In this document: positions 1-64,000 of the stretch, one piece after another
Layout of the letters: every line of letters starts with the position of its first letter
How positions within the stretch are numbered: position 1 is the stretch's first letter
Assembly: GCF_947503125.1 (NCBI RefSeq)
Contig: NZ_CANNCR010000012.1
Location: 1-64,000 of the forward strand
Reading direction: 5' to 3'
Source: an uncultured Metabacillus sp.
Lineage (GTDB): Bacteria > Bacillota > Bacilli > Bacillales > Bacillaceae
DNA: 64,000 nt
Position numbers and translations under genes: made by a program
Notes under the pieces: generated by a model
Seen by the model: only the letters and a program-made list of their open reading frames with translations
The model's database searches: none
Told to the model about the DNA's origin: nothing

Positions 1-7
1 AAATAGA

Positions 8-53
8 CGCTCGAGGTACAAAACTTATTTCATTACGTTTTGTGCCTTGAGCG
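8..53. repeat. imperfect inverted repeat at broken cydA-like gene
   Basis: Two 18-nt arms (8-25 and 36-53) are complementary at about 14 of 18 positions around a 10-nt centre. The stop codon of the truncated cydA-like frame (33-35) lies inside it. It could be a terminator-like hairpin or a fragment of an inserted element; the window starts too close to decide. Confidence 0.5.
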
Positions 54-380
54 AAGCGAAAGGAATGGGTATAAAAAAGCATAAATTTCAATTTGGAAGG
101 GGAGGGCCATTACTTTTCCGATCACTTCCATAAACCCTGGCCATAAAAGTGCAAGCTGCACTCCGGCAATTGTTCCTGTAGGGATCGCTACTCCCAGTAG
201 AACAGCCTGTCCCTTTGTCCAGCGCTTTGCCATAATGGCATAATCATGATCCTTTGTTTTTTGATAAAGAAGTTCTGCACACAAGATCATTAATGGCAAG
301 CCGACTCCCAATGTTGCAAAAATGATGTGAAAGCCCATTGTAGTCCCAAAAAGGGATCGAGCCAAAAGTAGATCATCCAT
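33..380 (-). pseudogene. cydA/ythA-like cytochrome bd oxidase subunit I, N-terminal fragment
   Basis: The first ~100 codons encode the start of a cytochrome bd-type quinol oxidase subunit I (YthA/CioA-like): FGTTMGFHIIFATLGVG, then TKGQAVLLGVAIPTGT and LPFQIEIYAF. Homology stops at about nt 75, where the family normally continues FFxEA; the frame instead runs 14 foreign codons into a stop at 33-35. Full-length subunits have about 440 residues. Start ATG 378-380 is chosen (MDDLLLARSLFG) over the ATG at 402-404 because the family begins there and AAAGGCGG precedes it. An imperfect palindrome (8-53) begins 20 bp after the break, so truncation by insertion or recombination is likely. The rest of the gene could lie left of the window, in which case a sequencing or assembly frameshift is the alternative. 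Confidence 0.75.
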
Positions 381-476
381 CAACTTTCCGCCTTTCTTTT
401 CCATACCTTTTTAATTCTTCCATAGTGTCCACAAATTTCTAGATAATATTCTAAGTTGGAGGATCGATCTAAAAAT

Positions 477-599
477 AAGAAAAGCGCAAGCGCCTTGATC
501 AGCCTTGGGCAAATAAGACGATTTAGAATAGAAGGCGTTCTTTGCCTTCAATTCTAAATTGGCTAGACCCTAGAGGGGCTAGGCGCTGGAGCTAGACAC
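477..599 (-). repeat. dispersed repeat copy R1
   Basis: On the minus strand it begins GTGTCTAGCTCCAGCGCC and ends AAGGCGCTTGCGCTTTTC, the two conserved ends shared by R2, R4 and R5 in this window. The interior differs from theirs and holds its own inverted repeat (TTTAGAATAGAAGGC / GCCTTCAATTCTAAA). It lies between the truncated cydA-like gene and the znuA terminator. Confidence 0.85.
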
Positions 600-631
600 A
601 AAAACTAAATACAAAAAGTTATACTTTCTTA

Positions 632-661
632 AAATTTAAAGAAAACTCGCCGATTGGCGAG
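632..661 (-). terminator. orphan intrinsic terminator
   Basis: CTCGCC (646-651) and GGCGAG (656-661) form a perfect 6-bp stem with a 4-nt loop; on the minus strand it is followed by TTTTCTTT. The znuA transcript already has its own terminator at 771-802, so this one has no gene in front of it. The 110 nt between (662-770) may hold a small RNA or a leader for the cydA-like gene. Confidence 0.55.
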
Positions 662-770
662 CCTGTAAATGCGGAGCGTGATGCGTAGTTGCCCTGATAC
701 TTTATACTTAAAATTGATCACTACATCGAATAGTCTTTCACTCTGCCAATTTATATTTTCGTAACGTACA

Positions 771-802
771 AAAAAAGTGAGCGAAATTTCGCCCACTTTT
801 TT
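771..802 (-). terminator. znuA terminator
   Basis: AAAAAAGTG and CACTTTTTT flank a GCGAAATTTCGC core, giving a long near-perfect hairpin with a T run on the minus strand, five bases after the znuA stop. Because both arms end in A/T runs it may work in both directions. Confidence 0.85.
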
Positions 803-807
803 ACGGA

Positions 808-1815
808 TCATTTAGCTGATAATGCTTTTTTTAATGTTTCTAGATTTTTGTTCATGATACTAAAATAATCTTCATTATTATTGATATCTTTTTCTGTAAT
901 TGTTTCCAGATTGCTCAAATATAAGGCTTCAGCTCCAATTTCTGATTGAACAATATCCGTGACATTGCTGCTTACATTCGCCTCAAAGATAATGTGGTTT
1001 ATATCATGCTCTGTTGCAACGTCTATGATGTCTTTTAATTCTTTTTGTGAAGGCTCTTCAGTAGGAGAAAGGCCTAGGACACTGATTTGCTCAATACCGT
1101 ATCGTTGTTGCCAATACCCATAGGCAGCATGTGAGACAAGTATTTCTTTTTTATCGGCTGCCTTAACTAAATCTTTAAATGATTGATCCAAGTCTTCTAA
1201 TTGCGATTTTAATTTCTGAAAATTTTCTTCAAAAGTTTCTTTTCCTTCTGGATGTATGTCAATGAGGGATTGTTTAATATTTTCAGCTAATGTAATAGAA
1301 AGAACGGGATCAAGCCATACATGGGGATCTGTGTCTCCATGATCATGCTCGTCATGAGCTGCTTCCTCTACATGAGTCTCGTCTTCGTGTTCATGGGCAG
1401 CTTCTTCACCGGTTTCCTCTGTTTCGTGGTCATGAGATTCCAATTCAATACCTTTTCCGGCATTAATAAATGCTACATCCTCTTTAGCTAAAGCCTCTTC
1501 GATTTGAGTAGCATAGTTTTCAATCCCTACTCCTGAGTAAATAAATCCATCAGATTCAGCGATATCCACCATAAGTTTTGAAGTAGGCTCAAAAGTATGT
1601 GCATCACCTCCAGGAGGTAAAATGCTTTCTACTTCTACTAAATCCCCGCCAATTTTTTTTGTGAAATCCTCTAAAGGAAAAATTGTAGTATAAATTTTTA
1701 TCTTGTTAGATGCTGCAGAATCATTTGCTGTTGATTTGGAATTTTCCTCACTGCAAGCAACTAAAAAGGCAGCGACTAATAAAAGAATACTTATTAGTAA
1801 TGATCGTTTTTTCAT
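808..1815 (-). CDS. znuA: zinc ABC transporter substrate-binding lipoprotein (ZnuA/AdcA type)
   Basis: High-affinity zinc-binding protein (cluster A-I), anchored on the outer face of the membrane to deliver zinc to a ZnuBC-type permease. Lipoprotein signal: MKKRS, hydrophobic stretch, lipobox LVAC with Cys21. IFPLEDF and GGDAHTFEP (His73) start the binding domain. A His/Asp/Glu-rich loop at about residues 127-165, containing HDHE, HEHED and HDEHDHG, precedes DPHVWLDP; LVSHAAYGYW supplies a further ligand region. The 335-aa length is usual. It is a single gene with its own terminator; no znuB or znuC is in the window, so permease and ATPase must be encoded elsewhere. A Zur-box-like palindrome lies just downstream of its -10 box, implying zinc repression. 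The Mn-binding MntA/PsaA family is the alternative, but the His-rich loop and Zur-box favour zinc. Confidence 0.93.
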   Translation of the reverse strand: MKKRSLLISILLLVAAFLVACSEENSKSTANDSAASNKIKIYTTIFPLEDFTKKIGGDLVEVESILPPGGDAHTFEPTSKLMVDIAESDGFIYSGVGIENYATQIEEALAKEDVAFINAGKGIELESHDHETEETGEEAAHEHEDETHVEEAAHDEHDHGDTDPHVWLDPVLSITLAENIKQSLIDIHPEGKETFEENFQKLKSQLEDLDQSFKDLVKAADKKEILVSHAAYGYWQQRYGIEQISVLGLSPTEEPSQKELKDIIDVATEHDINHIIFEANVSSNVTDIVQSEIGAEALYLSNLETITEKDINNNEDYFSIMNKNLETLKKALSAK

Positions 1816-1879
1816 GTTCTTGCTCCTTTCTAACGTACAAAACTTGAAATCATTTGGGTTCCTGCCCCTAACTAGAAAT

Positions 1880-1900
1880 AAATCAGTATCATTACGATTA
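1880..1900. promoter_or_regulatory. Zur-box-like operator upstream of znuA
   Basis: AAATCAGTAT-C-ATTACGATTA matches the Bacillus Zur consensus (AAATCGTAAT-N-ATTACGATTT) at 17 of 20 defined positions. It lies immediately downstream of the predicted -10, where repressor binding would block transcription. Confidence 0.8.
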
Positions 1901-1910
1901 AGCCCTACCT

Positions 1911-1939
1911 ATTATATCTTAATCATTTCGATTTGAGAA
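1911..1939 (-). promoter_or_regulatory. sigma-A promoter of znuA
   Basis: On the minus strand TTCTCA (1934-1939), a 17-nt spacer and TATAAT (1911-1916). The start would fall at about 1904, inside or next to the Zur-box. Confidence 0.55.
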
Positions 1940-2007
1940 CTTTTTTTCAAAATGATTTTATTATGAAATCACAGAAAAAAATAAGTGCAGCTTCTTGCAA
2001 AAAAGAT

Positions 2008-2028
2008 AAATAGTAACAATTACGATTT
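2008..2028. promoter_or_regulatory. Zur-box-like operator upstream of carbonic anhydrase
   Basis: AAATAGTAAC-A-ATTACGATTT matches the Zur consensus at 18 of 20 defined positions. A possible promoter, TTACGA (2020-2025), 17 nt, TAATAG (2043-2048), has its -35 inside the box, so binding would compete with RNA polymerase for the gene starting at 2108. Confidence 0.72.
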
Positions 2029-2107
2029 ATATATTATTACAGTAATAGAGAAAAAACAAGAAATATGTTATATTTAAATCAATTATTTTTTGGTGGAGGT
2101 TATGGAA

Positions 2108-2671
2108 ATGAGAATTATTGATGAAATATTATTACATAATGAGAAGTTTGTAGCGGAAAAAGAGTATGAAAAGTTTGAAACAACTAAATTTCCTGATAAG
2201 AAACTTGTTATCTTATCCTGTATGGACACAAGACTAGTAGAATTATTACCAAAGGCCATGAATATTCAAAATGGTGATGTGAAAATCGTAAAAAGTGCTG
2301 GTGCTATTGTGGCTCATCCGTTTGGAAGTATTATGAGAAGTATTTTAGTTGCAGTATATGAACTAAAGGCAGATGAAATTTGTGTCATCGGCCATCATGA
2401 TTGTGGAATGAGCAAACTAAAAGCAGATTCTTTCTTGGAAAAGGCAGTTGAGAGAGGAATCACAGAGGAAAAAATTGATACGTTAAGATACTCTGGAGTT
2501 GATTTAAACCAATGGCTGCAAGGCTTTGACAGTGTAGAGGATAGTGTGCGTGATAGTGTAGATAAAATTAAAAACCATCCGTTACTAGTAAAAGGCATCC
2601 CAGTGCATGGATTAGTCATTGACCCTGCAACAGGGAAATTAGATATCGTAGTAAATGGGTATGAAGAATAA
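2108..2671 (+). CDS. ytiB: beta-class carbonic anhydrase (YtiB)
   Basis: Reversible hydration of CO2 to bicarbonate in the cytoplasm. The beta-class zinc site is visible: C-x-D-x-R at Cys38-Asp40-Arg42 (SCMDTRL) and H-x-x-C at His96-Cys99 (GHHDCG). VKSAGAIVAHPFGS is the usual substrate-pocket segment. Start ATG 2108 is chosen: GGAGG (2095-2099) lies 8 nt upstream, the protein then begins MRIIDEIL and has 187 residues like B. subtilis YtiB; the in-frame ATG at 2102 is too close to the ribosome site. It is divergent from znuA and has a Zur-box-like palindrome over its likely -35, which would link a zinc enzyme to zinc limitation. A gamma-class carbonic anhydrase homologue is also in the window at 24925. 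Confidence 0.93.
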   Translation: MRIIDEILLHNEKFVAEKEYEKFETTKFPDKKLVILSCMDTRLVELLPKAMNIQNGDVKIVKSAGAIVAHPFGSIMRSILVAVYELKADEICVIGHHDCGMSKLKADSFLEKAVERGITEEKIDTLRYSGVDLNQWLQGFDSVEDSVRDSVDKIKNHPLLVKGIPVHGLVIDPATGKLDIVVNGYEE

Positions 2672-2688
2672 ACGATAAAAAAACATGG

Positions 2689-2728
2689 AAAGCAGTGGGT
2701 TTGCAGGAAATCCACTGCTTTTGTTGTT
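2689..2728 (+). terminator. ytiB terminator
   Basis: AAAGCAGTGG (2689-2698) pairs with CCACTGCTTT (2712-2721), followed by TTGTTGTTGTTT. Confidence 0.85.
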
Positions 2729-2778
2729 GTTTAGGAAATTATAAAATTCATTGAACTGTGGATAAGCACTGCGACATC

Positions 2779-2922
2779 CAGCTCCAGCGCCTATCGCCTA
2801 ACAAACTTCAGATCATCTCCCTACGATAAGTCAACATCGGTTCGCTTCGCTTACCGTGTTTCCTTTATCTCAGTCGATGCTCCTCCAGTTTGTACGGCGA
2901 TGACCAAGGCGCTTGCGCTTTT
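2779..2922 (+). repeat. dispersed repeat copy R2
   Basis: Begins AGCTCCAGCGCCTATCGCC and ends AAGGCGCTTGCGCTTTT. By eye it differs from R4 (15275-15424) at only about five positions over ~137 bp. It fills the gap between the ytiB terminator and the small membrane-protein gene at 2937. Confidence 0.88.
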
Positions 2923-2936
2923 GTTGCGCTATGCGA

Positions 2937-3104
2937 TCATTTTTCATCATACACTTCAAATAAATAGTGATAGAAATCTTTCGTCCTGTTTGTAAAACGC
3001 TTTGGTCTATTCTTTTTATTGTATAAATCAATTGAGAATGATGCAAAAATGAGGATTATACTGCACATAAAGAATAGGCATAATAAACCGATTATGATTG
3101 ACAT
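2937..3104 (-). CDS. small single-pass membrane protein, unrecognised
   Basis: A 55-codon frame with AGAAGGAGGA 8 nt before its ATG (3102-3104), one of the best ribosome sites here. Residues 1-24 (MSIIIGLLCLFF onward, two Cys) form one membrane segment; the rest is a short basic tail (NKKNRPKRF) and an aromatic C-terminus (DFYHYLFEVYDEK). The topology is like many small Bacillus membrane peptides; I know no function. It is divergent from the LacI-type gene, with the LacI-type palindrome (3146-3159) between them, so the regulator might also control it. The strong SD, hydrophobic start and stop just before repeat R2 support a real gene. Confidence 0.6.
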   Translation of the reverse strand: MSIIIGLLCLFFMCSIILIFASFSIDLYNKKNRPKRFTNRTKDFYHYLFEVYDEK

Positions 3105-3145
3105 TGATCATTCCTCCTTCTATTTTATAAACTTAGCTTAAAGTA

Positions 3146-3159
3146 TGGAACGCGTTTCA
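3146..3159. promoter_or_regulatory. LacI-family operator-like palindrome
   Basis: TGGAACGCGTTTCA is a 14-bp near-perfect palindrome centred on GC, typical of LacI-family operators. It lies 36 bp before the LacI-type start and in the intergenic space shared with the small divergent gene, suggesting autoregulation. Confidence 0.55.
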
Positions 3160-3194
3160 GAGCAAGGAAAAGTTGTTAGTGAAAAGGTGAGTTA

Positions 3195-4157
3195 ATGACA
3201 AATATTAAAGATATTGCTAAGATGGCCGGTGTATCCGTTACAACCGTTTCCCGGGTATTAAATGAACATCCATATGTAAGTGCCGACAAAAGGGAGGCGG
3301 TTCTGCGGGCAATTGAAAGGTGCAATTATCAACGTAATATTAATGCTGTACATTTAAGTAAGGGAAAAACCTTTTTAATTGGTGTTGTTGTGCCGTTTTC
3401 AAACCATCCCTATTTCGGATTGCTGCTTGAAGGGATTGCGAATGAAGCGTTAAAAAATAACTATAAATTAGTTTTGATTCAAACGAATTATGAAGAAATG
3501 CGAGAAATAGAAGCTCTCACGATGTTAAAGCATAAGCAAATTGATGCGTTGATTATTTGTTCAAGGATCTGTACATGGGAACTTATTGAGGAATATCGAT
3601 CGTACGGACCAATTATTTTTTGTGAGGATACAAGGGGAAAGAAGATCTCCTCAACCTATGTTGATCATTATAAAAGCTTTTTAAAGGCTTTAGAGTATTT
3701 ATACAGGAAAGGCCATAAAAAAATCGGTTATTGCATTGGGAGAAAATCAGGTGCCAATAGCAAACAGCGGGCAGCAGCTTATAAAGACTTCCTAAAAAAG
3801 GTTAACTTACCTTTTCATCAGGACTATATTTTTCATGAATGCTTTAATTTTGAAGATGGGGAAGGGGTTGTCCGGCGATTAAGGAAGATGAAGAGCCAGC
3901 CTTCAGCCCTATTAGTTACGAGCGATCAGGTCGCTGCAGGGATTTTAACCTGCTGCCATTCAGAAAATATAGCCGTACCAGATGAGCTTGCTATTATGGG
4001 ATTTGATAACCAGCCCATTGCAAAATTGATGAAGATTACGACGTTGGAAATTCCGCTCATTGAGGTAGGAAGGAAGCTTTTTCATCAGGCAATTAACGAT
4101 ACAAACATTACGCATGAAGAAATCGTGGTTACATTAATTGAACGCCAAACTGTTTAA
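3195..4157 (+). CDS. LacI family transcriptional regulator
   Basis: DNA-binding repressor or activator of the LacI/GalR family, 320 residues. The N-terminal HTH is clear ([20 protein letters not shown], residues 4-23), followed by the hinge and a periplasmic-binding-protein-like ligand domain with [31 protein letters not shown] and [14 protein letters not shown] 3195 has AAAAGGTGA upstream. No sugar operon adjoins it: the next gene is yidD, convergent with a 4-nt overlap, so the target is unknown. The palindrome at 3146-3159 makes autoregulation plausible. The effector cannot be read from the sequence. Confidence 0.9.
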
Positions 4158-4384
4158 TAGTTGTGTTCTTTTTTCTCAGGAACAGGGTCGAAACCGCCAG
4201 GATGATATGGATGGCATTTTAAAATCCGTTTTATTGTTAAATAGCTACCTTTAATAACTCCGAAACGTTTATAAGCTTCAAGCCCATAATGAGAGCAAGT
4301 AGGATAAAATCTGCAAGTTGGCGGGGTCAATGGCGATATGAATTTTTGATAAAATTTAATAAGTGTAATAAATATCGTTTTCAT
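4154..4384 (-). CDS. yidD: membrane protein insertion efficiency factor YidD (YtjA)
   Basis: Small membrane-associated protein that assists YidC/Oxa1-dependent insertion. The 76 residues show the family signature: [11 protein letters not shown], then [19 protein letters not shown] with its two Cys, [13 protein letters not shown] and a short charged tail. The amphipathic N-terminus is the membrane-contacting part. ATG 4384 is the only sensible start, though the nearest AGGAG is 15 nt away. It overlaps the end of the LacI gene by 4 bp in convergent orientation. In B. subtilis, ytjA also lies beside luxS. Confidence 0.94.
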
Positions 4385-4575
4385 GCTTTCGTACCAAATC
4401 TCCTTATCTGTTTTCTTTTAGTATACGATGTTTTTAGGAAATTCCAAGTCTTAGAACTTGAGATAGAATTAAATCGGTGTTAGCTTAAGGCAGGTGCTTC
4501 GAAATTAAAATTCTCCGTCATTTGCGTTATTATGGTACAATGAGAAAAGAAATTTTACTTTTGGGAGTGAAGAAA

Positions 4576-5049
4576 ATGCCTTCAGTTGAAAGCTTTGAAT
4601 TAGATCATACCGCTGTAAAAGCACCATATGTCCGTCATTGCGGAGTGCATAAAGTTGGCACCGATGGTGAAGTAAATAAATTTGATATTCGTTTTTGCCA
4701 GCCAAATAAGCAAGCAATGAAGCCAGATACTATTCATACACTTGAGCATTTATTGGCGTTCAATATCCGTGAGCATGCTGAAAAATATGATCACTTTGAT
4801 ATTATTGATATTTCCCCAATGGGATGTCAAACAGGCTATTACCTAGTTGTAAGCGGAAAGCCTTCAGTCACTGAGATTATCGATTTATTAGAGGATACAT
4901 TGAAATCAGCAGTTGAAGTTACTGAAATTCCAGCAGCTAATGAAACACAATGCGGCCAAGCAAAGCTACATGATCTAGAAGGAGCAAAACGCTTAATGCG
5001 TTATTGGCTTGAGCAGGATAAAGAAGAATTGGCAAAAGTATTTGGATAA
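4576..5049 (+). CDS. luxS: S-ribosylhomocysteine lyase LuxS
   Basis: Cleaves S-ribosylhomocysteine to homocysteine and DPD, the precursor of AI-2, closing the activated-methyl cycle that begins with metK at 18005. It is a 157-aa homodimeric metalloenzyme; the metal ligands His54, His58 (HTLEH) and Cys126 (ETQCGQ) and catalytic Cys84 (PMGCQTG) are present. ATG 4576 ([11 protein letters not shown]) matches the family; GGGAGTGAAG lies upstream. An extended -10 (TGGTACAAT, 4533-4541) is visible 35 nt before the start. The gene is monocistronic and ends in a hairpin shared with convergent folE2. Confidence 0.97.
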
Positions 5050-5050
5050 T

Positions 5051-5077
5051 AAGAAAAGCGCCTTGCGCTTTTCTTAA
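5051..5077. terminator. bidirectional terminator between luxS and folE2
   Basis: AAGAAAAGCGC (5051-5061) and GCGCTTTTCTT (5065-5075) form an 11-bp stem with a 3-nt loop, A-rich on one side and T-rich on the other. The folE2 stop codon lies inside the right arm. The stem resembles the GCGCTTGCGCTTTTC end of the dispersed repeats. Confidence 0.85.
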
Positions 5078-5979
5078 TCCTTACGATAACTCAAACGAGC
5101 GATCGCATCATGCAAATGAATAGACTCTTCGTTACGGCATTCAACCGTAAATGCTTGAACAAAATCCATTTCATATAAGTCAGCAGCAACAAGCCTTACC
5201 ATATCCTCAACAAACCGCGGGTTTTCATATGCTGTTTCTGTTACCATCTTTTCGTCAGGACGTTTCAGAACAGGATGAATTCTTGCACTCGCATTTGACT
5301 CTGCTGCTTCAAGTAAAGCTGCCTTCCAATCCTTTTCCTCATGAAAATCTTTTGTAAACTCAACATTCATTGTGACATACCCACGCTGATTATGGGCACT
5401 ATATTCGCTAATTTCCTTTGAGCAAGGACAAAGCGTTGTCACTGCACACCCTAAAGAAGCTGAACTTGTAAATCCAGCACCTTCCGCATAAGAAACAGCT
5501 ATCGTTGCTTCAGCATGATTTAGACCGATTAATTCAGAGCTTGGACCTTTACGTTCGTAAAACCATGGGAAGGTTACTTCAATACTGGCATCCTTTTGTT
5601 TCAGTCGCTCAGCAAGCTCTTTTGTAAAGTCATAAAGGTTTTTGATGGAGAGAGTGAACCCTCCATTTTGCCGATATGTTTCAAGTTGTTCAGTAAACCT
5701 GCTCATGTTTGTCCCTTTAGAATCATGTGAGATCTTACTTGTCATTTTAAAACTAGCAATGGTTGTTTGCTGTTTAGGATTAAGTTCTGATTCTAGCAAA
5801 ATCGGATGCTTCACATTGCTTATTCCAACTGCGTCTATTGTAAAGAGGAAGTCTTTTTTTGTATTTTGCAAATCTGGCATTTGTTCTTTCTCAGTAGGTT
5901 TTACCTTTAATCCTGGTTCAATTGAGCCAAATAGCTTATGACGTTCCTTTTTTGGCGGCAGGTTTATCTTTCTAGTCAT
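5074..5979 (-). CDS. folE2: GTP cyclohydrolase FolE2 (type IB)
   Basis: Makes 7,8-dihydroneopterin triphosphate from GTP, first step of folate synthesis. FolE2 does not require zinc, unlike FolE, and in B. subtilis (YciA) it replaces FolE under zinc limitation. The 301-aa sequence has the type IB signature: TTLCPCSKEIS (Cys184, Cys186) and SAHNQRG (His196), with the T-fold core before it. ATG 5979 follows a GAGGGG ribosome site. It is convergent with luxS and divergent from the ycgR/ycgQ-like pair. I find no Zur-box in its 5' region, so zinc control is not shown for this copy. Confidence 0.94.
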   Translation of the reverse strand: MTRKINLPPKKERHKLFGSIEPGLKVKPTEKEQMPDLQNTKKDFLFTIDAVGISNVKHPILLESELNPKQQTTIASFKMTSKISHDSKGTNMSRFTEQLETYRQNGGFTLSIKNLYDFTKELAERLKQKDASIEVTFPWFYERKGPSSELIGLNHAEATIAVSYAEGAGFTSSASLGCAVTTLCPCSKEISEYSAHNQRGYVTMNVEFTKDFHEEKDWKAALLEAAESNASARIHPVLKRPDEKMVTETAYENPRFVEDMVRLVAADLYEMDFVQAFTVECRNEESIHLHDAIARLSYRKD

Positions 5980-6134
5980 CTTGATCCCCTCTCACTTACT
6001 AAGATATTGAGAGTATACTGTAAGTTGATAGAAAACATCAACGTTTATATCTAAAATTGTCGAAGGAAGCAGAAAAAATCATTTTGAATCATGATCTTTT
6101 GAAATAAGCTGTCATAATCTTTTCATAAAACTAG

Positions 6135-6164
6135 TATCCTATAACATACTAAATTAATAGGATA
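6135..6164 (+). promoter_or_regulatory. inverted repeat abutting the permease ribosome site
   Basis: TATCCTAT (6135-6142) and ATAGGATA (6157-6164) are perfect 8-bp arms with a 14-nt spacer; the right arm directly precedes GGAG (6165-6168), the Shine-Dalgarno of the gene at 6177. It could be an operator or a leader hairpin affecting translation. Confidence 0.4.
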
Positions 6165-6176
6165 GGAGTTTAGAAC

Positions 6177-7175
6177 ATGAGTAAACCCATCTTCCCTTTG
6201 ATAAGAGAGCTGTTTGCTCTAGGATTAATTGGATTATTTTTCTACTTATTTTTGTTTGTGGATTTTCAAAACATATCTTTCAATATACCATCTGAGCTCG
6301 TAACAGTTAATACAATGTTTTTAAGTATTTTGCTAGAAGCGATTCCGTTTATATTATTGGGCGTTTTTGTATCAGCCTTGATTCAAACGTTTGTATCAGA
6401 GGAATTTATAAAGCGTGTGCTGCCAAGGAATGCGATTATTGCCCTTTTACCTGCCGCTTTATTAGGAGCTATTTTTCCGATCTGCGAATGTGCAATTGTT
6501 CCAATCGTAAGGCGATTATTGAAAAAAGGAATGCCCCTGCATCTTGGTGTAGTCTTCTTAGTCGGTGCTCCGATCTTAAATCCAGTCGTGTTTGCCTCCA
6601 CTTTTTATGCCTTTGGATCACATCTTCAAATTGCTTATGCAAGAATGGGGCTAGCCTTTATTCTTTCTATTGTAATTGGTTTTTTGATCTATCTTCTCTT
6701 TAAAAATAAAGACCAATTGAAAATGACCCAGGAGCTGATTACCGGACATTCACATGGAAATCAACCTGCTGGGAAATTAAAAGCAACATTATTTCATGCC
6801 AGTGATGAGTTTTTTGAGATGGGGAAATTTTTAATTTTGGGAGCCTTCATTGCCAGCCTTTTCCAAACTTTTTTAGATCGTACTATCTTAACAGAGATTG
6901 GCACAAGCACGGTCATAGCACCTGCTGTCATGATGGCATTTGGATATATCCTTTCCTTATGCTCTGAGGCGGATGCATTTGTGGCTGCTTCATTTGGGGA
7001 CTCATTTACAACAGGATCTCTATTAGCATTTTTAGTATACGGACCAATGCTTGATTTAAAAAATACCATCATGCTGTTCGCATTTTTTAAGGCAAGATTT
7101 GTCGCTGTATTTATCGCTGTTGTCACAATAACTGTCTATCTTTCCATTCTGGTTTATCAGCTGATATTCCTGTAG
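6177..7175 (+). CDS. ycgR: DUF318/COG0701 permease (YcgR-like)
   Basis: Polytopic membrane protein of 332 residues with about eight segments. Two conserved charged/thiol motifs sit in membrane regions: FPICECAIVPIVRR (about residue 100) and LCSEADAFVAASFGDSF (about 260), a repeat typical of the DUF318 permease family, for which metal or small-solute transport has been proposed but not settled. A cytosolic loop with TGHSHGNQ lies between the halves. ATG 6177 has GGAG 8 nt upstream. It forms an operon with the next gene (14 bp gap), the B. subtilis YcgR-YcgQ pairing, and is divergent from folE2, which hints at metal homeostasis. Confidence 0.85.
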   Translation: MSKPIFPLIRELFALGLIGLFFYLFLFVDFQNISFNIPSELVTVNTMFLSILLEAIPFILLGVFVSALIQTFVSEEFIKRVLPRNAIIALLPAALLGAIFPICECAIVPIVRRLLKKGMPLHLGVVFLVGAPILNPVVFASTFYAFGSHLQIAYARMGLAFILSIVIGFLIYLLFKNKDQLKMTQELITGHSHGNQPAGKLKATLFHASDEFFEMGKFLILGAFIASLFQTFLDRTILTEIGTSTVIAPAVMMAFGYILSLCSEADAFVAASFGDSFTTGSLLAFLVYGPMLDLKNTIMLFAFFKARFVAVFIAVVTITVYLSILVYQLIFL

Positions 7176-7189
7176 AAGGAGGTTTTGAT

Positions 7190-8125
7190 ATGCATAACCA
7201 TAACGAACATTCTCGTTTTCATATCTACTTAAGAGGCATCATTTTAATTGGTTTTACCTTGCTTATGATAAAGCTGGAGTTAACAGGGAATATAACTAAT
7301 TTTATTGCACCGAAAATGATGCCTTTCGTTTACTTTGCCATCGTTGTTTTTTTATTGCTTGGTGTGATGCAAATTTGGCGGAGCGGGTCAAAGAAGGAAG
7401 CAGGGATTGATTGTGCTTGTGGAATGGAGCATTCCAGGTCTCTTACATCTTTCCGGTCTTTCTTTGTTTATCTTCTTTTTATTATTCCAATCATAACGGG
7501 ATTTTTATTTCCGGAAGCTGTATTGGATAGTTCGGTTGCAGCAAAACGCGGGTTTAAATCGATGGCCGAAACCAAAGCTCAAGCAGATGGAACTGCTGAG
7601 CAAGAAGCCTATCTTGATCAATTGGACGAGGGTATTGGTGATAAGGTTGCACAATCGTCAAACATTCCAGATGTTCCACTTGAACACCCGGAAGGATTTG
7701 AACTGCAAGCACCTCCTGAAGATTATTATGCACAATTAGAAAAAGAAATGCTCGATATGGATATGATTTCACTCACTGAAAAAGATTATATTGCCATGAC
7801 CTCGATACTCGATCAAAACCCAAAGAAATTTGTCGGGAAAAAGGTAGAGATGATGGGCTTTGTGTACCGGGAGGATGATTTTAAGGAAGATCAATTCGTC
7901 CTTGCTAGATTTGGTCTTTCCTGCTGTGTAGCGGATGCATCTGTGTATGGAACACTCGTGACAATACCTGATGCTAAACAATTTGGTGATGATCAGTGGC
8001 TAAAAATAGAGGGGACAGTAACGACGATCAACTATCACGATTTAACCCTTCCATATATTAAGGTGACGGCAGTTGAAGAAATAGAACAGCCTGATGAGCC
8101 ATATGTGTATGAAAACTATGACTAA
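7190..8125 (+). CDS. ycgQ: TIGR03943 family membrane protein (YcgQ-like)
   Basis: Partner of the DUF318 permease. The 311-aa protein starts HNHNEHSRFH, has two N-terminal membrane segments, a cytosolic stretch with DCACGMEH (about residue 73), a third segment, then a soluble C-terminal domain with GFVYREDDF and LSCCVADASVYG (about 243), the family's conserved thiol motif. His- and Cys-rich positions fit a metal link but the function is unproven. AGAAGGAGG lies upstream of ATG 7190. It ends in a strong terminator shared with ytzI. Confidence 0.85.
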   Translation: MHNHNEHSRFHIYLRGIILIGFTLLMIKLELTGNITNFIAPKMMPFVYFAIVVFLLLGVMQIWRSGSKKEAGIDCACGMEHSRSLTSFRSFFVYLLFIIPIITGFLFPEAVLDSSVAAKRGFKSMAETKAQADGTAEQEAYLDQLDEGIGDKVAQSSNIPDVPLEHPEGFELQAPPEDYYAQLEKEMLDMDMISLTEKDYIAMTSILDQNPKKFVGKKVEMMGFVYREDDFKEDQFVLARFGLSCCVADASVYGTLVTIPDAKQFGDDQWLKIEGTVTTINYHDLTLPYIKVTAVEEIEQPDEPYVYENYD

Positions 8126-8133
8126 AATGATCA

Positions 8134-8179
8134 ATAGAAAAAGCACGTTTACTCTCGCGATGTGCCTTTTCTATTTTTT
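8134..8179. terminator. terminator after ycgQ-like gene
   Basis: AATAGAAAAAGCAC pairs with GTGCCTTTTCTATT (8162-8175), followed by a T run. It probably also serves the convergent ytzI. Confidence 0.8.
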
Positions 8180-8190
8180 TCATTAAAGGC

Positions 8191-8352
8191 CTATTTTTCT
8201 TTTTCGCTCTCTGTTTCATTTCCCGGCAGATCATCAAGCTTTTTAACAGGATCAACTGTGTGTTTATATTGATACGCTTTGCTTGTCGTTAAAACACTTA
8301 ATAACAGAACAATAATGACGATGACAACACAGATAATTAAGATGGTTTTCAT
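8191..8352 (-). CDS. ytzI: YtzI family small membrane protein
   Basis: 53-aa protein with one N-terminal membrane segment (MKTILIICVVIVIIVLLLSV), then TTSKAYQYKHTVDP and an acidic tail. ATG 8352 has AAAGGAG 6 nt upstream and is preferred to the longer frame. The TSKAYQYKH motif and neighbourhood with dps and ytkD fit B. subtilis YtzI, whose function is unknown. Confidence 0.78.
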   Translation of the reverse strand: MKTILIICVVIVIIVLLLSVLTTSKAYQYKHTVDPVKKLDDLPGNETESEKEK

Positions 8353-8519
8353 TATGACTCCTTTCGCACTAAATAGAGGGTAAAAATAGATAATTTCAAC
8401 AACTATCATTTTAACATGAAGAATCTTTTCGGTTAAATATGGATAATTAGATAAAATAAAATGTTTTGGAGAAGACTATTTAGGGTAAATAACTACTAGA
8501 ATGAAAAGGAGGATTTTTT

Positions 8520-8960
8520 ATGTCAGAAAAATTAATTAAAACCGTCAATAAACAAGTAGCAAACTGGACAGTGCTTTATGTCAAACTACATAATTACCAT
8601 TGGTTTGTTAAAGGAGAAAATTTCTTCACACTTCACGAAAAGTTCGAGGAGTTTTACAATGAAGCAGCCGTTCATATTGATGAATTGGCAGAACGTCTTT
8701 TAGCGTTGGAGGGAGCTCCTGTTGCAACGATGAAGGAATGTTTAGAACTTTCATCAGTTAAAGAAGCTGAAGGAAAAGAAACAGCACAACAAATGGTTCA
8801 ATCTATTTATGAAGATTTTTCTCAACTTGCAGAAGAATTAAAAGAAGGTATGGATCTTGCAGCAGAGGTCGGAGATGAAACAACCGGAGATATGCTATTA
8901 GCGATCCACCAAAGCTTGGAGAAACATAATTGGATGCTTAAATCATTCTTAGGCAAATAA
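8520..8960 (+). CDS. dps: Dps family DNA-protecting ferritin
   Basis: Mini-ferritin that oxidises and stores iron and protects DNA under stress, as a cytoplasmic dodecamer. The 146 residues include the inter-subunit ferroxidase motif: [20 protein letters not shown] with His and Glu ligands, followed by [14 protein letters not shown] (Asp/Glu ligands). Length is usual. GGAGG lies 8 nt before ATG 8520. It is monocistronic with its own terminator. In B. subtilis the ytkB/dps gene is sigma-B controlled; no such promoter was recognised here with confidence. Confidence 0.95.
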
Positions 8961-8970
8961 GAATAATAAG

Positions 8971-9009
8971 AAAGGGTTAGTCCACTAAAAAACGGGGACT
9001 GACCCTTTT
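8971..9009 (+). terminator. dps terminator
   Basis: AAAGGGTTAGTCC (8971-8983) pairs with GGACTGACCCTTTT (8996-9009). The AAGGGT/ACCCTT outer stem recurs in the terminators after metK and ytwF. Confidence 0.82.
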
Positions 9010-9016
9010 CGTGTGA

Positions 9017-9229
9017 TTAATACTCTTTCTCAGCCAATTCCTCTGTCAGCTTCTCAGTTAAATAAGGAGTGATTAAGGATTGTAAATCATGATCAGATAA
9101 ATGGTGAATCCATGAAAGAATCTCTGGTTTATTTGTTTTGCTAATGATTGATTGTACATACGCTTTGACATCTTCTTCATCTGCCCGAAATTTTTCTATT
9201 TCAAGATGTTTAATCAAATCATGATCCAT
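9017..9229 (-). CDS. conserved hypothetical protein, DUF6154-like
   Basis: 70-aa acidic, helical protein (MDHDLIKHLEIEKF; DEEDVKAYVQSI; LSDHDLQSLITPYLTEKL). The pattern resembles small Bacillus proteins annotated DUF6154, but I am not certain of the family. The frame is flanked by the dps terminator and faces away from the gene at 9381. AGGTTGGAT lies upstream of its start. No catalytic motif is visible. Confidence 0.65.
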   Translation of the reverse strand: MDHDLIKHLEIEKFRADEEDVKAYVQSIISKTNKPEILSWIHHLSDHDLQSLITPYLTEKLTEELAEKEY

Positions 9230-9380
9230 AGGCTTAATCCAACCTCCATCATAAACTCCATTTTAAGTTACTTTTAATTTCTCTCATCGTTAATAAACTA
9301 TGCATAAACAGAAAGAATTGAATAAATTATCCATTGGGTACAAAAAATAATCAAAGGAAAAAGTGAAGGAGCTGTCATCG

Positions 9381-9713
9381 ATGGAAAATTCGAAAAAAAC
9401 GTATTATATTACCGTTGCCCAAGGCGAGATTTCTCAACTTAGCACTGCTTCTCCTTGGGACTTTAAGATTGAAGCAACAGATGATGAAATTATTAAACTG
9501 CGACAATATTTTGATGAAGTATATTCAGCAGATATAAAAGGTTTTTATCGTGCTCATACTCCATATGTCCAGTATCATTATGATCGTGAAAACGATGAAA
9601 TTGATGATACAAATCAAAAAATCTATCGCATGATCTATGAGCTTGGAGATGAGGAAGCGAAGGAGCATATACGCACACAAGGACTTATGTCGAGAATCGA
9701 AGAACAAGAATAA
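9381..9713 (+). CDS. conserved hypothetical protein
   Basis: 110-aa soluble protein starting MENSKKTYYITVAQGEISQ, with SPWDFKIEATDDEI, FFDEVYS-like segments, YVQYHYDRENDE and YRMIYELGDEEAKEHI. The combination is conserved in Bacillaceae proteins of unknown role. ATG 9381 is chosen over the upstream GTG because AAGGAG lies 9 nt before it. No membrane segment or catalytic motif is visible. It precedes ytkD by about 110 bp. Confidence 0.75.
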   Translation: MENSKKTYYITVAQGEISQLSTASPWDFKIEATDDEIIKLRQYFDEVYSADIKGFYRAHTPYVQYHYDRENDEIDDTNQKIYRMIYELGDEEAKEHIRTQGLMSRIEEQE

Positions 9714-9824
9714 ACCTTATACATGGATTATACATTGTGATAAGATTTAAAAAGGTATTGTTCACTGCAGATTGGTGGTCAATGTACGTGTTTGGTATAT
9801 AAGGAGAAAATTGAGGGATTAACT

Positions 9825-10295
9825 ATGTATCGGTTTTTTGATTATTATCACAATGAAGTTCATTTATCATTTGAGGATCACCCATTTTCAACAAACCCGA
9901 AGCATGTTTGGGTTATATGTCGATACGAAAATAAATGGCTGTTAACAAAACACTCAGATCGCGGCTATGAGTTTCCAGGCGGGAAGGTAGAAGCAAATGA
10001 AACAGCAGTAGCAGCAGCAATTCGAGAGGTTAAAGAAGAGACGGGCGGTATCGTTGAGACAATCAATTATATCGGTCAGTACAAAGTGGCTGGTAAAGAG
10101 CGAACGATCGTAAAAAATATTTATTACGCGATCATTAGTGAGTTAATTAAGCAGGAAGGCTATTTTGAGACATATGGTCCTTTCTTATTGGATGAGATAC
10201 CAGAAGGAGTTCAGAAGGACAGAAGGTATAGCTTCATTATGAAGGATGAAGTGCTGCAAAGAAGTCTGATGGAAATTAAGAAAAGGTTTTTATGA
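9825..10295 (+). CDS. ytkD: NUDIX nucleoside triphosphatase YtkD
   Basis: Housecleaning NUDIX hydrolase; the B. subtilis protein hydrolyses 8-oxo-dGTP/8-oxo-GTP and has also been linked to RNA pyrophosphohydrolase activity. The Nudix box is complete: G-G-K-V-E at about residue 52, then [12 protein letters not shown] with REVKEE as the metal-binding core. Flanking motifs [15 protein letters not shown] and [18 protein letters not shown] are typical of YtkD. ATG 9825 ([12 protein letters not shown]) gives 156 residues and is preceded by GAGGGA; the upstream TTG-started extension is not conserved. Confidence 0.93.
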
Positions 10296-10301
10296 AAAAA
10301 T

Positions 10302-10368
10302 AAGAGGTGACAACAACTTTCCCCTCAGGAGAAGTGTGAGGGACTATTGTATGTCAGCCTCTTTTTTC
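10302..10368. terminator. shared terminator between ytkD and ytlD
   Basis: AAGAGGTGACA (10302-10312) pairs with TGTCAGCCTCTT (10352-10363) around an inner CCCTCA/TGAGGG hairpin, then a T run. It spans the stop of the convergent ytlD. Confidence 0.75.
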
Positions 10369-11169
10369 GTTTTTAATAAATTGCTTTTCTAAAAGATCAA
10401 CACCTTGGTACATGATAGTGGCAAATACCGCAATGATAAGCAGACTTAAAAGCACTAACGTAAAATTGAAAACCTGAAAGCCATAAATAATCATATACCC
10501 AAGTCCTTTAGCTGAAACGAGAAATTCTCCGACAATAACGCCAACCCATGATAATCCAACATTCACTTTTAAAGTGGAAACGATGGTTGGAAAGGATGCT
10601 GGTAGAATAGCCTCTCTAAACAATTGAATTTTTGAAGAATCGAATGTTTTAAGAACTTTTAAGTAATTTGCATCGACCTCTTTAAATGAGGTATAGATGA
10701 CAATGGTTGTGATAATGACGGAGATAATCGTTCCCATCGCAATAATGGAAACAAATCCGGGGCCTAATGCCACAATCAAAATCGGCCCGAGGGCTACCTT
10801 TGGCATGGCGTTTAATATGACGAGATAAGGATCTAAAATCTTTGAGAGGCGATTAGACCACCATAAAATGGCAGCAAGTAAAGCGCCAAGAAATGTTCCC
10901 AAAATGAACCCGAAAACTGTTTCAAATAAAGTTACTCCGATATGAGGCAAAAGGGTTCCGTCATTTAACTTTGTTATAAATAATGCCCATATTTTTGAGG
11001 GATAGCTAAATAACAGCGGGTCAACCCATTCTCTTCTCCCTGCAATTTCCCATAATCCAAAGAAACAGATAAAAATGAGAATTTGATAAAATTGCACCCA
11101 CTTTTTTTCCTTTTCAAGGCCGCGTTTGTAGCTTTTGTGAAGGTGTTCAATTGTTTCATTTGATTTCAA
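10354..11169 (-). CDS. ytlD: ABC transporter permease (YtlD)
   Basis: Inner-membrane subunit of the ytlA-ytlC-ytlD importer, of the SsuC/TauC/ThiX type with six membrane segments. Visible: [31 protein letters not shown] and the EAA-loop region with [16 protein letters not shown] then [15 protein letters not shown]. Start TTG 11169 is proposed: AAGGAG lies 10 nt upstream, translation would overlap the end of ytlC by 14 nt, and the protein begins near where B. subtilis YtlD does; the longer ATG-started frame runs deep into ytlC. Confidence 0.88.
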
Positions 11170-11926
11170 GCTGGTCCAACTCCTTCCATATTTGCTGAAA
11201 TAGTGTTGAAAATGAAGGGTGTTGTCTAGCATCAAACGGCGTTAATTTTCTTAGTTCCTTTGGTACTAAATAGGTTCTGTTAATTCTTCCCGGCTTAGCT
11301 GAAAAAACGAAGATACGGTCACTCATCGCGATTGCTTCACCAATGTCATGAGTAACAAGCAGTGCTGTTTTCTGATAATCCTTTAACGTTTGCCAAACGA
11401 GATCCTCTAACCGTAACTTTGTTTGGTAATCCAATGCTGAAAAAGGCTCATCAAGCAAAAGAATTCTTGGGTTTGTCGCCAATGTTCTTACAAGAGCAGC
11501 TCTTTGCCTCATCCCTCCGGATAATTGACTTGGATACTGGTGCTCTACATTTTCTAGGCCCATTTCCTTTAAAAGGGATAAGGTGTTTTTTTTCGTTTCT
11601 TCTGTTTTTTGTCCGATAATTTTTAAACCTAATGTGACGTTTTCCTCAATGGTTTTCCAAGGAAAGAGATAATCCTGCTGCAGCATATAACCAATAATGG
11701 TCTCAGGCTTTGTAATGATTTTATTAGCAATTTTTACAGTACCCTCAACAGGTTTGATTAACCCAGCAATAATTGATAAAAGCGTGGTTTTTCCACAGCC
11801 GCTTGGGCCCAGGAAGGAGACAAACTCTCCTTCCTCAACGCTGAGCCTTATATCCTCAAGGGCAACAGTAGCTGATTCCTTTGTAAAATACACATGATGT
11901 ACATGTTCTACTGTTAAAAATGACAT
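11156..11926 (-). CDS. ytlC: ABC transporter ATP-binding protein (YtlC)
   Basis: Energises the ytlA-C-D importer. Walker [10 protein letters not shown] (about residue 42), Q-loop [10 protein letters not shown], signature [15 protein letters not shown], Walker [13 protein letters not shown] and switch His in LVTHDIGEA are all present, in the SsuB/TauB/nitrate subfamily. ATG 11926 has GGAGG 7 nt upstream. It follows ytlA by 15 bp and overlaps ytlD, so the three genes form one operon. Aliphatic sulfonate, nitrate/taurine-like or pyrimidine substrates are possible; the sequence does not decide. Confidence 0.92.
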
Positions 11927-11941
11927 GATCAACCCTCCTTG

Positions 11942-12928
11942 CTATTCGACTACTTCCTCAGCATATGTGTTGTTTACTAGTGTGTCATGACTAATGCGGG
12001 CTGGAAGCTCTCCTGCTTCTTCCATAATATTTTGAAGATTTTCCCACTCTTCTTCATCTAGGATTGGATCTGTAGCGAAGGAGCCTTGTGTTTTATAGCG
12101 ATCTACCACAGTTTCGATGAGCTCGAGTTCCGTATCTTCAAATTGCGGAGCGATTGATTTTGCAATTTCAGCAGCACTTTTTTCTTGAACCCATTGCTGT
12201 GCTTTATAGATCGCTGCAGTAAATTTTCTAGCAGCACTTTCATTTTCTTTAAGAAAGCTTTCTTTACTCATAAACGTTGTGTAAGGGACCTTTCCCGACT
12301 CAGTACCAAAGGAGGCAACGATGTGACCAGTTCCTTCTTTCTCAAAGATGCTTGCCGTCGGTTCAAATAATTGAACAAAATCGCCTGTACCTGAAGCAAA
12401 GGCGCTTGGAATATTGGCAAAGTCAATGTTTTGAATTAAGTTGAGATCTGTTTTTGGATCTATTTGATGCTGTTTTAACACATATTCACCGACCATTTGC
12501 GGCATGCCGCCTTTACGCTGCCCTAAAAACGAACTGCCCTTTAATTGATCCCAATCAAAATTGTCGATTTTTTCACGGCTTACAAGGAAGGTGCCATCAG
12601 TCTGTGTGAGCTGAGCAAAGTTTATAACAGAGTCATTTGAGCCTTGTGCATGAACATATATCGATGTTTCAGAGCCAACAAGAGCGATATCGGCACCATC
12701 TGAAAGCAACGTAGTCATCGTTTTATCTCCACCCCAGGTAGTCGTCAATTCGACATCAAGACCTTCCTCTTCAAAAAAGCCTTCTGCAATTGCGACATAT
12801 AAAGGGGCATAAAAAATCGAATGTGTTACTTCAGCAAGCTTAATTTTCTCCGGGCTGTTTTGATTACATGCTGAAAGTGGTAAAACCAGGATAAGAGAAA
12901 GACATACCAACAGCAGCCATTTTTTCAT
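11942..12928 (-). CDS. ytlA: ABC transporter substrate-binding lipoprotein, NMT1/SsuA-like (YtlA)
   Basis: 328-aa lipoprotein that captures the substrate for YtlCD. The signal peptide ends in lipobox LSAC. The mature part has features of the NMT1/THI5-SsuA fold: IFYAPLYVAIAEGFFEEEGLDVEL near the N-terminus and GSETSIYVHAQGS. First gene of the operon; ATG 12928 follows GGAGG by 8 nt. No TPP riboswitch or S-box is visible in the 200 bp upstream, so thiamine-precursor or sulfonate control is not supported here. Confidence 0.9.
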   Translation of the reverse strand: MKKWLLLVCLSLILVLPLSACNQNSPEKIKLAEVTHSIFYAPLYVAIAEGFFEEEGLDVELTTTWGGDKTMTTLLSDGADIALVGSETSIYVHAQGSNDSVINFAQLTQTDGTFLVSREKIDNFDWDQLKGSSFLGQRKGGMPQMVGEYVLKQHQIDPKTDLNLIQNIDFANIPSAFASGTGDFVQLFEPTASIFEKEGTGHIVASFGTESGKVPYTTFMSKESFLKENESAARKFTAAIYKAQQWVQEKSAAEIAKSIAPQFEDTELELIETVVDRYKTQGSFATDPILDEEEWENLQNIMEEAGELPARISHDTLVNNTYAEEVVE

Positions 12929-13137
12929 GTTGCTAACCTCCTAGATGCAATGCATCAATAATTTTTAATAAAATAGAAACGGTGATGGGTGAAATAAGCA
13001 GAATATGAACTACTGATAATTTATGAAAGTTGAAAAAATGTGTGAATGCCTATTATTTATTTATTTAGTAACGCTGCTGTTTTGGGTATGTTAGTAAAAT
13101 AAGATTGATTTTAAAGATGGAAAGAGTGAAGAATTAG

Positions 13138-13917
13138 ATGAACGGTGAAATCATTAGTAAAGTGAAATATCCCTCTCCAAATCCAGCTATTCAGCTTTGG
13201 TTGGTTACATATGTGTCCGATCATTTAAAAGTAAAGGGACTATTGGCAGAACCAATTGCATCAGGCTGTTATGATGGACTTCTCTATTTGCGAGGCGGTA
13301 TTAAAAATGTAGGGATGGTTAGGATTGGACGAATTATTCAGTTCGCCTCAGAAGGCTTTGTTGTTATGGCACCATTTTATCGCGGCAATCAAGGCGGTGA
13401 AGGAAATGAAGATTTTGCTGGTGATGATCGGTATGATGCCATCTCTGCGATCGACCTTTTAAAAAGACATCCTAAGGTGAATCAAGACCGTATCCATTTA
13501 TTTGGATTTTCAAGAGGTGGTGTGATGGCGTTATTAGCTGGAATACTAGCCGAAAACATCCGCTCAGTTGTCACATGGGGCGGTGTTTCCGATATGTTTT
13601 TAACTTATTCTGAGCGAGTGGATTTACGTAGAATGATGAAAAGAGTTATTGGCGGCACACCTGCAAAAGTTCCGGATCGATATATGTGGAGAACACCTTT
13701 GTATGAATTAGAAAAAATGACTGCACCTGTATTAATTATACACGGGGTGAAGGATAAAAATGTCTCTGTTGAGCATTCATACAGACTTGAAAAGCGATTA
13801 AAGGAATTAAATAAAAAAGTTGAAAGCTGGTACTTCAAGGAATTTACTCATTATTTTCCACCGAAAATTAATCGTGAGACATTACATAGGCTTTGCACAT
13901 GGATGAAAAAACAATAA
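13138..13917 (+). CDS. ytmA: alpha/beta hydrolase, prolyl oligopeptidase-like (YtmA)
   Basis: Serine hydrolase of 259 residues. The nucleophile elbow is GFSRGG (Ser at about 126), with YLRGGIKNVG as an oxyanion-type segment, APFYRGNQGGEGNEDFAGDD, catalytic Asp in HGVKDKNVS and His in FTHYFPP. The fold matches the DUF1100/POP-like group that includes B. subtilis YtmA; its substrate is unknown. No signal peptide. It is followed 70 bp later by ytmB in the same direction and the two probably share a transcript. Confidence 0.9.
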   Translation: MNGEIISKVKYPSPNPAIQLWLVTYVSDHLKVKGLLAEPIASGCYDGLLYLRGGIKNVGMVRIGRIIQFASEGFVVMAPFYRGNQGGEGNEDFAGDDRYDAISAIDLLKRHPKVNQDRIHLFGFSRGGVMALLAGILAENIRSVVTWGGVSDMFLTYSERVDLRRMMKRVIGGTPAKVPDRYMWRTPLYELEKMTAPVLIIHGVKDKNVSVEHSYRLEKRLKELNKKVESWYFKEFTHYFPPKINRETLHRLCTWMKKQ

Positions 13918-13987
13918 TGTTTTTCAAGGCCTAGACAAGATGGTATGATAAGTATAAAAGGATTTGTGATAAAGAGGAGGTTTTCTC

Positions 13988-14230
13988 ATGGGAATGCCTG
14001 TTGAATTTAATACAATGATTGTGACAAAAGGAAAAGAGCAACGTATAGAAGAAAATGTGTTTCAATTAACAAAAGAGGGATATCGAATTTATCCAATTGA
14101 TATTCCTGTAGAAGTAAGAAAAACGAAGGATGGAGAAACGACTGGGGAAGCTATTGTAGAAAAGCTTCAGCTTCATGAAAAGAAAACAGTTGTGACGTAT
14201 CGTTTAGTTGCGCTTAATTCAACAAATTAA
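13988..14230 (+). CDS. ytmB: DUF2584 family protein (YtmB)
   Basis: 80-aa small protein, MGMPVEFNTMIVTKGKEQRI, with GYRIYPIDIPVEVRKTKDG and KTVVTYRLVALN. Length and pattern match B. subtilis YtmB, unknown function. AGAGGAGG lies 8 nt before ATG 13988. Beta-rich, no membrane segment. It ends in a strong terminator. Confidence 0.87.
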   Translation: MGMPVEFNTMIVTKGKEQRIEENVFQLTKEGYRIYPIDIPVEVRKTKDGETTGEAIVEKLQLHEKKTVVTYRLVALNSTN

Positions 14231-14241
14231 AAGTAATACAT

Positions 14242-14275
14242 CCAAAAACCCAGATAGACCTCTGGGTTTTTGGTT
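14242..14275 (+). terminator. ytmB terminator
   Basis: CCAAAAACCCA (14242-14252) pairs with TGGGTTTTTGG (14263-14273), with T-rich sequence after it. Confidence 0.88.
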
Positions 14276-14318
14276 TGATTCTTCTTCAGGTTGGATGCAT
14301 TCATATAAGGAGTACTAT

Positions 14319-15104
14319 TTATTTCTTCTTTTGGTAAGACGAACTGAATTCTTCAATTATTTGATCGCCTCCTTGTTTTTTCCATTCTTCTACAGCAGCT
14401 TGGAATCCTTTTTTATCTATATCTCCTATAATATATTTGTATGTGGCATCATCAATGATTTTTTGCAGAGAAACGCTTTTTTCAATAAATGTAGGGGAGT
14501 CAAGTCCGATAGTCGGATCTTCAATTAGATACTGTTCATTGTCGGTAAATAATTCTTCAGCCTTTGCTTGTGCTTCATATGTGAAATAGCCTTTCAATCT
14601 TCCGTTCGTTTCTTCCTCGGCAATCTCTAATGTTTGTATTGGTAATACTTCCCGATCAAATAATTGTTGATCTTTAATTTGGGCCATCCCATCTTTAATT
14701 GTGTAATGTTCACCTTCAATCCCCCAATAAATTAAATTAGCCCCTTCAGGAGTCATGAGATAATCATAGAAAGCAAGGATCTTTTTTAACTCTTCCTCTG
14801 ATTTAACAGATGATTTAGGGAATAAGATGGCATTTCCATATCCAGGTAATGACCATACTGTAAATTGACCATCTGGGCCTGCAACTTGGTTGTGTACATC
14901 TAACTCAACATTAGGGTTAATATTAGCTGCATCTGTGTAAAGAGATTGTACATCTCCCATAGAACCAACATATACGCCTGCTGTTCCATTTTTAAGCATC
15001 GCTTGCTGATCTGTTTTACTTGTTACTGGGAAATCTTTATTTATGTAGCCTTTTTTATAATATCAGAATTTATATATTTTCTTAACATAGCTTGCGTTTC
15101 TGAA
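14319..15104 (-). pseudogene. extracellular solute-binding protein, C-terminal remnant
   Basis: Codes for roughly the last 240 residues of a family 1 (LplA/YtcQ-like) oligosaccharide-binding lipoprotein: GTAGVYVGSMGDVQSLY, MTPEGANLIYWGIEGEHYT and the C-terminal GFQAAVEEWKKQGGDQI. The full family has about 530 residues. Upstream of the Met at 14999 the frame stays open to a TGA at 15063-15065, but homology (GYINKDFPVTSK) shifts frame within an A6 run near 15055-15060 and continues as SETQAMLRKYINSDIIKK until repeat R3 begins at about 15105. So the gene carries a frameshift and lost its N-terminus at the repeat boundary. A paralogue of this type is intact at 40031. Confidence 0.82.
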
Positions 15105-15227
15105 TCTAGCTCCAGGCGCCATCGGCTCGAGGTCATAAGTCAAACAGGAATTGAAGGTAAAGTACACCTTCTATTCCTGTTCGCCTTATGCTTGTCGCCG
15201 ATAGGCAGGCGCCTTGCGCTTTTTTTA
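15105..15227 (+). repeat. dispersed repeat copy R3 (variant)
   Basis: Begins TCTAGCTCCAGGCGCC and ends GGCGCCTTGCGCTTTTTTT. The interior contains an inverted pair (CAGGAATTGAAGG / CCTTCTATTCCTG). It directly abuts the broken end of the solute-binding-protein remnant. Confidence 0.8.
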
Positions 15228-15274
15228 CGTGATAGGAAAGTATAAAATTCTGTACTAAGTTGTACTAAGTTTCG

Positions 15275-15424
15275 GTGTCTAGCTCCAGCGCCTATCGCCT
15301 ATCAAACTTCAGATCATCTCCCTACGATAAGTCAACATCCGCTCGCTTCGCTCACCGTGTTTCCTATATCTCAGTCGATGCTCCTCCAGTTTGTACGGCG
15401 ATGACCAAGGCGCTTGCGCATTTC
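15275..15424 (+). repeat. dispersed repeat copy R4
   Basis: Begins GTGTCTAGCTCCAGCGCC and ends AAGGCGCTTGCGCATTTC, touching the pckA stop codon (15425-15427). It is nearly identical to R2. R3 and R4 sit in tandem 47 bp apart. Confidence 0.9.
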
Positions 15425-17008
15425 TTATCCCACAGGTCCGCCCAATTCTTCAATTTCAGGTGAGACATGGGCAAATTTCTCAAAGTTTTTCTTAAACTTA
15501 GCGGCTAATTCCTTTGCTTTCGTGTAATAAGCCTCCTTGGAGCTCCAAGTAAGATGAGGCTGCAATTTATCATCTGGTACACCAGGAACGTGAATTGGAA
15601 TATTTAATCCGAATACTTCATCCTTAATTGTTTCAATATGGTCAAGGTCTCCTTCAATTGCAGCCTGAACCATTGCTCTTGTATATTGAAGCTTGATTCT
15701 GCTTCCTACCCCGTACTCTCCACCGGTCCAGCCTGTATTCACTAAAAATACTTGAACTTCGTGTTCATCGATTTTTTGACCGAGCATGTTTGCATAACGT
15801 GTTGCTTGCAAAGGTAAGAAAGGTGAACCAAAGCATGTGGAGAACGTTGCTTCTGGAGCCGTTATCCCGCGCTCTGTACCTGCAAGCTTACTCGTGTAGC
15901 CACTTAAAAAATGGTACATTGCTTGTTCTCTAGTTAATTTACTAATTGGAGGCAATACGCCAAATGCATCTGCCGTTAAAAATACAATCGTTTGTGGATG
16001 TCCTGCAATGCTTGGCATAATGACTTTATCGATCGCTTCTAACGAATAAGCTGCACGGGTGTTTTCTGTGAAAAAGGCATTATCATAATCAGCTTCACGG
16101 GTTTCACTATCGACAACAACATTTTCTAACACAGCACCATAACGAATCGCATTAAAAATTTGCGGCTCTTTTTCTTTAGACAAATTAATGCATTTTGCAT
16201 AGCATCCGCCTTCAATATTAAAAACACCTGAGGTAGACCAGCCATGCTCATCATCGCCGATTAAACGTCTGTTCGGATCTGCAGATAATGTTGTTTTTCC
16301 TGTTCCTGATAATCCGAAAAACAGCGCAACATCTCCTTCAAAGCCAACATTTGCCGAACAATGCATGGAAAGAATATTATTTTCCGGTAATAAAAAGTTC
16401 ATAACGGAAAAGACAGACTTTTTCATTTCACCAGCATATTCCGTCCCGCCAATCAAAATGGTTCGTTTCTCAAAGGATACAATAATAAATGTTTCAGAAT
16501 TGGTGCCATCGACATTTGGATCGGCTTTAAAATGTGGGGCATAAAGGATTGTAAACGGCTTTTCTTTTGTTTCAGATTCCTTGCTGCCTTTAATAAAAAG
16601 CTGTCTGGCAAATAAATTATGCCATGCATATTCAGTTATAACCTGAAGCGGCAATTGAAAGCGCGGGTCTGCACCAGCATACCCATCGAAAATGAACAAC
16701 TCATCTCGTTCTTTTAAGTAAGTAATGACTTTGCTATATAGTTTATCAAAGGCTTCCTCTGAAATTGGCTGGTTAATCGTACCCCAATCAATTTTATGTT
16801 CGATTGAACGTTCCTTAACAATAAATTTATCTTTAGGAGATCGGCCAGTATAGGCCCCAGTAGTTGCTCGGATGGCACCTGTTGAAGTTAATATTCCTTC
16901 CTTGCGTTCAAGTACCTTTTCAACGAGTTGAGCAACTGATAAATTATGTCTGGCATTTTCCCCTTCTACAAGTAATGCTAACTCATTTGTTATATCCACA
17001 CTATTCAT
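15425..17008 (-). CDS. pckA: phosphoenolpyruvate carboxykinase (ATP)
   Basis: Converts oxaloacetate and ATP to phosphoenolpyruvate, CO2 and ADP, the entry to gluconeogenesis. 527 residues from [13 protein letters not shown]. Signatures present: GRSPKDKF for substrate binding, SANVG and P-loop GLSGTGKTT (about residue 240), GDDEHGW for metal binding, and [10 protein letters not shown]. Start ATG 17008 follows the B. subtilis protein; two in-frame ATGs just upstream (17014, 17023) are alternatives. It is divergent from metK, as in B. subtilis. Repeat R4 touches its 3' end, so no normal terminator is seen. Confidence 0.95.
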
Positions 17009-17339
17009 CCCCATTACCATCCTTTTCACAAAAAATTCACCTGATAGTGATATAATACAGCATTCTGGCTTCGTTTTAAATAGTATAACACATTAATTTT
17101 ATTAAAACATACTAATTATCAAAAATAAACGATTTTTAAAGCCCATTTTTATTTTTTTATAAAATAGAACATTCCCTTCTATCTTGATTGAAGTAATCCC
17201 AAGCCTTAGGTAACATTAATAGATGATTTTATATTGGGTAAGACTAAAGATTAGAAGAAGATCAATTTCTTATTTTCATGCTTATTACCTTATGCTTAGG
17301 TAGAAAAAAAGAATTATGCAGGTAACTTGTTGATTTTGG

Positions 17340-17368
17340 TTGACAGTAGTAAATCAGTACGCTATGAT
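17340..17368 (+). promoter_or_regulatory. sigma-A promoter of metK leader
   Basis: TTGACA (17340-17345), exactly 17 nt, TATGAT (17363-17368). A start at about 17375 would place the SAM riboswitch at the very 5' end of the transcript. Confidence 0.85.
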
Positions 17369-17383
17369 ATTTCCTTGAACGGA

Positions 17384-17776
17384 TTCTCTTATCCCGAGCT
17401 GGTGGAGGGACAGGCCCTATGAAACCCAGCAACCTGCTATAAAAGGAAAATGGCGAACTGTGCGCCTATTTATAGAGATGCTATTTTTAGCAGTTTTTTT
17501 GCCTGATCTAAGAAAAACACGGCATGATGCAAAATACATTTTGCATTATACAGTGCTTTTCTTAGATCGAGAATGATGCAAAGCATCATTCAAGCAAGCG
17601 TAAGCTTGCTAAGGCAAAAAACTCCTATCTAATACCTCTATTTACAATGCGCATACTAAAAACGGCATTTTCCGACGCAAAGGTGCTAACCTGATGCAAG
17701 GCGAAGACCTTGATCGATAAGAGCGAAAGGCTATGAACGATTACAAACCTTTCCTCATGAGGAAAGGTTTTTTTGA
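17384..17776 (+). promoter_or_regulatory. SAM-I riboswitch (S-box) with giant P3 extension
   Basis: The conserved core is complete: P1 CTCTTATC (17386-17393) with GATAAGAG (17716-17723); GGTGGAGGGAC (17401-17411), GGCCC, ATGAAACCC and GCAACC (17429-17434); GGTGCTAA (17682-17689); P4 CAAGG (17697-17701) with CCTTG (17708-17712). It ends in a terminator, so SAM should switch off metK. P3 is extraordinary: 247 nt lie between GCAACC and GGTGCT, where the family usually has a short loop. This insert folds on paper as a long helix (GGAAAATG 17445-17452 with CATTTTCC 17666-17673; TGCGC with GCGCA; AGTTTTTTTGCC with GGCAAAAAACT) opening into three hairpins, one capped by a GTAA tetraloop. Confidence 0.93.
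17745..17774 (+). terminator. metK riboswitch terminator
   Basis: AAACCTTTCCTC and GAGGAAAGGTTT form a 12-bp stem followed by seven Ts. GAAAGG (17725-17730) can pair with CCTTTC of the left arm as antiterminator when P1 is open. Confidence 0.93.
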
Positions 17777-18004
17777 TAACAGAAAAAAAGAGTATCTTCT
17801 TCATTAAAGTTTTTACTTGGAATGCATGTGGTAAAGGTACATACTACTTCTGTTCACAAAACATGCCAACGTGATTCTTTTTACTAGAAAACTAATGGCT
17901 GCTCCATATTAGGCGGGGCCAAGTTTTTCTAATTGTAATCAGACTTAGGGAAGAGTTCCGGATCAAATAGAATGTAAACGAATATGAGGAGGCAGCTTTA
18001 AATT

Positions 18005-19204
18005 ATGACTAAAAAACGTCTTTTTACTTCTGAGTCTGTAACAGAAGGCCATCCAGATAAGATTTGTGACCAAATTTCAGATTCAATCCTTGATGCTATT
18101 ATTGAAAAAGATCCAAATGCACGTGTAGCGTGTGAAACATCTGTTACAACAGGATTAGTACTAGTTGCTGGAGAAATTACAACAAGCACTTACGTAGATA
18201 TTCCAAAAATTGTTCGTGAAACAATTAAAGGGATCGGTTATACTCGTGCTAAGTATGGATTTGATGCCGAAACATGTGCAGTTTTAACGTCAATCGATGA
18301 GCAATCCCCTGATATTGCAATGGGTGTAGACCAAGCTCTTGAGGCTCGTGAAGGGCAAATGACGGATGAAGAAATTGAAGCAATTGGAGCTGGAGACCAA
18401 GGTTTAATGTTTGGTTTTGCTTGTAATGAAACGAAGGAGTTAATGCCGCTTCCAATTTCATTGGCACATAAATTATCTCGTCGTTTAACAGAGGTACGTA
18501 AGGAAGATATCCTTCCATACTTACGTCCTGACGGTAAAACACAGGTAACTGTTGAATATGATGAAAATGATAAACCCGTTCGCATTGATACAATTGTTAT
18601 CTCGACACAGCATCATCCGGAAATTTCTTTAGAGCAAATTCAACGAAACATTAAAGAGCATGTAATAAAGCCAGTTGTTCCTGCAGATTTAATTGATGAA
18701 AACACGAAATATTTCATTAATCCAACTGGACGTTTCGTTATTGGCGGACCTCAAGGTGATGCCGGTTTAACTGGGCGTAAAATCATCGTTGACACTTATG
18801 GCGGTTACGCTCGTCATGGTGGCGGTGCATTCTCTGGTAAGGACGCGACAAAGGTTGACCGCTCTGCTGCATATGCTGCACGCTATGTAGCGAAAAACAT
18901 TGTTGCTTCTGGTTTAGCTGATAAATGTGAAGTACAATTAGCTTACGCAATCGGTGTAGCACAGCCTGTTTCTATTTCAATTGATACATTTGGTACGGGC
19001 AAAGTATCAGAAGGCGTATTAGTAGATGTTGTTCGCAACAACTTTGACCTACGTCCAGCAGGTATTATTAAAATGCTTGATCTTCGTCGTCCAATTTACA
19101 AGCAGACTGCAGCATATGGACATTTTGGCCGTCATGATTTGGATCTTCCATGGGAAAGAACAGATAAAGCTGAAGTATTAAGCAAAGAAGCGTTAAATAA
19201 ATAA
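18005..19204 (+). CDS. metK: S-adenosylmethionine synthetase
   Basis: Makes SAM from methionine and ATP. The 399-aa protein has the family motifs: [13 protein letters not shown] near the N-terminus, GAGDQG, the phosphate loop GGGAFSGKD and K-x-x-x-R in the central part, and DLPWE near the end. Start ATG 18005 has GGAGG 12 nt upstream, a little far but the only candidate. A 230-nt leader follows the riboswitch terminator. Its product is the riboswitch ligand and the methyl donor whose by-product LuxS recycles. Confidence 0.98.
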
Positions 19205-19228
19205 TAACAGCATAATGCTGTCTGAAGT

Positions 19229-19310
19229 AGGGTCTGATAACTCAACAACAGGAATTATAGAGCTTTAATAATAGTTCTGTATTTCTGTGTTGCGGATCAG
19301 ACCCTTTTGT
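19229..19310 (+). terminator. metK terminator (long hairpin)
   Basis: AGGGTCTGAT (19229-19238) pairs with ATCAGACCCT (19296-19305), then TTTTGTTTT. The 57-nt interior also contains CAACA/TGTTG pairing. Its outer stem and size resemble the hairpin at 39303-39376. Confidence 0.85.
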
Positions 19311-19462
19311 TTTCAAATATATCTTCTTATAAAAGAATTATAAATTTAGTGGGATACTTTGTCTTCGAAATGTGAATAAATGATGAAGTAGTAGACGTAT
19401 CATCATCTTGAGGTTACATTTATGGTATATCTTAATAAAGGATACTTTTGGAGGTCTATAAA

Positions 19463-19939
19463 TTGAAAAATATCATTTTCGTTTTTGTCTGTCTGATCTT
19501 TAGTCTGATTATAAGCGGTTGCCAGGAGACAGAGACACATGGAGCCCACCAGCAAACAGCAGATGAGGAAGTGAAAGCGCCAAGAGTGGAAATTCAGGCA
19601 AAAGAGCATGTTAATAAAAATGAAACCGTACCGATTACAGCGAATGTTTATTATGGTGAAGATTTAGTTGATGATGCAAAGGTGACCTTTGAGATAAAAC
19701 ATGGAGATGCATCAGAAAAAGTTGAAGCAAAGCTGATTGATGCAGGTACATATAAAATCGATTATTTATTTAAAGAGGATGGAACCTATCAAGTGATTGC
19801 TCATACTGATGTAAAAGACTATCACACGATGCCTGTAAAAGAAATTCAGGTAGGGGAAGGTACTACAATAAAATCAACTGAGACTGAACATCAACAACAT
19901 CAGGAAACAGAAAACGAGCATCATCATGATGATAAATAA
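19463..19939 (+). CDS. YtkA-like (FixH-type) domain lipoprotein
   Basis: 158-aa exported lipoprotein. TTG 19463 is the start: GGAGG lies 8 nt upstream and it gives a clean signal peptide ending in lipobox ISGC. The mature protein has a YtkA-like immunoglobulin-type domain (ANVYYGEDLVDDAKVTFEI, DAGTYKIDYLFKEDGTYQVI) and a His-rich C-terminus (EHQQHQETENEHHHDD). The His-rich tail could bind metal; copper or zinc handling is only a guess. In B. subtilis the YtkA protein lies near dps; here it follows metK. Confidence 0.82.
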   Translation: MKNIIFVFVCLIFSLIISGCQETETHGAHQQTADEEVKAPRVEIQAKEHVNKNETVPITANVYYGEDLVDDAKVTFEIKHGDASEKVEAKLIDAGTYKIDYLFKEDGTYQVIAHTDVKDYHTMPVKEIQVGEGTTIKSTETEHQQHQETENEHHHDDK

Positions 19940-20011
19940 TGGATAGAGCTTAGCTAATATTATAATGGCTAAGTTCTTTTTCAAAAGTAATCCAGTATAA
20001 AAATTTTACAT

Positions 20012-20098
20012 AGTTCCTAGTTCCAACGCCTAGCCCCTCAGGTATTGAAGGCGCAGAACGTCCTTCTATTCCTGAGCGTCTAATGCTAGTTGGATCTG
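20012..20098 (+). repeat. degenerate dispersed repeat copy R6
   Basis: CCTAGTTCCAACGCCTAGCCCCTC resembles the conserved 5' end, and an inner CAGG...CCTG plus GCTAGTTGGA give a folded-back structure; the GCGCTTGCGCTTTTC end is missing. Probably a decayed copy. Confidence 0.5.
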
Positions 20099-20188
20099 AT
20101 TTTAAAAAAATGTTGGTTGTTACCCTTAACATTTTCGTCGTTGAATCCGATGTAATACATATATATATATAATTGTGGGGGTTTCACA

Positions 20189-21484
20189 ATGGAAAAAGAA
20201 ATGAAGTTTTATAAAGCGATCTTGCTGAAAATACAAACAAGTCTTGTTATTGTAGCAGCTGTGATGATTGGTTTAATTGGATTGTTTATGTTTTATTTTG
20301 TTAGTAATGGACAAGCTCAGAATCAGGAATGGCAGCATGTTGCTTTGATGACTATCATTGTGACAGCAGCAATCATTATTAGTGGCCTTTCTATCTTTTA
20401 TTTCATCATTCAAAGAAAACTAATAAGATTTAAAGAGATTCTCTCAGTTTTATTTGAACTTACTAGTAGACCGAAAGATAAACCGTTGGATAAAGAGCAT
20501 GATGAATTTGACTTTTTAGAACAATCAATGAAGCAATTAAAGGAACATCTAAAAGCGATGCTAAACGACCTTGAAAATAAAAGCAAATCAATTTCCAGTT
20601 CTGCACATGAACTTTCAGCTCTGACAGAACAAACATTCACTACATGTGAGGAGATTGGGAATGCTTTAAGTGAAATATCAAAAGGTTCAGTTTTACAGGC
20701 AACAGATATTGAATCAACTAGCCATAAAGCAAATGATTTACAGGTCAACATTACAAACATGACCGAAGAAAGCAATGTCATGATCCAATTGACAGAGGAA
20801 TGCGCTAAAGCAGTTCGTTCTGGTAAAGAAAGTGTGAATGGATTACAAGCTGCGAACAAAGAGAATGCAAACATGTTAGATCAAATTAGTCTTGGGATAA
20901 CAACGCTTTATCAAAGTGTACATGAAATATCCGGAATCGTGACGACAATTGATAATATTTCTAAACAGACAAATCTTTTGGCACTAAATGCAAGCATTGA
21001 AGCAGCAAGAGCCGGGGAGCATGGAAAAGGGTTTGCAGTCGTGGCAGATGAGGTAAGAAAACTTGCAGAAGAAACGAATCAGGCAACCTCGCAAATTCAA
21101 AAGATGATTCAAAATATCGAAAAAGAAACGGAATCAACCGTTCTTGTCATGGCACAAACGACAGAAATATCAAATGGATTAAATCAAAGTGTCTTGGCAA
21201 CGGAGAATGAATTTAATCAAATTTCAGCGTCCATTTCCAACATAATTGCTGGTATATCCAAATTAAATACAGAGATTGAAATTGTTTCAGAACATAGTTA
21301 CATTATTTTAGACTCAATTCAAAATATCTCGGCTGTTGCAGAAGAAACGACAGCATCTACTGAAGAGATTTCTGCATCTATTGATGAGCAGCTCCATGTG
21401 TTAGGAACAATAAATCAATCATCACAAAAACTAATTACATTAGGTGATGCTTTGCGCCAGTCAGTAAGAAAAATAAGTGATTAA
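20189..21484 (+). CDS. methyl-accepting chemotaxis protein lacking a sensor domain
   Basis: 431-aa chemoreceptor. Two membrane segments (about residues 14-38 and 52-74) are separated by only ~13 residues ([12 protein letters not shown]), so there is no extracellular ligand domain. A long cytoplasmic coiled coil follows with the hallmark hairpin tip [20 protein letters not shown], then [18 protein letters not shown] for CheA/CheW coupling, and methylation-type Glu/Gln heptads. It probably senses a cytoplasmic or membrane-state signal, or cooperates with other receptors. ATG 20189 follows GGGGGT. It ends in a terminator and has no chemotaxis neighbours. Confidence 0.93.
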
Positions 21485-21490
21485 TGTCAA

Positions 21491-21522
21491 AAAAAGCGGC
21501 TTCTAAAGCGAGCCGCTTTTAA
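21491..21522 (+). terminator. MCP terminator
   Basis: AAAAGCGGCT and AGCCGCTTTT form a 10-bp stem with a 9-nt loop; the symmetric A/T flanks allow use from both sides, including the convergent GIY-YIG gene. Confidence 0.85.
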
Positions 21523-21541
21523 ATTAAATAATGATTTCTCT

Positions 21542-21883
21542 CTAATTATAACCTCGTTCTCCATATGGCTGAAGACGCTCAATCCATTTTTGCTGAAGGT
21601 TCCCAAGCTCTTCCTTTTCGTTAAAATATTTTTGATCTTTCTTTTTAAGAATTTCTAATATATCAAAGGTAAAAAATTCCTTCCCATAATGAGTCCAATC
21701 ACTTTGTAATTCTTTGTTCATATGACCGCCGTTCTCAAGCGTGAATCTGATTCCGTTTAATGTTTTTAGATTTCTTGTACTGCCGATAAAAACTTTTTGA
21801 TTTTTGTTGTTTTTAATTTGGTAAACTCCTGCTTCAATTGGCATTTCTTTATAATATTGTTTCAGCTCTTTTTTCCGTTCCAA
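21542..21883 (-). CDS. GIY-YIG nuclease-family protein
   Basis: 113-aa protein with the GIY-YIG fold. The motif is AGVYQIKN ... KVFIGSTRNLKTLNG (GVY/FIG in place of GIY/YIG), with the conserved Arg in STRNLK and a later Glu-rich segment (EFFTFDILEILKK). Start TTG 21883 (MERKKELKQYYKEM) is proposed: GGAAGGG lies 7 nt upstream; the longer TTG-started frame overlaps the previous gene. It follows the regulator gene by 23 bp and is surely co-transcribed. DNA cleavage is inferred from the family; whether it is active is not known. Confidence 0.85.
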   Translation of the reverse strand: MERKKELKQYYKEMPIEAGVYQIKNNKNQKVFIGSTRNLKTLNGIRFTLENGGHMNKELQSDWTHYGKEFFTFDILEILKKKDQKYFNEKEELGNLQQKWIERLQPYGERGYN

Positions 21884-21906
21884 TGTTTTTCCCTTCCTTC
21901 TACTCC

Positions 21907-22662
21907 TTATTTTCTTAACCAATATTGGCTTCCATCAGGTTTTCGTGTTAAAAATCCGTACTCGATTAAATATCTTCTAATCAGCACATAATCATCGTAA
22001 ACAGCACTTAATACTTGGTTCAGTTCCTTTTCATCATACGTTTTTTCGCCTTTTATACGTTTTGCAATTTCCCTTAGAATAATTAATCTTTGCTTTTCCT
22101 TAGGCGGAAATGCTTTTAAGCGTCCGCTTGAGCCTTCGGGGAAGTATTTCTTAACAATTTCCTGTTGTTCCTCCAAGGTAATATTGTAGCGATCATCAAT
22201 CATTTTGGCGGTTTTATGCATAGGTAAGAAAGCAGGTGCATGTTTATCCTGTTCTTTCAGCAATTCCATTAATACCAAAAAGGTTTTTGCTTGACGTTCC
22301 TTTTCCTTTAAAAGAAAACGATGGTTACGAATGGTAGAGGCACTTCCAATTTCCAGTTCCTTTTGAACCTCCTTATCGCTTTTCCCTTGGAAAAAGAGGC
22401 GAAGAAGCTGATTTTGATGATCGGTTAGGCCGGTAAGCTTCTTATCTAGTCCGATTAAATAATCAAATACAGATCGATGGGTGCTTTCGATATGTATCTG
22501 CATATATTTTTCTGCTTCATAAAGGGTACCTTCATAGGGATAAATAATTCCTTTTTGTATGTTCTCACCACAAAGGAGGCAAATATAGGAATCAGGATCT
22601 TCTACATATCCTCTTTTTAGTTCTGCGATCGATGCGTTCCAAAACACTTCCGAAATTTCCAA
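21907..22662 (-). CDS. zinc-finger/LuxR-type HTH/DUF2087 regulator
   Basis: 251-aa protein with three parts: an N-terminal C-x2-C...H-x3-H finger (CLLCGENIQKG, then HIESTH), a LuxR-like HTH (LTDHQNQLLRLFFQGKSDKE then ASTIRNHRFLLKEKE), and a C-terminal DUF2087 domain (FPEGSSGRLKAFPPKEKQR; YEKELNQVLS-like; YLIEYGFLTRKPDGSQYW). Start TTG 22662 is preferred, with AAGAAGG 8 nt upstream; the ATG at 22692 has none. It leads an operon with the GIY-YIG gene. The promoter carries a perfect inverted repeat, suggesting autoregulation. Domain names are from family knowledge; target and signal are unknown. Confidence 0.83.
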   Translation of the reverse strand: MEISEVFWNASIAELKRGYVEDPDSYICLLCGENIQKGIIYPYEGTLYEAEKYMQIHIESTHRSVFDYLIGLDKKLTGLTDHQNQLLRLFFQGKSDKEVQKELEIGSASTIRNHRFLLKEKERQAKTFLVLMELLKEQDKHAPAFLPMHKTAKMIDDRYNITLEEQQEIVKKYFPEGSSGRLKAFPPKEKQRLIILREIAKRIKGEKTYDEKELNQVLSAVYDDYVLIRRYLIEYGFLTRKPDGSQYWLRK

Positions 22663-22714
22663 AATGAAAACCTTCTTTCTAAAAATAAACATTTTGTTAT
22701 TTTGTTTGTGTATT

Positions 22715-22750
22715 TATAGATATATTATAAAAATATCTATATACTGTCAA
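22715..22750 (-). promoter_or_regulatory. promoter with overlapping inverted repeat for regulator/GIY-YIG operon
   Basis: On the minus strand TTGACA (22745-22750), 17 nt, TAATAT (22722-22727). TATAGATAT (22715-22723) and ATATCTATA (22733-22741) are perfect 9-bp arms with a 9-nt spacer that cover the -10 and spacer, the usual place for a repressor. Confidence 0.65.
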
Positions 22751-22759
22751 TGTATTTAG

Positions 22760-22800
22760 AAAAGAAAAAGGTTTAGTCCCTTGATAGGAAGCTAAACCTT
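22760..22800 (-). terminator. glycosyltransferase-gene terminator
   Basis: AAGGTTTAG (22769-22777) and CTAAACCTT (22792-22800) form a 9-bp stem; on the minus strand TTTTTC follows. Confidence 0.85.
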
Positions 22801-22807
22801 ATAAAAA

Positions 22808-23950
22808 CTATGCATAACGAATTTGGCTCTTTTCAATAAGTACATCTTCGTATTCTTTTAAGAGGCCCTCGAAGATTTGCTCCCATGTTTGTGACAATGC
22901 GTAGGTACGTGCGGCGTCACCCATTTTTACGCGCAGAGCATGATGATTTAATAAATGAATAATAGCATGAATAAATTGATCTGCATCTTTGGGTTCACAT
23001 AGATAGCCAGTTGCCTCATGGCGAATAATATTTTTTACTCCGCCTGAATTGGCTGCAATAACAGGTGTCCCCGCTGCTAAAGCCTCAAGAACCACATTTC
23101 CAAATGTTTCTGTAGGGGAAGGAAAGATAAAAAGATCTGAGCTCGCATAAATTTTTGCAAGTCTTTCACCACTTAAGTACCCAGCAAAAGTCATATTTTT
23201 AGGTGCATTTTTTTCCATTTCTTCTTTAGAAGGACCATCTCCGACGATTAGCCAATGAACCTGATTTTTTACATGATCAGGGAGATGCTTAGAAATTGTC
23301 ATCAAGGTTTCAATATCCTTTTCAGGAGCAAGGCGGCCAACGTATGATAAAATGAACTTTTCATTAATGCCATATTCATCAATGATTTGTTGTTTTGAAT
23401 ATCTTGGATGGAAAAGGCTGCAATCAACACCCCTCCCCCAAATGCGGATATTTGCAAATCCCTTTCGCTTCAATTGATCCATCGTTTCTTTTGATGGAAC
23501 AAATATTTTTCGAAGAGGTTTATGAAACCAATGCATATACTTCCATAAAAATTTAGAAAGAAATTGAAGGTCGTAGTATTCCAAATATTGATCAAAATCT
23601 GTGTGATAAGAACCCACGATTGGTATGTTTAATTTTTTTGCATAGCGTAAGCCGCAAAGACCTATATTAAAAGGTGTTGCAACATGAATTAGGTCTGGCT
23701 TAAAACGTTGCAGCTCGGCCTTTACATGCAGCATATTTGGCAATGCCAATCGGCATTCAGGATATAAAAAGAATGGCAGACTTGTGAAACGATGAATATG
23801 ACTGGAAAATAAGCTTTCATTTGTACTCTCAGGTGCAAACACTCTAAACTCAATTCCATTTTTCTCAAGGTAATCTGTGAATCGTTTTAATGTTCTTGCC
23901 ACTCCATTAACATCAGGTGCATATGTGTCAGTGAAAATAGCTATTCTCAT
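22808..23950 (-). CDS. GT4 glycosyltransferase (MgtA/PimB-like)
   Basis: 380-aa GT-B fold glycosyltransferase. N-terminal TDTYAPDVNGVARTL and HVATPFNIGLCG form the acceptor half; SYVGRLAPEKDIETL, VGDGPSKEEME and the donor motif FPSPTETFGNVVLEALAAG (E-x7-E) form the nucleotide-sugar half. The sequence pattern is that of GDP-mannose-dependent alpha-mannosyltransferases, also used for glycolipid synthesis in Bacillus; donor is not certain. ATG 23950 follows GGGGGGA. The PAP2 gene lies upstream in the same direction with a 105-bp gap, suggesting shared work on membrane lipids. Confidence 0.88.
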   Translation of the reverse strand: MRIAIFTDTYAPDVNGVARTLKRFTDYLEKNGIEFRVFAPESTNESLFSSHIHRFTSLPFFLYPECRLALPNMLHVKAELQRFKPDLIHVATPFNIGLCGLRYAKKLNIPIVGSYHTDFDQYLEYYDLQFLSKFLWKYMHWFHKPLRKIFVPSKETMDQLKRKGFANIRIWGRGVDCSLFHPRYSKQQIIDEYGINEKFILSYVGRLAPEKDIETLMTISKHLPDHVKNQVHWLIVGDGPSKEEMEKNAPKNMTFAGYLSGERLAKIYASSDLFIFPSPTETFGNVVLEALAAGTPVIAANSGGVKNIIRHEATGYLCEPKDADQFIHAIIHLLNHHALRVKMGDAARTYALSQTWEQIFEGLLKEYEDVLIEKSQIRYA

Positions 23951-24054
23951 CAAATCCCCCCAATTACCAAAAAAGTGAAAGGTGTCTACTTAACAATATG
24001 AAGACGACCGGATGATTAACCGTCTAAATATGTCGTCCAAAAAGGCTGAAAAAA

Positions 24055-24609
24055 CTAGCCTATTTTGGCTAAAATCGCTTCACTTGCAAAAAAATAGCTT
24101 ATAAATCCAGAAGAGCTTCCAAGTAAGCAGCCGGCTAATACATCAGACGGATAATGTAATCCTAAATACATTCTTGAAAGGCCGACGCTGATCGCAAGTG
24201 GAATTAAGACGATTGCAAGCTGCGGCGTAAATAAAATAAATGGGATAATGACAGAAAAAATAGCTGTTGTATGTCCTGATGGGAATGAATGATCCTTTAA
24301 TGGATTATCAGCTACTTTTGTTTCTATAAGTGCTAGGTACGGCCGTTTACGAGGGTATAGTTTTTTTACAATCGCAACGGGAAGGTGGCTGATGAGCAGT
24401 GAAACTGCACTTGCTATACTTGTTGCTTGAAACTGACCTCTCGTAAAAAAGATAAGAAATAGGCTTACAGCGATTGTCGCAACCGCACCTCCAAGATGGG
24501 TAATCGTGCGGAAATAAAAATTGAGGAATTTTTGATCGAAATGACGATTCACACTTCGAAAAAGCCTGCATTCAAAATCATACATGTTTGTCAAAAGCTT
24601 TGTTTTCAT
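24055..24609 (-). CDS. PAP2-family membrane phosphatase
   Basis: 184-aa membrane protein with five or so segments. The three phosphatase motifs are present: KKLYPRKRP (K-x6-RP), PSGHT and SRMYLGLHYPSDV (SR-x5-H-x3-D). Such enzymes dephosphorylate undecaprenyl pyrophosphate, phosphatidylglycerophosphate or phosphatidate; the family does not fix the substrate. AGGAGCG precedes ATG 24609. It probably shares a transcript with the glycosyltransferase downstream. Confidence 0.9.
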   Translation of the reverse strand: MKTKLLTNMYDFECRLFRSVNRHFDQKFLNFYFRTITHLGGAVATIAVSLFLIFFTRGQFQATSIASAVSLLISHLPVAIVKKLYPRKRPYLALIETKVADNPLKDHSFPSGHTTAIFSVIIPFILFTPQLAIVLIPLAISVGLSRMYLGLHYPSDVLAGCLLGSSSGFISYFFASEAILAKIG

Positions 24610-24924
24610 CTGTTAGAACGCTCCTTTATTTGCTCCTTTTCTATATTTTAAGTGAGAAATATTTAGTTAATAATAAGAAATTGTAAAAAATTCCTTCATG
24701 GAATTTTCAAATATTTAACGATTTCGATACAATTAACTATTGGCTGAGTGTTGTTTGCATATAATATGAATAATTGAAAAGATAATAATTGGATTTTTAG
24801 GTTATAAATCAGAAGTTTGCGGCATGTTTTATAGGTATTAAAGAGGAAGAGTTTGTGAGTAATTAGGAATCGACCTATCGCCGATTCCAGCCTTTTAATA
24901 TATATGCAAAAAAATGTGATGGAA
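24610..24924. other. intergenic region without a convincing gene
   Basis: 315 bp of AT-rich sequence. One hairpin, GGAATCG (24867-24873) with CGATTCC, lies downstream of ytoA on its strand but lacks a T run. A 95-codon frame here has no ribosome site and runs into ytoA, so I do not call it. Confidence 0.5.
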
Positions 24925-25449
24925 TTATCTCGAAGATGGATGTTGGATCGATTTATAATACTGCCCCTTCTCAACATATTCACGCCGGATTCTCTCCATG
25001 TCTTTTATATCTTCAGAAGTTAGTGTTCTTACGACTTTCGCAGGTCTGCCAAGAGCAAGAGAGTTAGGAGGGATTTTTTTTCCGGGAGGAACCAGACTTC
25101 CTGCACCAATAAATGCTCCTTCACCAATTTCTGCTCCATCTAAAATTATGGATCCCATCCCGATCAGCGCTTTTTTGCGAATAATTGAACTATGTAGGAC
25201 CACACTATGTCCAACAGTAACTTCATCCTCTATGATCAGAGGGTTATTTGGACTTTGATGAAGACAGCAAAGATCTTGAATATTGACCTTATTTCCAATG
25301 ATCGTAGGCGCTACATCACCGCGAATAACTGTTTGGAACCATATACTTGATTCATCACCAATCACTACATCCCCGGTAATTGTCACATAATCGGCAATAA
25401 AAGCCGAATCTGCGATGTTTGGTGTTTTATCTTTGTATGGATAAATCAT
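24925..25449 (-). CDS. ytoA: gamma-carbonic anhydrase family hexapeptide protein (YtoA)
   Basis: 174-aa left-handed beta-helix protein. Hexapeptide turns run through the centre (VTITGDVVIGDESSIWF, VNIQDLCCLHQSP, VTVGHSVVLHSS, GMGSIILDGAEIGEGAFIGA). The metal-site histidines of the gamma class are recognisable: His in CCLHQ, GHSVV and VLHSS. ATG 25449 follows AAAGGG by 9 nt; the upstream TTG is too close. It may hydrate CO2 or act as an acyltransferase-like scaffold; B. subtilis YtoA is not characterised in detail to my knowledge. Divergent from ytpA. Confidence 0.9.
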   Translation of the reverse strand: MIYPYKDKTPNIADSAFIADYVTITGDVVIGDESSIWFQTVIRGDVAPTIIGNKVNIQDLCCLHQSPNNPLIIEDEVTVGHSVVLHSSIIRKKALIGMGSIILDGAEIGEGAFIGAGSLVPPGKKIPPNSLALGRPAKVVRTLTSEDIKDMERIRREYVEKGQYYKSIQHPSSR

Positions 25450-25543
25450 TTTTTTCAACCCTTTCTTATGGAAAGAATATGTATTTTCGTACTAATATTA
25501 TAACAGAGATTTCTTTAATTGATGGAAAGGAGAGGCAGCAATC

Positions 25544-26347
25544 ATGTGGAAATGGGAATCTGAGGTTGAACAACCTAAAGGCGTAATTGTAATTGTTCAT
25601 GGAGCTGCTGAACATCATGGCCGTTATAAATGGCTTGTAGAAATGTGGAAATTGTCCGGATATCATGTTGTGATGGGGGATTTGCCCGGGCAAGGAACAA
25701 CTACAAGAAGAAGAGGACATATTGAATCATTTGATGAATATATAATTGAGGTAAACGCCTGGTTAAAAGAAGCGAAAAAATTTGGTTTGCCTTTATTTTT
25801 ACTTGGGCATAGCATGGGAGGCCTTATTGTGATTCGGGCTCTTCAGGAGAAACATCATGAAGTGAAAGCTGTTATCCTTTCGTCACCTTGTTTAGGCATT
25901 TTATACAAACCGAACAAAGCGTTAGAGCTTGCTTCAAGAGGTCTTAATATAATTGCTCCTACTTTTAAGGTAGAATCTAAATTAAGCGTCTCAATTGCAA
26001 CCCGAAACAAAGCTGTACAGGATACGGATGAAAATGATTCATTATATGTGACAAAGGTTTCGGTTAGATGGTATCGTGAATTAATAAAGGCAATGGAAGA
26101 AGCGCAAAACCAGGTGAAAAAATTTCAGGACATTCCTTTGCTCCTTATGCAAGGCGGAGAAGATAAAATCGTAGACAAATCATTGGTAAAGGAATGGTTT
26201 AATAAGGTTGACCTTATGGAAAAATCTTATAAGGAATGGAAAGGTTTTTATCATGAAATTTTTAGCGAGCCTGAGCGTGACGAAGTATTTGAAGCAGCAA
26301 AACGTTTTTTTGACGCACATTGTCCTAAAACAGTAGAAATCAGCTGA
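25544..26347 (+). CDS. ytpA: lysophospholipase-like alpha/beta hydrolase (YtpA)
   Basis: 267-aa monoacylglycerol-lipase/lysophospholipase type hydrolase. Oxyanion segment VHGAAEHHGRY, DLPGQG, nucleophile GHSMGG (Ser at about 90), Asp in QGGEDKIVD and His in FYHEIFSEPERDE. In B. subtilis, ytpA is needed for the phospholipid antibiotic bacilysocin, and YtpB acts in terpenoid synthesis; the two genes are adjacent there as here. ATG 25544 follows AAAGGAGAGG. No signal peptide; the enzyme is cytoplasmic or membrane-associated. Confidence 0.92.
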   Translation: MWKWESEVEQPKGVIVIVHGAAEHHGRYKWLVEMWKLSGYHVVMGDLPGQGTTTRRRGHIESFDEYIIEVNAWLKEAKKFGLPLFLLGHSMGGLIVIRALQEKHHEVKAVILSSPCLGILYKPNKALELASRGLNIIAPTFKVESKLSVSIATRNKAVQDTDENDSLYVTKVSVRWYRELIKAMEEAQNQVKKFQDIPLLLMQGGEDKIVDKSLVKEWFNKVDLMEKSYKEWKGFYHEIFSEPERDEVFEAAKRFFDAHCPKTVEIS

Positions 26348-26430
26348 GATTGTTACATGCGCAGGATAAGGGAAGGTCTCTTATTTATGACATCTTTTCT
26401 TCAAAATAATTTGCAAGAGGTGACACCCCT

Positions 26431-27510
26431 TTGACAGTACCACAGCACCCAATTAGACTCATGGCAAAAGTATATCGAGAAGTTTTTCCAATTGTTCATT
26501 TTTATATTAAGTATTGGAGAGAGCAAGCGGAAAAAATCCCAAATAAGGAGCTGAGAAATCAAGCAATTGCAAGCATTGATAAAAAGGGGTTTCACTGTGA
26601 AGGCGGCGGAATTTTGTCTATCATATCCGGGCCACATCAGCAGCAGTGTATTAAATTCATTGTGGCTTATCAAACGATAAGTGATTATTTGGATAATTTA
26701 TGTGACCGCAGTACTTCATTAGACCCGGTAGATTTTAGAATGCTGCACCAATCGATGCTTGATGCCTTAACATGCGGAGCATCTTGCAAGAATTATTATC
26801 AATTTCGTGAGGACCAAGATGATGGAGGCTACTTACATAAGCTTGTCCAAACTTGTCAAAATGTTCTATCTGATTTAGAGCATTACCCGGTCATCTCAAA
26901 ATACTTACTGGAATTATCAAGCTATTATTGTGACTTGCAAGTACATAAGCATGTGAAAAAAGAAGAAAGAGTTCCAAGGCTTGAAGATTGGTTTGAATGT
27001 CATAAAGAAAATTTACCGGAAATGGAATGGTTTGAGTTTTCCGCATGCACAGGGTCAACTCTTGGGATTTTTTGTTTAGTAGCCTATGCCTTTCAAGAAG
27101 ACTTTGAAGAAAAACAGGCCGTTCAAATCAGGGAAAGTTATTTCCCTTATGTACAAGGGTTGCATATTTTGCTTGATTATTTAATAGACCAAGAAGAAGA
27201 CGAAATTGGAGGGGATTTAAATTTTTGCAGCTATTATGATTCAGAGTCGATCATGATGAATAGACTGGAGCATTTTATCGAGAAGGCTGACCACCACTTA
27301 TCAGGAATTCCTCATGAAAATTTTCACAAACTAATAAATCGAGGCTTATTAGGTGTATATTTATCTGATGATAAGGTCGCTTCACATAAAGAACTACATA
27401 AATTAGCAAAAAGGCTCATAAAATTAGGCGGAATGACCTCTTACTTTTTTTATGTGAATGGAAGAGCTTATCGTGCTTTTCAAAAGCTTCCTTGGAAGAA
27501 AAGTTCTTAA
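26431..27510 (+). CDS. ytpB: tetraprenyl-beta-curcumene synthase (YtpB, DUF2600)
   Basis: Cyclises tetraprenyl diphosphate (C35) to tetraprenyl-beta-curcumene, first step of Bacillus sesquarterpenes. This large-terpene synthase class lacks the classical class I signature; Asp-rich segments ISDYLDNLCD and LLDYLIDQEEDE are present and NKGRAYR-like NGRAYRAFQ ends it. TTG 26431 is the start, with AGAGGTGA 8 nt upstream, giving 359 residues. It follows ytpA by 83 bp and ends in a terminator. No squalene-hopene-like cyclase is nearby for the next step. Confidence 0.92.
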   Translation: MTVPQHPIRLMAKVYREVFPIVHFYIKYWREQAEKIPNKELRNQAIASIDKKGFHCEGGGILSIISGPHQQQCIKFIVAYQTISDYLDNLCDRSTSLDPVDFRMLHQSMLDALTCGASCKNYYQFREDQDDGGYLHKLVQTCQNVLSDLEHYPVISKYLLELSSYYCDLQVHKHVKKEERVPRLEDWFECHKENLPEMEWFEFSACTGSTLGIFCLVAYAFQEDFEEKQAVQIRESYFPYVQGLHILLDYLIDQEEDEIGGDLNFCSYYDSESIMMNRLEHFIEKADHHLSGIPHENFHKLINRGLLGVYLSDDKVASHKELHKLAKRLIKLGGMTSYFFYVNGRAYRAFQKLPWKKSS

Positions 27511-27540
27511 AGGCTCCTGTCCAAATGCTAAAATTTTTTT

Positions 27541-27578
27541 AAAAAGGCATCAATGTTTCCTGACATAGATGCCTTTTC
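27541..27578. terminator. terminator between ytpB and ytqB
   Basis: AAAAGGCAT and ATGCCTTTT arms with A-rich and T-rich flanks, between convergent genes. Confidence 0.8.
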
Positions 27579-27652
27579 CTATACACTAATAGTTAATGGT
27601 CATGAAAAAAGCACCTTCCCATATAAGAAGCTGCTCATTTCTGTCCGTCAAT

Positions 27653-28225
27653 TTAGCATTTTTCAATAGCAATGATATATGGAGGATTGTTCTGTTTATT
27701 AATAAATTGATATTGTAACACATGGGCATCTGCAGGATTAATTGTTTTGACGAAATCCATCAAGGCATCTCGTTCAACTTTTCCCTCATCGTGGCCGTGA
27801 TAAATCACGATGACAATCATCCCTTCTGGCTTTAACATATCCAAAAGCTGATCAATTGCTGAAATTGTTGTTTCTGGTACGGTGACAATCGATTGGTCAC
27901 CGCCGGGAAGATAACCAAGATTAAAAATCGCACCTGCTATTTGTCCATGTAGTTCAGCGGGGAGCGATGCTTTTAGTTGCTGATGTCCCTGATGAAAGAG
28001 TGTTACGTGCTTGTCTAATTGTTCTGCCTTAAGCCGATCGATTGTATTATTTATTGCTTCTGCTTGAATATCAAACCCATAGACATGTCCATTTTCTCCA
28101 ACCAGCTTTGCTAAAAAAACGGTATCATGACCATTGCCGATTGTTGCATCAATGACCGTATCACCCTGCTTGACAGCAGTTTGCAAAAGCTGTTTTGCAA
28201 AGGGCAAAATTCGTTGTAGCTTCAT
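27653..28225 (-). CDS. ytqB: class I SAM methyltransferase YtqB (MnmM)
   Basis: 190-aa methyltransferase; SAM motif I DATIGNGHDTVFLA (about residue 25-38), acidic motif II GFDIQ, then FNLGYLPGGD. B. subtilis YtqB has been identified as MnmM, which methylates nm5(s2)U34 of tRNA to mnm5(s2)U34 in organisms lacking MnmC. Its start overlaps the end of ytqA by 4 nt (ATGA), so the two are translationally coupled. The terminal NNPPYIIAIEK is conserved in the family. Confidence 0.92.
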   Translation of the reverse strand: MKLQRILPFAKQLLQTAVKQGDTVIDATIGNGHDTVFLAKLVGENGHVYGFDIQAEAINNTIDRLKAEQLDKHVTLFHQGHQQLKASLPAELHGQIAGAIFNLGYLPGGDQSIVTVPETTISAIDQLLDMLKPEGMIVIVIYHGHDEGKVERDALMDFVKTINPADAHVLQYQFINKQNNPPYIIAIEKC

Positions 28226-29187
28226 AACGTATTGATCCCTTCTTTTGTATAAAATTTCCCTTGGTAACTATTTCTCACTTTTAATTCAGCATCAATGGAA
28301 TTTAATACATTCCACTTATCAACACTCCACATTGGACCAATCATTAAATCAATAGGTCCATCACCTGTAATCCGATGAACAATCATCTCAGGTGGAAGAA
28401 TTTCTAATTGGTCGCAAACAAGGTTGACATATTCCTCCTGTGAAAGGAATTCTAGCTTCCCTTTTTCATATTGTTTAACCATCGGGGTTCCTTTTAACAA
28501 ATGCAAAAGATGGATTTTTATTCCTTGAACATCAAGGTTCGCAACTGTTTTAGCTGTTTCCATCATCATTTCGTTATTTTCTAAAGGCAGGCCGTTAATA
28601 ATATGAGAACAAACTCGAATACCATGCTTGCGTAATTTGTTCACACCTTCAACATAACACTCAAAATTATGGGCGCGGTTAATCAGCAGAGCTGTTCGTT
28701 CATGAATGGTTTGCAAACCCATCTCAACCCATAAATAGGTTCGCTCATTAAGCTCGGCTAAATATTCAACAACATCGTCAGGTAGGCAATCAGGCCGTGT
28801 GGCGATGGATAATCCGATAACTCCATCCAATCCAAGTACAGCCTCATATTTTTCTTTTAACACCTCAACAGGTGCATGAGTATTTGTGTAAGCCTGGAAG
28901 TAGGCAAGATATTTTCCGTCCTTCCATTTTTTATGCATCTTTGCTTTAATCTCATTGAATTGAGTAACGAGATCATCAGCTCGGTTACCGGCAAAATCAC
29001 CAGAACCCGCTGCACTACAAAATGTGCATCCGCCATATGCAACAGTGCCATCACGGTTTGGACAATCAAAACCGCCATCTAATGCTACTTTAAAAACCTT
29101 ATGACCAAAAGTTTGGCGTAAATGGTAATTCCACGTATGATAACGTTTATCGTCAGAGGCATACATAAATGGATTTAATTTGTTCAA
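28222..29187 (-). CDS. ytqA: radical SAM protein YtqA (TIGR01212, MnmL-like)
   Basis: 321-aa radical SAM enzyme. The cluster-binding cysteines have the family's unusual spacing: Cys in FDCPNRDGT, then GGCTFC (C-x11-C-x2-C). GVIGLSIATRPDCLPD and YLWVEMGLQTIHE are typical of TIGR01212. Paired with YtqB it is proposed to act in mnm5(s2)U34 tRNA wobble modification (MnmL). TTG 29187 has AAGGTGG 10 nt upstream; ATG 29166 is an alternative start. First gene of a two-gene operon. Confidence 0.9.
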   Translation of the reverse strand: MNKLNPFMYASDDKRYHTWNYHLRQTFGHKVFKVALDGGFDCPNRDGTVAYGGCTFCSAAGSGDFAGNRADDLVTQFNEIKAKMHKKWKDGKYLAYFQAYTNTHAPVEVLKEKYEAVLGLDGVIGLSIATRPDCLPDDVVEYLAELNERTYLWVEMGLQTIHERTALLINRAHNFECYVEGVNKLRKHGIRVCSHIINGLPLENNEMMMETAKTVANLDVQGIKIHLLHLLKGTPMVKQYEKGKLEFLSQEEYVNLVCDQLEILPPEMIVHRITGDGPIDLMIGPMWSVDKWNVLNSIDAELKVRNSYQGKFYTKEGINTL

Positions 29188-29375
29188 AATGAAAATACCA
29201 CCTTATTTTGCTGATTTATCAATCTTCATCAGAAAAGTTTATCATGATCACTGGCTGAATAACAGTTTTCTTTCCTACTTACCAATTATTATTAGTTAAG
29301 TTTTTAGTTCAGCCTGCAAACAATAAAATTGATGAAGCTTCAATTGACTTCATATCGTTTGGAGGAGAGATACAG

Positions 29376-29639
29376 ATGGCAACAAGACAATCCGTTAACG
29401 AATATTTGCAACGCTGCAACGAAGCAATGAAATATGCACGTGAACAATGTAAAACAGGTGCCCAGCAAGAGCATTATAATGAAACCGAATATACAAAAGC
29501 ACTTCAAGGACTTGAAAACGCAGTAAATGATATTAATCATTTGTCCCTTAGTGCGAATGATCAGCAGCAGGATCAGCTTTACCGTATGCGTCTTCAGCTC
29601 CAAGCATTACAAAATGAAATGATTTTATTAAGACACTAG
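29376..29639 (+). CDS. ytzC: DUF2524 family protein (YtzC)
   Basis: 87-aa helical protein: SVNEYLQRCNEAMKYAREQ, ALQGLENAVNDINHLSLSAN, YRMRLQLQALQNEMI. It has the length and pattern of B. subtilis YtzC, unknown function, all-helical and probably coiled-coil. GGAGGAG lies 10 nt before ATG 29376. The next small gene begins 10 bp after the stop. Confidence 0.87.
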   Translation: MATRQSVNEYLQRCNEAMKYAREQCKTGAQQEHYNETEYTKALQGLENAVNDINHLSLSANDQQQDQLYRMRLQLQALQNEMILLRH

Positions 29640-29649
29640 GGGGATCCAT

Positions 29650-29817
29650 ATGAAAAAGCGTTCAAAACAAAATAATCCCGAGCAAAAAACAAAAAATGGT
29701 GTAAACAATAATGATCTTGAGCTTGGCCAAGATCTAGATCCTGTCATTCAAACGAAAGCAAAGAATGCGAAAAAAGGGCAGCCGATAAAATCTAAGCAAA
29801 GAGTTGAAAATAATTAA
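29650..29817 (+). CDS. small basic hydrophilic protein, unrecognised
   Basis: 55-codon frame with GGGGG 6 nt before ATG 29650, directly after ytzC. The product is very rich in Lys, Asn and Gln (MKKRSKQNNPEQKTKNG, AKNAKKGQPIKSKQ) with a short acidic middle (NDLELGQDLDPVIQT). It looks like an unfolded small protein of the spore type, but I cannot place it in a named SASP family. The strong ribosome site, tight spacing and following terminator support it. Confidence 0.6.
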   Translation: MKKRSKQNNPEQKTKNGVNNNDLELGQDLDPVIQTKAKNAKKGQPIKSKQRVENN

Positions 29818-29822
29818 AAGAT

Positions 29823-29849
29823 AAAAAGGGCCGATTTGGTCCTTTTTGA
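29823..29849 (+). terminator. terminator of ytzC operon
   Basis: AAAAAGGGCC pairs with GGTCCTTTTT with a 5-nt loop. Confidence 0.82.
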
Positions 29850-29917
29850 AAATTTAAGAATGCATACAAAGTAACAAATAATAAATTTCATTCAGCACTA
29901 AAAAAGAGACTATAGCT

Positions 29918-29953
29918 TAAAAAAATTGGCTGCAACCATTGCAGTCAATTTTT
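29918..29953 (+). terminator. terminator-like hairpin before the GNAT gene
   Basis: AAAATTGGCTGCA and TTGCAGTCAATTTTT pair around ACCA, with a T run. It ends 40 nt before the GNAT start and follows another terminator, so it may be an attenuator in that gene's leader or a second terminator. Confidence 0.6.
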
Positions 29954-29992
29954 GTGTTATATGAGAAAATAATTTTTAGGAGGGATTACATA

Positions 29993-30475
29993 ATGAAAAT
30001 CGAAATTCGCTTATCAAAGAAAAGTGATTTTGAAAGGATAATTGAAATTGATCGTCGCGTATGGAATTCAAAGACTACTCCTTCGACCATCACGTGGAAA
30101 TCAGTTGATGAATATGAAAATCGAAATCCAGAAGGAAGTCAGCTCATCGCACTTGTTAATGGCCAGGTAGTCGGATATTTAGGTTTTCATCCACCAACTC
30201 CGCTCAAAACCAACCAGCATGTAATGGAAATCGATCTGGCAGTTGATCCAGAGTATCAAGGAACAGGAATTGGCAGAAAACTTTTAGAAAACTATAAGCA
30301 GCGAGCTCGTGAAAAGGGCATATGTAAATTATCCCTGCGGGTATTAGCAACAAATGAAGGGGCGATCCAATTCTATAAAAAATGCGGATTTATTGAACAA
30401 GGAAGGCTAATTAATGAATTTTTTCTAGATGGCAAATTTGTTGATGATCTCCTCATGTATATCCAATTAAATTAA
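29993..30475 (+). CDS. GNAT family N-acetyltransferase
   Basis: 160-aa acetyltransferase. The acetyl-CoA loop is clear: DLAVDPEYQGTGIGRKLLEN (V-x-x-x-x-Q/R-x-x-G-x-G/A), followed by LRVLATNEGAIQFYKKCGF and EQGRLINEF, the pattern of RimI/PhnO-like enzymes acting on small molecules or peptides. ATG 29993 is chosen: AGGAGGG is 8 nt upstream; the longer frame covers the hairpin at 29918-29953. Substrate unknown. Monocistronic. Confidence 0.9.
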   Translation: MKIEIRLSKKSDFERIIEIDRRVWNSKTTPSTITWKSVDEYENRNPEGSQLIALVNGQVVGYLGFHPPTPLKTNQHVMEIDLAVDPEYQGTGIGRKLLENYKQRAREKGICKLSLRVLATNEGAIQFYKKCGFIEQGRLINEFFLDGKFVDDLLMYIQLN

Positions 30476-30600
30476 CAGATTTCCAATGATCGAAAAGTCG
30501 GTAAATTCCCATTATTAGAACTTTGCAGGATGTGGTTGATTTCTATTGAAACCACATGATAATACGGTTAAAATTTCAGAGGAACAATCAATGAAATCTT

Positions 30601-30648
30601 CGCGGAAAGAGGATGTTTTTGCATCTTTGCTCTCCGTGATTTTTTTTT
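30601..30648 (+). terminator. terminator after GNAT region
   Basis: CGCGGAAAGAGGATG pairs imperfectly with CATCTTTGCTCTCCGTG and is followed by nine Ts. It lies 125 bp after the GNAT stop. Confidence 0.75.
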
Positions 30649-30723
30649 AAATATTTAAATTAAAACAAGCATCAACGTTATTGCTGCTTGAAAATAATAA
30701 TCTAGTTCATTTAAGGGGGGATT

Positions 30724-31908
30724 ATGATGCCGCGTGCTTTATGGCTGCTTGTTATTGGTATGATGGCCAATGTGATGGGGTCATCCTTTTTATGGCCGCT
30801 GAATACAATTTATATTCATGAGCATTTAGGAAAATCATTAACCGTTGCTGGAGTTGTTCTCATGCTGAATTCAGCAGCTAGTGTCATTGGCAACCTTGTC
30901 GGCGGTGTATTATTTGATAGAATCGGCGGTTATAAATCCATCATGACAGGAATTATTATTACCTTAGTCGCTGTTGTGACCCTCATGTTTTTCCATGGTT
31001 GGCCGATCTATATTTATTTACTTATTTTAATTGGTTTCGGGTCTGGAATCGTTTTTCCTGCTACATATGCGCTCGCTGGAACGGTTTGGCCGGAAGGCGG
31101 AAGAAAGGCGTTTAATGCCATCTATGTAGCGCAAAATATTGGTGTTGCTGCTGGTGCATCGCTTGGCGGAATCGTCGCTTCCATCTCGTTTCAGTATATT
31201 TTTCTAGCGAATGCAGCCTTATATGCTGTTTTTTTCTTGATCGCATTCTTCGGATTCCGAAATATTAATGGGGTTCATGTAAACTCTATGTTGGATCAAA
31301 CGGCTGCTGTAAAACATCCGCAAAAATTCACGGCACTTGTTACTTTATGTATTGGTTATTTATTGTGTTGGGTTGGATATGTACAATGGTCAACAACGAT
31401 TTCTTCACACACACAAACACTGAATATCCCGTTAAACCAATATAGTTTGTTATGGACGGTCAATGGGGTTCTGATTGTTTGTGCCCAGCCAGTTCTTTCG
31501 CAGTTCGTGAAACATGTTGCCAAAACAATAAAACAGCAAATGTTGATTGGATATATGATTTTTATTGTTTCATTCCTTGTTGCCGCAAACGCAGAACACT
31601 TTATAGGCTTTTTAATCGCAATGATCATTTTAACGATTGGCGAAATGCTCGTCTGGCCAGCAGTGCCGACAATTGCAGATAGCCTGGCTCCTAAGGGAAG
31701 ACAAGGCTTTTATCAAGGTTTTGTGAACAGTACCGCAACAGGTGGAAAAATGATCGGACCGCTTCTTGGCGGATTCATTGCAGACTACTATAATATCAAT
31801 TTCCTATTCATGGTCATTATCAGTCTGTTAATCATTGGAATCTTTACCACTATTCTTTACGATAAAAAACTGAAACCAACAGTGGAAAATGCTGCAGCGA
31901 GAACATAA
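30724..31908 (+). CDS. yttB: MFS transporter (YttB-like)
   Basis: 394-aa major facilitator with 12 predicted segments. The A-like motif GGVLFDRIGGYKSIM follows segment 2 (about residues 61-75) and is partly repeated in PTIADSLAPKGRQGFYQG of the second half. Length and pattern fit drug/multidrug efflux MFS proteins of the DHA1 type, as B. subtilis YttB near leuS. AAGGGGGG lies just before two consecutive ATGs (30724, 30727). Substrate unknown; no regulator sits directly beside it. Confidence 0.87.
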   Translation: MMPRALWLLVIGMMANVMGSSFLWPLNTIYIHEHLGKSLTVAGVVLMLNSAASVIGNLVGGVLFDRIGGYKSIMTGIIITLVAVVTLMFFHGWPIYIYLLILIGFGSGIVFPATYALAGTVWPEGGRKAFNAIYVAQNIGVAAGASLGGIVASISFQYIFLANAALYAVFFLIAFFGFRNINGVHVNSMLDQTAAVKHPQKFTALVTLCIGYLLCWVGYVQWSTTISSHTQTLNIPLNQYSLLWTVNGVLIVCAQPVLSQFVKHVAKTIKQQMLIGYMIFIVSFLVAANAEHFIGFLIAMIILTIGEMLVWPAVPTIADSLAPKGRQGFYQGFVNSTATGGKMIGPLLGGFIADYYNINFLFMVIISLLIIGIFTTILYDKKLKPTVENAAART

Positions 31909-31917
31909 TGGGATTGG

Positions 31918-31956
31918 ATGGGGACGGTTCTTCACAAGGTTGTGGGGACTGTCCCC
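31918..31956 (+). terminator. hairpin after yttB
   Basis: GGGGACGGTTCTTCAC and GTGGGGACTGTCCCC: the outer GGGGAC/GTCCCC pair around an inner stem, then TATTTAAG. The T run is poor, so termination is less certain. Confidence 0.5.
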
Positions 31957-32017
31957 TATTTAAGTCCAATTCAATATGTTACGATGAAAATAAAAATATT
32001 TGCTAGGGGAAGGTAAA

Positions 32018-33382
32018 ATGTTAAATCAACGTTTTCCGTATGCCAAGGAGATTATTGAGACGGTTATTGAGAACGCTTACGTTTGGATCGTTATTGTTGA
32101 TGCCAATGGGGACATTATTTATATGAATGACAATTATTGCCGTTTTTGCCAGGTTACAAAAGAAGAGGTTATTGGGCGGCATGTAACAGAGGTTATTGAA
32201 AATACAAGAATGCATATTGTTGTCCAGACAGGGGTAGAGGAAATCGCAGATCTTCAATATATTCGAGGGAACTATATGATTGCAAACCGCATTCCCATTT
32301 TTGCTGATAAAAAAATAGTAGGTGCGTTTGGAACGGTTATGTTTCGAGATACAAAGGAATGGCATGAGATGAATTCCCATGTACGCCATCACTTATCGTC
32401 CATTCAATCGTTTATTGAGCAGCAAGAGCTAACAGGTGCTAAATATACATTAAATGATATTCAATCAAACTCCCGCGTCATGGCTGAATTAAAGGAAAAA
32501 GTAAAATCAATAGCTGCAACTGACAGCTCTGTTCTCATAAGGGGAGAAAGCGGTACAGGTAAAGAATTATTTGCCCACAGCATTCATTTGCTTAGCAACC
32601 GGAGTGAAAAACCATTTATAAAAGTGAACTGCGGAGCTATTCCTGAGCAGCTTTTGGAGTCTGAATTATTTGGTTATGAAGATGGTGCATTTACAGGGGC
32701 AAAAAAGGGAGGAAAGAAAGGGAAATTTCAGCAAGCGAATGGAGGAACTATTTTTCTCGATGAGATTGGAGATATGAGTTTACATATGCAAGTAAAGCTG
32801 CTTAGGGTCCTTCAAGAAAAAGAAGTGGAGCCAATAGGGTCAACAAAATCAATACCATTGGATGTCCGTGTCATTACGGCTACAAATCGTCCGCTTGAGC
32901 TGCTCATGCAAAATCATACCTTCCGAAGTGACCTTTATTATCGGATCAGTGTGATTCCTTTGTTTATTCCTCCCCTGCGTGAGCGAATGGAGGATTTAGA
33001 AATATTAGTCAGCTATTTTATAAAAAAGGTTTCATTACGTACGGGAAAGCGGATTTCCATGATCCACGAAGAGGTGATGAATACATTTCAGCACTATCAC
33101 TGGCAAGGGAATATTCGTGAATTAGAAAATGTCATAGAAGCGGCAATCCATCTTGCAAAAACAGATGTCATAACGTTGGAAGCGATACCTGACTACATAA
33201 AAAAGCCAGCGGTCATTCATTCAAAAACGACTTCACTTAAGGAAATGCTAAATGAAACGGAAAAAAATATTCTCCTCTCAACCATTAAAAAATATGACGG
33301 AGATAAAAGAAAAGCAGCTAAAGCATTGGGTATAAGCAAATCAAGTATGTATGAAAAAGTTCAAAAATATGGGCTTGAATAA
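32018..33382 (+). CDS. sigma-54-dependent transcriptional activator (PAS-AAA-Fis HTH)
   Basis: 454-aa enhancer-binding protein. N-terminal PAS domain (about 10-110; VIVDANGDIIYMNDNYC), central AAA+ domain with Walker A RGESGTGKE (about 175), GAFTGA (about 224), the sigma-54 contact, Walker B GGTIFLDEIGD and Arg finger in RSDLYYRISV; C-terminal Fis-type HTH (KRKAAKALGISKSSMYEKVQ). ATG 32018 has GGGGAAGG upstream. It ends in a terminator and is followed by a -24/-12 promoter for the GntP-type permease, so it very likely activates that operon. The PAS domain would read a small metabolite. Confidence 0.95.
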   Translation: MLNQRFPYAKEIIETVIENAYVWIVIVDANGDIIYMNDNYCRFCQVTKEEVIGRHVTEVIENTRMHIVVQTGVEEIADLQYIRGNYMIANRIPIFADKKIVGAFGTVMFRDTKEWHEMNSHVRHHLSSIQSFIEQQELTGAKYTLNDIQSNSRVMAELKEKVKSIAATDSSVLIRGESGTGKELFAHSIHLLSNRSEKPFIKVNCGAIPEQLLESELFGYEDGAFTGAKKGGKKGKFQQANGGTIFLDEIGDMSLHMQVKLLRVLQEKEVEPIGSTKSIPLDVRVITATNRPLELLMQNHTFRSDLYYRISVIPLFIPPLRERMEDLEILVSYFIKKVSLRTGKRISMIHEEVMNTFQHYHWQGNIRELENVIEAAIHLAKTDVITLEAIPDYIKKPAVIHSKTTSLKEMLNETEKNILLSTIKKYDGDKRKAAKALGISKSSMYEKVQKYGLE

Positions 33383-33404
33383 CGTAGTCCAGAAAATCGG
33401 AAAG

Positions 33405-33432
33405 CAGTCCAGAAAGTTGGACTGTTCTTTTT
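33405..33432 (+). terminator. terminator of the sigma-54 activator gene
   Basis: CAGTCCA (33405-33411) and TGGACTG (33418-33424) with a 6-nt loop, then TTCTTTTTTT. An extra upstream copy of GTCCAGAAA (33387-33395) makes part of the stem a direct repeat. Confidence 0.8.
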
Positions 33433-33486
33433 TTGTTGGTGCTGCAATACTCATATGTATGGACAAGTTCTTACAAAATAATAAAT

Positions 33487-33502
33487 TTCCGTAAATTCGG
33501 AA
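33487..33502. promoter_or_regulatory. candidate enhancer site (UAS)
   Basis: TTCCG and CGGAA with a 6-nt AT spacer, about 55-70 bp upstream of the -24 element, the usual place for activator binding. It is short, so support is modest. Confidence 0.4.
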
Positions 33503-33555
33503 TGGCAGGTATGAACATATAAATCTATTCTCCGTTTTTTAGATCTCTTTTATGT

Positions 33556-33571
33556 TGGCATAGAACTTGCA
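33556..33571 (+). promoter_or_regulatory. sigma-54 (-24/-12) promoter
   Basis: TGGCATAGAACTTGCA matches the consensus TGGCAC-N5-TTGCW with one substitution and exact GG-to-GC spacing. It precedes the GntP-type gene by about 230 nt. Confidence 0.9.
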
Positions 33572-33639
33572 AAATATAACAGTGAAAAAGAGAGGGGGAA
33601 TTCGATTATAAATTTCAACAATATCTTAAACGTATTTTT

Positions 33640-33653
33640 TGAAAGCGATTACT
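33640..33653. promoter_or_regulatory. CcpA cre site
   Basis: TGAAAGCGATTACT agrees with the cre consensus TGWAANCGNTNWCA at all but the last position. It lies about 60-75 nt downstream of the expected sigma-54 start, so CcpA would repress as a roadblock. Confidence 0.72.
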
Positions 33654-33798
33654 TATAAACAAATTTACTGTAGCACCCTGCTGTATTGACCTAACAAAAA
33701 AAGTGAGTCTTACAATCTGCAAAAAGCCAGCTTAATGGTTTTAAAGAATGTGAAACTTCTACCAGTACCATAAAGTTGGAACAAAGGGGGAAAAACAT

Positions 33799-35118
33799 AT
33801 GTTAAGTATGATCGGGTTAATTGGAGGTTTAGCACTTTTAATCTATTTAACGATGAAAGGCATGAATTTATTAGTAGCTGGCCCGCTATGTGCTCTATTT
33901 GTTGCTGTGTTCAGCGGTTTGCCGCTTTTCCCGCAGTTGGTTGGTGAAGGGGAAGCGAATTTAGTCGGTAATTATATGACTGGCTTTTCCGGTTTTATTG
34001 CATCATGGTACTTAATGTTTTTACTCGGTGCGATTTTTGGGAAGGTGATGGAGGATAGCGGTTCAGCAGATAGTGTTTCAAAATGGATTGTCGAAAAAAT
34101 TGGGATGAAACGAGCTGTTCTTGCGATTGTCATAGCTTGTGCGGTTTTAACATATGGAGGAGTTAGCTTGTTTGTGGTCGCTTTCTCAGTTTATCCTATG
34201 GCGGTTAGCTTATTTAGACAGGCCGATTTGCCGCGGCGTTTTATTCCTGCAGCCCTAGCATTTGGATCTGTTACTTTTACAATGACATCTGCCGGCTCTC
34301 CGGAAATTCAAAACTGGATTCCGATTGAATATTTAGAAACATCTCCTTATGCAGGCTGGGAAGTTAGTTTAATTGTTGCGGTATTTATGATGATTTTCGG
34401 CTATTGGTGGCTTAGAAGAATGATTAGGAAGGCCGTAGCAAATGGAGAAAAATTTATTGCTCGTGCCAATGATCCTGTTAATGAAGATAAGGCACTTCCT
34501 CATCCAGTAACAGGGATGATTCCGCTTCTTGTTGTTCTAATTATTTCCTTTGTCTTCCACGATTCTTTACAGCAATCTGCCTTAATTATTGCCTTATTAG
34601 GTGGAGTTATTGCGGCATATTTATTAAATCGAAAATATTTCACATCATTTTGGAATGCTGTTTCAGAAGGAACACTTGGTGCATTGATTGCACTTGGAAA
34701 TACTGCGGCAGTAGTTGGATTTGGCGGAGTGGCTAAAGCTGTACCGGCATTCGAAGTTGCCGTTAATGCGATGACAAGTATTCCAGGCAGCCCGCTTATT
34801 GGTGGAGCAATTGCAGTTAGTGTTATTGCAGGTATGACAGGTTCGGCGTCAGGAGGCCAGGCGATTGCACTGCCGCTGCTTGCTCCGCATTATATGGATA
34901 TGGGAGTAAATCCTGAGGCCTTGCATCGCGTTGTCGCCATTTCTTCAGGTGCGCTGGATTCATTGCCACATAACGGGTATGTTGTGACAACCATTCGCGG
35001 TATTTGTGGAGAATCTCATCAGGATGCCTATTATCCAGTTGGGGCATTAACAGTCATTGTTCCAGCCTTAGGAGTGGTATTGGCAATTATTCTTTTCTCA
35101 TTCGGACTAGGGATTTAA
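33799..35118 (+). CDS. GntP family permease (probable hydroxy-acid transporter)
   Basis: 439-aa membrane protein with about 12 segments, GntP/ArsB-like fold. Typical features: MTGFSGFIASWYLMFLLGAIFG, AGSPEIQNWIPI and GMTGSASGGQAIALPLLAP, and DSLPHNGYVVTTI near the end. AAAGGGGG precedes ATG 33799. Family members import gluconate or short hydroxy acids; the next gene, a 3-hydroxybutyrate-dehydrogenase type enzyme 18 bp downstream, argues for 3-hydroxybutyrate. Transcribed from the sigma-54 promoter at 33556, with a cre site in the leader. Confidence 0.9.
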   Translation: MLSMIGLIGGLALLIYLTMKGMNLLVAGPLCALFVAVFSGLPLFPQLVGEGEANLVGNYMTGFSGFIASWYLMFLLGAIFGKVMEDSGSADSVSKWIVEKIGMKRAVLAIVIACAVLTYGGVSLFVVAFSVYPMAVSLFRQADLPRRFIPAALAFGSVTFTMTSAGSPEIQNWIPIEYLETSPYAGWEVSLIVAVFMMIFGYWWLRRMIRKAVANGEKFIARANDPVNEDKALPHPVTGMIPLLVVLIISFVFHDSLQQSALIIALLGGVIAAYLLNRKYFTSFWNAVSEGTLGALIALGNTAAVVGFGGVAKAVPAFEVAVNAMTSIPGSPLIGGAIAVSVIAGMTGSASGGQAIALPLLAPHYMDMGVNPEALHRVVAISSGALDSLPHNGYVVTTIRGICGESHQDAYYPVGALTVIVPALGVVLAIILFSFGLGI

Positions 35119-35136
35119 GAACGGAGGTTGATCGTT

Positions 35137-35913
35137 GTGGTTCAAGGACAGGTTGTACTACTAACTGGTGCTGCTCAAGGAATTGGCTTTGAGCTTGCGA
35201 AGGCTTTTGCCGTGGAAGGGGCAAAGGTAGTGTTAACAGACTTACATGAAAATCAAGTAGCTGAAAGTGCTCAAATCCTGAAAGAGTTGGGGATGGAAGC
35301 AATCGGATTGAAATGTGATGTTACGAAAGAACAAGAGATCATAGAGGTTGTAAAACAAACTGAGGCGGCTTTTGGACGAATCGATACATTAGTTAATAAT
35401 GCAGGGCTGCAGCATGTTGCCCATATAGAAGAGTTTCCAACTGAAAAGTTTGAATTGCTTATAAAAGTCATGCTCATTGCCCCATTTATCGCAACAAAGC
35501 ATGTCTTTCCCATTATGAAAAAGCAGCAATTTGGAAGGATCCTTAATATCGCTTCCATCAATGGATTAATTGGCTTTGCCGGAAAAGCCGCTTACAATAG
35601 TGCAAAGCATGGGGTGATTGGCTTAACAAAGGTTGCGGCATTAGAAGGAGCAAAACACGGTATCACAGTAAATGCTTTATGTCCCGGTTATGTTGACACA
35701 CCTCTTGTTCGAAACCAACTAGAGGACTTAGCAAAAACAAGGAAGGTGCCGCTCGAACATGTATTAGAAGAAGTTCTCTATCCCCTCATTCCGCAAAAAC
35801 GCTTATTAACTGTAAAAGAAATCGCAGACTATGCCATCTTTCTGGCAAGTGAAAATGCCAAAGGCGTAACAGGCCAGGCAGTTGTCATTGATGGAGGATA
35901 TACCGTTCAATAG
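35137..35913 (+). CDS. 3-hydroxybutyrate dehydrogenase-type SDR
   Basis: 258-aa short-chain dehydrogenase. Rossmann motif TGAAQGIG, NNAG, catalytic Ser in IASINGLIGF, Y-x3-K in YNSAKHG, and the family-specific NALCPGYVDTPLVRNQ followed by a region typical of 3-hydroxybutyrate dehydrogenases (RNQLEDLAKTRKVPLEHV). It would oxidise 3-hydroxybutyrate to acetoacetate with NAD+. Start GTG 35137 is preferred (GGAGG 9 nt upstream); TTG 35128 directly follows the ribosome site. No CoA transferase or thiolase is adjacent. Confidence 0.88.
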   Translation: MVQGQVVLLTGAAQGIGFELAKAFAVEGAKVVLTDLHENQVAESAQILKELGMEAIGLKCDVTKEQEIIEVVKQTEAAFGRIDTLVNNAGLQHVAHIEEFPTEKFELLIKVMLIAPFIATKHVFPIMKKQQFGRILNIASINGLIGFAGKAAYNSAKHGVIGLTKVAALEGAKHGITVNALCPGYVDTPLVRNQLEDLAKTRKVPLEHVLEEVLYPLIPQKRLLTVKEIADYAIFLASENAKGVTGQAVVIDGGYTVQ

Positions 35914-35965
35914 GGAGTAAGGAAAGGTATCGGGCCAGTCCCAAAAATTAAAATAAAGTGTTTGC

Positions 35966-36260
35966 TTGCATCTCGAGTCAAATTTATATAAAATAATCTT
36001 AAATCTATATACAACATGAACGGAGATAAGGAGTAGTAGTCTGCATGAATGAGTCCAGAGAGTTGACGGCTGGTGTGAGTCAATCGATTTTTGCTGATGA
36101 ACTCGCCTTTGAGTACAAATGTGAACGCCTCGTTTGGTAAAGTAATGTTTGTCGTTTATCCACGTTACGGATGTCAAAGTGGGCATGTCGCTATGCCAAA
36201 GTTGGGTGGTACCGCGGGAATTAAAACCTCTCGTCCCTGTTTGGGATGGGGGGTTTTTTC
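35966..36260 (+). promoter_or_regulatory. T-box leader of leuS (specifier CTC)
   Basis: Promoter TTGCAT (35966-35971), 17 nt, TAAAAT (35989-35994). The canonical T-box GGGTGGTACCGCGG is at 36204-36217, followed by the terminator AACCTCTCGTCCC / GGGATGGGGGGTT (about 36225-36256) and a T run. GAACTCGCC at 36100-36108 places a CTC leucine codon (36102-36104) in the specifier position on the 3' side of stem I, and AGTAGTA (36033 region) fits the AG bulge. Uncharged tRNA-Leu(GAG) should stabilise the antiterminator and turn leuS on. Confidence 0.93.
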
Positions 36261-36379
36261 GTTATTTTATTTTTTATATCCCCATTTTCAAATGGCATAC
36301 ATGCAAAGTGAACTTACTTTGATCCGTTCAAGCGGTTAACAATATATATCTTAGATCTAGCTTTTAAGGAGGAAAACAA

Positions 36380-38794
36380 ATGAGCTTCAATCATCAAGAG
36401 ATTGAAAAGAAATGGCAAGACTACTGGTTACAAAATAAAACATTCAAAACGACAGAGGATGCAGGGAAACCTAAGTTCTATGCGCTTGACATGTTCCCAT
36501 ATCCATCAGGAGCAGGTCTCCATGTAGGGCATCCAGAAGGATATACAGCAACAGATATTCTATCCCGAATGAAACGCATGCAGGGCTATAATGTGCTGCA
36601 CCCGATGGGATGGGATGCATTTGGGCTGCCAGCTGAGCAATATGCACTTGATACCGGAAATGATCCTGCGGAATTTACTAAGCAAAACATTGATAACTTC
36701 CGAAGACAAATCCAAGCATTAGGCTTCTCCTATGATTGGGATCGCGAAGTAAACACAACTGATCCAGAGTACTACAAATGGACTCAATGGATCTTTTTAC
36801 AGCTTTATAAAAAAGGTTTAGCTTATGTAGATGAAGTACCAGTTAACTGGTGTCCTGCATTAGGAACGGTTTTAGCAAATGAAGAGGTTATTGATGGAAA
36901 AAGTGAGCGTGGCGGACATCCTGTAGAACGCCGTCCAATGAAACAATGGATGTTAAAAATTACAGCATATGCTGATCGCTTGCTTGAAGACCTTGAAGAA
37001 GTGGATTGGCCGGAAAGCATTAAAGACATGCAGCGTAACTGGATCGGACGCTCTGAAGGTGCACATGTTATCTTTACTATCGATGGTTTTGATGAAACCT
37101 TTACAGTATTTACAACACGGCCTGATACATTATTTGGTGCAACCTATGCCGTTTTAGCACCGGAGCATGCATTAGTAGAAAAAATCACCACTGTTGAGCA
37201 AAAGGCTGAGGTTGAAGCTTATATTAATGAAATAAAACATAAAAGTGATTTAGAACGAACAGAACTTTCAAAAGAAAAAACAGGTGTATTTACAGGGGCA
37301 TTTGCTATTAATCCGGTAAATGGCGAAAAAATGCCAATATGGATAGCAGACTATGTGCTTGCAACATATGGAACTGGTGCAATCATGGCTGTTCCTGCTC
37401 ATGATGAGCGTGACTATGAATTTGCTCAAAAGTTCGACTTGCCCATAAAAGAAGTTGTTAGTGGCGGAGATATAACAAAAGAAGCGTATACCGGCGACGG
37501 TGAGCATGTTAACTCAGATTTCTTAAATGGTCTTGGTAAGCAAGAAGCAATTGAAAATATGATTGCTTGGCTTGAAACGAATAAAAAAGGAGAAAAGAAG
37601 GTTACTTATCGTCTGCGTGACTGGTTATTCAGCCGGCAACGTTACTGGGGTGAGCCGATTCCGATCATCCATTGGGAAGATGGAACAATGTCTGCAGTTC
37701 CTGAAGAAGAGCTTCCGCTTGTACTGCCAAAAACGACTGAAATTAAGCCATCTGGTACAGGAGAATCACCGCTCGCTAACATTGAAGATTTCGTCAATGT
37801 TGTCGATCCAGAAACAGGTAAGAGAGGCCGTCGTGAAACAAACACTATGCCGCAATGGGCGGGAAGCTGCTGGTATTATCTGCGCTATATCGATCCAAAC
37901 AACAGTGAAGCACTTGTAGCTGATGAAAAATTAAAGCAATGGCTTCCAGTTGACATCTATATTGGCGGAGCAGAGCACGCAGTTCTTCACTTGCTTTATG
38001 CTCGTTTCTGGCATAAGTTTTTATATGATATCGGGGTTGTTCCAACAAAGGAGCCATTCCAAAAGCTATTTAACCAAGGGATGATTCTTGGGGAAAATAA
38101 CGAAAAAATGAGTAAATCGAAAGGAAATGTTGTAAACCCTGATGAAATTGTGGAAACACATGGTGCTGATACACTTCGTTTATATGAAATGTTCATGGGA
38201 CCTTTAGAAGCATCTATTGCATGGTCTACAACCGGTCTTGATGGAGCAAGACGTTTCCTGGATCGAATCTGGCGTTTATTTATAGAAGACAACGGTGAAT
38301 TAAGTCCAAAGGTTGTGGATGAATCAAGTGAATCACTTGAGCGTATATACCATCAAACAGTGAAAAAGGTAACGGAAGACTTTGAAGGATTACGCTTTAA
38401 CACAGCAATTTCCCAATTAATGGTCTTCATTAATGAAGCATATAAAGCAACCGTCCTCCCAAAAGAGTATGTAGAGGGCTTTGTAAAATTACTTTCTCCA
38501 ATCGCCCCTCATTTAGCTGAAGAGCTTTGGAACAAGCTTGGGCATGATACAACTATTTCGTATGAAGCATGGCCTGTCTTCGATGAAGCAAAGCTTGTTG
38601 AAAATGAAATTGAAATTGTCGTTCAAGTGAATGGAAAGGTTCGTGCTAAGCTGCTTGTTGCAAAAGATGTAACAAAGGATCAACTTGAGCAAATTGCCCT
38701 TGCCGATGATCGTGTGAATGAGCAAGTGAATGGAAAAACAATTCGCAAGGTAATTGCTGTTCCAGGTAAACTGGTTAATATTGTTGCCAATTAA
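36380..38794 (+). CDS. leuS: leucyl-tRNA synthetase
   Basis: Class I aminoacyl-tRNA synthetase, 804 residues, bacterial-type length. HIGH-type motif [17 protein letters not shown] (about residue 40-55), the CP1 editing domain with [12 protein letters not shown] and [15 protein letters not shown], zinc/connective region, KMSKS motif as EKMSKSKGN (about 575), anticodon-binding helices and the C-terminal domain ([11 protein letters not shown]). AAGGAGG lies 9 nt before ATG 36380. Controlled by its T-box leader. Confidence 0.98.
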
Positions 38795-38800
38795 TTTTTA

Positions 38801-38844
38801 GACCGACTTAGCAAGTATCTTTTTACTTGCGGGTCGGTTTTTTT
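38801..38844 (+). terminator. leuS terminator
   Basis: GACCGAC and GTCGGTT enclose an inner GCAAGTA/TACTTGC hairpin, then seven Ts. Confidence 0.88.
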
Positions 38845-38962
38845 GGGGATATCTTGGAGGTACCACCCAAGAACTATACTCAGACACGATATGCTCCCGA
38901 AACTGGAACCTGATATCTATAATTGATATAATGCAGGTATTAAAACTGAAAGGATGTTCGAC

Positions 38963-39283
38963 ATGTACGAAATTAAGGAAATTTCTCCTGAAGAAATAAA
39001 GCATAAACTTGAAAAAGGTGAAAAACTTGAATTGATTGATGTGCGTGAGGATGAAGAGGTTGAACAAGGAATGATCCCTCAAGCACGTCACATTCGCATG
39101 AATGATATCCCAGAGCAACTTGATGCCATTGATAAAGAAAAGGAAACAATCTTTATTTGCCGCTCTGGTGCACGCAGCGGAAATGTTTGTGCCTATTTAC
39201 AAGAGAAGGGCTATAATGTAGTAAATATGGCTGGCGGCATGCTTGATTATAAAGGAGAAACAAAGCCGAAAAGCTCGCTCTAA
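38963..39283 (+). CDS. ytwF: rhodanese-like domain protein (YtwF)
   Basis: 106-aa single rhodanese domain. ELIDVREDEEVEQGMIPQA forms the first half; the active-site loop CRSGARSGNV contains the sulfur-carrying Cys (about residue 70). GGML... closes the fold. ATG 38963 (MYEIKEISPEEI) has AAAGGA 8 nt upstream; ATG 38954 directly follows it and is unlikely. It probably moves sulfur for thiolation or detoxification; the partner is not in view. Located after leuS as in B. subtilis. Confidence 0.92.
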   Translation: MYEIKEISPEEIKHKLEKGEKLELIDVREDEEVEQGMIPQARHIRMNDIPEQLDAIDKEKETIFICRSGARSGNVCAYLQEKGYNVVNMAGGMLDYKGETKPKSSL

Positions 39284-39302
39284 TCTTATCTATCATACAT
39301 AT

Positions 39303-39376
39303 AAGGGTCGGATTCACCCGAGGAACTCAATATATAGAACTTCTATGTATTGTGTAAGAGCGGGCTGACCCTTCTT
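39303..39376 (+). terminator. ytwF terminator (long hairpin)
   Basis: AAGGGTCGG pairs with CTGACCCTT; the interior holds ATAGAAC/TTCTAT. Size and outer stem recall the metK terminator at 19229-19310. Confidence 0.75.
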
Positions 39377-39478
39377 TAATTTTATAACTTCATCCTTTTA
39401 TTTTCTTCCCTCTTTTTTATAGCTTGTCATAATCCACTTCATCACTAAATAAAGTGAAAGTAAAAAGGATGTGTGAGA

Positions 39479-39661
39479 ATGCTAAAGATTGCAGTATTTG
39501 ATGAAGAGCATGAAAAAGATTTAGAGGAAGAAATCAATCATTTTTTAGCAGAGCTGGATGATAATCAGGTAAGGGATATTAAATATAGTGTTACGTTAAC
39601 GATTGATGATGACGGAGAACAACTTTATTGTTATTCAGCATTAATATTATATAGTATTTAG
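39479..39661 (+). CDS. cse60: sporulation protein Cse60
   Basis: 60-aa acidic protein: MLKIAVFDEEHEKDLEEEIN, FLAELDDNQVRDIKYS, EQLYCYSALILY. Length and pattern match Cse60, a small sporulation protein expressed in the mother cell of B. subtilis under sigma-E. ATG 39479 is preceded by AAAGGATG. The preceding GTG (39473) is in frame but has no role in the family start. Its molecular function is unknown. Confidence 0.9.
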   Translation: MLKIAVFDEEHEKDLEEEINHFLAELDDNQVRDIKYSVTLTIDDDGEQLYCYSALILYSI

Positions 39662-39697
39662 GTAAGACAAGATAAAATGCATCTTAAATAATGAATC

Positions 39698-39729
39698 GAA
39701 GGAAGGGGGACGATTGCTTCCTTCTTTTT
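39698..39729 (+). terminator. cse60 terminator
   Basis: GAAGGAAG (39698-39705) and CTTCCTTC (39717-39724), then TTTTT. The remaining ~240 bp before ytcQ holds only AT-rich sequence and a possible cre site. Confidence 0.85.
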
Positions 39730-39973
39730 GTGCTTCTAAAAGATTTTCAAAGAAAAATAGTGAGAATGATCGAACGTTTCCTATTGAAAATTCTTTCTCA
39801 TTACTACCTCTCTTTTTCATAAAATCCAAAAAAAAGACAGGAAATCTATAGAATTGTGAATTCTCATCATTAACAAATATATTCATAATATAGATAGATG
39901 TTAACCTGTTAGATATTCTTAAAAGTCTAGAACATCCTAAATTAATAGAAATAGTTTTTATGCTACTTCATAA

Positions 39974-39987
39974 TGTAAGGGTTTGCA
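39974..39987. promoter_or_regulatory. possible cre site upstream of ytcQ
   Basis: TGTAAGGGTTTGCA matches the cre consensus at 12 of 14 positions but lacks the central CG, so support is weak. Catabolite repression of a sugar transporter operon would be expected. Confidence 0.3.
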
Positions 39988-40030
39988 TGAAGGCTGTTTC
40001 CATATAAAAACAAACAAAGGGGAAGGTAGC

Positions 40031-41641
40031 ATGAGGAAGGTTTCAACAATACTAATAGTGCTTTGCTTAAGTGTATCAGCTGTTTTAGTAGGGTGCAGCA
40101 ACAAGGAAACCGTTCAAAAGACAGAAGACGGTAAAGTTGTCTTAACGGCGCTTATTACAAAGCATCCATTAACACAAGAACTTAAAAAAATGGAATGGCT
40201 GCAAGAAGCTGAAGAACGTGCAGGTGTTGAAATTAAGTGGGAAGAGGTAACAGCAGATTGGCCGCAGAAAAAAGGAGCAATGCTTGCTGCAGGCGATATC
40301 CCAGATTTAATTGTTGGGCCAAATGCAATTACAGACGCAGAATTTGCAAAGTTCAACGGCTTGTTTCAAGATTTAACCGAATTGATTGAGCAGCATGGTC
40401 CTAATGTACAAAAAATGTTTGAAGAGAAGCCTGAATTAAAAGCGCTATCAACGCAAAAAGATGGGGAGATTTTCGGCTTGCCAAAATATCAGAGATTTTG
40501 GCCGGAAACAGCAACAAGGCAATTTATCAACCAAACATGGTTAGACAACTTAGGATTGGAAATGCCTACTACGTGGGATGAATTGTTTGTCGTGTTGAAA
40601 GCATTTAAAGATGAGGATGCAAATGGAAATGGTGATCCTAATGATGAAATTCCAATGGATTTTGCCCCAACGGGTACAACAGGTTTTGGTTATTTCCAGC
40701 CAACCGTTTTAATGGGTAGCTTGGGAATTACATTAACAGATGGCAGTGGAAACGGAGTTTTTGTTGAAGATGGTAAAGTAAAGAACTTTTTAATAGATGA
40801 ACGTTATAAAGAAGTGGTTACATTCTTAAATAAATGCTGGGAAGCTGGACTAATTAATTCTGAAGTCTTTACTCAAGACTACACAAAATACCAATCAGTT
40901 GCCCGCGGTCAGGGTGAATATGCAAAAGTCGGTTATACCTTTGGCTGGGAACTAACGGATAGATTCGGGAACACAGTTGCTCCGCAATATCAATCCATGG
41001 CTCCTTTAAAGGCATCAGCTAACTCAACGGAACAGGTTTCCTGGAGCTATGACTATAACACATTAAACTATGGGGTTAACTTTATCCAAATGTCTGCACA
41101 AAGTGAAAATAAAGAAGCTGCGATGAAATTCATCAATGAATTGTATGATCCTGAAGTGAGTATGCAGGTTTTATTTGGTTCATTAGGTACTAATATTAAG
41201 GATAATGGCGATGGTTCCTATAGTGTGTTACCTCCAGAAGATAAAGAAATGGATCCTGGCACATGGAAATGGACTACAACCTGGGCAGATAACGGACCGA
41301 TGTATATCCCAGATTCTTTAAAACTCACACTTGGTACAGATATGCAATCGGTTGGAGCACAAACAGAGCCGTTGAAGAAAGCCTTTGATTCGATTGATAA
41401 GGAAAAAGACGTATATCCTGGTATGTTTATTAAATATAGTGATGAGGACAACAACACGTTGAGTTTAATTAACACAGAAATGATGAATTTGGCAATGGCA
41501 AAATATTCTGAGTGGATCACTGAAGGCGGAATTGATTCCGAATGGGATTCTTATGTTGCAGAATTAGAGAAGATAGGTATAAACAAAACCCTTGAAATTA
41601 GACAAAAATACTACGATGAATATATGAGCAAGCAGCAATAA
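40031..41641 (+). CDS. ytcQ: oligosaccharide ABC transporter substrate-binding lipoprotein (YtcQ/LplA-like)
   Basis: 536-aa family 1 solute-binding lipoprotein; signal peptide with lipobox VLVGC. LTALITKHPLTQELKKMEW, MLAAGDIPDLIVGP and GLPKYQRFWPETATRQFINQ are typical of LplA/YtcQ binding proteins for pectin- or hemicellulose-derived oligosaccharides. ATG 40031 has GGGGAAGG upstream; the frame extends further but without a signal. First gene of an operon with two permeases; as usual for this group no ATPase is encoded, and a shared MsmX-type ATPase is expected elsewhere. Related to the pseudogene at 14319. Confidence 0.9.
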   Translation: MRKVSTILIVLCLSVSAVLVGCSNKETVQKTEDGKVVLTALITKHPLTQELKKMEWLQEAEERAGVEIKWEEVTADWPQKKGAMLAAGDIPDLIVGPNAITDAEFAKFNGLFQDLTELIEQHGPNVQKMFEEKPELKALSTQKDGEIFGLPKYQRFWPETATRQFINQTWLDNLGLEMPTTWDELFVVLKAFKDEDANGNGDPNDEIPMDFAPTGTTGFGYFQPTVLMGSLGITLTDGSGNGVFVEDGKVKNFLIDERYKEVVTFLNKCWEAGLINSEVFTQDYTKYQSVARGQGEYAKVGYTFGWELTDRFGNTVAPQYQSMAPLKASANSTEQVSWSYDYNTLNYGVNFIQMSAQSENKEAAMKFINELYDPEVSMQVLFGSLGTNIKDNGDGSYSVLPPEDKEMDPGTWKWTTTWADNGPMYIPDSLKLTLGTDMQSVGAQTEPLKKAFDSIDKEKDVYPGMFIKYSDEDNNTLSLINTEMMNLAMAKYSEWITEGGIDSEWDSYVAELEKIGINKTLEIRQKYYDEYMSKQQ

Positions 41642-41652
41642 AAATGACCTAC

Positions 41653-41690
41653 GGAGGTGCAAATTGTAAGCATTAAGCTTCTGCATCTCC
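41653..41690 (+). other. intercistronic hairpin between binding protein and permease
   Basis: GGAGGTGCA and TGCATCTCC can pair around a 20-nt loop; no T run follows. Such hairpins can protect the upstream message and give more binding protein than permease. Confidence 0.5.
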
Positions 41691-41713
41691 TATAAATAAA
41701 GGAGAATGTTTTT

Positions 41714-42682
41714 ATGGCCTTTATAAGCTCTCAAACAAGCAAAGCAAATCGTGTTGCAAAAATAAATGTGGAAAAAAAGCCGACGGTCTTAAATACCTTT
41801 AAACGTGATTTCCAGCTTTGGCTGATGATCCTTCCTGCGATTATCATTATCTTTGTTTTCAACTATATTCCCATGTACGGAATTCAATTGGCATTTCGTG
41901 AGTTCGATTTCACAAAAGGGCTAACAGGTGGTGAATGGGTAGGATTAAAATACTTTCAGCAATTCATAGAGAGTCATATGTTTACAGATTTATTGAAAAA
42001 TACGATCTCAATTAGTTTAGCTACTATTATCGTAGGTTTCCCTGCACCAATTATTTTGGCCTTGTTAATCAATCAAATTAAGTGGAAAAGGGGAAAAAAG
42101 ATCCTTCAAACAACCGTCTATTTGCCGCACTTCATATCGATCGTTGTATTGGTAGGATTACTAAATGTTTTATTATCACCTAACACAGGTATTGTTGGTC
42201 ATTTAATGGGTGCTTTAGGGTTAGGAGATGTCAACCTGTTAGCCTCTACAAATACATTTATCCCTGTATATGTCCTATCTGATATTTGGCAGCATGTTGG
42301 TTGGAACAGCATTATTTATTTAGCTGCGCTTGCAAGTGTTGATCCGCAATTATATGACTCTGCAAAAATCGATGGGGCAAATAGGTGGCAAATCATTCGC
42401 AATGTTGAAATACCAGCGATCATTCCTACCATTATCATTCTGCTTATTCTTAATATGGGGTCGATCATTAGTACCGGCTTTGAGAAAATCTTTTTAATGC
42501 AAAACCCATTAAATTTACCTGTTTCTGAGGTTATTGAAACCTATGTATACAAGATCGGGATTATTTCTAGTCAATTTAGTTATGCAGCAGCCATCGGGTT
42601 GTTTAATACCCTCATTAACTTCGCTCTGCTAGTCATGGTGAACTACATTGCTAAGAGATTATCTAATATTAGTTTATGGTAA
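41714..42682 (+). CDS. yteP: ABC transporter permease (YteP/LplB-like)
   Basis: 322-aa permease of the oligosaccharide importer, six segments. A cytoplasmic N-terminus precedes WLMILPAIIIIFVFNYIPMY; the EAA loop is LASVDPQLYDSAKIDGANRW (about residues 210-230). The ending VNYIAKRLSNISLW is typical for LplB/YteP proteins. AAAGGAG lies upstream of ATG 41714. Works with the next gene and YtcQ. Confidence 0.92.
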   Translation: MAFISSQTSKANRVAKINVEKKPTVLNTFKRDFQLWLMILPAIIIIFVFNYIPMYGIQLAFREFDFTKGLTGGEWVGLKYFQQFIESHMFTDLLKNTISISLATIIVGFPAPIILALLINQIKWKRGKKILQTTVYLPHFISIVVLVGLLNVLLSPNTGIVGHLMGALGLGDVNLLASTNTFIPVYVLSDIWQHVGWNSIIYLAALASVDPQLYDSAKIDGANRWQIIRNVEIPAIIPTIIILLILNMGSIISTGFEKIFLMQNPLNLPVSEVIETYVYKIGIISSQFSYAAAIGLFNTLINFALLVMVNYIAKRLSNISLW

Positions 42683-42696
42683 AAGGAGGGGATGAC

Positions 42697-43599
42697 ATGG
42701 CACTTCTAACGAAAAAGGGTAGAAATGTTTACGATCTGATATTTGATATATGTGTTTATATCATCTGTGCGTTGGTTTTTCTAATCATCGCCTACCCATT
42801 GTATTTTGTCATTATCGCATCAGTCAGCGACTCAACCTTAGTTTCAACCGGAAAAGTGCTGTTATTTCCAAAAGGATTCAGTTTATTTGGCTACCAGGAA
42901 ATTTTCCAGGATTCAAGAATCTGGGTGGGCTATAAAAATACGATGATCTATTCATTGCTTGGTACATTGGTTAATTTATTGCTAACAATACCGGCAGCCT
43001 ATGTTTTATCAAGACAAGAGTTTCGCGCACGACGTTTTTTAATGTTTTTCTTCGTATTTACTATGTTTTTTAACGGGGGATTAATTCCTACTTATCTACT
43101 GATGAAAGATTTGCAATTAATTGATACGATGTGGGTATTTATTATTCCATTCTCAGTAAATGTGTTTAATTTAATTATTACACGGACATTTTTTGAAAGT
43201 AATATACCAAAGGAATTGTATGAGGCAGCACAAATCGATGGGTGCTCGCATTTCACATTCTTTATTAAAATTGTTCTTCCGCTTTCAAAGGCTGTCATTT
43301 CGGTCATCGGGCTATATTATTTAGTATGGCACTGGAATGATTTCTTCACTGGGCTAATTTATGTAAGAGATTATAGCTTGCAGCCGCTGCAAATTGTTTT
43401 AAGAGATATTCTGATCTCAAACCAAGTATTTGCAGAGGGCGCTGGAAGCGGGGGAGCGGCAGGAGGTTATGCTCAAAAATATGCAGACCAAATAAAATAC
43501 GGTGTGATCATTGTCTCCACTTTACCGATTTTAATCGTCTATCCATTTATTCAAAAATACTTTGAAAAAGGTGTTATGATTGGTTCGGTGAAAGGTTAA
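42697..43599 (+). CDS. ytcP: ABC transporter permease (YtcP-like)
   Basis: 300-aa second permease. The EAA loop is IPKELYEAAQIDGCSHFTFF (about residues 175-195); the protein ends YFEKGVMIGSVKG, the typical YtcP/LplC terminus. ATG 42697 has GGAGG 7 nt upstream and is preferred over the ATG overlapping the previous gene. A Gly/Ala-rich loop (EGAGSGGAAGGYA) near residue 260 is unusual but lies in a variable region. Confidence 0.92.
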   Translation: MALLTKKGRNVYDLIFDICVYIICALVFLIIAYPLYFVIIASVSDSTLVSTGKVLLFPKGFSLFGYQEIFQDSRIWVGYKNTMIYSLLGTLVNLLLTIPAAYVLSRQEFRARRFLMFFFVFTMFFNGGLIPTYLLMKDLQLIDTMWVFIIPFSVNVFNLIITRTFFESNIPKELYEAAQIDGCSHFTFFIKIVLPLSKAVISVIGLYYLVWHWNDFFTGLIYVRDYSLQPLQIVLRDILISNQVFAEGAGSGGAAGGYAQKYADQIKYGVIIVSTLPILIVYPFIQKYFEKGVMIGSVKG

Positions 43600-43613
43600 T
43601 AGGAATATTAGAG

Positions 43614-43652
43614 AAAAGAGGCTGTCCCCCCTGTGAAGACAGTCCTCTTTCA
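43614..43652. terminator. ytcP terminator
   Basis: AAAAGAGGCTGTC pairs with GACAGTCCTCTTT around an 11-nt loop; also faces the convergent ytfP. Confidence 0.8.
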
Positions 43653-43669
43653 TGTCTTAATCGAAGACA

Positions 43670-44932
43670 TTATTTTGCATAGAGCGCTGCATTTTTCCCC
43701 GCAAGCCTTCCGGTAACTAAGGCAGAAGTGATATTATATCCGCCTGTATAACCATGGATATCAAGAATTTCTCCGCAAAAGTATAGTCCTTCTTTACATT
43801 TAGAGGACATTTCCCGAGGATGAATTTCCTTTACAGAAACGCCTCCGCCGGTTACAAATGCCTTCTCAATGGAAAGTGTTCCATGAACTTCAAATTGGAA
43901 TTGCTTACAATCTTTGACAAATGAACGAAGTTTCTCATTTGATAGATGGTCATAGGTCATTTGCGGATCAATTTCATTTTTCTCTAATAAATACAATAAA
44001 TAACGTTCAGGTAATAGTCCTTTTAACACGTTTTTTACAGCTTTTTTTGCATCTTGTTTTAAGTCCTTTACGATCGAATGAAAAAGCTGCTCTTCATTTG
44101 TATCAGGAATAGCGTCAATACTCACGGTAATCGAATTTGTTTTAAATTTTTTCATTGCTTTTACAACATATTGGCTGCAGCGTAAGACAGCTGGTCCGGA
44201 AATGCCAAAATGGGTAAAGATCATGTCCATTTTGTGCGTGATAATCGGTTTTCCATTTGGATTCAAGACACTTAACGCAACTTCCCGTAAGGAAAGGCCT
44301 TGTAATTTTTTTTCGCGAATAAATGCTTCATTTGAAGTGATAGGCACCTCTGTTGGGAACAATTCTGTTATCGTATGTCCCGCTTTTTCAGCCCAAGCGT
44401 AGCCATCTCCAGTACTGCCTGTTTGTGGAACGCTTTTGCCGCCTACAGCGAGAACGATTGCTTTTGAAAAGATTTTTTCCCCGCTAACAAGCTCCACGCC
44501 CTGTACTTTTTCTTCATCATATAGCACATCTTTTACCGGCTCATTCGTCCGAATTTCTACCCTTAAACGTTTCAATTCATTAATCAAGGCATCAACAACA
44601 GATTGTGCTTTATCGGTAACCGGGAACATACGGCCGTGATCCTCTTCTTTTAATTTGATTCCCAGATTCTCAAAAAACGAAATAATATCTTCGTTATTAA
44701 ATTCGGAAAAGGCACTATATAAAAACCGTCCATTTCCTGGAATATGCTTTATTATTTCATCAATTGGCAAGCGGTTTGTTACATTGCAGCGGCCGCCTCC
44801 AGAAATCGCAAGCTTTCTGCCCAGTTTGTTGCCTTTATCAATTAATAGCACGCGGGTACCTTGCTCACCAGCTGCAATAGCTGCCATTAAGCCGGATGGA
44901 CCACCGCCAATAACTAACACATCGTAGTTCAT
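43670..44932 (-). CDS. ytfP: FAD-dependent flavoprotein, HI0933/BaiN-like (YtfP)
   Basis: 420-aa NAD(P)/FAD oxidoreductase. N-terminal dinucleotide motif [19 protein letters not shown], then [18 protein letters not shown], the diagnostic HI0933 signature, [16 protein letters not shown], and the C-terminal FAD segment [11 protein letters not shown] and [14 protein letters not shown]. Substrate is not established in Bacillus; related enzymes reduce bile-acid enones in gut clostridia. Single gene, convergent with ytcP and divergent from ytgP. Confidence 0.92.
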
Positions 44933-45137
44933 TTAATCTTTTCACAACCTTCACACCATATCATTGTCTACTCCTCCTATTATAGCTGAAGATGATAAAA
45001 AGCCAAAAAATGATGGATGTTCGACAAATATTCATTTTTGAAGTGGCATTACCTTGTCACAAACTGTGGTATAAGCACAGGATTGTGGTAAAATAGAAAA
45101 GTTGAATCTTCATAGAGAAGAATGGTGAATCAAAAAT

Positions 45138-46769
45138 ATGTCGAATAAATTAATAAGAGGCACGTTTGTTTTAACATTAGGTACATATCTTTCCCGAATC
45201 CTGGGGATGATTTATTTAATTCCATTTGCAGCAATGGTTCCTGAAGAAGGTGCTGCTTTATATCAAACCGGATATGCGCAATATACGATATTCTTAAGTA
45301 TTGCCACTGCCGGGTTTCCTGCAGCCGTTTCTAAATTTGTTTCGAAATACAATGCTATCGGCGATTATCAAACGAGCAGGCGGATGTTTAAAGCTGGGAT
45401 AATGGTTATGCTTTTAACAGGATTTCTTGCTTTCGCAATTCTATATATGTGTGCACCATTTTTTGCAAAAGGAGCACTTGCAGATAATGAAATCAGCAAT
45501 ATAACTGTCGATGATGCGATCCTGGTTATTAGAATGGTCAGTTTAGCACTAATCGTTGTCCCGTTAATGAGTTTAATTCGCGGGTTTTTCCAAGGACATC
45601 AATCGATGGGGCCAACTGCCGTATCTCAAGTTATTGAACAGATCGTCAGAATTGTTTTTTTACTTGCAGCAACGTTTCTAATTATAAACGTATTAAAAGG
45701 AAGCTTTGTTTTGGCTGTTGGTTACGCAACTTTTGCAGCTTTTGTTGGGGCAATTGGCGGATTGCTTGTGTTATTTTTTTATTGGATTCGCAGGAAGCAT
45801 ACGCTTTTAGCGATGCAGGCAAATAAAGTAGAAACGAAGGCATTGCCGCTTGGGGCAATGTTTAAAGAAGTGTTTCGATATGCAGGTCCGTTTGTTTTTG
45901 TTGGCTTAGCGATTCCTATTTATAACTATATTGATACAAGCTCTTTTAATCGTGCGATGTTTGCAGCAGGAAAAGATGAGACGTATACGATTAATATGTT
46001 TGCCGTCTTGCTTTTGTATGTTCCAAAGCTTGTCATGATCCCTGTGTCATTGGCAACAGCTTTCGGTTTAACACTCATTCCTTCGATTACGGAATCTTTT
46101 ACACAGAATAATCGGAGTTTGCTGCATAGGCAAATTGATCAAACTTTACAAATGATCATGCTTCTTGTTATCCCTGCAGTAGTGGGACTCTCTGTTTTAG
46201 CAGGACCTGCTTACAATGTGTTTTATGCAGGAAGTTCTGAAGAGATTGGAAAAACCATTTTAATGTGGTATGCTCCAGTGGCATTGCTCTTTTCACTTTT
46301 CACAGTTAACGCCGCTATTCTGCAGGGCTTGAACAAGCAAAAACTAGCAGTTATTAGCTTGGTTATCGGGATTATTGTAAAGCTTGCCCTTAATACAACA
46401 CTCATCCAAATGTTTGAGGGAATCGGCTCAATTCTTGCAACGGCAGCGGGTTATATTGTTTCGTTAATTTACGGTTTTGCCATGATTAAACGTCATTCCG
46501 GCATTTCATTTAGACTATTAGTGAAAAGAACGATCCTTATTTTGATTTTAAGTACGTTTATGGGGCTTGTCTTATCCGTCCTGCAATCATTGCTAGGTGT
46601 TATGATAAACTATCAGGATGGAAGGATGCAATCTGTCATTGTAGCTGTCATTGCAGTTGCAATCGGGGGATTTGTTTACCTATACTTAGCTTATCGCTCC
46701 CACTTGCTGGAGAAGATACTAGGAAACAGGCTGAACAGATTTTTTCGAAAACGCCGTGCAAATGGCTAA
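45138..46769 (+). CDS. murJ: lipid II flippase YtgP (MurJ)
   Basis: 543-aa MOP-superfamily transporter with 14 predicted segments. LIRGTFVLTLGTYLSRILGM at the N-terminus and PAAVSKFVSKYNAIGD are typical; Arg and Asp residues in segments 1-2 and 8 line the cavity. B. subtilis YtgP has been shown to be a MurJ-type lipid II flippase. The ribosome site before ATG 45138 is weak (GAATGGTGA). Possible promoter elements (TTGTCA at 45055) lie upstream. A terminator separates it from the pseudouridine synthase gene. Confidence 0.92.
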   Translation: MSNKLIRGTFVLTLGTYLSRILGMIYLIPFAAMVPEEGAALYQTGYAQYTIFLSIATAGFPAAVSKFVSKYNAIGDYQTSRRMFKAGIMVMLLTGFLAFAILYMCAPFFAKGALADNEISNITVDDAILVIRMVSLALIVVPLMSLIRGFFQGHQSMGPTAVSQVIEQIVRIVFLLAATFLIINVLKGSFVLAVGYATFAAFVGAIGGLLVLFFYWIRRKHTLLAMQANKVETKALPLGAMFKEVFRYAGPFVFVGLAIPIYNYIDTSSFNRAMFAAGKDETYTINMFAVLLLYVPKLVMIPVSLATAFGLTLIPSITESFTQNNRSLLHRQIDQTLQMIMLLVIPAVVGLSVLAGPAYNVFYAGSSEEIGKTILMWYAPVALLFSLFTVNAAILQGLNKQKLAVISLVIGIIVKLALNTTLIQMFEGIGSILATAAGYIVSLIYGFAMIKRHSGISFRLLVKRTILILILSTFMGLVLSVLQSLLGVMINYQDGRMQSVIVAVIAVAIGGFVYLYLAYRSHLLEKILGNRLNRFFRKRRANG

Positions 46770-46782
46770 GTTTTGATTTTAT

Positions 46783-46813
46783 AAAAAACTCGGTACAATA
46801 CCGGGTTTTTTTC
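46783..46813 (+). terminator. ytgP terminator
   Basis: AAAAAACTCGGTA pairs with TACCGGGTTTTTTT with a 3-nt loop. Confidence 0.87.
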
Positions 46814-46846
46814 ATCAATAATTATATGATCGTGTGGTGCAAATAA

Positions 46847-47575
46847 ATGAGAATAGACAAACTTTTAGCAAATGTCGGCTTTGGCAGCCGAAAAGATGTG
46901 AAAAAGCTATTAAAAACCGGTGTCGTAAAGGCTGATGGTGAAGTAATTAAAGATCCAAAAATACATGTTAATCCCGATGAACAGCATGTCACTGTTAATG
47001 GCGAAACCATTGACTATAAGGAATTTATTTATTTACTAATGAATAAGCCTGCAGGCTATTTATCAGCAACGGAAGATGACGTTCAAAAAACAGTCATTGA
47101 CTTGCTTGAAATGGAGGATGCGGTTTATCAGCCGTTTCCTGTTGGAAGACTTGACAAGGATACTGAGGGATTATTGTTATTGACGAATGATGGTCAGCTT
47201 TCACATCAATTGCTGTCACCGAAAAAACATGTACCCAAGACCTATTTTGCTACGATTTTAGGAGAAGTCACAGAAGAAGATATAACAGCCTTTAAAAAGG
47301 GTGTTACATTGGATGACGGCTATGTTACAAAGCCTGCAAAGCTAGAGATTCTTACTTCTGGTAGCCAATCAACAATTCATATAACCATTACAGAAGGAAA
47401 ATATCATCAAGTAAAGCGCATGTTCGAGGCGGTTGGAAAAAAGGTTACATACTTAAAAAGAATAGCGATGGGACCAATTATATTGGATGAAGAGGAATTA
47501 AAAGTTGGCGAATACCGTGAGTTGACTGAGGATGAGGTTGAAGAGTTAAGACAAGCACAGCCTATCAATTTGTAG
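46847..47575 (+). CDS. RsuA/RluB-type pseudouridine synthase (YtzG-like)
   Basis: 242-aa rRNA pseudouridine synthase. N-terminal S4 domain (MRIDKLLANVGFGSRKDVKK, residues 1-60), then catalytic PVGRLDKDTEGLLLLTNDG with the invariant Asp (about residue 104), and KYHQVKRMFEAVG near the C-terminus, as in RsuA. By length it belongs to RsuA-type small-subunit enzymes; the target position is inferred only. Weak ribosome site before ATG 46847. Probably read with ytgP in part. Confidence 0.93.
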   Translation: MRIDKLLANVGFGSRKDVKKLLKTGVVKADGEVIKDPKIHVNPDEQHVTVNGETIDYKEFIYLLMNKPAGYLSATEDDVQKTVIDLLEMEDAVYQPFPVGRLDKDTEGLLLLTNDGQLSHQLLSPKKHVPKTYFATILGEVTEEDITAFKKGVTLDDGYVTKPAKLEILTSGSQSTIHITITEGKYHQVKRMFEAVGKKVTYLKRIAMGPIILDEEELKVGEYRELTEDEVEELRQAQPINL

Positions 47576-47590
47576 AACCACATTAGCTGC

Positions 47591-47624
47591 AAAAAAGAGG
47601 AACCTTGTATAACAAGGTTCCTTC
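47591..47624 (+). terminator. terminator after pseudouridine synthase gene
   Basis: AGGAACCTTGT and ACAAGGTTCCTT with a short loop, A-rich before and T-rich after; lies between convergent genes. Confidence 0.85.
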
Positions 47625-47654
47625 TATGTATATACATGATTATTTTTTAATTTC

Positions 47655-47876
47655 TTACGATGACATCTTAACTTTTTTCTTTGTAGTCGCCCATTTCCCT
47701 CTTGTTGGGCTGTGTACCAAATCGTTATATGCTAACACATTTAAATCCCGTTGGATCGTTCTTGGTGTAATACCAAATTCGTCAACAAGTTGCTGTGTGG
47801 TCACAGTTCCCCGCTCATTAATAAACATGTAGACAGATTTGATTCTGGTTAGCATACGGTTTGTTGAAGGTTTCAA
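47655..47876 (-). CDS. ytzE: DeoR-type HTH protein (YtzE)
   Basis: 73-aa protein that is little more than a winged HTH: IKSVYMFINERGTVTTQQL, DEFGITPRTIQRDLNVL, NDLVHSPTRGKW. Start TTG 47876 (MKPSTNRMLTRIK) has AAGGAG 7 nt upstream and matches B. subtilis YtzE. It lacks the sugar-phosphate domain of full DeoR repressors, so no effector is expected. Target unknown. Divergent from the ArsR-like fusion gene at 48288, with a 410-bp spacer. Confidence 0.9.
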   Translation of the reverse strand: MKPSTNRMLTRIKSVYMFINERGTVTTQQLVDEFGITPRTIQRDLNVLAYNDLVHSPTRGKWATTKKKVKMSS

Positions 47877-48076
47877 AAAACCACTCCTTATCGTTTGATC
47901 GCACTGGCAATGCCTACTACAACCTTTCGATGACTGCAACTTCAGATGTCACTTCATACATATTTAATTAAGTGGTAAAACGTTACAACAATATTTTACA
48001 CGATTTCGACACCAATAATCCAGAAAAAAGATTAATTTTACATAATATTAACATATTTGTCATTCATAAGTTACAA

Positions 48077-48086
48077 GGCGCGCGCC
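48077..48086. other. GC-only palindrome in AT-rich spacer
   Basis: GGCGCGCGCC, a perfect 10-bp palindrome, stands alone in a region that is otherwise about 75% A/T. It may be a protein-binding site for one of the divergent genes. Confidence 0.4.
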
Positions 48087-48131
48087 ATTCACAATAAAAC
48101 TATATGACGCTTATTCTGAATAGTATGACAA

Positions 48132-48168
48132 TAAAATGGATCTTTTTCAACTAAAATGAATCTTTTTC
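48132..48168 (+). promoter_or_regulatory. tandem 17-bp direct repeats upstream of ArsR-like fusion gene
   Basis: TAAAATGGATCTTTTTC (48132-48148) and TAAAATGAATCTTTTTC (48152-48168) differ at one base and repeat every 20 bp, close to two helical turns. They lie ~60 bp before the likely -35, the position of an activator site. Confidence 0.6.
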
Positions 48169-48224
48169 CTGTATTTACCGTATGTAAGGAAATTTGTTTG
48201 TTAAATTTTATGAAAAAGTCTATC

Positions 48225-48253
48225 TTGTCCAAAGGTAAACACAAGTGTATCAT
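48225..48253 (+). promoter_or_regulatory. promoter of ArsR-like fusion gene
   Basis: TTGTCC (48225-48230), 17 nt, TATCAT (48248-48253), about 30 nt before the ribosome site at 48276. Confidence 0.5.
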
Positions 48254-48287
48254 TATTAATATATTTATTAACAATGGAGGATCATTT

Positions 48288-49217
48288 ATGGAACTAGATA
48301 TTTCAAAGCATTCCTTGCCTGTTTTTGAAGCGCTTGCAAGTAATGTGAGGCTTAATATCATTCAATTATTGGCTGAACAGCCAAGAAATATGAAAGAATT
48401 GGCGGAAGCATTAGGGTTAAGTAGTGCCATAATGAGCATGCATATTAAAAAGCTTGAAAAAGCAGGAATCATCCGTACGGATCGGGTACCGGGCAAAGGT
48501 GGAATCCAGAAGCTATGCGTCCTTTACGTTGAAAAAATGGAAATTACTTTTCCGAGAAAAGAGGAAAAGCAAAAGGTATTCCATCAAACAGAGGTTTCTG
48601 TTGGTCACTATACTGATTTACAGGTGGAACCAACCTGCGGATTAGCAACAGCAGAAAAAATAATTGGTGAGTTCGATGATCCGCGTTATTTCTTTGATGC
48701 TGATCGTGTGAATGCAAAAATATTATGGTTTTACAAAGGATATATAGAGTATAAGATTCCGAATTACTTGCTTGCTAGCCAGCATCCAACTGAACTCGAG
48801 ATCTCTCTTGAGCTTTCATCAGAAGCCCCTTTTACAAATAGCAATTGGCCATCTGATATTGATTTTTACTTTAATGATGTCCATTTAGGGACGTGGACAA
48901 GCCCGGGAGATTATGGTGATAGCCGCGGCAAATATACACCTTCCTGGTGGCCGAGTGTTGTCAATCAATATGGTCTTTTAAAAAAGCTAAGAATAGCAGA
49001 AGACGGTACATATATGGATGGAAATAAACTATCTGATCTTACCATAAATGAAGTAAATATTAGGGAGAAGCAATGGACATTTCGAATTGCTGTTCATGAA
49101 GAAAGTGATAATGTAGGCGGAGTTACTCTATTTGGCAGCGGGTTTGGGAATTATAATCAAGATATCATCTTTCAGCTATATTATGAAAAAGAGAGTCTAG
49201 AAAAACGGGGAAAATAA
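48288..49217 (+). CDS. ArsR-like winged HTH fused to a beta-rich C-terminal domain
   Basis: 309-aa protein. Residues 1-85 form an ArsR/SmtB-type winged HTH (LPVFEALASNVRLNIIQLLA, LAEALGLSSAIMSMHIKKLE) without obvious Cys-rich metal sites. The remaining ~220 residues are beta-rich with many aromatics (DPRYFFDADR, IEYKIPNYL, NSNWPSDIDFYFNDVHLGTW, YGDSRGKYTPSWWPS, GGVTLFGSGFGNYNQ) and resemble a jelly-roll or carbohydrate-binding sandwich. Similar long ArsR proteins occur in Bacillus and Paenibacillus; the role of the second domain is not known to me. ATG 48288 has GGAGG 7 nt upstream. Monocistronic; repeat R5 follows. Confidence 0.82.
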   Translation: MELDISKHSLPVFEALASNVRLNIIQLLAEQPRNMKELAEALGLSSAIMSMHIKKLEKAGIIRTDRVPGKGGIQKLCVLYVEKMEITFPRKEEKQKVFHQTEVSVGHYTDLQVEPTCGLATAEKIIGEFDDPRYFFDADRVNAKILWFYKGYIEYKIPNYLLASQHPTELEISLELSSEAPFTNSNWPSDIDFYFNDVHLGTWTSPGDYGDSRGKYTPSWWPSVVNQYGLLKKLRIAEDGTYMDGNKLSDLTINEVNIREKQWTFRIAVHEESDNVGGVTLFGSGFGNYNQDIIFQLYYEKESLEKRGK

Positions 49218-49280
49218 TAAAAGGGTCAGATGACTACCTTCACTACATAAGTAAGTATGGCTATTTGCACTTATATTTTT

Positions 49281-49430
49281 GTGTCTAGCTCCAGCGCCTA
49301 GCGACTAATGAACTTCACACTCCTCGCATACGTAAGTCAACATCGAATCGCTATCGCTCTTCGTGTTTCCTTTATCTCATACGGAGTGCTCCAGTTCATA
49401 CGTCGCTGGTCAAGGCGCTTCCGCTTTTCT
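49281..49430 (+). repeat. dispersed repeat copy R5
   Basis: Begins GTGTCTAGCTCCAGCGCC and ends AAGGCGCTTCCGCTTTTC, stopping 2 bp from the stop codon of the convergent purine permease gene. The interior (AACTTCACACTCC, AAGTCAACATCGAATCGC, CGTGTTTCCTTTATCTC) is a diverged form of R2/R4. Confidence 0.88.
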
Positions 49431-49432
49431 AA

Positions 49433-50737
49433 TTAATGGCCCCCAATAAATGCCAACTGGATGAAAAATAATACCGCAAAAATATACACAAATAGATGTA
49501 CCTCTTTCCATTTACCTTTGGCGATTTTCATCAATGGGTAAGAAATAAATCCCAATGCTATGCCAGTAGCAATACTTGAAGTTAATGGCATACTGAGAAT
49601 AACTAGAAATGCAGGAAAGGCTTCATCTAGATCCTTCCAGTTTATTTCAGCCACAGCTCCCATCATTAAGCTTCCGACAATAATAAGAGCAGGTGCTGTA
49701 ATAGCTGAGATACCCGAAACAGCACCAATTAATGGACTGAAGAGAAGCGTAAGTCCAAATAAAATCGAGACTGTTAAAGTCGTTAATCCCGTTCTACCTC
49801 CTGCTGCGACACCTGCAGAGGACTCAATATAGGCACTGGTAGGACTTGTTCCAAACATAGCACCAACTGTAGTTGCTGCTGAATCTGCTATCAAAGCAGT
49901 ACGCGCCTTTGGCAGTTCATTTCCTCTCATTAAACCGGCTTGTTGGGCAACACCAATCATTGTTCCAGTTGTATCGAAAATTGTTACCAATAAAAATGAA
50001 AAGACTACTGTATATAATCCGTGTGTGATGACATCACCAATAGCTGCGAACGGATTTGTGATCAGCAGCCCTTCTGGAAGACTCGGATAAGAAATAATCC
50101 CGTCCTTAAACTCAAGCTGTCCTGTAAAAAAGGCGATGACAGCTGTAATGACCATGCCAATTAATAAGGCGCCATGTACGTTCATGCTCATTAAAATTAA
50201 TGTCACAGCAAGACCAATTAAAGCAAGTATGACAGATGGAGAATGTAAATCACCTAAGGCTACGAGATTATTTGGATCCGACGTAATAATGCCTGTTAAT
50301 CGCAGACCGATAAAAGCAATGAAAAGTCCAATTCCGGCTGTAATTCCATTTTTTAAGTTGCTAGGAATTGCTTCAATTAGCTTTTTTCGAAATGGAGTTA
50401 ATGATAAAAGGATAAAAATAATCCCTGCTACAAATACAGCTGAAAAGGCAGTCATATAAGAAATATTATCATTTGCTCCAACAACAGAATAAGCAAAATA
50501 CGCATTTAATCCCATACCAGGAGCAATAGCGATAGGGTAGTTAGCAGATAAGGCCATCCATAATGTACCGATGATTGTTGCAATGATGGTAGCAGTAAAT
50601 ACTTGATCAAATGGTACGCCTGCGTCTGCTAATATAATTGGATTTACGACAACTATATAAACCATTGTTAAAAACGTTGTAAGTCCGGCAATGATTTCAG
50701 TTCTTACATTTGTCTTGTTTTCTGCTAATTTAAACAT
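49433..50737 (-). CDS. pbuO: NCS2 purine permease (PbuG/PbuO-like)
   Basis: 434-aa transporter of the AzgA-like NCS2 group for guanine/hypoxanthine/adenine. Signatures: NVRTEIIAGLTTFLTMVYIV near the start, APGMGLNAYFAY, TIFDTTGTMIGVAQQAG and TSPTSAYIESSAGVAAGGRTG. About 14 segments. ATG 50737 follows GGGGGT. PurBox-like sites lie just upstream; no guanine riboswitch is visible. B. subtilis PbuO (YtiP) is a neighbour of pepV, as here; PbuG is an alternative orthologue. Repeat R5 touches its 3' end. Confidence 0.9.
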   Translation of the reverse strand: MFKLAENKTNVRTEIIAGLTTFLTMVYIVVVNPIILADAGVPFDQVFTATIIATIIGTLWMALSANYPIAIAPGMGLNAYFAYSVVGANDNISYMTAFSAVFVAGIIFILLSLTPFRKKLIEAIPSNLKNGITAGIGLFIAFIGLRLTGIITSDPNNLVALGDLHSPSVILALIGLAVTLILMSMNVHGALLIGMVITAVIAFFTGQLEFKDGIISYPSLPEGLLITNPFAAIGDVITHGLYTVVFSFLLVTIFDTTGTMIGVAQQAGLMRGNELPKARTALIADSAATTVGAMFGTSPTSAYIESSAGVAAGGRTGLTTLTVSILFGLTLLFSPLIGAVSGISAITAPALIIVGSLMMGAVAEINWKDLDEAFPAFLVILSMPLTSSIATGIALGFISYPLMKIAKGKWKEVHLFVYIFAVLFFIQLAFIGGH

Positions 50738-50755
50738 AGGAACCCCCGTTTTTTA

Positions 50756-50789
50756 CGAACATTATTCAAAACCTTTATAATAATATTCG
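50756..50789. promoter_or_regulatory. PurR box-like inverted pair
   Basis: CGAACATTATT (50756-50766) and AATAATATTCG (50779-50789) are inverted copies of the PurBox core (CGAA...), 10 of 11 positions matching. They lie 20-50 bp before the permease start, as expected for PurR control. I could not confirm that the spacing fits the canonical one. Confidence 0.5.
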
Positions 50790-50988
50790 TTATTAATTTA
50801 TTTTGCAATAGTTTTCTGCAATCTTTTTATGGCTATACTCTTTCTAGTGGAATTTATAGAAGGCTAAATATTTTAGATGTGTGGCTTAATAAATAAAGAG
50901 AGAAGCATGTTTCTTATTTCTTTTCTCTTTTATCCTGCAATAGTGTTTGGTATGTTATGTAGAGAAGGTAGTTAAAGGAGGCCTGGGA

Positions 50989-52389
50989 ATGAATTGGAAA
51001 GAAGAAGTTGAAAAGAGAAAAGAAGAGATTGTCGAACAAACACAAGCATTTCTGAAAATAAAAAGTGTATTAGATGAAGCTACTAGCAGTGAGGTAGCTC
51101 CATTTGGGGAAGGCATTCATGAAGCCTTGTTGCATTTGCTCCAGCTGGGAGAGGACGCTGGCTTTACAGTAAAAAATCTTGATGGCTATGCAGGGCATAT
51201 TGAATTAAAAGGCAGCAGCGAAGATATTATCGGTATCCTCTGCCATATTGATGTTGTACCTGAAGGTGATGGCTGGACGAGTGATCCTTTTGGGGCGGAA
51301 ATTCGAGATGGAAAAATATTTGCACGTGGTGCTCTCGATGATAAAGGGCCGACTATTGCTGCATTTTATGCAATGAAGATTATTAAAGACCTCAATCTGC
51401 CATTATCAAAACCTATTCGTATGATTATCGGGACAGATGAAGAAAGTGACTGGAGATGTGTGGAGCATTATTTTAAGCATGAGAAGATGCCAACAATGGG
51501 TTTTGCACCTGATGCAGATTTCCCGATTATTTTTGCTGAAAAGGGAATTATTGATGCTACACTTATACAAATAACCAACTCTGAAACAAAATCGAGCGAT
51601 ATAGTTCTTCAAGCCTTCCATTCCGGGAGAAGGTTTAATATGGTGCCGGATTTTGCAGAAGCAACATTAAGAATTAATCATGGTGACGTAGAATCTGTTA
51701 TTGCTCCATTTAACAATTACATAGCTGAGCTGAACGTAAAAGGGACTAGTAAGGTTCAGGACAAATCGATTACAATTTCAATTGAAGGAATATCAGCACA
51801 TGCGATGGAGCCGAATAATGGTGTAAATGCTGGACTTCTATTAGCTGTATTTTTAACAAAGCTTACTTTAGATTTAAAGGGCAGTCGCTTTATCGAGACA
51901 ATTACGACTTTGTTTGAAGGTGATACGCGAGGAAATCATCTTCATATTGCTTATTCTGACGAGATCAGTGGTGATTTGACAGTCAATCTTGGGGTTATGT
52001 CTTATACAAATGAGTCTGGAGGACAGCTCGGGATCAATATCCGTTATCCTGTTACAGGAGATTCAGACCAAATTCGAAAAGCATTGTCAGAAGTAACGGG
52101 TTTTGAACTGAAACGATTTAATGATTCTAAACCGCATCATGTTGATGAAAAGCATCCTTTGATCCAAACATTGCAGCATGTTTATGAAGAGCAAACCAGT
52201 GAGAAAGCAGAGTTAATTGCGATCGGTGGAGGAACTTATGCGAGATCATTAGCTGCAGGAGTCGCATTCGGACCGCTGTTTCCAGGAAGACCTGATGTAG
52301 CCCATCAAAAGGATGAGTATATATTAATAGAGGACCTTTTGAAAGCAACAGCGATATATGCCCAAGCTATTTATGAGCTGGCAAAATAA
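50989..52389 (+). CDS. pepV: dipeptidase PepV (YtjP, M20 family)
   Basis: 466-aa zinc dipeptidase cleaving Xaa-Xaa dipeptides including beta-alanyl ones. M20 motifs: GILCHIDVVPEGDGW (metal His and Asp), ARGALDDKGPTIAA, GTDEESDWRC (catalytic and bridging Glu), FAPDADFPIIFAEKG, and the C-terminal AIGGGTYAR with PGRPDVAHQKDEY (metal His). ATG 50989 (MNWKEEVEKRKEEI) follows AAAGGAGG; an upstream extension has no ribosome site. Single gene. Confidence 0.94.
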   Translation: MNWKEEVEKRKEEIVEQTQAFLKIKSVLDEATSSEVAPFGEGIHEALLHLLQLGEDAGFTVKNLDGYAGHIELKGSSEDIIGILCHIDVVPEGDGWTSDPFGAEIRDGKIFARGALDDKGPTIAAFYAMKIIKDLNLPLSKPIRMIIGTDEESDWRCVEHYFKHEKMPTMGFAPDADFPIIFAEKGIIDATLIQITNSETKSSDIVLQAFHSGRRFNMVPDFAEATLRINHGDVESVIAPFNNYIAELNVKGTSKVQDKSITISIEGISAHAMEPNNGVNAGLLLAVFLTKLTLDLKGSRFIETITTLFEGDTRGNHLHIAYSDEISGDLTVNLGVMSYTNESGGQLGINIRYPVTGDSDQIRKALSEVTGFELKRFNDSKPHHVDEKHPLIQTLQHVYEEQTSEKAELIAIGGGTYARSLAAGVAFGPLFPGRPDVAHQKDEYILIEDLLKATAIYAQAIYELAK

Positions 52390-52421
52390 CGATTATTTAA
52401 TAGAATTCATGGGTTCAGTTT

Positions 52422-52499
52422 TTCTTATACTATCATCCATAAAATTTTTATACGCTGATAGTATAAAGAAGGAGAGGGACAAAAGGCCCTTTCCTTTTA
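52422..52499. terminator. tandem hairpins between pepV and cysK-type gene
   Basis: First hairpin TTATACTATC/GATAGTATAA (52422-52466). Second AAGGAGAGGG (52469-52478) with CCCTTTCCTT (52487-52496) plus T run. The second is a good bidirectional terminator for the convergent pair. Confidence 0.8.
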
Positions 52500-53429
52500 T
52501 TAAAAATGAAACACATCACTTGATAAGTATCGCTCACCTGTATCTGCGATCATACAAACAACCACATCATCAGGTGTTAATCTTTTTGCGACTTTAATTG
52601 CTCCATAGCATGCAGCACCAGAAGATGGACCAACTAAGATTCCTTCCTCGCTTGCAAGCCTTCTTGTCATATCATAGGCTTGGTCATCCTCGATTTTAAG
52701 AATTTCATCATATATCTTTTGATTTAATATTGAAGGAATAAAGCCAGGGCTTGTCCCAACTAATTTATGCATTCCCGGTTTACCGCCTGAAAGAACAGGA
52801 GAACCCGCTGGCTCAACAACATGTACTTTTAACTGCTTATAATGCTGCTTTAATGCTTCGCCTGTTCCGGTTATCGTTCCACCTGTACCTGCAGTGGCAA
52901 TAAATGCTGATAACGGCTTACCAAGCTCAGCCATCGCCTCAATAATCTCCTTTGCCGTCGTCTTGCGATGTGCATCTGGATTTGCTTTATTATCAAACTG
53001 CATAGGCATAAAAGCATTTGGGATTTCTTTTGTTAGCTGCTCAGCTTTCCTGATTGAACCTGGCATCTTTTCGTCACCAGGTGTCAAGACAACCGCTGCA
53101 CCATATGCTTTTAATAAGTTTATTCGTTCTTGAGTCATCGTATCAGGCATAACAAGAATCGCTCTATAACCGCGAGCTGCTGCATTCATGGCAATCCCAA
53201 TTCCCGTGTTTCCACTTGTCGGTTCAATAATCGTTGAATTTGGCTTTAAGTACCCTAGCTTTTCTGCTTCAACTATCATATTATAGGCTGCACGGTCTTT
53301 TACACTGCCGCTAGGATTAAAATATTCAAGCTTTAAGTAAACGGCTGCACCATCTTTTGGTTGCAGACGATTTAATTTAACCAATGGAGTATTTCCAATA
53401 AGATCGGCTATATTGTTTACAACTTTCAA
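52500..53429 (-). CDS. ytkP: cysteine synthase-type PLP enzyme (YtkP)
   Basis: O-acetylserine sulfhydrylase family, 309 residues, making cysteine from O-acetylserine and sulfide. PLP-binding Lys in NPSGSVKDRAA (about residue 42), TSGNTGIG, ATAGTGGTITGTGEAL for the phosphate, and GPSSGAACYG near the end. Start TTG 53429 (MKVVNNIADLIGNTP) has AAGGA upstream. B. subtilis ytkP is a paralogue of cysK. A 25-bp inverted repeat overlaps its probable -35. Confidence 0.93.
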   Translation of the reverse strand: MKVVNNIADLIGNTPLVKLNRLQPKDGAAVYLKLEYFNPSGSVKDRAAYNMIVEAEKLGYLKPNSTIIEPTSGNTGIGIAMNAAARGYRAILVMPDTMTQERINLLKAYGAAVVLTPGDEKMPGSIRKAEQLTKEIPNAFMPMQFDNKANPDAHRKTTAKEIIEAMAELGKPLSAFIATAGTGGTITGTGEALKQHYKQLKVHVVEPAGSPVLSGGKPGMHKLVGTSPGFIPSILNQKIYDEILKIEDDQAYDMTRRLASEEGILVGPSSGAACYGAIKVAKRLTPDDVVVCMIADTGERYLSSDVFHF

Positions 53430-53512
53430 TTCTGCTCACTTCCTTTTTAGCCTGGGAAAGGTGCTTTCTTCTTTGTACACCCTCTATTAGAATCATAGCA
53501 TATCAAGATTGA

Positions 53513-53537
53513 AAATCCTATCTTATAAGTAGGATTT
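53513..53537. promoter_or_regulatory. inverted repeat at ytkP promoter
   Basis: AAATCCTA (53513-53520) and TAGGATTT (53530-53537) are perfect 8-bp arms, spacer 9 nt. On the minus strand a -10 TATGAT (53492-53497) is visible, with the repeat over the poorly conserved -35, as for a regulator that acts there. Confidence 0.5.
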
Positions 53538-53687
53538 CGTCCTATCAAGAAATCAAACCATGGCAACCTCAGCACTATCTTATTTGATCTGTACAATAAA
53601 GAAAGGGTTTTACTGTAAGTTAATGTGGGATAGAATAATTAATAAAGCTTAACAGCTGCTGCATTCTGATTAATAGGGGGGATCTTA

Positions 53688-54263
53688 TTGAACGCTCAAA
53701 CACATTTCTTTATAGCTGTACCTATTGATAAAGAGCAAAAAAAACTGATTCACAATTGGGTAACCGAGAATAAGGACAATTTACCATTTAAATCATGGGT
53801 TCATCAAGAAGATTATCATATTACTTTAGCATTTTTAGGTCATGTTGATTCAAAAGATCAACTCATGCAGTTATTAGAACGTGTGAGAGAAAAAACGGCA
53901 GACATTCCGCCATTTACTCTTTCTTTGAAAGGGCTAGATACTTTTGGAAAAAAAGATTCTCCAAGAATTTTTTGGGCTGGAATTGAAGAATCTGCAACAC
54001 TTTATTATTTGCAAAAACAAGTATTTCAAGCTTGTAAGGATACTGGATTTAAGCTTGATTCAAAACCATTCCGTCCACACATCACACTTGCTAGACGTTG
54101 GAACTCTGAGACCCCATTTATAAAGCCTGAGGCTTTCGAATATACATTTCAGGATGAAAATAATCCATTTATGGTGCAAATGATCCATTTATATCAGACA
54201 CATCTCGATCGAGTTCCAAAGTATGAAACGATTGAACGATTTGCACTTCAAGGTGAGTTGTGA
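53688..54263 (+). CDS. thpR: RNA 2',3'-cyclic phosphodiesterase ThpR (YtlP)
   Basis: 191-aa 2H phosphoesterase. Two H-x-T/S-x motifs are present: YHITLAFLG (about residue 44) and PHITLARRW (about 128). Family enzymes hydrolyse 2',3'-cyclic phosphates on RNA ends and can ligate tRNA halves in vitro. TTG 53688 has GGGGGGA 5 nt upstream. Its stop overlaps the start of the next gene, so it heads a tight cluster. Confidence 0.92.
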   Translation: MNAQTHFFIAVPIDKEQKKLIHNWVTENKDNLPFKSWVHQEDYHITLAFLGHVDSKDQLMQLLERVREKTADIPPFTLSLKGLDTFGKKDSPRIFWAGIEESATLYYLQKQVFQACKDTGFKLDSKPFRPHITLARRWNSETPFIKPEAFEYTFQDENNPFMVQMIHLYQTHLDRVPKYETIERFALQGEL

Positions 54264-54649
54264 TGAAATTTGTAAAAATAGTATTTCAGATTTTAGGTTT
54301 ATATACGATATATTTAATAGGGGTCTTTATAACAAAAGTTTTTGATTTGTTTGTTCCAGGGAGTATTATTGGGATGATTTTATTATTTGGAGCACTGCAT
54401 TTTCGGTTAATTAAGAAAGAATGGTTTTCACTTGGAGGTTCGCTTCTATTAAACCATCTTCCTCTATTATTTATCCCGGCAACAGTTGGGATAATAGACT
54501 ACCTCGATTTATTCAAGGGAAGCGGGTTTATCACGATTGGGATTGTGATTATCAGTACATTTATCGTAATGGCCGCATCCTCGTTTATAAGTGATGGATT
54601 AGTGAAAAGGAGTCAGGTAGTTAATAAAGATAAGGGGTTACACCTATGA
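54263..54649 (+). CDS. CidA/LrgA family membrane protein
   Basis: 128-aa holin-like protein with four segments. IGVFITKVFDLFVPGSIIGM and LPLLFIPATVGIIDY carry the LrgA/CidA family pattern (PGSIxGM; PLLFxPxxVG). ATG 54263 overlaps the thpR stop. It overlaps its LrgB-type partner by 4 nt. Such pairs affect lysis, pyruvate uptake or export of small carboxylates; no LytTR regulator adjoins this one. Confidence 0.9.
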   Translation: MKFVKIVFQILGLYTIYLIGVFITKVFDLFVPGSIIGMILLFGALHFRLIKKEWFSLGGSLLLNHLPLLFIPATVGIIDYLDLFKGSGFITIGIVIISTFIVMAASSFISDGLVKRSQVVNKDKGLHL

Positions 54650-55332
54650 AGTTATTTTTGCCGATCTTATTTATTTTTATAACGTTCTTAATCTATTTTG
54701 TTATGAAGCGTCTTTATCTTAGGATCAACCATCCATTACTTGTTCCAATTTTTACTTCAAGTCTCCTTGTTGCATGCTTTTTACTTTTGGCAAAAATACC
54801 ATATGGCACATATATGGACGGTGCCAAATGGATCGATGAACTGCTTGGTCCTGCAGTTGTTGCACTAGCCATTCCACTATATGAACATCGGGAAACGATT
54901 AAGAGAAACATCCTTACCATTATATTAAGTGTTTTCAGCGGTTCTATTGTTGGAATGATCAGCGGTATTGCTTTAAGCATGATTACACATGTCAAGGACG
55001 AGCTGATTTATTCATTGGCTCCAAAATCTGTTACAACACCGATTGCAATGGAAATAAGTGAAATTGTGGGTGGAACACCTGCTCTTGCAGCTGTTTATGT
55101 CATGATTGCCGGTATTTCCGGTGCTATGTTCGGTCCCTTTTTAATGAAGGTATGCCGCATAAAGCACCCAATTTCAAGAGGTATAGGCTTTGGTACAGCA
55201 TCACACGGAATTGGTACCGCGAGAGCGTTGGAAATAGGACATGCCGAGGGTGCCTTTAGTTCAATTGCTATGACATTAAGTGCTGTGGTCACTAGTTTTC
55301 TTTGTCCTGTTATTTTATCGATATTTTTATAA
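54646..55332 (+). CDS. CidB/LrgB family membrane protein
   Basis: 228-aa partner of the preceding gene, about six segments. Diagnostic: LLGPAVVALAIPLYEHRE, LAPKSVTTPIAMEISE, and GFGTASHGIGTARALEIGHAEGA (kept here as separate parts GFGTASHGIGTARAL and EIGHAEGAFSS). ATG 54646 overlaps the stop of the first gene (ATGA). In B. subtilis the PftAB/YsbAB pyruvate system belongs to this family; whether this pair does the same is unknown. Confidence 0.9.
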   Translation: MKLFLPILFIFITFLIYFVMKRLYLRINHPLLVPIFTSSLLVACFLLLAKIPYGTYMDGAKWIDELLGPAVVALAIPLYEHRETIKRNILTIILSVFSGSIVGMISGIALSMITHVKDELIYSLAPKSVTTPIAMEISEIVGGTPALAAVYVMIAGISGAMFGPFLMKVCRIKHPISRGIGFGTASHGIGTARALEIGHAEGAFSSIAMTLSAVVTSFLCPVILSIFL

Positions 55333-55363
55333 TGAGAGTAAGCAAAAAGGAGCTGATAAATGG

Positions 55364-56329
55364 TTGGCACAATTAATTAAACTATACGATTATGTTTCAC
55401 GCTATGAACTTGATGTTTACCGATATCCAAGTCAATTTATCCGATTAAAAAAACAACAATGGGATAAGGTTTCATTAGCTTGGGAAAATAATTCTTTCCA
55501 TTCGGTTATGAAAGTAAGTCAAGCCTCTGACTTTAAGGTCGAGGATGGGAATGAAAAAAGGTCCTTCTTAACGAGATTTAAAACTAAACGATTAAAAGTT
55601 GCAGAAGAAACATCCGATCAAAATCCGCTTGTATATGAGGCTGCCATTGAAGACAAAGAATTGCAATTTCCCTTCACTACGATTCCAAAAACGATAGATG
55701 ATCTCAAACATCTGTTTCTTGATTATATTTTTCGTTTTCAAATTCGTTGGGCAAGTTCAACACTAAGGGAGAAATCATCTGTTGATCCATCCGTTTTCCG
55801 GGACAGACTGCTGCGGTACTTCGTACAGCGTCTTCCTGATCATTATCTTTTGCTGTATAGGCCAGTATTTAAGCTGAAAAATGCTCCAGTTGAATTGGAT
55901 ATCATTCTTATCGGAACGACAGAAGTTTACTGTATGACATTTATTGAGGAACTGGATGAAACAGTTTTTACAGGTTCAAAGGAAAAGTTTTGGGTTGCCC
56001 GAAGAGGGGATCATGAGAAAAAACTGCTTAATCCTGTTTTAAGCTTAAATCGCACCGGGACAGTTGTACAAAAGCTAATTTCAGCTGGTCAAATGGAGAT
56101 TCCTGTTAGGAAGTTCATTATTAGCCGGAATGGTTATATTGATTATCCGTTTGCTCCTTACGATATAACCATACTTGATAAACGAACATTTGACGACTGG
56201 TTCCAGAGATTAAGAAATGCTTCTGCTCCCCTAAAGCATATTCAATTAAAGGCTGCTCAGGTTCTGCTTTCACATGGCTTAACAACTTCATATTACCGTT
56301 CAGAATGGAATGAGGAATCGAATGAGTAA
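55364..56329 (+). CDS. ytlQ: YtlQ, conserved nuclease-related-domain-like protein
   Basis: 321-aa soluble protein with MAQLIKLYDYVSRYELDVYR at the start, FRDRLLRYFVQRLPDHYLLLY, IILIGTTEVYCMTFIEE and KFIISRNGYIDYPFAPYD. The middle recalls NERD-type restriction-like folds (EIDxI: PVELDIILIG), but this is my inference. TTG 55364 is proposed, AAGGAG 11 nt upstream, matching B. subtilis YtlQ; longer frames overlap lrgB. Last gene of the thpR cluster, with a terminator after it. Confidence 0.8.
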   Translation: MAQLIKLYDYVSRYELDVYRYPSQFIRLKKQQWDKVSLAWENNSFHSVMKVSQASDFKVEDGNEKRSFLTRFKTKRLKVAEETSDQNPLVYEAAIEDKELQFPFTTIPKTIDDLKHLFLDYIFRFQIRWASSTLREKSSVDPSVFRDRLLRYFVQRLPDHYLLLYRPVFKLKNAPVELDIILIGTTEVYCMTFIEELDETVFTGSKEKFWVARRGDHEKKLLNPVLSLNRTGTVVQKLISAGQMEIPVRKFIISRNGYIDYPFAPYDITILDKRTFDDWFQRLRNASAPLKHIQLKAAQVLLSHGLTTSYYRSEWNEESNE

Positions 56330-56361
56330 GGACGAGACCTTGAGTCAGTCCTTTTTATTAT
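56327..56361 (+). terminator. ytlQ terminator
   Basis: AAGGAC and GTCCTT with 14-nt loop, then TTTTATT. Confidence 0.7.
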
Positions 56362-56574
56362 TGCCATTCATCTTCATTGAACACAATAGACACACGTACA
56401 TAAACTAGTATTGATAACGGAGCTTTTGGTATGAATAGATTATTTTCTTTAAAAAATTTAAATATGTTTTATATATACAGGAACTGGGAATTACTTTGCT
56501 AAGGGAAATTAACTCCCTTATCATCGTGTTGCCCTTATTATTTAATATCATTTCTAAATGAAAGAGACATCCAT

Positions 56575-58716
56575 ATGGGGGTGGCTAGATTGCTAAAAAT
56601 AAATCGGCAATTTGAAGCATTTTTAGATCAAATTGATGAAATTGCTATTCTTTTTCCTAAATATTTGGATAAAGAGGATAAAGCGTTTTATATAGAAAGT
56701 GACAAGGGTACTAAACAACTTAAAATAAAGCAAAAATTAAATATTGGCAGTCATATGAAATATGTTTGTCAGCTTACGAATGATATCGAGTTTGGTAAAA
56801 CCTATACCATTTTAGATGAATCTGATACGAAAACAGATTTGCAAATTGGCTCAGTTATTCGTTCTAACTATTTTGATAAACAATTTGCTTATGATGGTTA
56901 TGATCTCGGTGCCGCTTATTTTAAAGATCATACAGCTTTTAAAGTATGGGCGCCTACGGCAACGAGCGTCAAACTTAGATTATATCATCAAGATAAAACT
57001 GAATTTCAAACATTTACCATGATAAGAGGAGATAGAGGAGTCTGGTCTATCTCAATAGAAGGTGATTTTGAAGGCTTATTTTATACCTATCTTGCATGTG
57101 TAAATTTAGTATGGCGTGAAGCTGTGGATCCTTATGCAACTGCGGTCTCTATAAATGGTGAGTATGGTGTCATTATTGATAAACAAAAAATAGCGGTTCC
57201 TCCAGTAAAGCTTCAGCCTTTTGAAAATAAAACAGATGCAGTCATATATGAAGCACATATCCGCGATTTTTCTATTCACGAAGATAGCGGCATGATTAAT
57301 AAAGGGAAGTATGAAGCCTGGTTAGAAACAAATACAACCAATAAGCAGGGTGATTCAACCGGAATTACCTATCTAACTGAACTTGGTGTAACACATATAG
57401 AGCTATTGCCTGTAAATGATTATGAAGAAGTGGATGAACGGAATCCATTTGAAGCCTACAATTGGGGCTATAATCCATTACACTTTTTTGCTCCTGAAGG
57501 AAGCTACTCCAAGCAGCCAACAGATCCTTATAAACGGATAATTGAATTAAAATCTGTAGTCCAATCCCTTCACAAACATGAATTAAGAGTGATTTTAGAT
57601 GTTGTTTTTAATCATGTCTACTCAAAAGAGGATTCTTCCTTTGAAAAGCTTGTGCCAGGATATTATTTTAGATATGATGCAAATGGACTTCCATCCAATG
57701 GCACAGGAGTCGGTAACGATCTTGCCTCAGAGAGGTATATGGTAAAAAAATTTATTATCGATTGTGCAGCCTACTGGATAAATGAATTTGATGTGGATGG
57801 CTTCCGTTTTGACCTGATGGGAATACTTGATACCGATACAATGCAGCAAGTACAAGAAAGAATCCATTCTATTAAACCGGACGCGATTTTGTTAGGAGAG
57901 GGGTGGAACTTAAATACTCCTTTACCAATTGAGAAGAAAGCGATTATTCAAAATGCACACAAGATTTCTTCCATCGGATTTTTTAATGATCAATTTCGCG
58001 ATATTATAAAAGGAAGTACGTTTAGTGTTCATGATTGCGGATTTGTTTACACGAATTTAGAAAAAAATGAACGTATGAAGCTGTTAATTAGCGGTTCACC
58101 ACATATGTTTTCTGAGCCGCACCAATCGATTAACTATGTGGAATCACATGATAATCATACGATGTGGGATCGATTTTATTCTTTTTCTCCATATGAAGAG
58201 AATGAGATAAGAATGGCACGACATCGACTAGCTACTAGTATTGTCATTCTTTCACAAGGAATTCCGTTTCTCCATGCTGGGCAAGAATTCTTTCGAACAA
58301 AAAATAATGTGGAAAACAGTTATAACTCTCCTGATGAAATAAACTGGATCGATTGGAGCAGGCGTTCAAGCTTCAAGGAAAATGTTGAATATGTAAAAGG
58401 ATTAATTCATTTGAGAAAGCTGCATGCAGCTTTCCGCTTACCTACAGCTCAATTGATCCAAAAGCATGTCGTATTCAATGCGGATCATCCTCAATTGCTT
58501 ACCTACAGATTAGAGGAGGTTGGTCATCTAGGTCCTTGGAGCACGATTTATGTTGTTCATAATAATCACTTCCATCAATGTTTTACACTTTCCTTACCTA
58601 AAGGAGAATGGAAGATGGTAGCGAACCCTGCAAAAATTATCGTGGAAGATCCAATATTTGTAAATGGTAATGTTGAAATTTCAAAAATAGGAACGTATGT
58701 TTTTGTGAAAAACTAG
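56575..58716 (+). CDS. amyX: type I pullulanase (AmyX)
   Basis: 713-aa GH13 enzyme cleaving alpha-1,6 branches in pullulan, glycogen and starch; no signal peptide, so intracellular. N-terminal domain, CBM48-like part (AFKVWAPTATSVKLRLY), pullulanase signature YNWGYNP, region I DVVFNHVY, catalytic Asp in DGFRFDLMG (about 413), Glu in LLGEGW (about 441) and Asp in VESHDNHTMWD (about 524). ATG 56575 has a weak site; TTG 56590 (MLKINRQFEAFLD) after GGGGTGG fits the B. subtilis AmyX start and may be correct. Terminator follows. Confidence 0.93.
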   Translation: MGVARLLKINRQFEAFLDQIDEIAILFPKYLDKEDKAFYIESDKGTKQLKIKQKLNIGSHMKYVCQLTNDIEFGKTYTILDESDTKTDLQIGSVIRSNYFDKQFAYDGYDLGAAYFKDHTAFKVWAPTATSVKLRLYHQDKTEFQTFTMIRGDRGVWSISIEGDFEGLFYTYLACVNLVWREAVDPYATAVSINGEYGVIIDKQKIAVPPVKLQPFENKTDAVIYEAHIRDFSIHEDSGMINKGKYEAWLETNTTNKQGDSTGITYLTELGVTHIELLPVNDYEEVDERNPFEAYNWGYNPLHFFAPEGSYSKQPTDPYKRIIELKSVVQSLHKHELRVILDVVFNHVYSKEDSSFEKLVPGYYFRYDANGLPSNGTGVGNDLASERYMVKKFIIDCAAYWINEFDVDGFRFDLMGILDTDTMQQVQERIHSIKPDAILLGEGWNLNTPLPIEKKAIIQNAHKISSIGFFNDQFRDIIKGSTFSVHDCGFVYTNLEKNERMKLLISGSPHMFSEPHQSINYVESHDNHTMWDRFYSFSPYEENEIRMARHRLATSIVILSQGIPFLHAGQEFFRTKNNVENSYNSPDEINWIDWSRRSSFKENVEYVKGLIHLRKLHAAFRLPTAQLIQKHVVFNADHPQLLTYRLEEVGHLGPWSTIYVVHNNHFHQCFTLSLPKGEWKMVANPAKIIVEDPIFVNGNVEISKIGTYVFVKN

Positions 58717-58765
58717 GTTTTTAGTTTTTCTTGACTAGTGTTATCATATGGGGATAAAATTTAGT

Positions 58766-58816
58766 AGGATGGCTATTGTGCAAGCTTCTATCATCACGAA
58801 TAGCTATCCTTTTTAT
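58766..58816 (+). terminator. amyX terminator
   Basis: AGGATGGCTATT (58766-58777) and AATAGCTATCCT (58799-58810), then TTTTTAT. Confidence 0.85.
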
Positions 58817-58943
58817 TTCAAAATAAAAATATTGATCATGAGACAACTAAATTTGGTCTATAGTCATTGCGTACTTTCCGCTATATTAGCGGGTTTAAAA
58901 AGCGTGACTTTTCTAAATACTTTTATGAAATGTTGGGTTGAAA

Positions 58944-59750
58944 TTGAATGGGAACTGGTTGGAACAAGTATTAGGTAGTGAGTGGAAAATTACACCGGCT
59001 GGTGGAGCAACAGGTGATGCTTATTTCGCAGAGCGTGATGGACAGGAGCTTTTTCTAAAGCGAAACAGTTCACCGTTTTTAGCTGTGCTTTCGGCAGAAG
59101 GAATCGTTCCAAAGCTGGTTTGGACAAAGCGGATGGAAAATGGTGATGTGATTATTGCACAACACCGTTTAAACGGCAGGAAATTAAAACCGATGGATAT
59201 GAACGGTTCAAATGTGGCTCAGCTGTTGCAAAAAATTCATCGCTCTAAAGAACTATTGGATATGTTAAAAAGATTAGGAAAGCAACCGCTCACTCCTAAC
59301 TCCATAATCGAAGATATTGAGCAAGTAGTTGCTTTAGAAAGAATTGAGCAGCCGGAAATAAATCAGGCAATTGCTGTATTGCTTAACCAGCTTCCAGATG
59401 TTCAATGTGATGAATTTGTTGTTTGTCATTGTGATGTTAACCATAATAATTGGCTTTTATCAGAAACTAATCAATTATATTTAATTGATTGGGACGGTGC
59501 GATGATTGCTGATCCAGCAATTGATATCGGAATTCTTTTATATTGGTATATAAATGAAACTGACTGGGAAGACTGGCTTGCATCATATGGCCTTAAGCTA
59601 GACGAGCATTTACTGACAAGAATTTACTGGTATGTGCTATTGCAGGCGTTAACTTCATTTTTATGGTACCATGCAAAACAAAATGAAGAAGAAAAGCAAA
59701 ACTGGCTTGAGCACATAAGAATGATGTTAGTTAGAATGAATGGTAATTAA
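58944..59750 (+). CDS. ytmP: aminoglycoside/choline phosphotransferase-family kinase (YtmP)
   Basis: 268-aa protein-kinase-like small-molecule kinase. Residues GGATGDAYF form the P-loop-like turn, LFLKRNSSPFLAVLSAEGI contains the ATP-binding Lys, VVCHCDVNHNNWLL is Brenner's HxDxxxxN catalytic loop and LIDWDGAMIADP the metal-binding DxD region. TTG 58944 (MNGNWLEQVLG) matches the B. subtilis YtmP start; a TTG two codons earlier is possible. Substrate unknown. Its stop overlaps that of convergent ytzH. Confidence 0.88.
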   Translation: MNGNWLEQVLGSEWKITPAGGATGDAYFAERDGQELFLKRNSSPFLAVLSAEGIVPKLVWTKRMENGDVIIAQHRLNGRKLKPMDMNGSNVAQLLQKIHRSKELLDMLKRLGKQPLTPNSIIEDIEQVVALERIEQPEINQAIAVLLNQLPDVQCDEFVVCHCDVNHNNWLLSETNQLYLIDWDGAMIADPAIDIGILLYWYINETDWEDWLASYGLKLDEHLLTRIYWYVLLQALTSFLWYHAKQNEEEKQNWLEHIRMMLVRMNGN

Positions 59751-60025
59751 GAAAAAGAATCAATATCCTGAATCCATTGTGACAATTGGTTCTGATGTGA
59801 CTCGATATGCTGATCAAGCGATGCGGAGTTTATTCCAGCTTGACTATAGGAATAAATATTTTCAAGAATGCCCTTTACGTTTTGATCAATGTTAGTATTC
59901 ACCATTAGCGATTTTATTAATCGTTCAAGCTGTTCACATTCTGCAACTGTTCCACAGCACTCACTTTGATGTTCAGATAAAATATCTTTTAATAAATTGA
60001 CTTGATCATGGTATTGAATAGGCAA
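59747..60025 (-). CDS. ytzH: YtzH family protein
   Basis: 92-aa helical protein: MPIQYHDQVNLLKDILSEHQ, SECCGTVAECEQLERLIKSL, YSYSQAGINSASLDQHIESH. Start TTG 60025 has AAAGGA 9 nt upstream and gives the length of B. subtilis YtzH; a longer frame lacks conservation. The CCGTVAECEQ segment with paired Cys is characteristic. Function unknown. Convergent with ytmP, 4-nt overlap. Confidence 0.87.
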   Translation of the reverse strand: MPIQYHDQVNLLKDILSEHQSECCGTVAECEQLERLIKSLMVNTNIDQNVKGILENIYSYSQAGINSASLDQHIESHQNQLSQWIQDIDSFS

Positions 60026-60131
60026 ACTATGCACTTCCTTTCGTAAAGTGAAACGTATCCACGTTCTACAATGATAACAAGATTGGTGTAAACCATTTAA
60101 CATTAACTTGTCTTTTATAAAGATGAATTAT

Positions 60132-60177
60132 TCTAAGGCTGACATAAAAGGTAAAAATCCTTCTTGTCAGCCTTTTG
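60132..60177 (+). terminator. hairpin upstream of trmB
   Basis: AAGGCTGACA and TGTCAGCCTTTT with T run. It lies downstream of no plus-strand gene but after ytmP/ytzH; it may stop read-through into trmB. Confidence 0.7.
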
Positions 60178-60291
60178 TTTTCAATTTTCGGCTGTTTTTT
60201 CCATTTGATCTTCTGCATCATTTAAAGTCTTGCATGCTTGCTTATTTCATGATATCGTTTAGTTCGATATTAAATCGATAGAGGTGTCTTC

Positions 60292-60939
60292 ATGCGTTTA
60301 CGTCATAAACCTTGGGCAAAGGATTTTATTGCCGAGCATTCACAATATGTCATTGCTAACCCTGAGCAATATAAAGGAAAGTGGCATGAGGTATTTGGTA
60401 ATGATCATCCCATTCATATAGAAGTTGGTACAGGGAAAGGACAATTTTTAGCAGGAATGTCCGTACAAAACCCTGGAATAAATTATATAGGAATTGAGCT
60501 TTTTGATAGCGTCATTGTCGCTGCATTACAAAAAATTGTCGACCAAAAGCTTCCAAATATGAAGCTGCTAAATGTAAATGCACAAAATTTAACCGATTAT
60601 TTTGATGATAATGAAATTGAACGTGTATACTTAAACTTTTCAGATCCATGGCCAAAATCGCGTCATAGTAAAAGACGCCTTACCTACAAAAGCTTTTTAG
60701 AAATTTATGAAAAGATTTTAGTAAAAGGCGGAGAAATCCATTTTAAAACAGATAACCAAGGGTTATTTGAATTTTCACTCATTAGCTTTTCTGAATATGG
60801 AATGCAGTTGAAATTCGTAAGTCTTGACCTTCATAATAGTGATTTCGAAGGAAATATCATGACAGAATATGAAGAGAAATTCTCTGAAAAGGGTCAAAGA
60901 ATTTACCGGGTTGAAGCAAAGTTTATGAACGAAGAATAA
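60292..60939 (+). CDS. trmB: tRNA (guanine-N7-)-methyltransferase TrmB (YtmQ)
   Basis: Forms m7G46 in the tRNA variable loop. 215 residues: [16 protein letters not shown] motif [25 protein letters not shown], and the family signature [20 protein letters not shown] (one long conserved block) with catalytic Asp in [20 protein letters not shown] follows. GAGGTG lies 6 nt before ATG 60292. Terminator downstream. Confidence 0.95.
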
Positions 60940-60975
60940 ACAATATAAATGATTGTTGTAAGAACGAATGAAAAA

Positions 60976-61012
60976 GGGAAAATGACGGTACAATGTCATT
61001 TTCTTTTTTTGC
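60976..61012 (+). terminator. trmB terminator
   Basis: GAAAATGAC and GTCATTTTC around an 8-nt loop, then TTTTTTTGC. Confidence 0.85.
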
Positions 61013-61078
61013 TTTTTTCTCCTTTGTCATTTGAGTTTATTCTTATGTTAAGATAATAGTAATGTGGGAGGGATGAGA

Positions 61079-61933
61079 TTGGAAACACTTCAAATTGGTG
61101 GAACAAAAATTACTTGGTTAAATGGCGGGGTAACACATTTAGATGGTGGAGCAATGTTTGGGGTTGTTCCAAAGCCGCTTTGGTCCAAAAAATATCCTGT
61201 TAACGAACAAAATCAAATTAAGTTAAGGACAGATCCTATGCTTATTCAAAAAGACGGTTTTAATATTCTTGTTGAATCTGGTATAGGTTCTGGGAAATTA
61301 AATGAAAAACAGCTAAGAAATTTTGGAGTGACAGAAGAATCTGCTGTTGAACAATCATTGCAAGCGCTTGGACTATCAGCAGAGGACATACATATTATCT
61401 TGATGACACATATGCATTTTGATCATGCATGCGGATTAACAAAATGGGAGGGGAATAAACTAATCTCTGTATTCCCAAACGCAAAAATTATTACCTCTTC
61501 TATTGAATGGGAAGAAATGAAGAACCCTAATATTCGCTCACGCAATACATATTGGAAAGACAATTGGGAAGCCATTGAGGAGCAAGTGTCAACATTTGAA
61601 AAATCACTGGAGGTTATCAATGGTCTTGAAATGCACCATACAGGCGGACATAGTAATGGCCACAGTATTGTCATCTTGCAAGATGGTGGAGAAATGGCTG
61701 TACATATGGCTGATTTAATGCCTACACATGCGCACAGAAATCCATTATGGGTGTTAGCTTATGATGATTATCCGGTGACATCTATTGAAAATAAGCTAAA
61801 TTGGCTAAAAATTGGAGAAGCACATCATGCCTGGTTCATCTTTTATCATGATGCCTTTTATCGGGGAATAAAATGGAATGATCAAGGTGATATTGTAGAA
61901 AAGGTCGTACGGAAAAAGCGGGATGCTCGGTAA
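61079..61933 (+). CDS. ytnP: MBL-fold lactonase YtnP
   Basis: 284-aa metallo-beta-lactamase-fold hydrolase. Zinc motif [10 protein letters not shown] (about residue 108-117), then [11 protein letters not shown] and [10 protein letters not shown] as further ligand region. B. subtilis YtnP is a quorum-quenching lactonase that interferes with Streptomyces signalling. Start TTG 61079 ([14 protein letters not shown]) with GGAGGG 6 nt upstream fits the family. No signal peptide. Ends in a strong double-stem terminator. Confidence 0.93.
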
Positions 61934-61939
61934 AAACAG

Positions 61940-61995
61940 CAAGACTTCAAACAGTAGGGGATGAGGAAAACCCCTACTGATGGAAGTCTCGCTTT
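61940..61995. terminator. ytnP/ytzB shared terminator
   Basis: AGACTTC (61942-61948) with GAAGTCT (61983-61989) outside, CAGTAGGGG (61952-61960) with CCCCTACTG (61971-61979) inside. Lies between convergent genes. Confidence 0.82.
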
Positions 61996-62305
61996 ATGCA
62001 ATTTTTTCAACATGGACAATGGCACCTGTCTTTGTGTCAACAAAGGCTTCATATTGTTCTAGCTGATCATTTACTGTACGAGAGATGCCAGTTTTAAAAA
62101 CCTGATATGACAAATGCTCATTTGAAAAGGTTTCAGGTATGGTATAAATCCAGGAACCATCAATTGGGCCCTTCTCCTTAAATGCTTTCTTAACAAGTTC
62201 CAAAGCTTTATCAGAAGAGATTGACATCGGCTTTAATTGATTGCTTAGAAGGTAAGTTGAAGCAATACCTAGCCCTAAGCCGAGCAAGAAATATTTACCC
62301 TTCAC
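61994..62305 (-). CDS. ytzB: PepSY domain protein (YtzB)
   Basis: 103-aa protein: N-terminal membrane or signal segment (YFLLGLGLGIASTYLLS), then one PepSY domain (SSDKALELVKKAFKEKG, YQVFKTGISR, YEAFVDTKTGAIVHVEKI). AGGGGTGA precedes ATG 62305. PepSY domains are thought to inhibit or chaperone peptidases at the membrane; the partner is unknown. Beside ytoP as in B. subtilis. Confidence 0.9.
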   Translation of the reverse strand: MKGKYFLLGLGLGIASTYLLSNQLKPMSISSDKALELVKKAFKEKGPIDGSWIYTIPETFSNEHLSYQVFKTGISRTVNDQLEQYEAFVDTKTGAIVHVEKIA

Positions 62306-62476
62306 ATTGTCACCCCTTAGTCGAATAAGTCAAAATAAAGTTGATTTTCAGGTACATATTTTGTATCCAAAAACCATTATAGCATATTAAGCAGCCATAC
62401 TTTTAGATGCTTCAATTTAATCATATTAATAAGTCAATAGAAAAAGACGCAGAGTGCGTGGAAATGAGGGAATGAG

Positions 62477-63550
62477 ATGAACAACGAAACCTTAGAGTTA
62501 TTTAAAACATTAACAGAACTACCTGGTGCCTCTGGAAATGAACATCAAGTAAGGGTGTTTATGAAAAGCCAGCTTGAACTATATTCCGATGAGTTGGTTC
62601 AGGATAAGCTGGGAAGTATTTTTGGAGTTCGTCGCGGAAAAGCTGAGGATCCAACAATTATGGTAGCTGGTCATATGGATGAAGTAGGTTTTATGGTTAC
62701 CGCGATAACAGATAATGGGATGCTTCGTTTTCAACCACTAGGAGGCTGGTGGAGTCAAGTATTACTTGCACAAAGGGTTCAAATTATAACTGAGAAAGGC
62801 CCTATTATTGGTGTAATTGGCTCGATTCCTCCACATTTATTAAGTGAGGCTCAACGTTCAAAACCAATGGACATAAAAAATATGTTAATTGATATTGGAG
62901 CAGATCATAAGGATGATGCAAAACAGCTAGGCATTAAACCAGGTCAGCAAATTGTACCGGTTTGTCCTTTTACACCTTTAGCAAATCCGAAGAAAATTCT
63001 TGCAAAGGCATGGGATAACCGTTATGGCTGCGGGCTTGCAATTGAACTGCTTAAGGAATTAAAAGATGAAGCGCTGCCAAATACGCTCTTTTCAGGTGCA
63101 ACGGTTCAAGAGGAGGTTGGCTTACGTGGGGCACAAACAGCGGCTACCATGATTAATCCTGATCTTTTCTTTGCCTTAGATGCCGGCCCTGCCAATGATA
63201 TGAGCGGTGATAAAAAAGAGTTCGGACAGCTTGGAAAAGGTGCAGTACTGCGAATTTATGACCGTTCAATGGTAACACACCGCGGCATGAGGGAATTTAT
63301 TCTTGATATGGCTGAAACACATGATATCCCATACCAATATTTTGTTTCACAAGGCGGTACTGACGCAGGACGTGTTCATGTGTCAAACCAAGGGGTACCA
63401 TCGGCTGTTATAGGGGTATGCTCACGTTATATCCACACATCTGGATCGATTATGCATGTTGATGATTATGCTGCGGCAAAAGAACTTTTAGTTCGTCTCG
63501 TGAAGGCGTGTGATGTCTCAACTGTTGGATCAATCAAAAGCAATTCGTAA
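62477..63550 (+). CDS. ytoP: M42 family glutamyl/deblocking aminopeptidase (YtoP)
   Basis: 357-aa cytoplasmic zinc/cobalt aminopeptidase of the TET type. Metal and catalytic residues: [13 protein letters not shown] (His, Asp), AWDNRYGCG (bridging Asp), [11 protein letters not shown] (catalytic Glu pair), FALDAGPA and [11 protein letters not shown] (His near the end). ATG 62477 follows GAGGGAATGAG. It lies 19 bp before the DUF84 NTPase gene, likely one operon. Confidence 0.94.
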
Positions 63551-63569
63551 AGCTTAGAGGAGAGTAGAA

Positions 63570-64000
63570 ATGAAGATTGCTATTGGAACAAAAAATCCAA
63601 CAAAGGTGAATGCAGTACAAGCAGCCTTTGCTTCCTACCTGCCAGGAGAATTTAGATCTATAGACGTCCCATCTCATGTTTCTGCACAGCCTTTGACTGA
63701 CGATGAAACCATGACAGGTGCAATAAATCGTGCAAAAAATGCCCTTGATGCAGTCGAGGCTGATATTGGGGTCGGCTTAGAAGGCGGATTAATCAAAACA
63801 AAGCATGGCTATTTTTTATGTAATTGGGGTGCACTAATTTGTAAGGAGCTTCAGCCGATTGTAGCTGGCGGTGCGAGAATCATTGTGCCTGAAGAAATAG
63901 GAAAAGAGGTTTTCAATGGAACCGAGCTAGGTGATGTGATGGATCAATATGTGAAAATACATAATGTCCGTCATCACCAAGGAGCAATTGGAATCTTTAC
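63570..64000 (+). CDS. DUF84 inosine/xanthosine triphosphatase-like protein, partial
   Basis: First 143 residues of a YjjX/DUF84 house-cleaning NTPase that hydrolyses non-canonical purine triphosphates (ITP/XTP). MKIAIGTKNPTKVNAVQAAF is the nucleotide-binding start; SAQPLTDDETMTGAINRAKN and GVGLEGGLI follow with metal-binding acidic residues, then NVRHHQGAIGIFT, where the window ends (about 30 residues missing). AGAGGAG lies 6-8 nt before ATG 63570. It follows ytoP by 19 bp, so probably the same transcript. Confidence 0.9.
   Translation, partial: MKIAIGTKNPTKVNAVQAAFASYLPGEFRSIDVPSHVSAQPLTDDETMTGAINRAKNALDAVEADIGVGLEGGLIKTKHGYFLCNWGALICKELQPIVAGGARIIVPEEIGKEVFNGTELGDVMDQYVKIHNVRHHQGAIGIF

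Follow-up and report, generated by a model that had tools for sequence, protein, structure and literature searches.

The metK leader described here raises the question of why a riboswitch with an apparently ordinary core should carry an outer arm of 247 nt, and whether that arm does anything beyond folding on itself. The analysis covered a stretch of 64,000 nt, hereafter the window, in which metK is preceded by a SAM-I (S-box) riboswitch at 17386-17776 on the forward strand. The controlled gene (18005-19204, forward strand) was recognized from its translation, and we take its product to be the S-adenosylmethionine synthetase MetK. Upstream of the riboswitch, a sigma-A-type promoter-like site (TTGACA-N17-TATGAT, 17340-17368, forward strand) agrees with the consensus at 11 of 12 positions. 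At the 3′ end of the leader, an intrinsic terminator (17745-17776, forward strand) is formed by an 11-pair stem at 17745-17770 followed by a T run. Since such sites were about as frequent in shuffled sequences as in the region itself (2 promoter-like sites observed vs 2.1 in shuffles, and 1 terminator-like stem vs 0.6), their weight rests on position and context; the promoter-like site is weak alone, and its position suits the leader. The leader at 17384-17776 has what is expected of a SAM-I element in its surroundings, namely an intrinsic terminator and a methionine/SAM gene downstream. A coding sequence inside the insert was considered and rejected, as no ORF of at least 60 aa lies across any part of 17384-17776. 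Elsewhere in the window, the Rfam search reported a T-box leader at 36014-36241 (127.7 bits).

The original prediction had described the S-box core as complete and normal. P1 to P4 with the conserved GGNGGAGGGAC, ATGAAACC, GCAACC and GGTGCNAA blocks are indeed present in the window's leader and conserved in its relatives. The 5′ half of the core (17386-17434, forward strand) contains the P1 5′ strand (17386-17393), J1/2 with the sequence CC (17394-17395), P2 with a K-turn-type sequence, the pseudoknot strand CAGG (17411-17414) and GCAACC, and the 3′ half (17682-17723, forward strand) contains GGTGC, the pseudoknot strand CCTG (17690-17693), P4 (17697-17712), J4/1 ending in C17715 and the P1 3′ strand (17716-17723). 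The pseudoknot between the P2 loop and J3/4, which was read by eye, is CAGG/CCTG here vs CTGG/CCAG in most other S-boxes examined. The word normal does not hold for the junctions, where J1/2 is CC rather than AA and the last nucleotide of J4/1 is C rather than A. J1/2 of CC or CT with a final C before the P1 3′ strand was found at 45 of 45 metK loci from 42 genomes, three of which were read twice. In contrast, the 16 non-metK S-boxes read in the genus, which were matched in 17 loci, had AA (15) or TA (one) in J1/2, and all 15 that could be read at the position preceding the P1 3′ strand had A there. Since the metK form recurs in relatives beyond the genus, it is a property of the family's metK leaders, independent of the insert. 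Positions 17394-17395 and 17715 represent a coordinated, metK-specific change adjoining the SAM pocket, which may retune the affinity for SAM.

The Rfam search of the whole window did not report this leader as RF00162 at the gathering score. A covariance search with the Rfam SAM-I model, which had been proposed as a check, gave 40.8 bits when run locally on the leader, vs a gathering cut-off of 44.4 bits that marks a limit of detection and is no biological feature. In this alignment the 5′ half of the core was aligned, but the 3′ half was wrongly placed within the insert. The metK leader of the sister genome G067, with identical 49-nt 5′ and 42-nt 3′ core halves and a P3 of 48 nt, scored 68.5 bits, and the insert is therefore the likely cause of the sub-threshold score. 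One insertion can hide a riboswitch from a standard covariance search, as most likely happened with this metK leader. By sequence and structure, the element is a SAM-I riboswitch for which SAM binding and termination are predicted.

The interior of P3 (17435-17681, forward strand), lying between GCAACC and GGTGC, had been correctly delimited as 247 nt, and every helix named in the original prediction recurs in the minimum free energy (MFE) fold. This fold has a free energy of -94.4 kcal/mol vs -49.6 ± 4.5 kcal/mol for 200 dinucleotide shuffles, none of which was as low (z -10.0). It consists of a trunk leading to a junction of three hairpins and includes the helices GGAAAATG/CATTTTCC, TGCGC/GCGCA and TTTTTTTGCC/GGCAAAAAA. 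Hairpin 1 (17505-17568, forward strand), in which 17505-17516 pairs with 17557-17568, reaches 27 bp if single mismatches are allowed, of which 12 bp are strictly continuous. Hairpin 2 (17571-17591, forward strand) is formed by GAATGATGC/GCATCATTC, a pattern matching 9 of the 10 long arms (at least 180 nt), and hairpin 3 (17593-17610, forward strand) has the sequence AGCAAGC-GTAA-GCTTGCT in the MFE fold, with AGCAAGC paired to GCTTGCT. No Rfam family reached its gathering score within the arm. The claim of a metK S-box with a long, self-complementary insertion in P3 was thus borne out.

It had also been suggested that the arm could be a hairpin-rich element inserted in the P3 apex, and that an assembly artefact or a high-copy repeat would speak against the prediction. 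When the insert was searched against its own genome, as had been proposed, no second copy was found. Outside metK leaders, the apex of the arm (17480-17630) gave no match with E below 0.008 in the 21 genomes of the genus, and the arm matched nothing in phage and plasmid records. Homologous arms were found at the metK leaders of relatives. An assembly artefact was rejected, with long arms present at the metK leader of nine other genomes, and a high-copy repeat does not agree with the lack of a second copy. A mobile hairpin element would suit the large length differences between sister genomes, but it has to face the missing off-site copies in the own genome, the 21 genomes and the phage and plasmid records, and the trunk motifs shared with a 143-nt arm in another member of the genus. 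This explanation was rejected, and we give it practically no chance; nor, by these searches, is the arm a dispersed repeat.

All 80 family genomes searched with the leader contained a match. In all 21 members of the genus, which is presumably Metabacillus, P3 measured at least 48 nt, and in ten at least 180 nt (48, 52, 70, 84, 86, 88, 89, 92, 95, 109, 143, 180, 187, 221, 224, 242, 243, 244, 245, 246 and 247 nt); one of the ten long arms comes from a draft genome with 89% completeness and 7% contamination (G069). Of 16 family genomes outside the genus, 15 have a P3 of 25-47 nt and one (G079) has a P3 of 126 nt; four loci outside the genus (L029, L030, L037 and L041) deviate from the P3 pattern and so have no length. 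Lengthened P3 arms were seen at three metK S-boxes outside the genus, with 161 nt in L098 (G150), 126 nt in L031 (G079) and 101 nt in L127 (G183), two of them outside the family. Given these cases outside the genus, metK S-boxes may expand P3 repeatedly.

A survey of the order covered 397 genomes, with the window's genome as the sole member of its genus, and its two search patterns were limited to the core GAARCCYRGCAACC with a P3 length of either 161-221 nt or 223-281 nt. The shorter pattern matched 19 genomes and the longer one 15. In all but two of these genomes, a closer GGTGC was already present within the first 80 bases shown; P3 is therefore of normal length in them, and the pattern had run on to a further GGTGC, such as tandem S-boxes could supply. 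Genuine P3 arms of more than 160 nt with this core type occurred in 2 of the 397 genomes, namely the window's genome and G150, a member of a different family in which the 161-nt P3 likewise belongs to a metK S-box. With long arms this rare in the order, tolerance alone leaves the long arms of the genus unexplained.

Close relatives differ strongly in arm length. On the metK gene tree (29 rows), the window's genome, G000, with 247 nt is sister to G067 with 48 nt, and G052 with 224 nt is sister to G063 with 52 nt, both with support 100/100. Eight long-arm genomes form one clade (support 99/97) in which all keep at least 180 nt, and the label 'long' needs three changes on this tree. Between G000 and G067 there were no differences in the 5′ core (0/49), the 3′ core (0/42) or the terminator (0/50), and the same was found between G052 and G063 (0/49, 0/43 and 0/52, respectively). 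The hairpins and trunk of G000 align with those of the eight clade members, and trunk motifs of the long arms recur in the 143-nt arm of G071. The simplest reading is therefore an early long arm in the genus with later losses, although gains may also have occurred. The arm would then have been present early and trimmed repeatedly by deletion, twice apparently between short repeats; by eye, the deletion borders lie at CCC in G052/G063 and at a T run in G054/G058. G056 has a shorter hairpin 1, and G058 has lost most of this hairpin, retaining mainly one side. The loops, the junction and the trunk register also vary among relatives. These relatives form a natural series, with P3 interiors of 48 to 247 nt attached to an almost unchanged core, in which one can ask how much weight the outer arm of a riboswitch carries.

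Rates of change along the leader were compared in 15 chosen, non-independent pairs from 13 genomes. The 49-nt 5′ core showed no difference in any pair, and the arm differed at 0.02-0.31 of aligned sites. Within the transcribed leader (core halves, arm, terminator and following leader), divergence was highest in the arm for 13 of 15 pairs, while in the other two (G064/G062 and G064/G066) the terminator diverged more (0.118 vs 0.054 and 0.061). In G054/G068 the arm had 18 differences at 243 sites vs none at the aligned sites of the core, terminator and following leader. Fourfold sites of metK differed at 0.06-0.49 and exceeded the arm in 12 of 15 pairs, and the 150 nt upstream of P1 diverged more than the arm in 8 of 15.

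The maintenance of pairing had been taken as a sign of selection. We scored 9 of the 10 long arms against the MFE structure of the window's own arm, leaving out G052, which is without the hairpin 2 anchor, and compared the counts with unconstrained simulations on the arm tree (300 per divergence). Non-standard cells numbered 73 of 566. The simulations gave 113.7 ± 21.9 at divergence 0.158, where 10 of 300 reached so low a count, and 96.7 ± 20.2 at 0.131, where 35 of 300 did; the observed arm divergence of 0.151 lies between these values. The arm thus stays paired somewhat better than unconstrained evolution predicts. The 73 broken cells included 49 in the trunk and 10 in hairpins 1-3. Changes on both sides of a pair were found in 23 cells and 7 pairs vs 6.6 and 2.4 in simulations at 0.158 (2 and 5 of 300 as high), and compensatory changes, the lack of which would have told against the prediction, are therefore present, though few. 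A structure fitted to the same rows gave 17 non-standard cells of 547 and 10 pairs changed on both sides, a biased and flattering count whose tree-based null carries the same bias. These data moderately support the maintenance of pairing as such, through selection or template switching.

Template switching between the arms of the quasi-palindrome during replication would keep pairing by mutation and would also generate deletions. The gain or loss of material by the arms fits this idea, as do the borders at CCC and at the T run noted by eye, but some of the changed pairs are G-U forms or single-pair swaps, which agree at least as well with pairing at the RNA level, and we consider this explanation improbable.

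The insulation of the core by the self-folding arm was tested in silico on 13 leaders, each of which was folded with its native arm, with a capped arm and with 60 shuffled interiors; the values cover P1 and P2. Mean core-pair probability was 0.607-0.632 with native arms, 0.592-0.634 with capped arms and 0.454-0.607 for the mean of shuffles, and 100 of 780 shuffled interiors over the 13 leaders reached the native value. For the window's own arm, 20 of 60 shuffles did so, and the test is hence weak there. Long P3 interiors were also observed at other S-boxes of the genus, with 176-177 nt at yitJ-like (L074 and L075) and metI-like (L073) loci and 42-117 nt at eight further S-boxes; the long ones were picked for length from the matches listed (187 counted in 21 genomes) and are no random sample. 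Six other S-boxes of the window's genome were read, of which five have 14-22 nt and one has 64 nt before a mtnK-like gene. The yitJ-, metI- and mtnK-like names are those we presume from sequence. S-box variability has reportedly been treated by Tomsic et al. in 2008.

Taken together, these results make it highly probable that the locus is a transcription-terminating SAM-I riboswitch of metK with a lineage-specific, self-folding arm of the 'variable insertion' kind at the P3 apex. The arm is nonconserved, folds on itself, sits at a tolerant apex and leaves the core unchanged, and the insulation folding supports this assignment in part. Counting against it are the better-than-null pairing, the clade of eight in which every arm stays at 180 nt or more, the rarity of arms over 160 nt in the order, the weak insulation result for the window's own arm and the two pairs with a more divergent terminator. 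The distal end of P3 faces away from the SAM pocket, so lengthening of the apex would be tolerated provided that the added RNA folds on itself without trapping the core. SAM binding and termination would proceed as in ordinary S-boxes, in which SAM binding closes P1 and the terminator forms, while without SAM an antiterminator forms and metK is read. We infer that the arm is selected at most for self-folding and that its sequence is not under selection. Most likely, it is a self-contained addition that the riboswitch tolerates, and not a second sensor, and most likely it has no role beyond folding on itself.

A second sensor, or a contact with a protein or the ribosome, had been raised in the original prediction. 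Such a role, or the binding of some other ligand, would suit the large, stable, multi-helix junction and the confinement of the arm to metK leaders in the genus genomes. However, the loops, junction and register are variable, with a remnant of hairpin 1 left in G058, no Rfam family reaches the gathering score in the arm, and sisters lacking nearly the whole arm keep an identical core and terminator. On the last ground the sensor was rejected, and we regard a conserved contact of any such kind as very unlikely. The arm could possibly be processed by RNase III or delay transcription. As a processing or stability element, its long helix would be an RNase III substrate, and cleavage of the leader would either hasten decay of the terminated RNA or trim the metK mRNA. 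Duplexes of 27-29 bp are cut by RNase III, and the longest helix, counted with single mismatches, has this length in 5 of the 10 long arms; pairing is also kept better than in the null; in the other five, however, the longest helix is merely 11-18 bp, nearly the whole arm is absent in two sister genomes, and the arm's sequence and loops vary, so that this too seems a decidedly poor prospect. Somewhat less doubtful, though still unlikely, is a functional module of one genus, in which a duplex cut by RNase III or a delay in completing P1 retunes the control of metK and becomes dispensable where other control took over. The reading as a tolerated variable insertion is the one we retain.

The leader between the terminator and metK contains two conserved stretches (17826-17881 and 17948-17966). 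A single exact copy of the motif GGGAA(N)GAGTTCCGNNTC is present in each of 48 family genomes out of 80 and in none of the other 32, and all 48 sites adjoin the metK S-box when positions are compared by eye. A close form was found in 5 of 150 genomes of the order, two of them already among the 48, in all five between the S-box and metK. The motif could fold as GGAA-(Y)GAG-TTCC. After the terminator, the leader had 1 difference at 163 aligned sites (6 gap blocks) in G069/G064, for which fourfold sites differ at 0.36, and 25 of 172 in G000/G054. The conserved stretches had no Rfam match, and 0 of their 22 predicted pairs covaried. They may be a protein or RNA target controlling metK and might repay closer study. 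The distance from GGTGC to metK is 599 nt in L023 (G060) vs 262-365 nt in the other 20 genus members, and the extra DNA of L023 flanks the first conserved stretch on both sides.

Compared with SAM-I (RF00162), the element shares the P1-P4 order, the K-turn-type P2, the pseudoknot, GCAACC/GGTGC in P3, the terminator and the place before metK; it differs in the 247-nt P3 interior, in CC and C for AA and A at J1/2 and J4/1, and in its sub-gathering score. The spermidine riboswitch, a variant of SAM-I that is likewise found upstream of a metK gene (PMC10853860), resembles our element in its SAM-I architecture and in having metK among its genes. It is set apart by being defined through changes in the binding pocket. 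In titles and the opening lines of abstracts, we found no account of a long P3 in metK S-boxes. According to the accessible portion of Barrick and Breaker (2007; PMC2258182), riboswitches carry long, nonconserved insertions that are typically stable stem-loops and leave the core undisturbed, and genuine low-scoring matches have insertions at unusual positions. The arm fits this known kind of insertion, while for its size, its junction and its rapid turnover within one genus no published account was found in the literature as seen in titles and abstract openings. With the variable insertions of that report, as far as this portion describes them, it has in common that it is long, poorly conserved and stem-loop forming, sits at a tolerant site and spares the core; its large size, fast turnover, multi-hairpin junction and large differences between sisters within a genus are its own.
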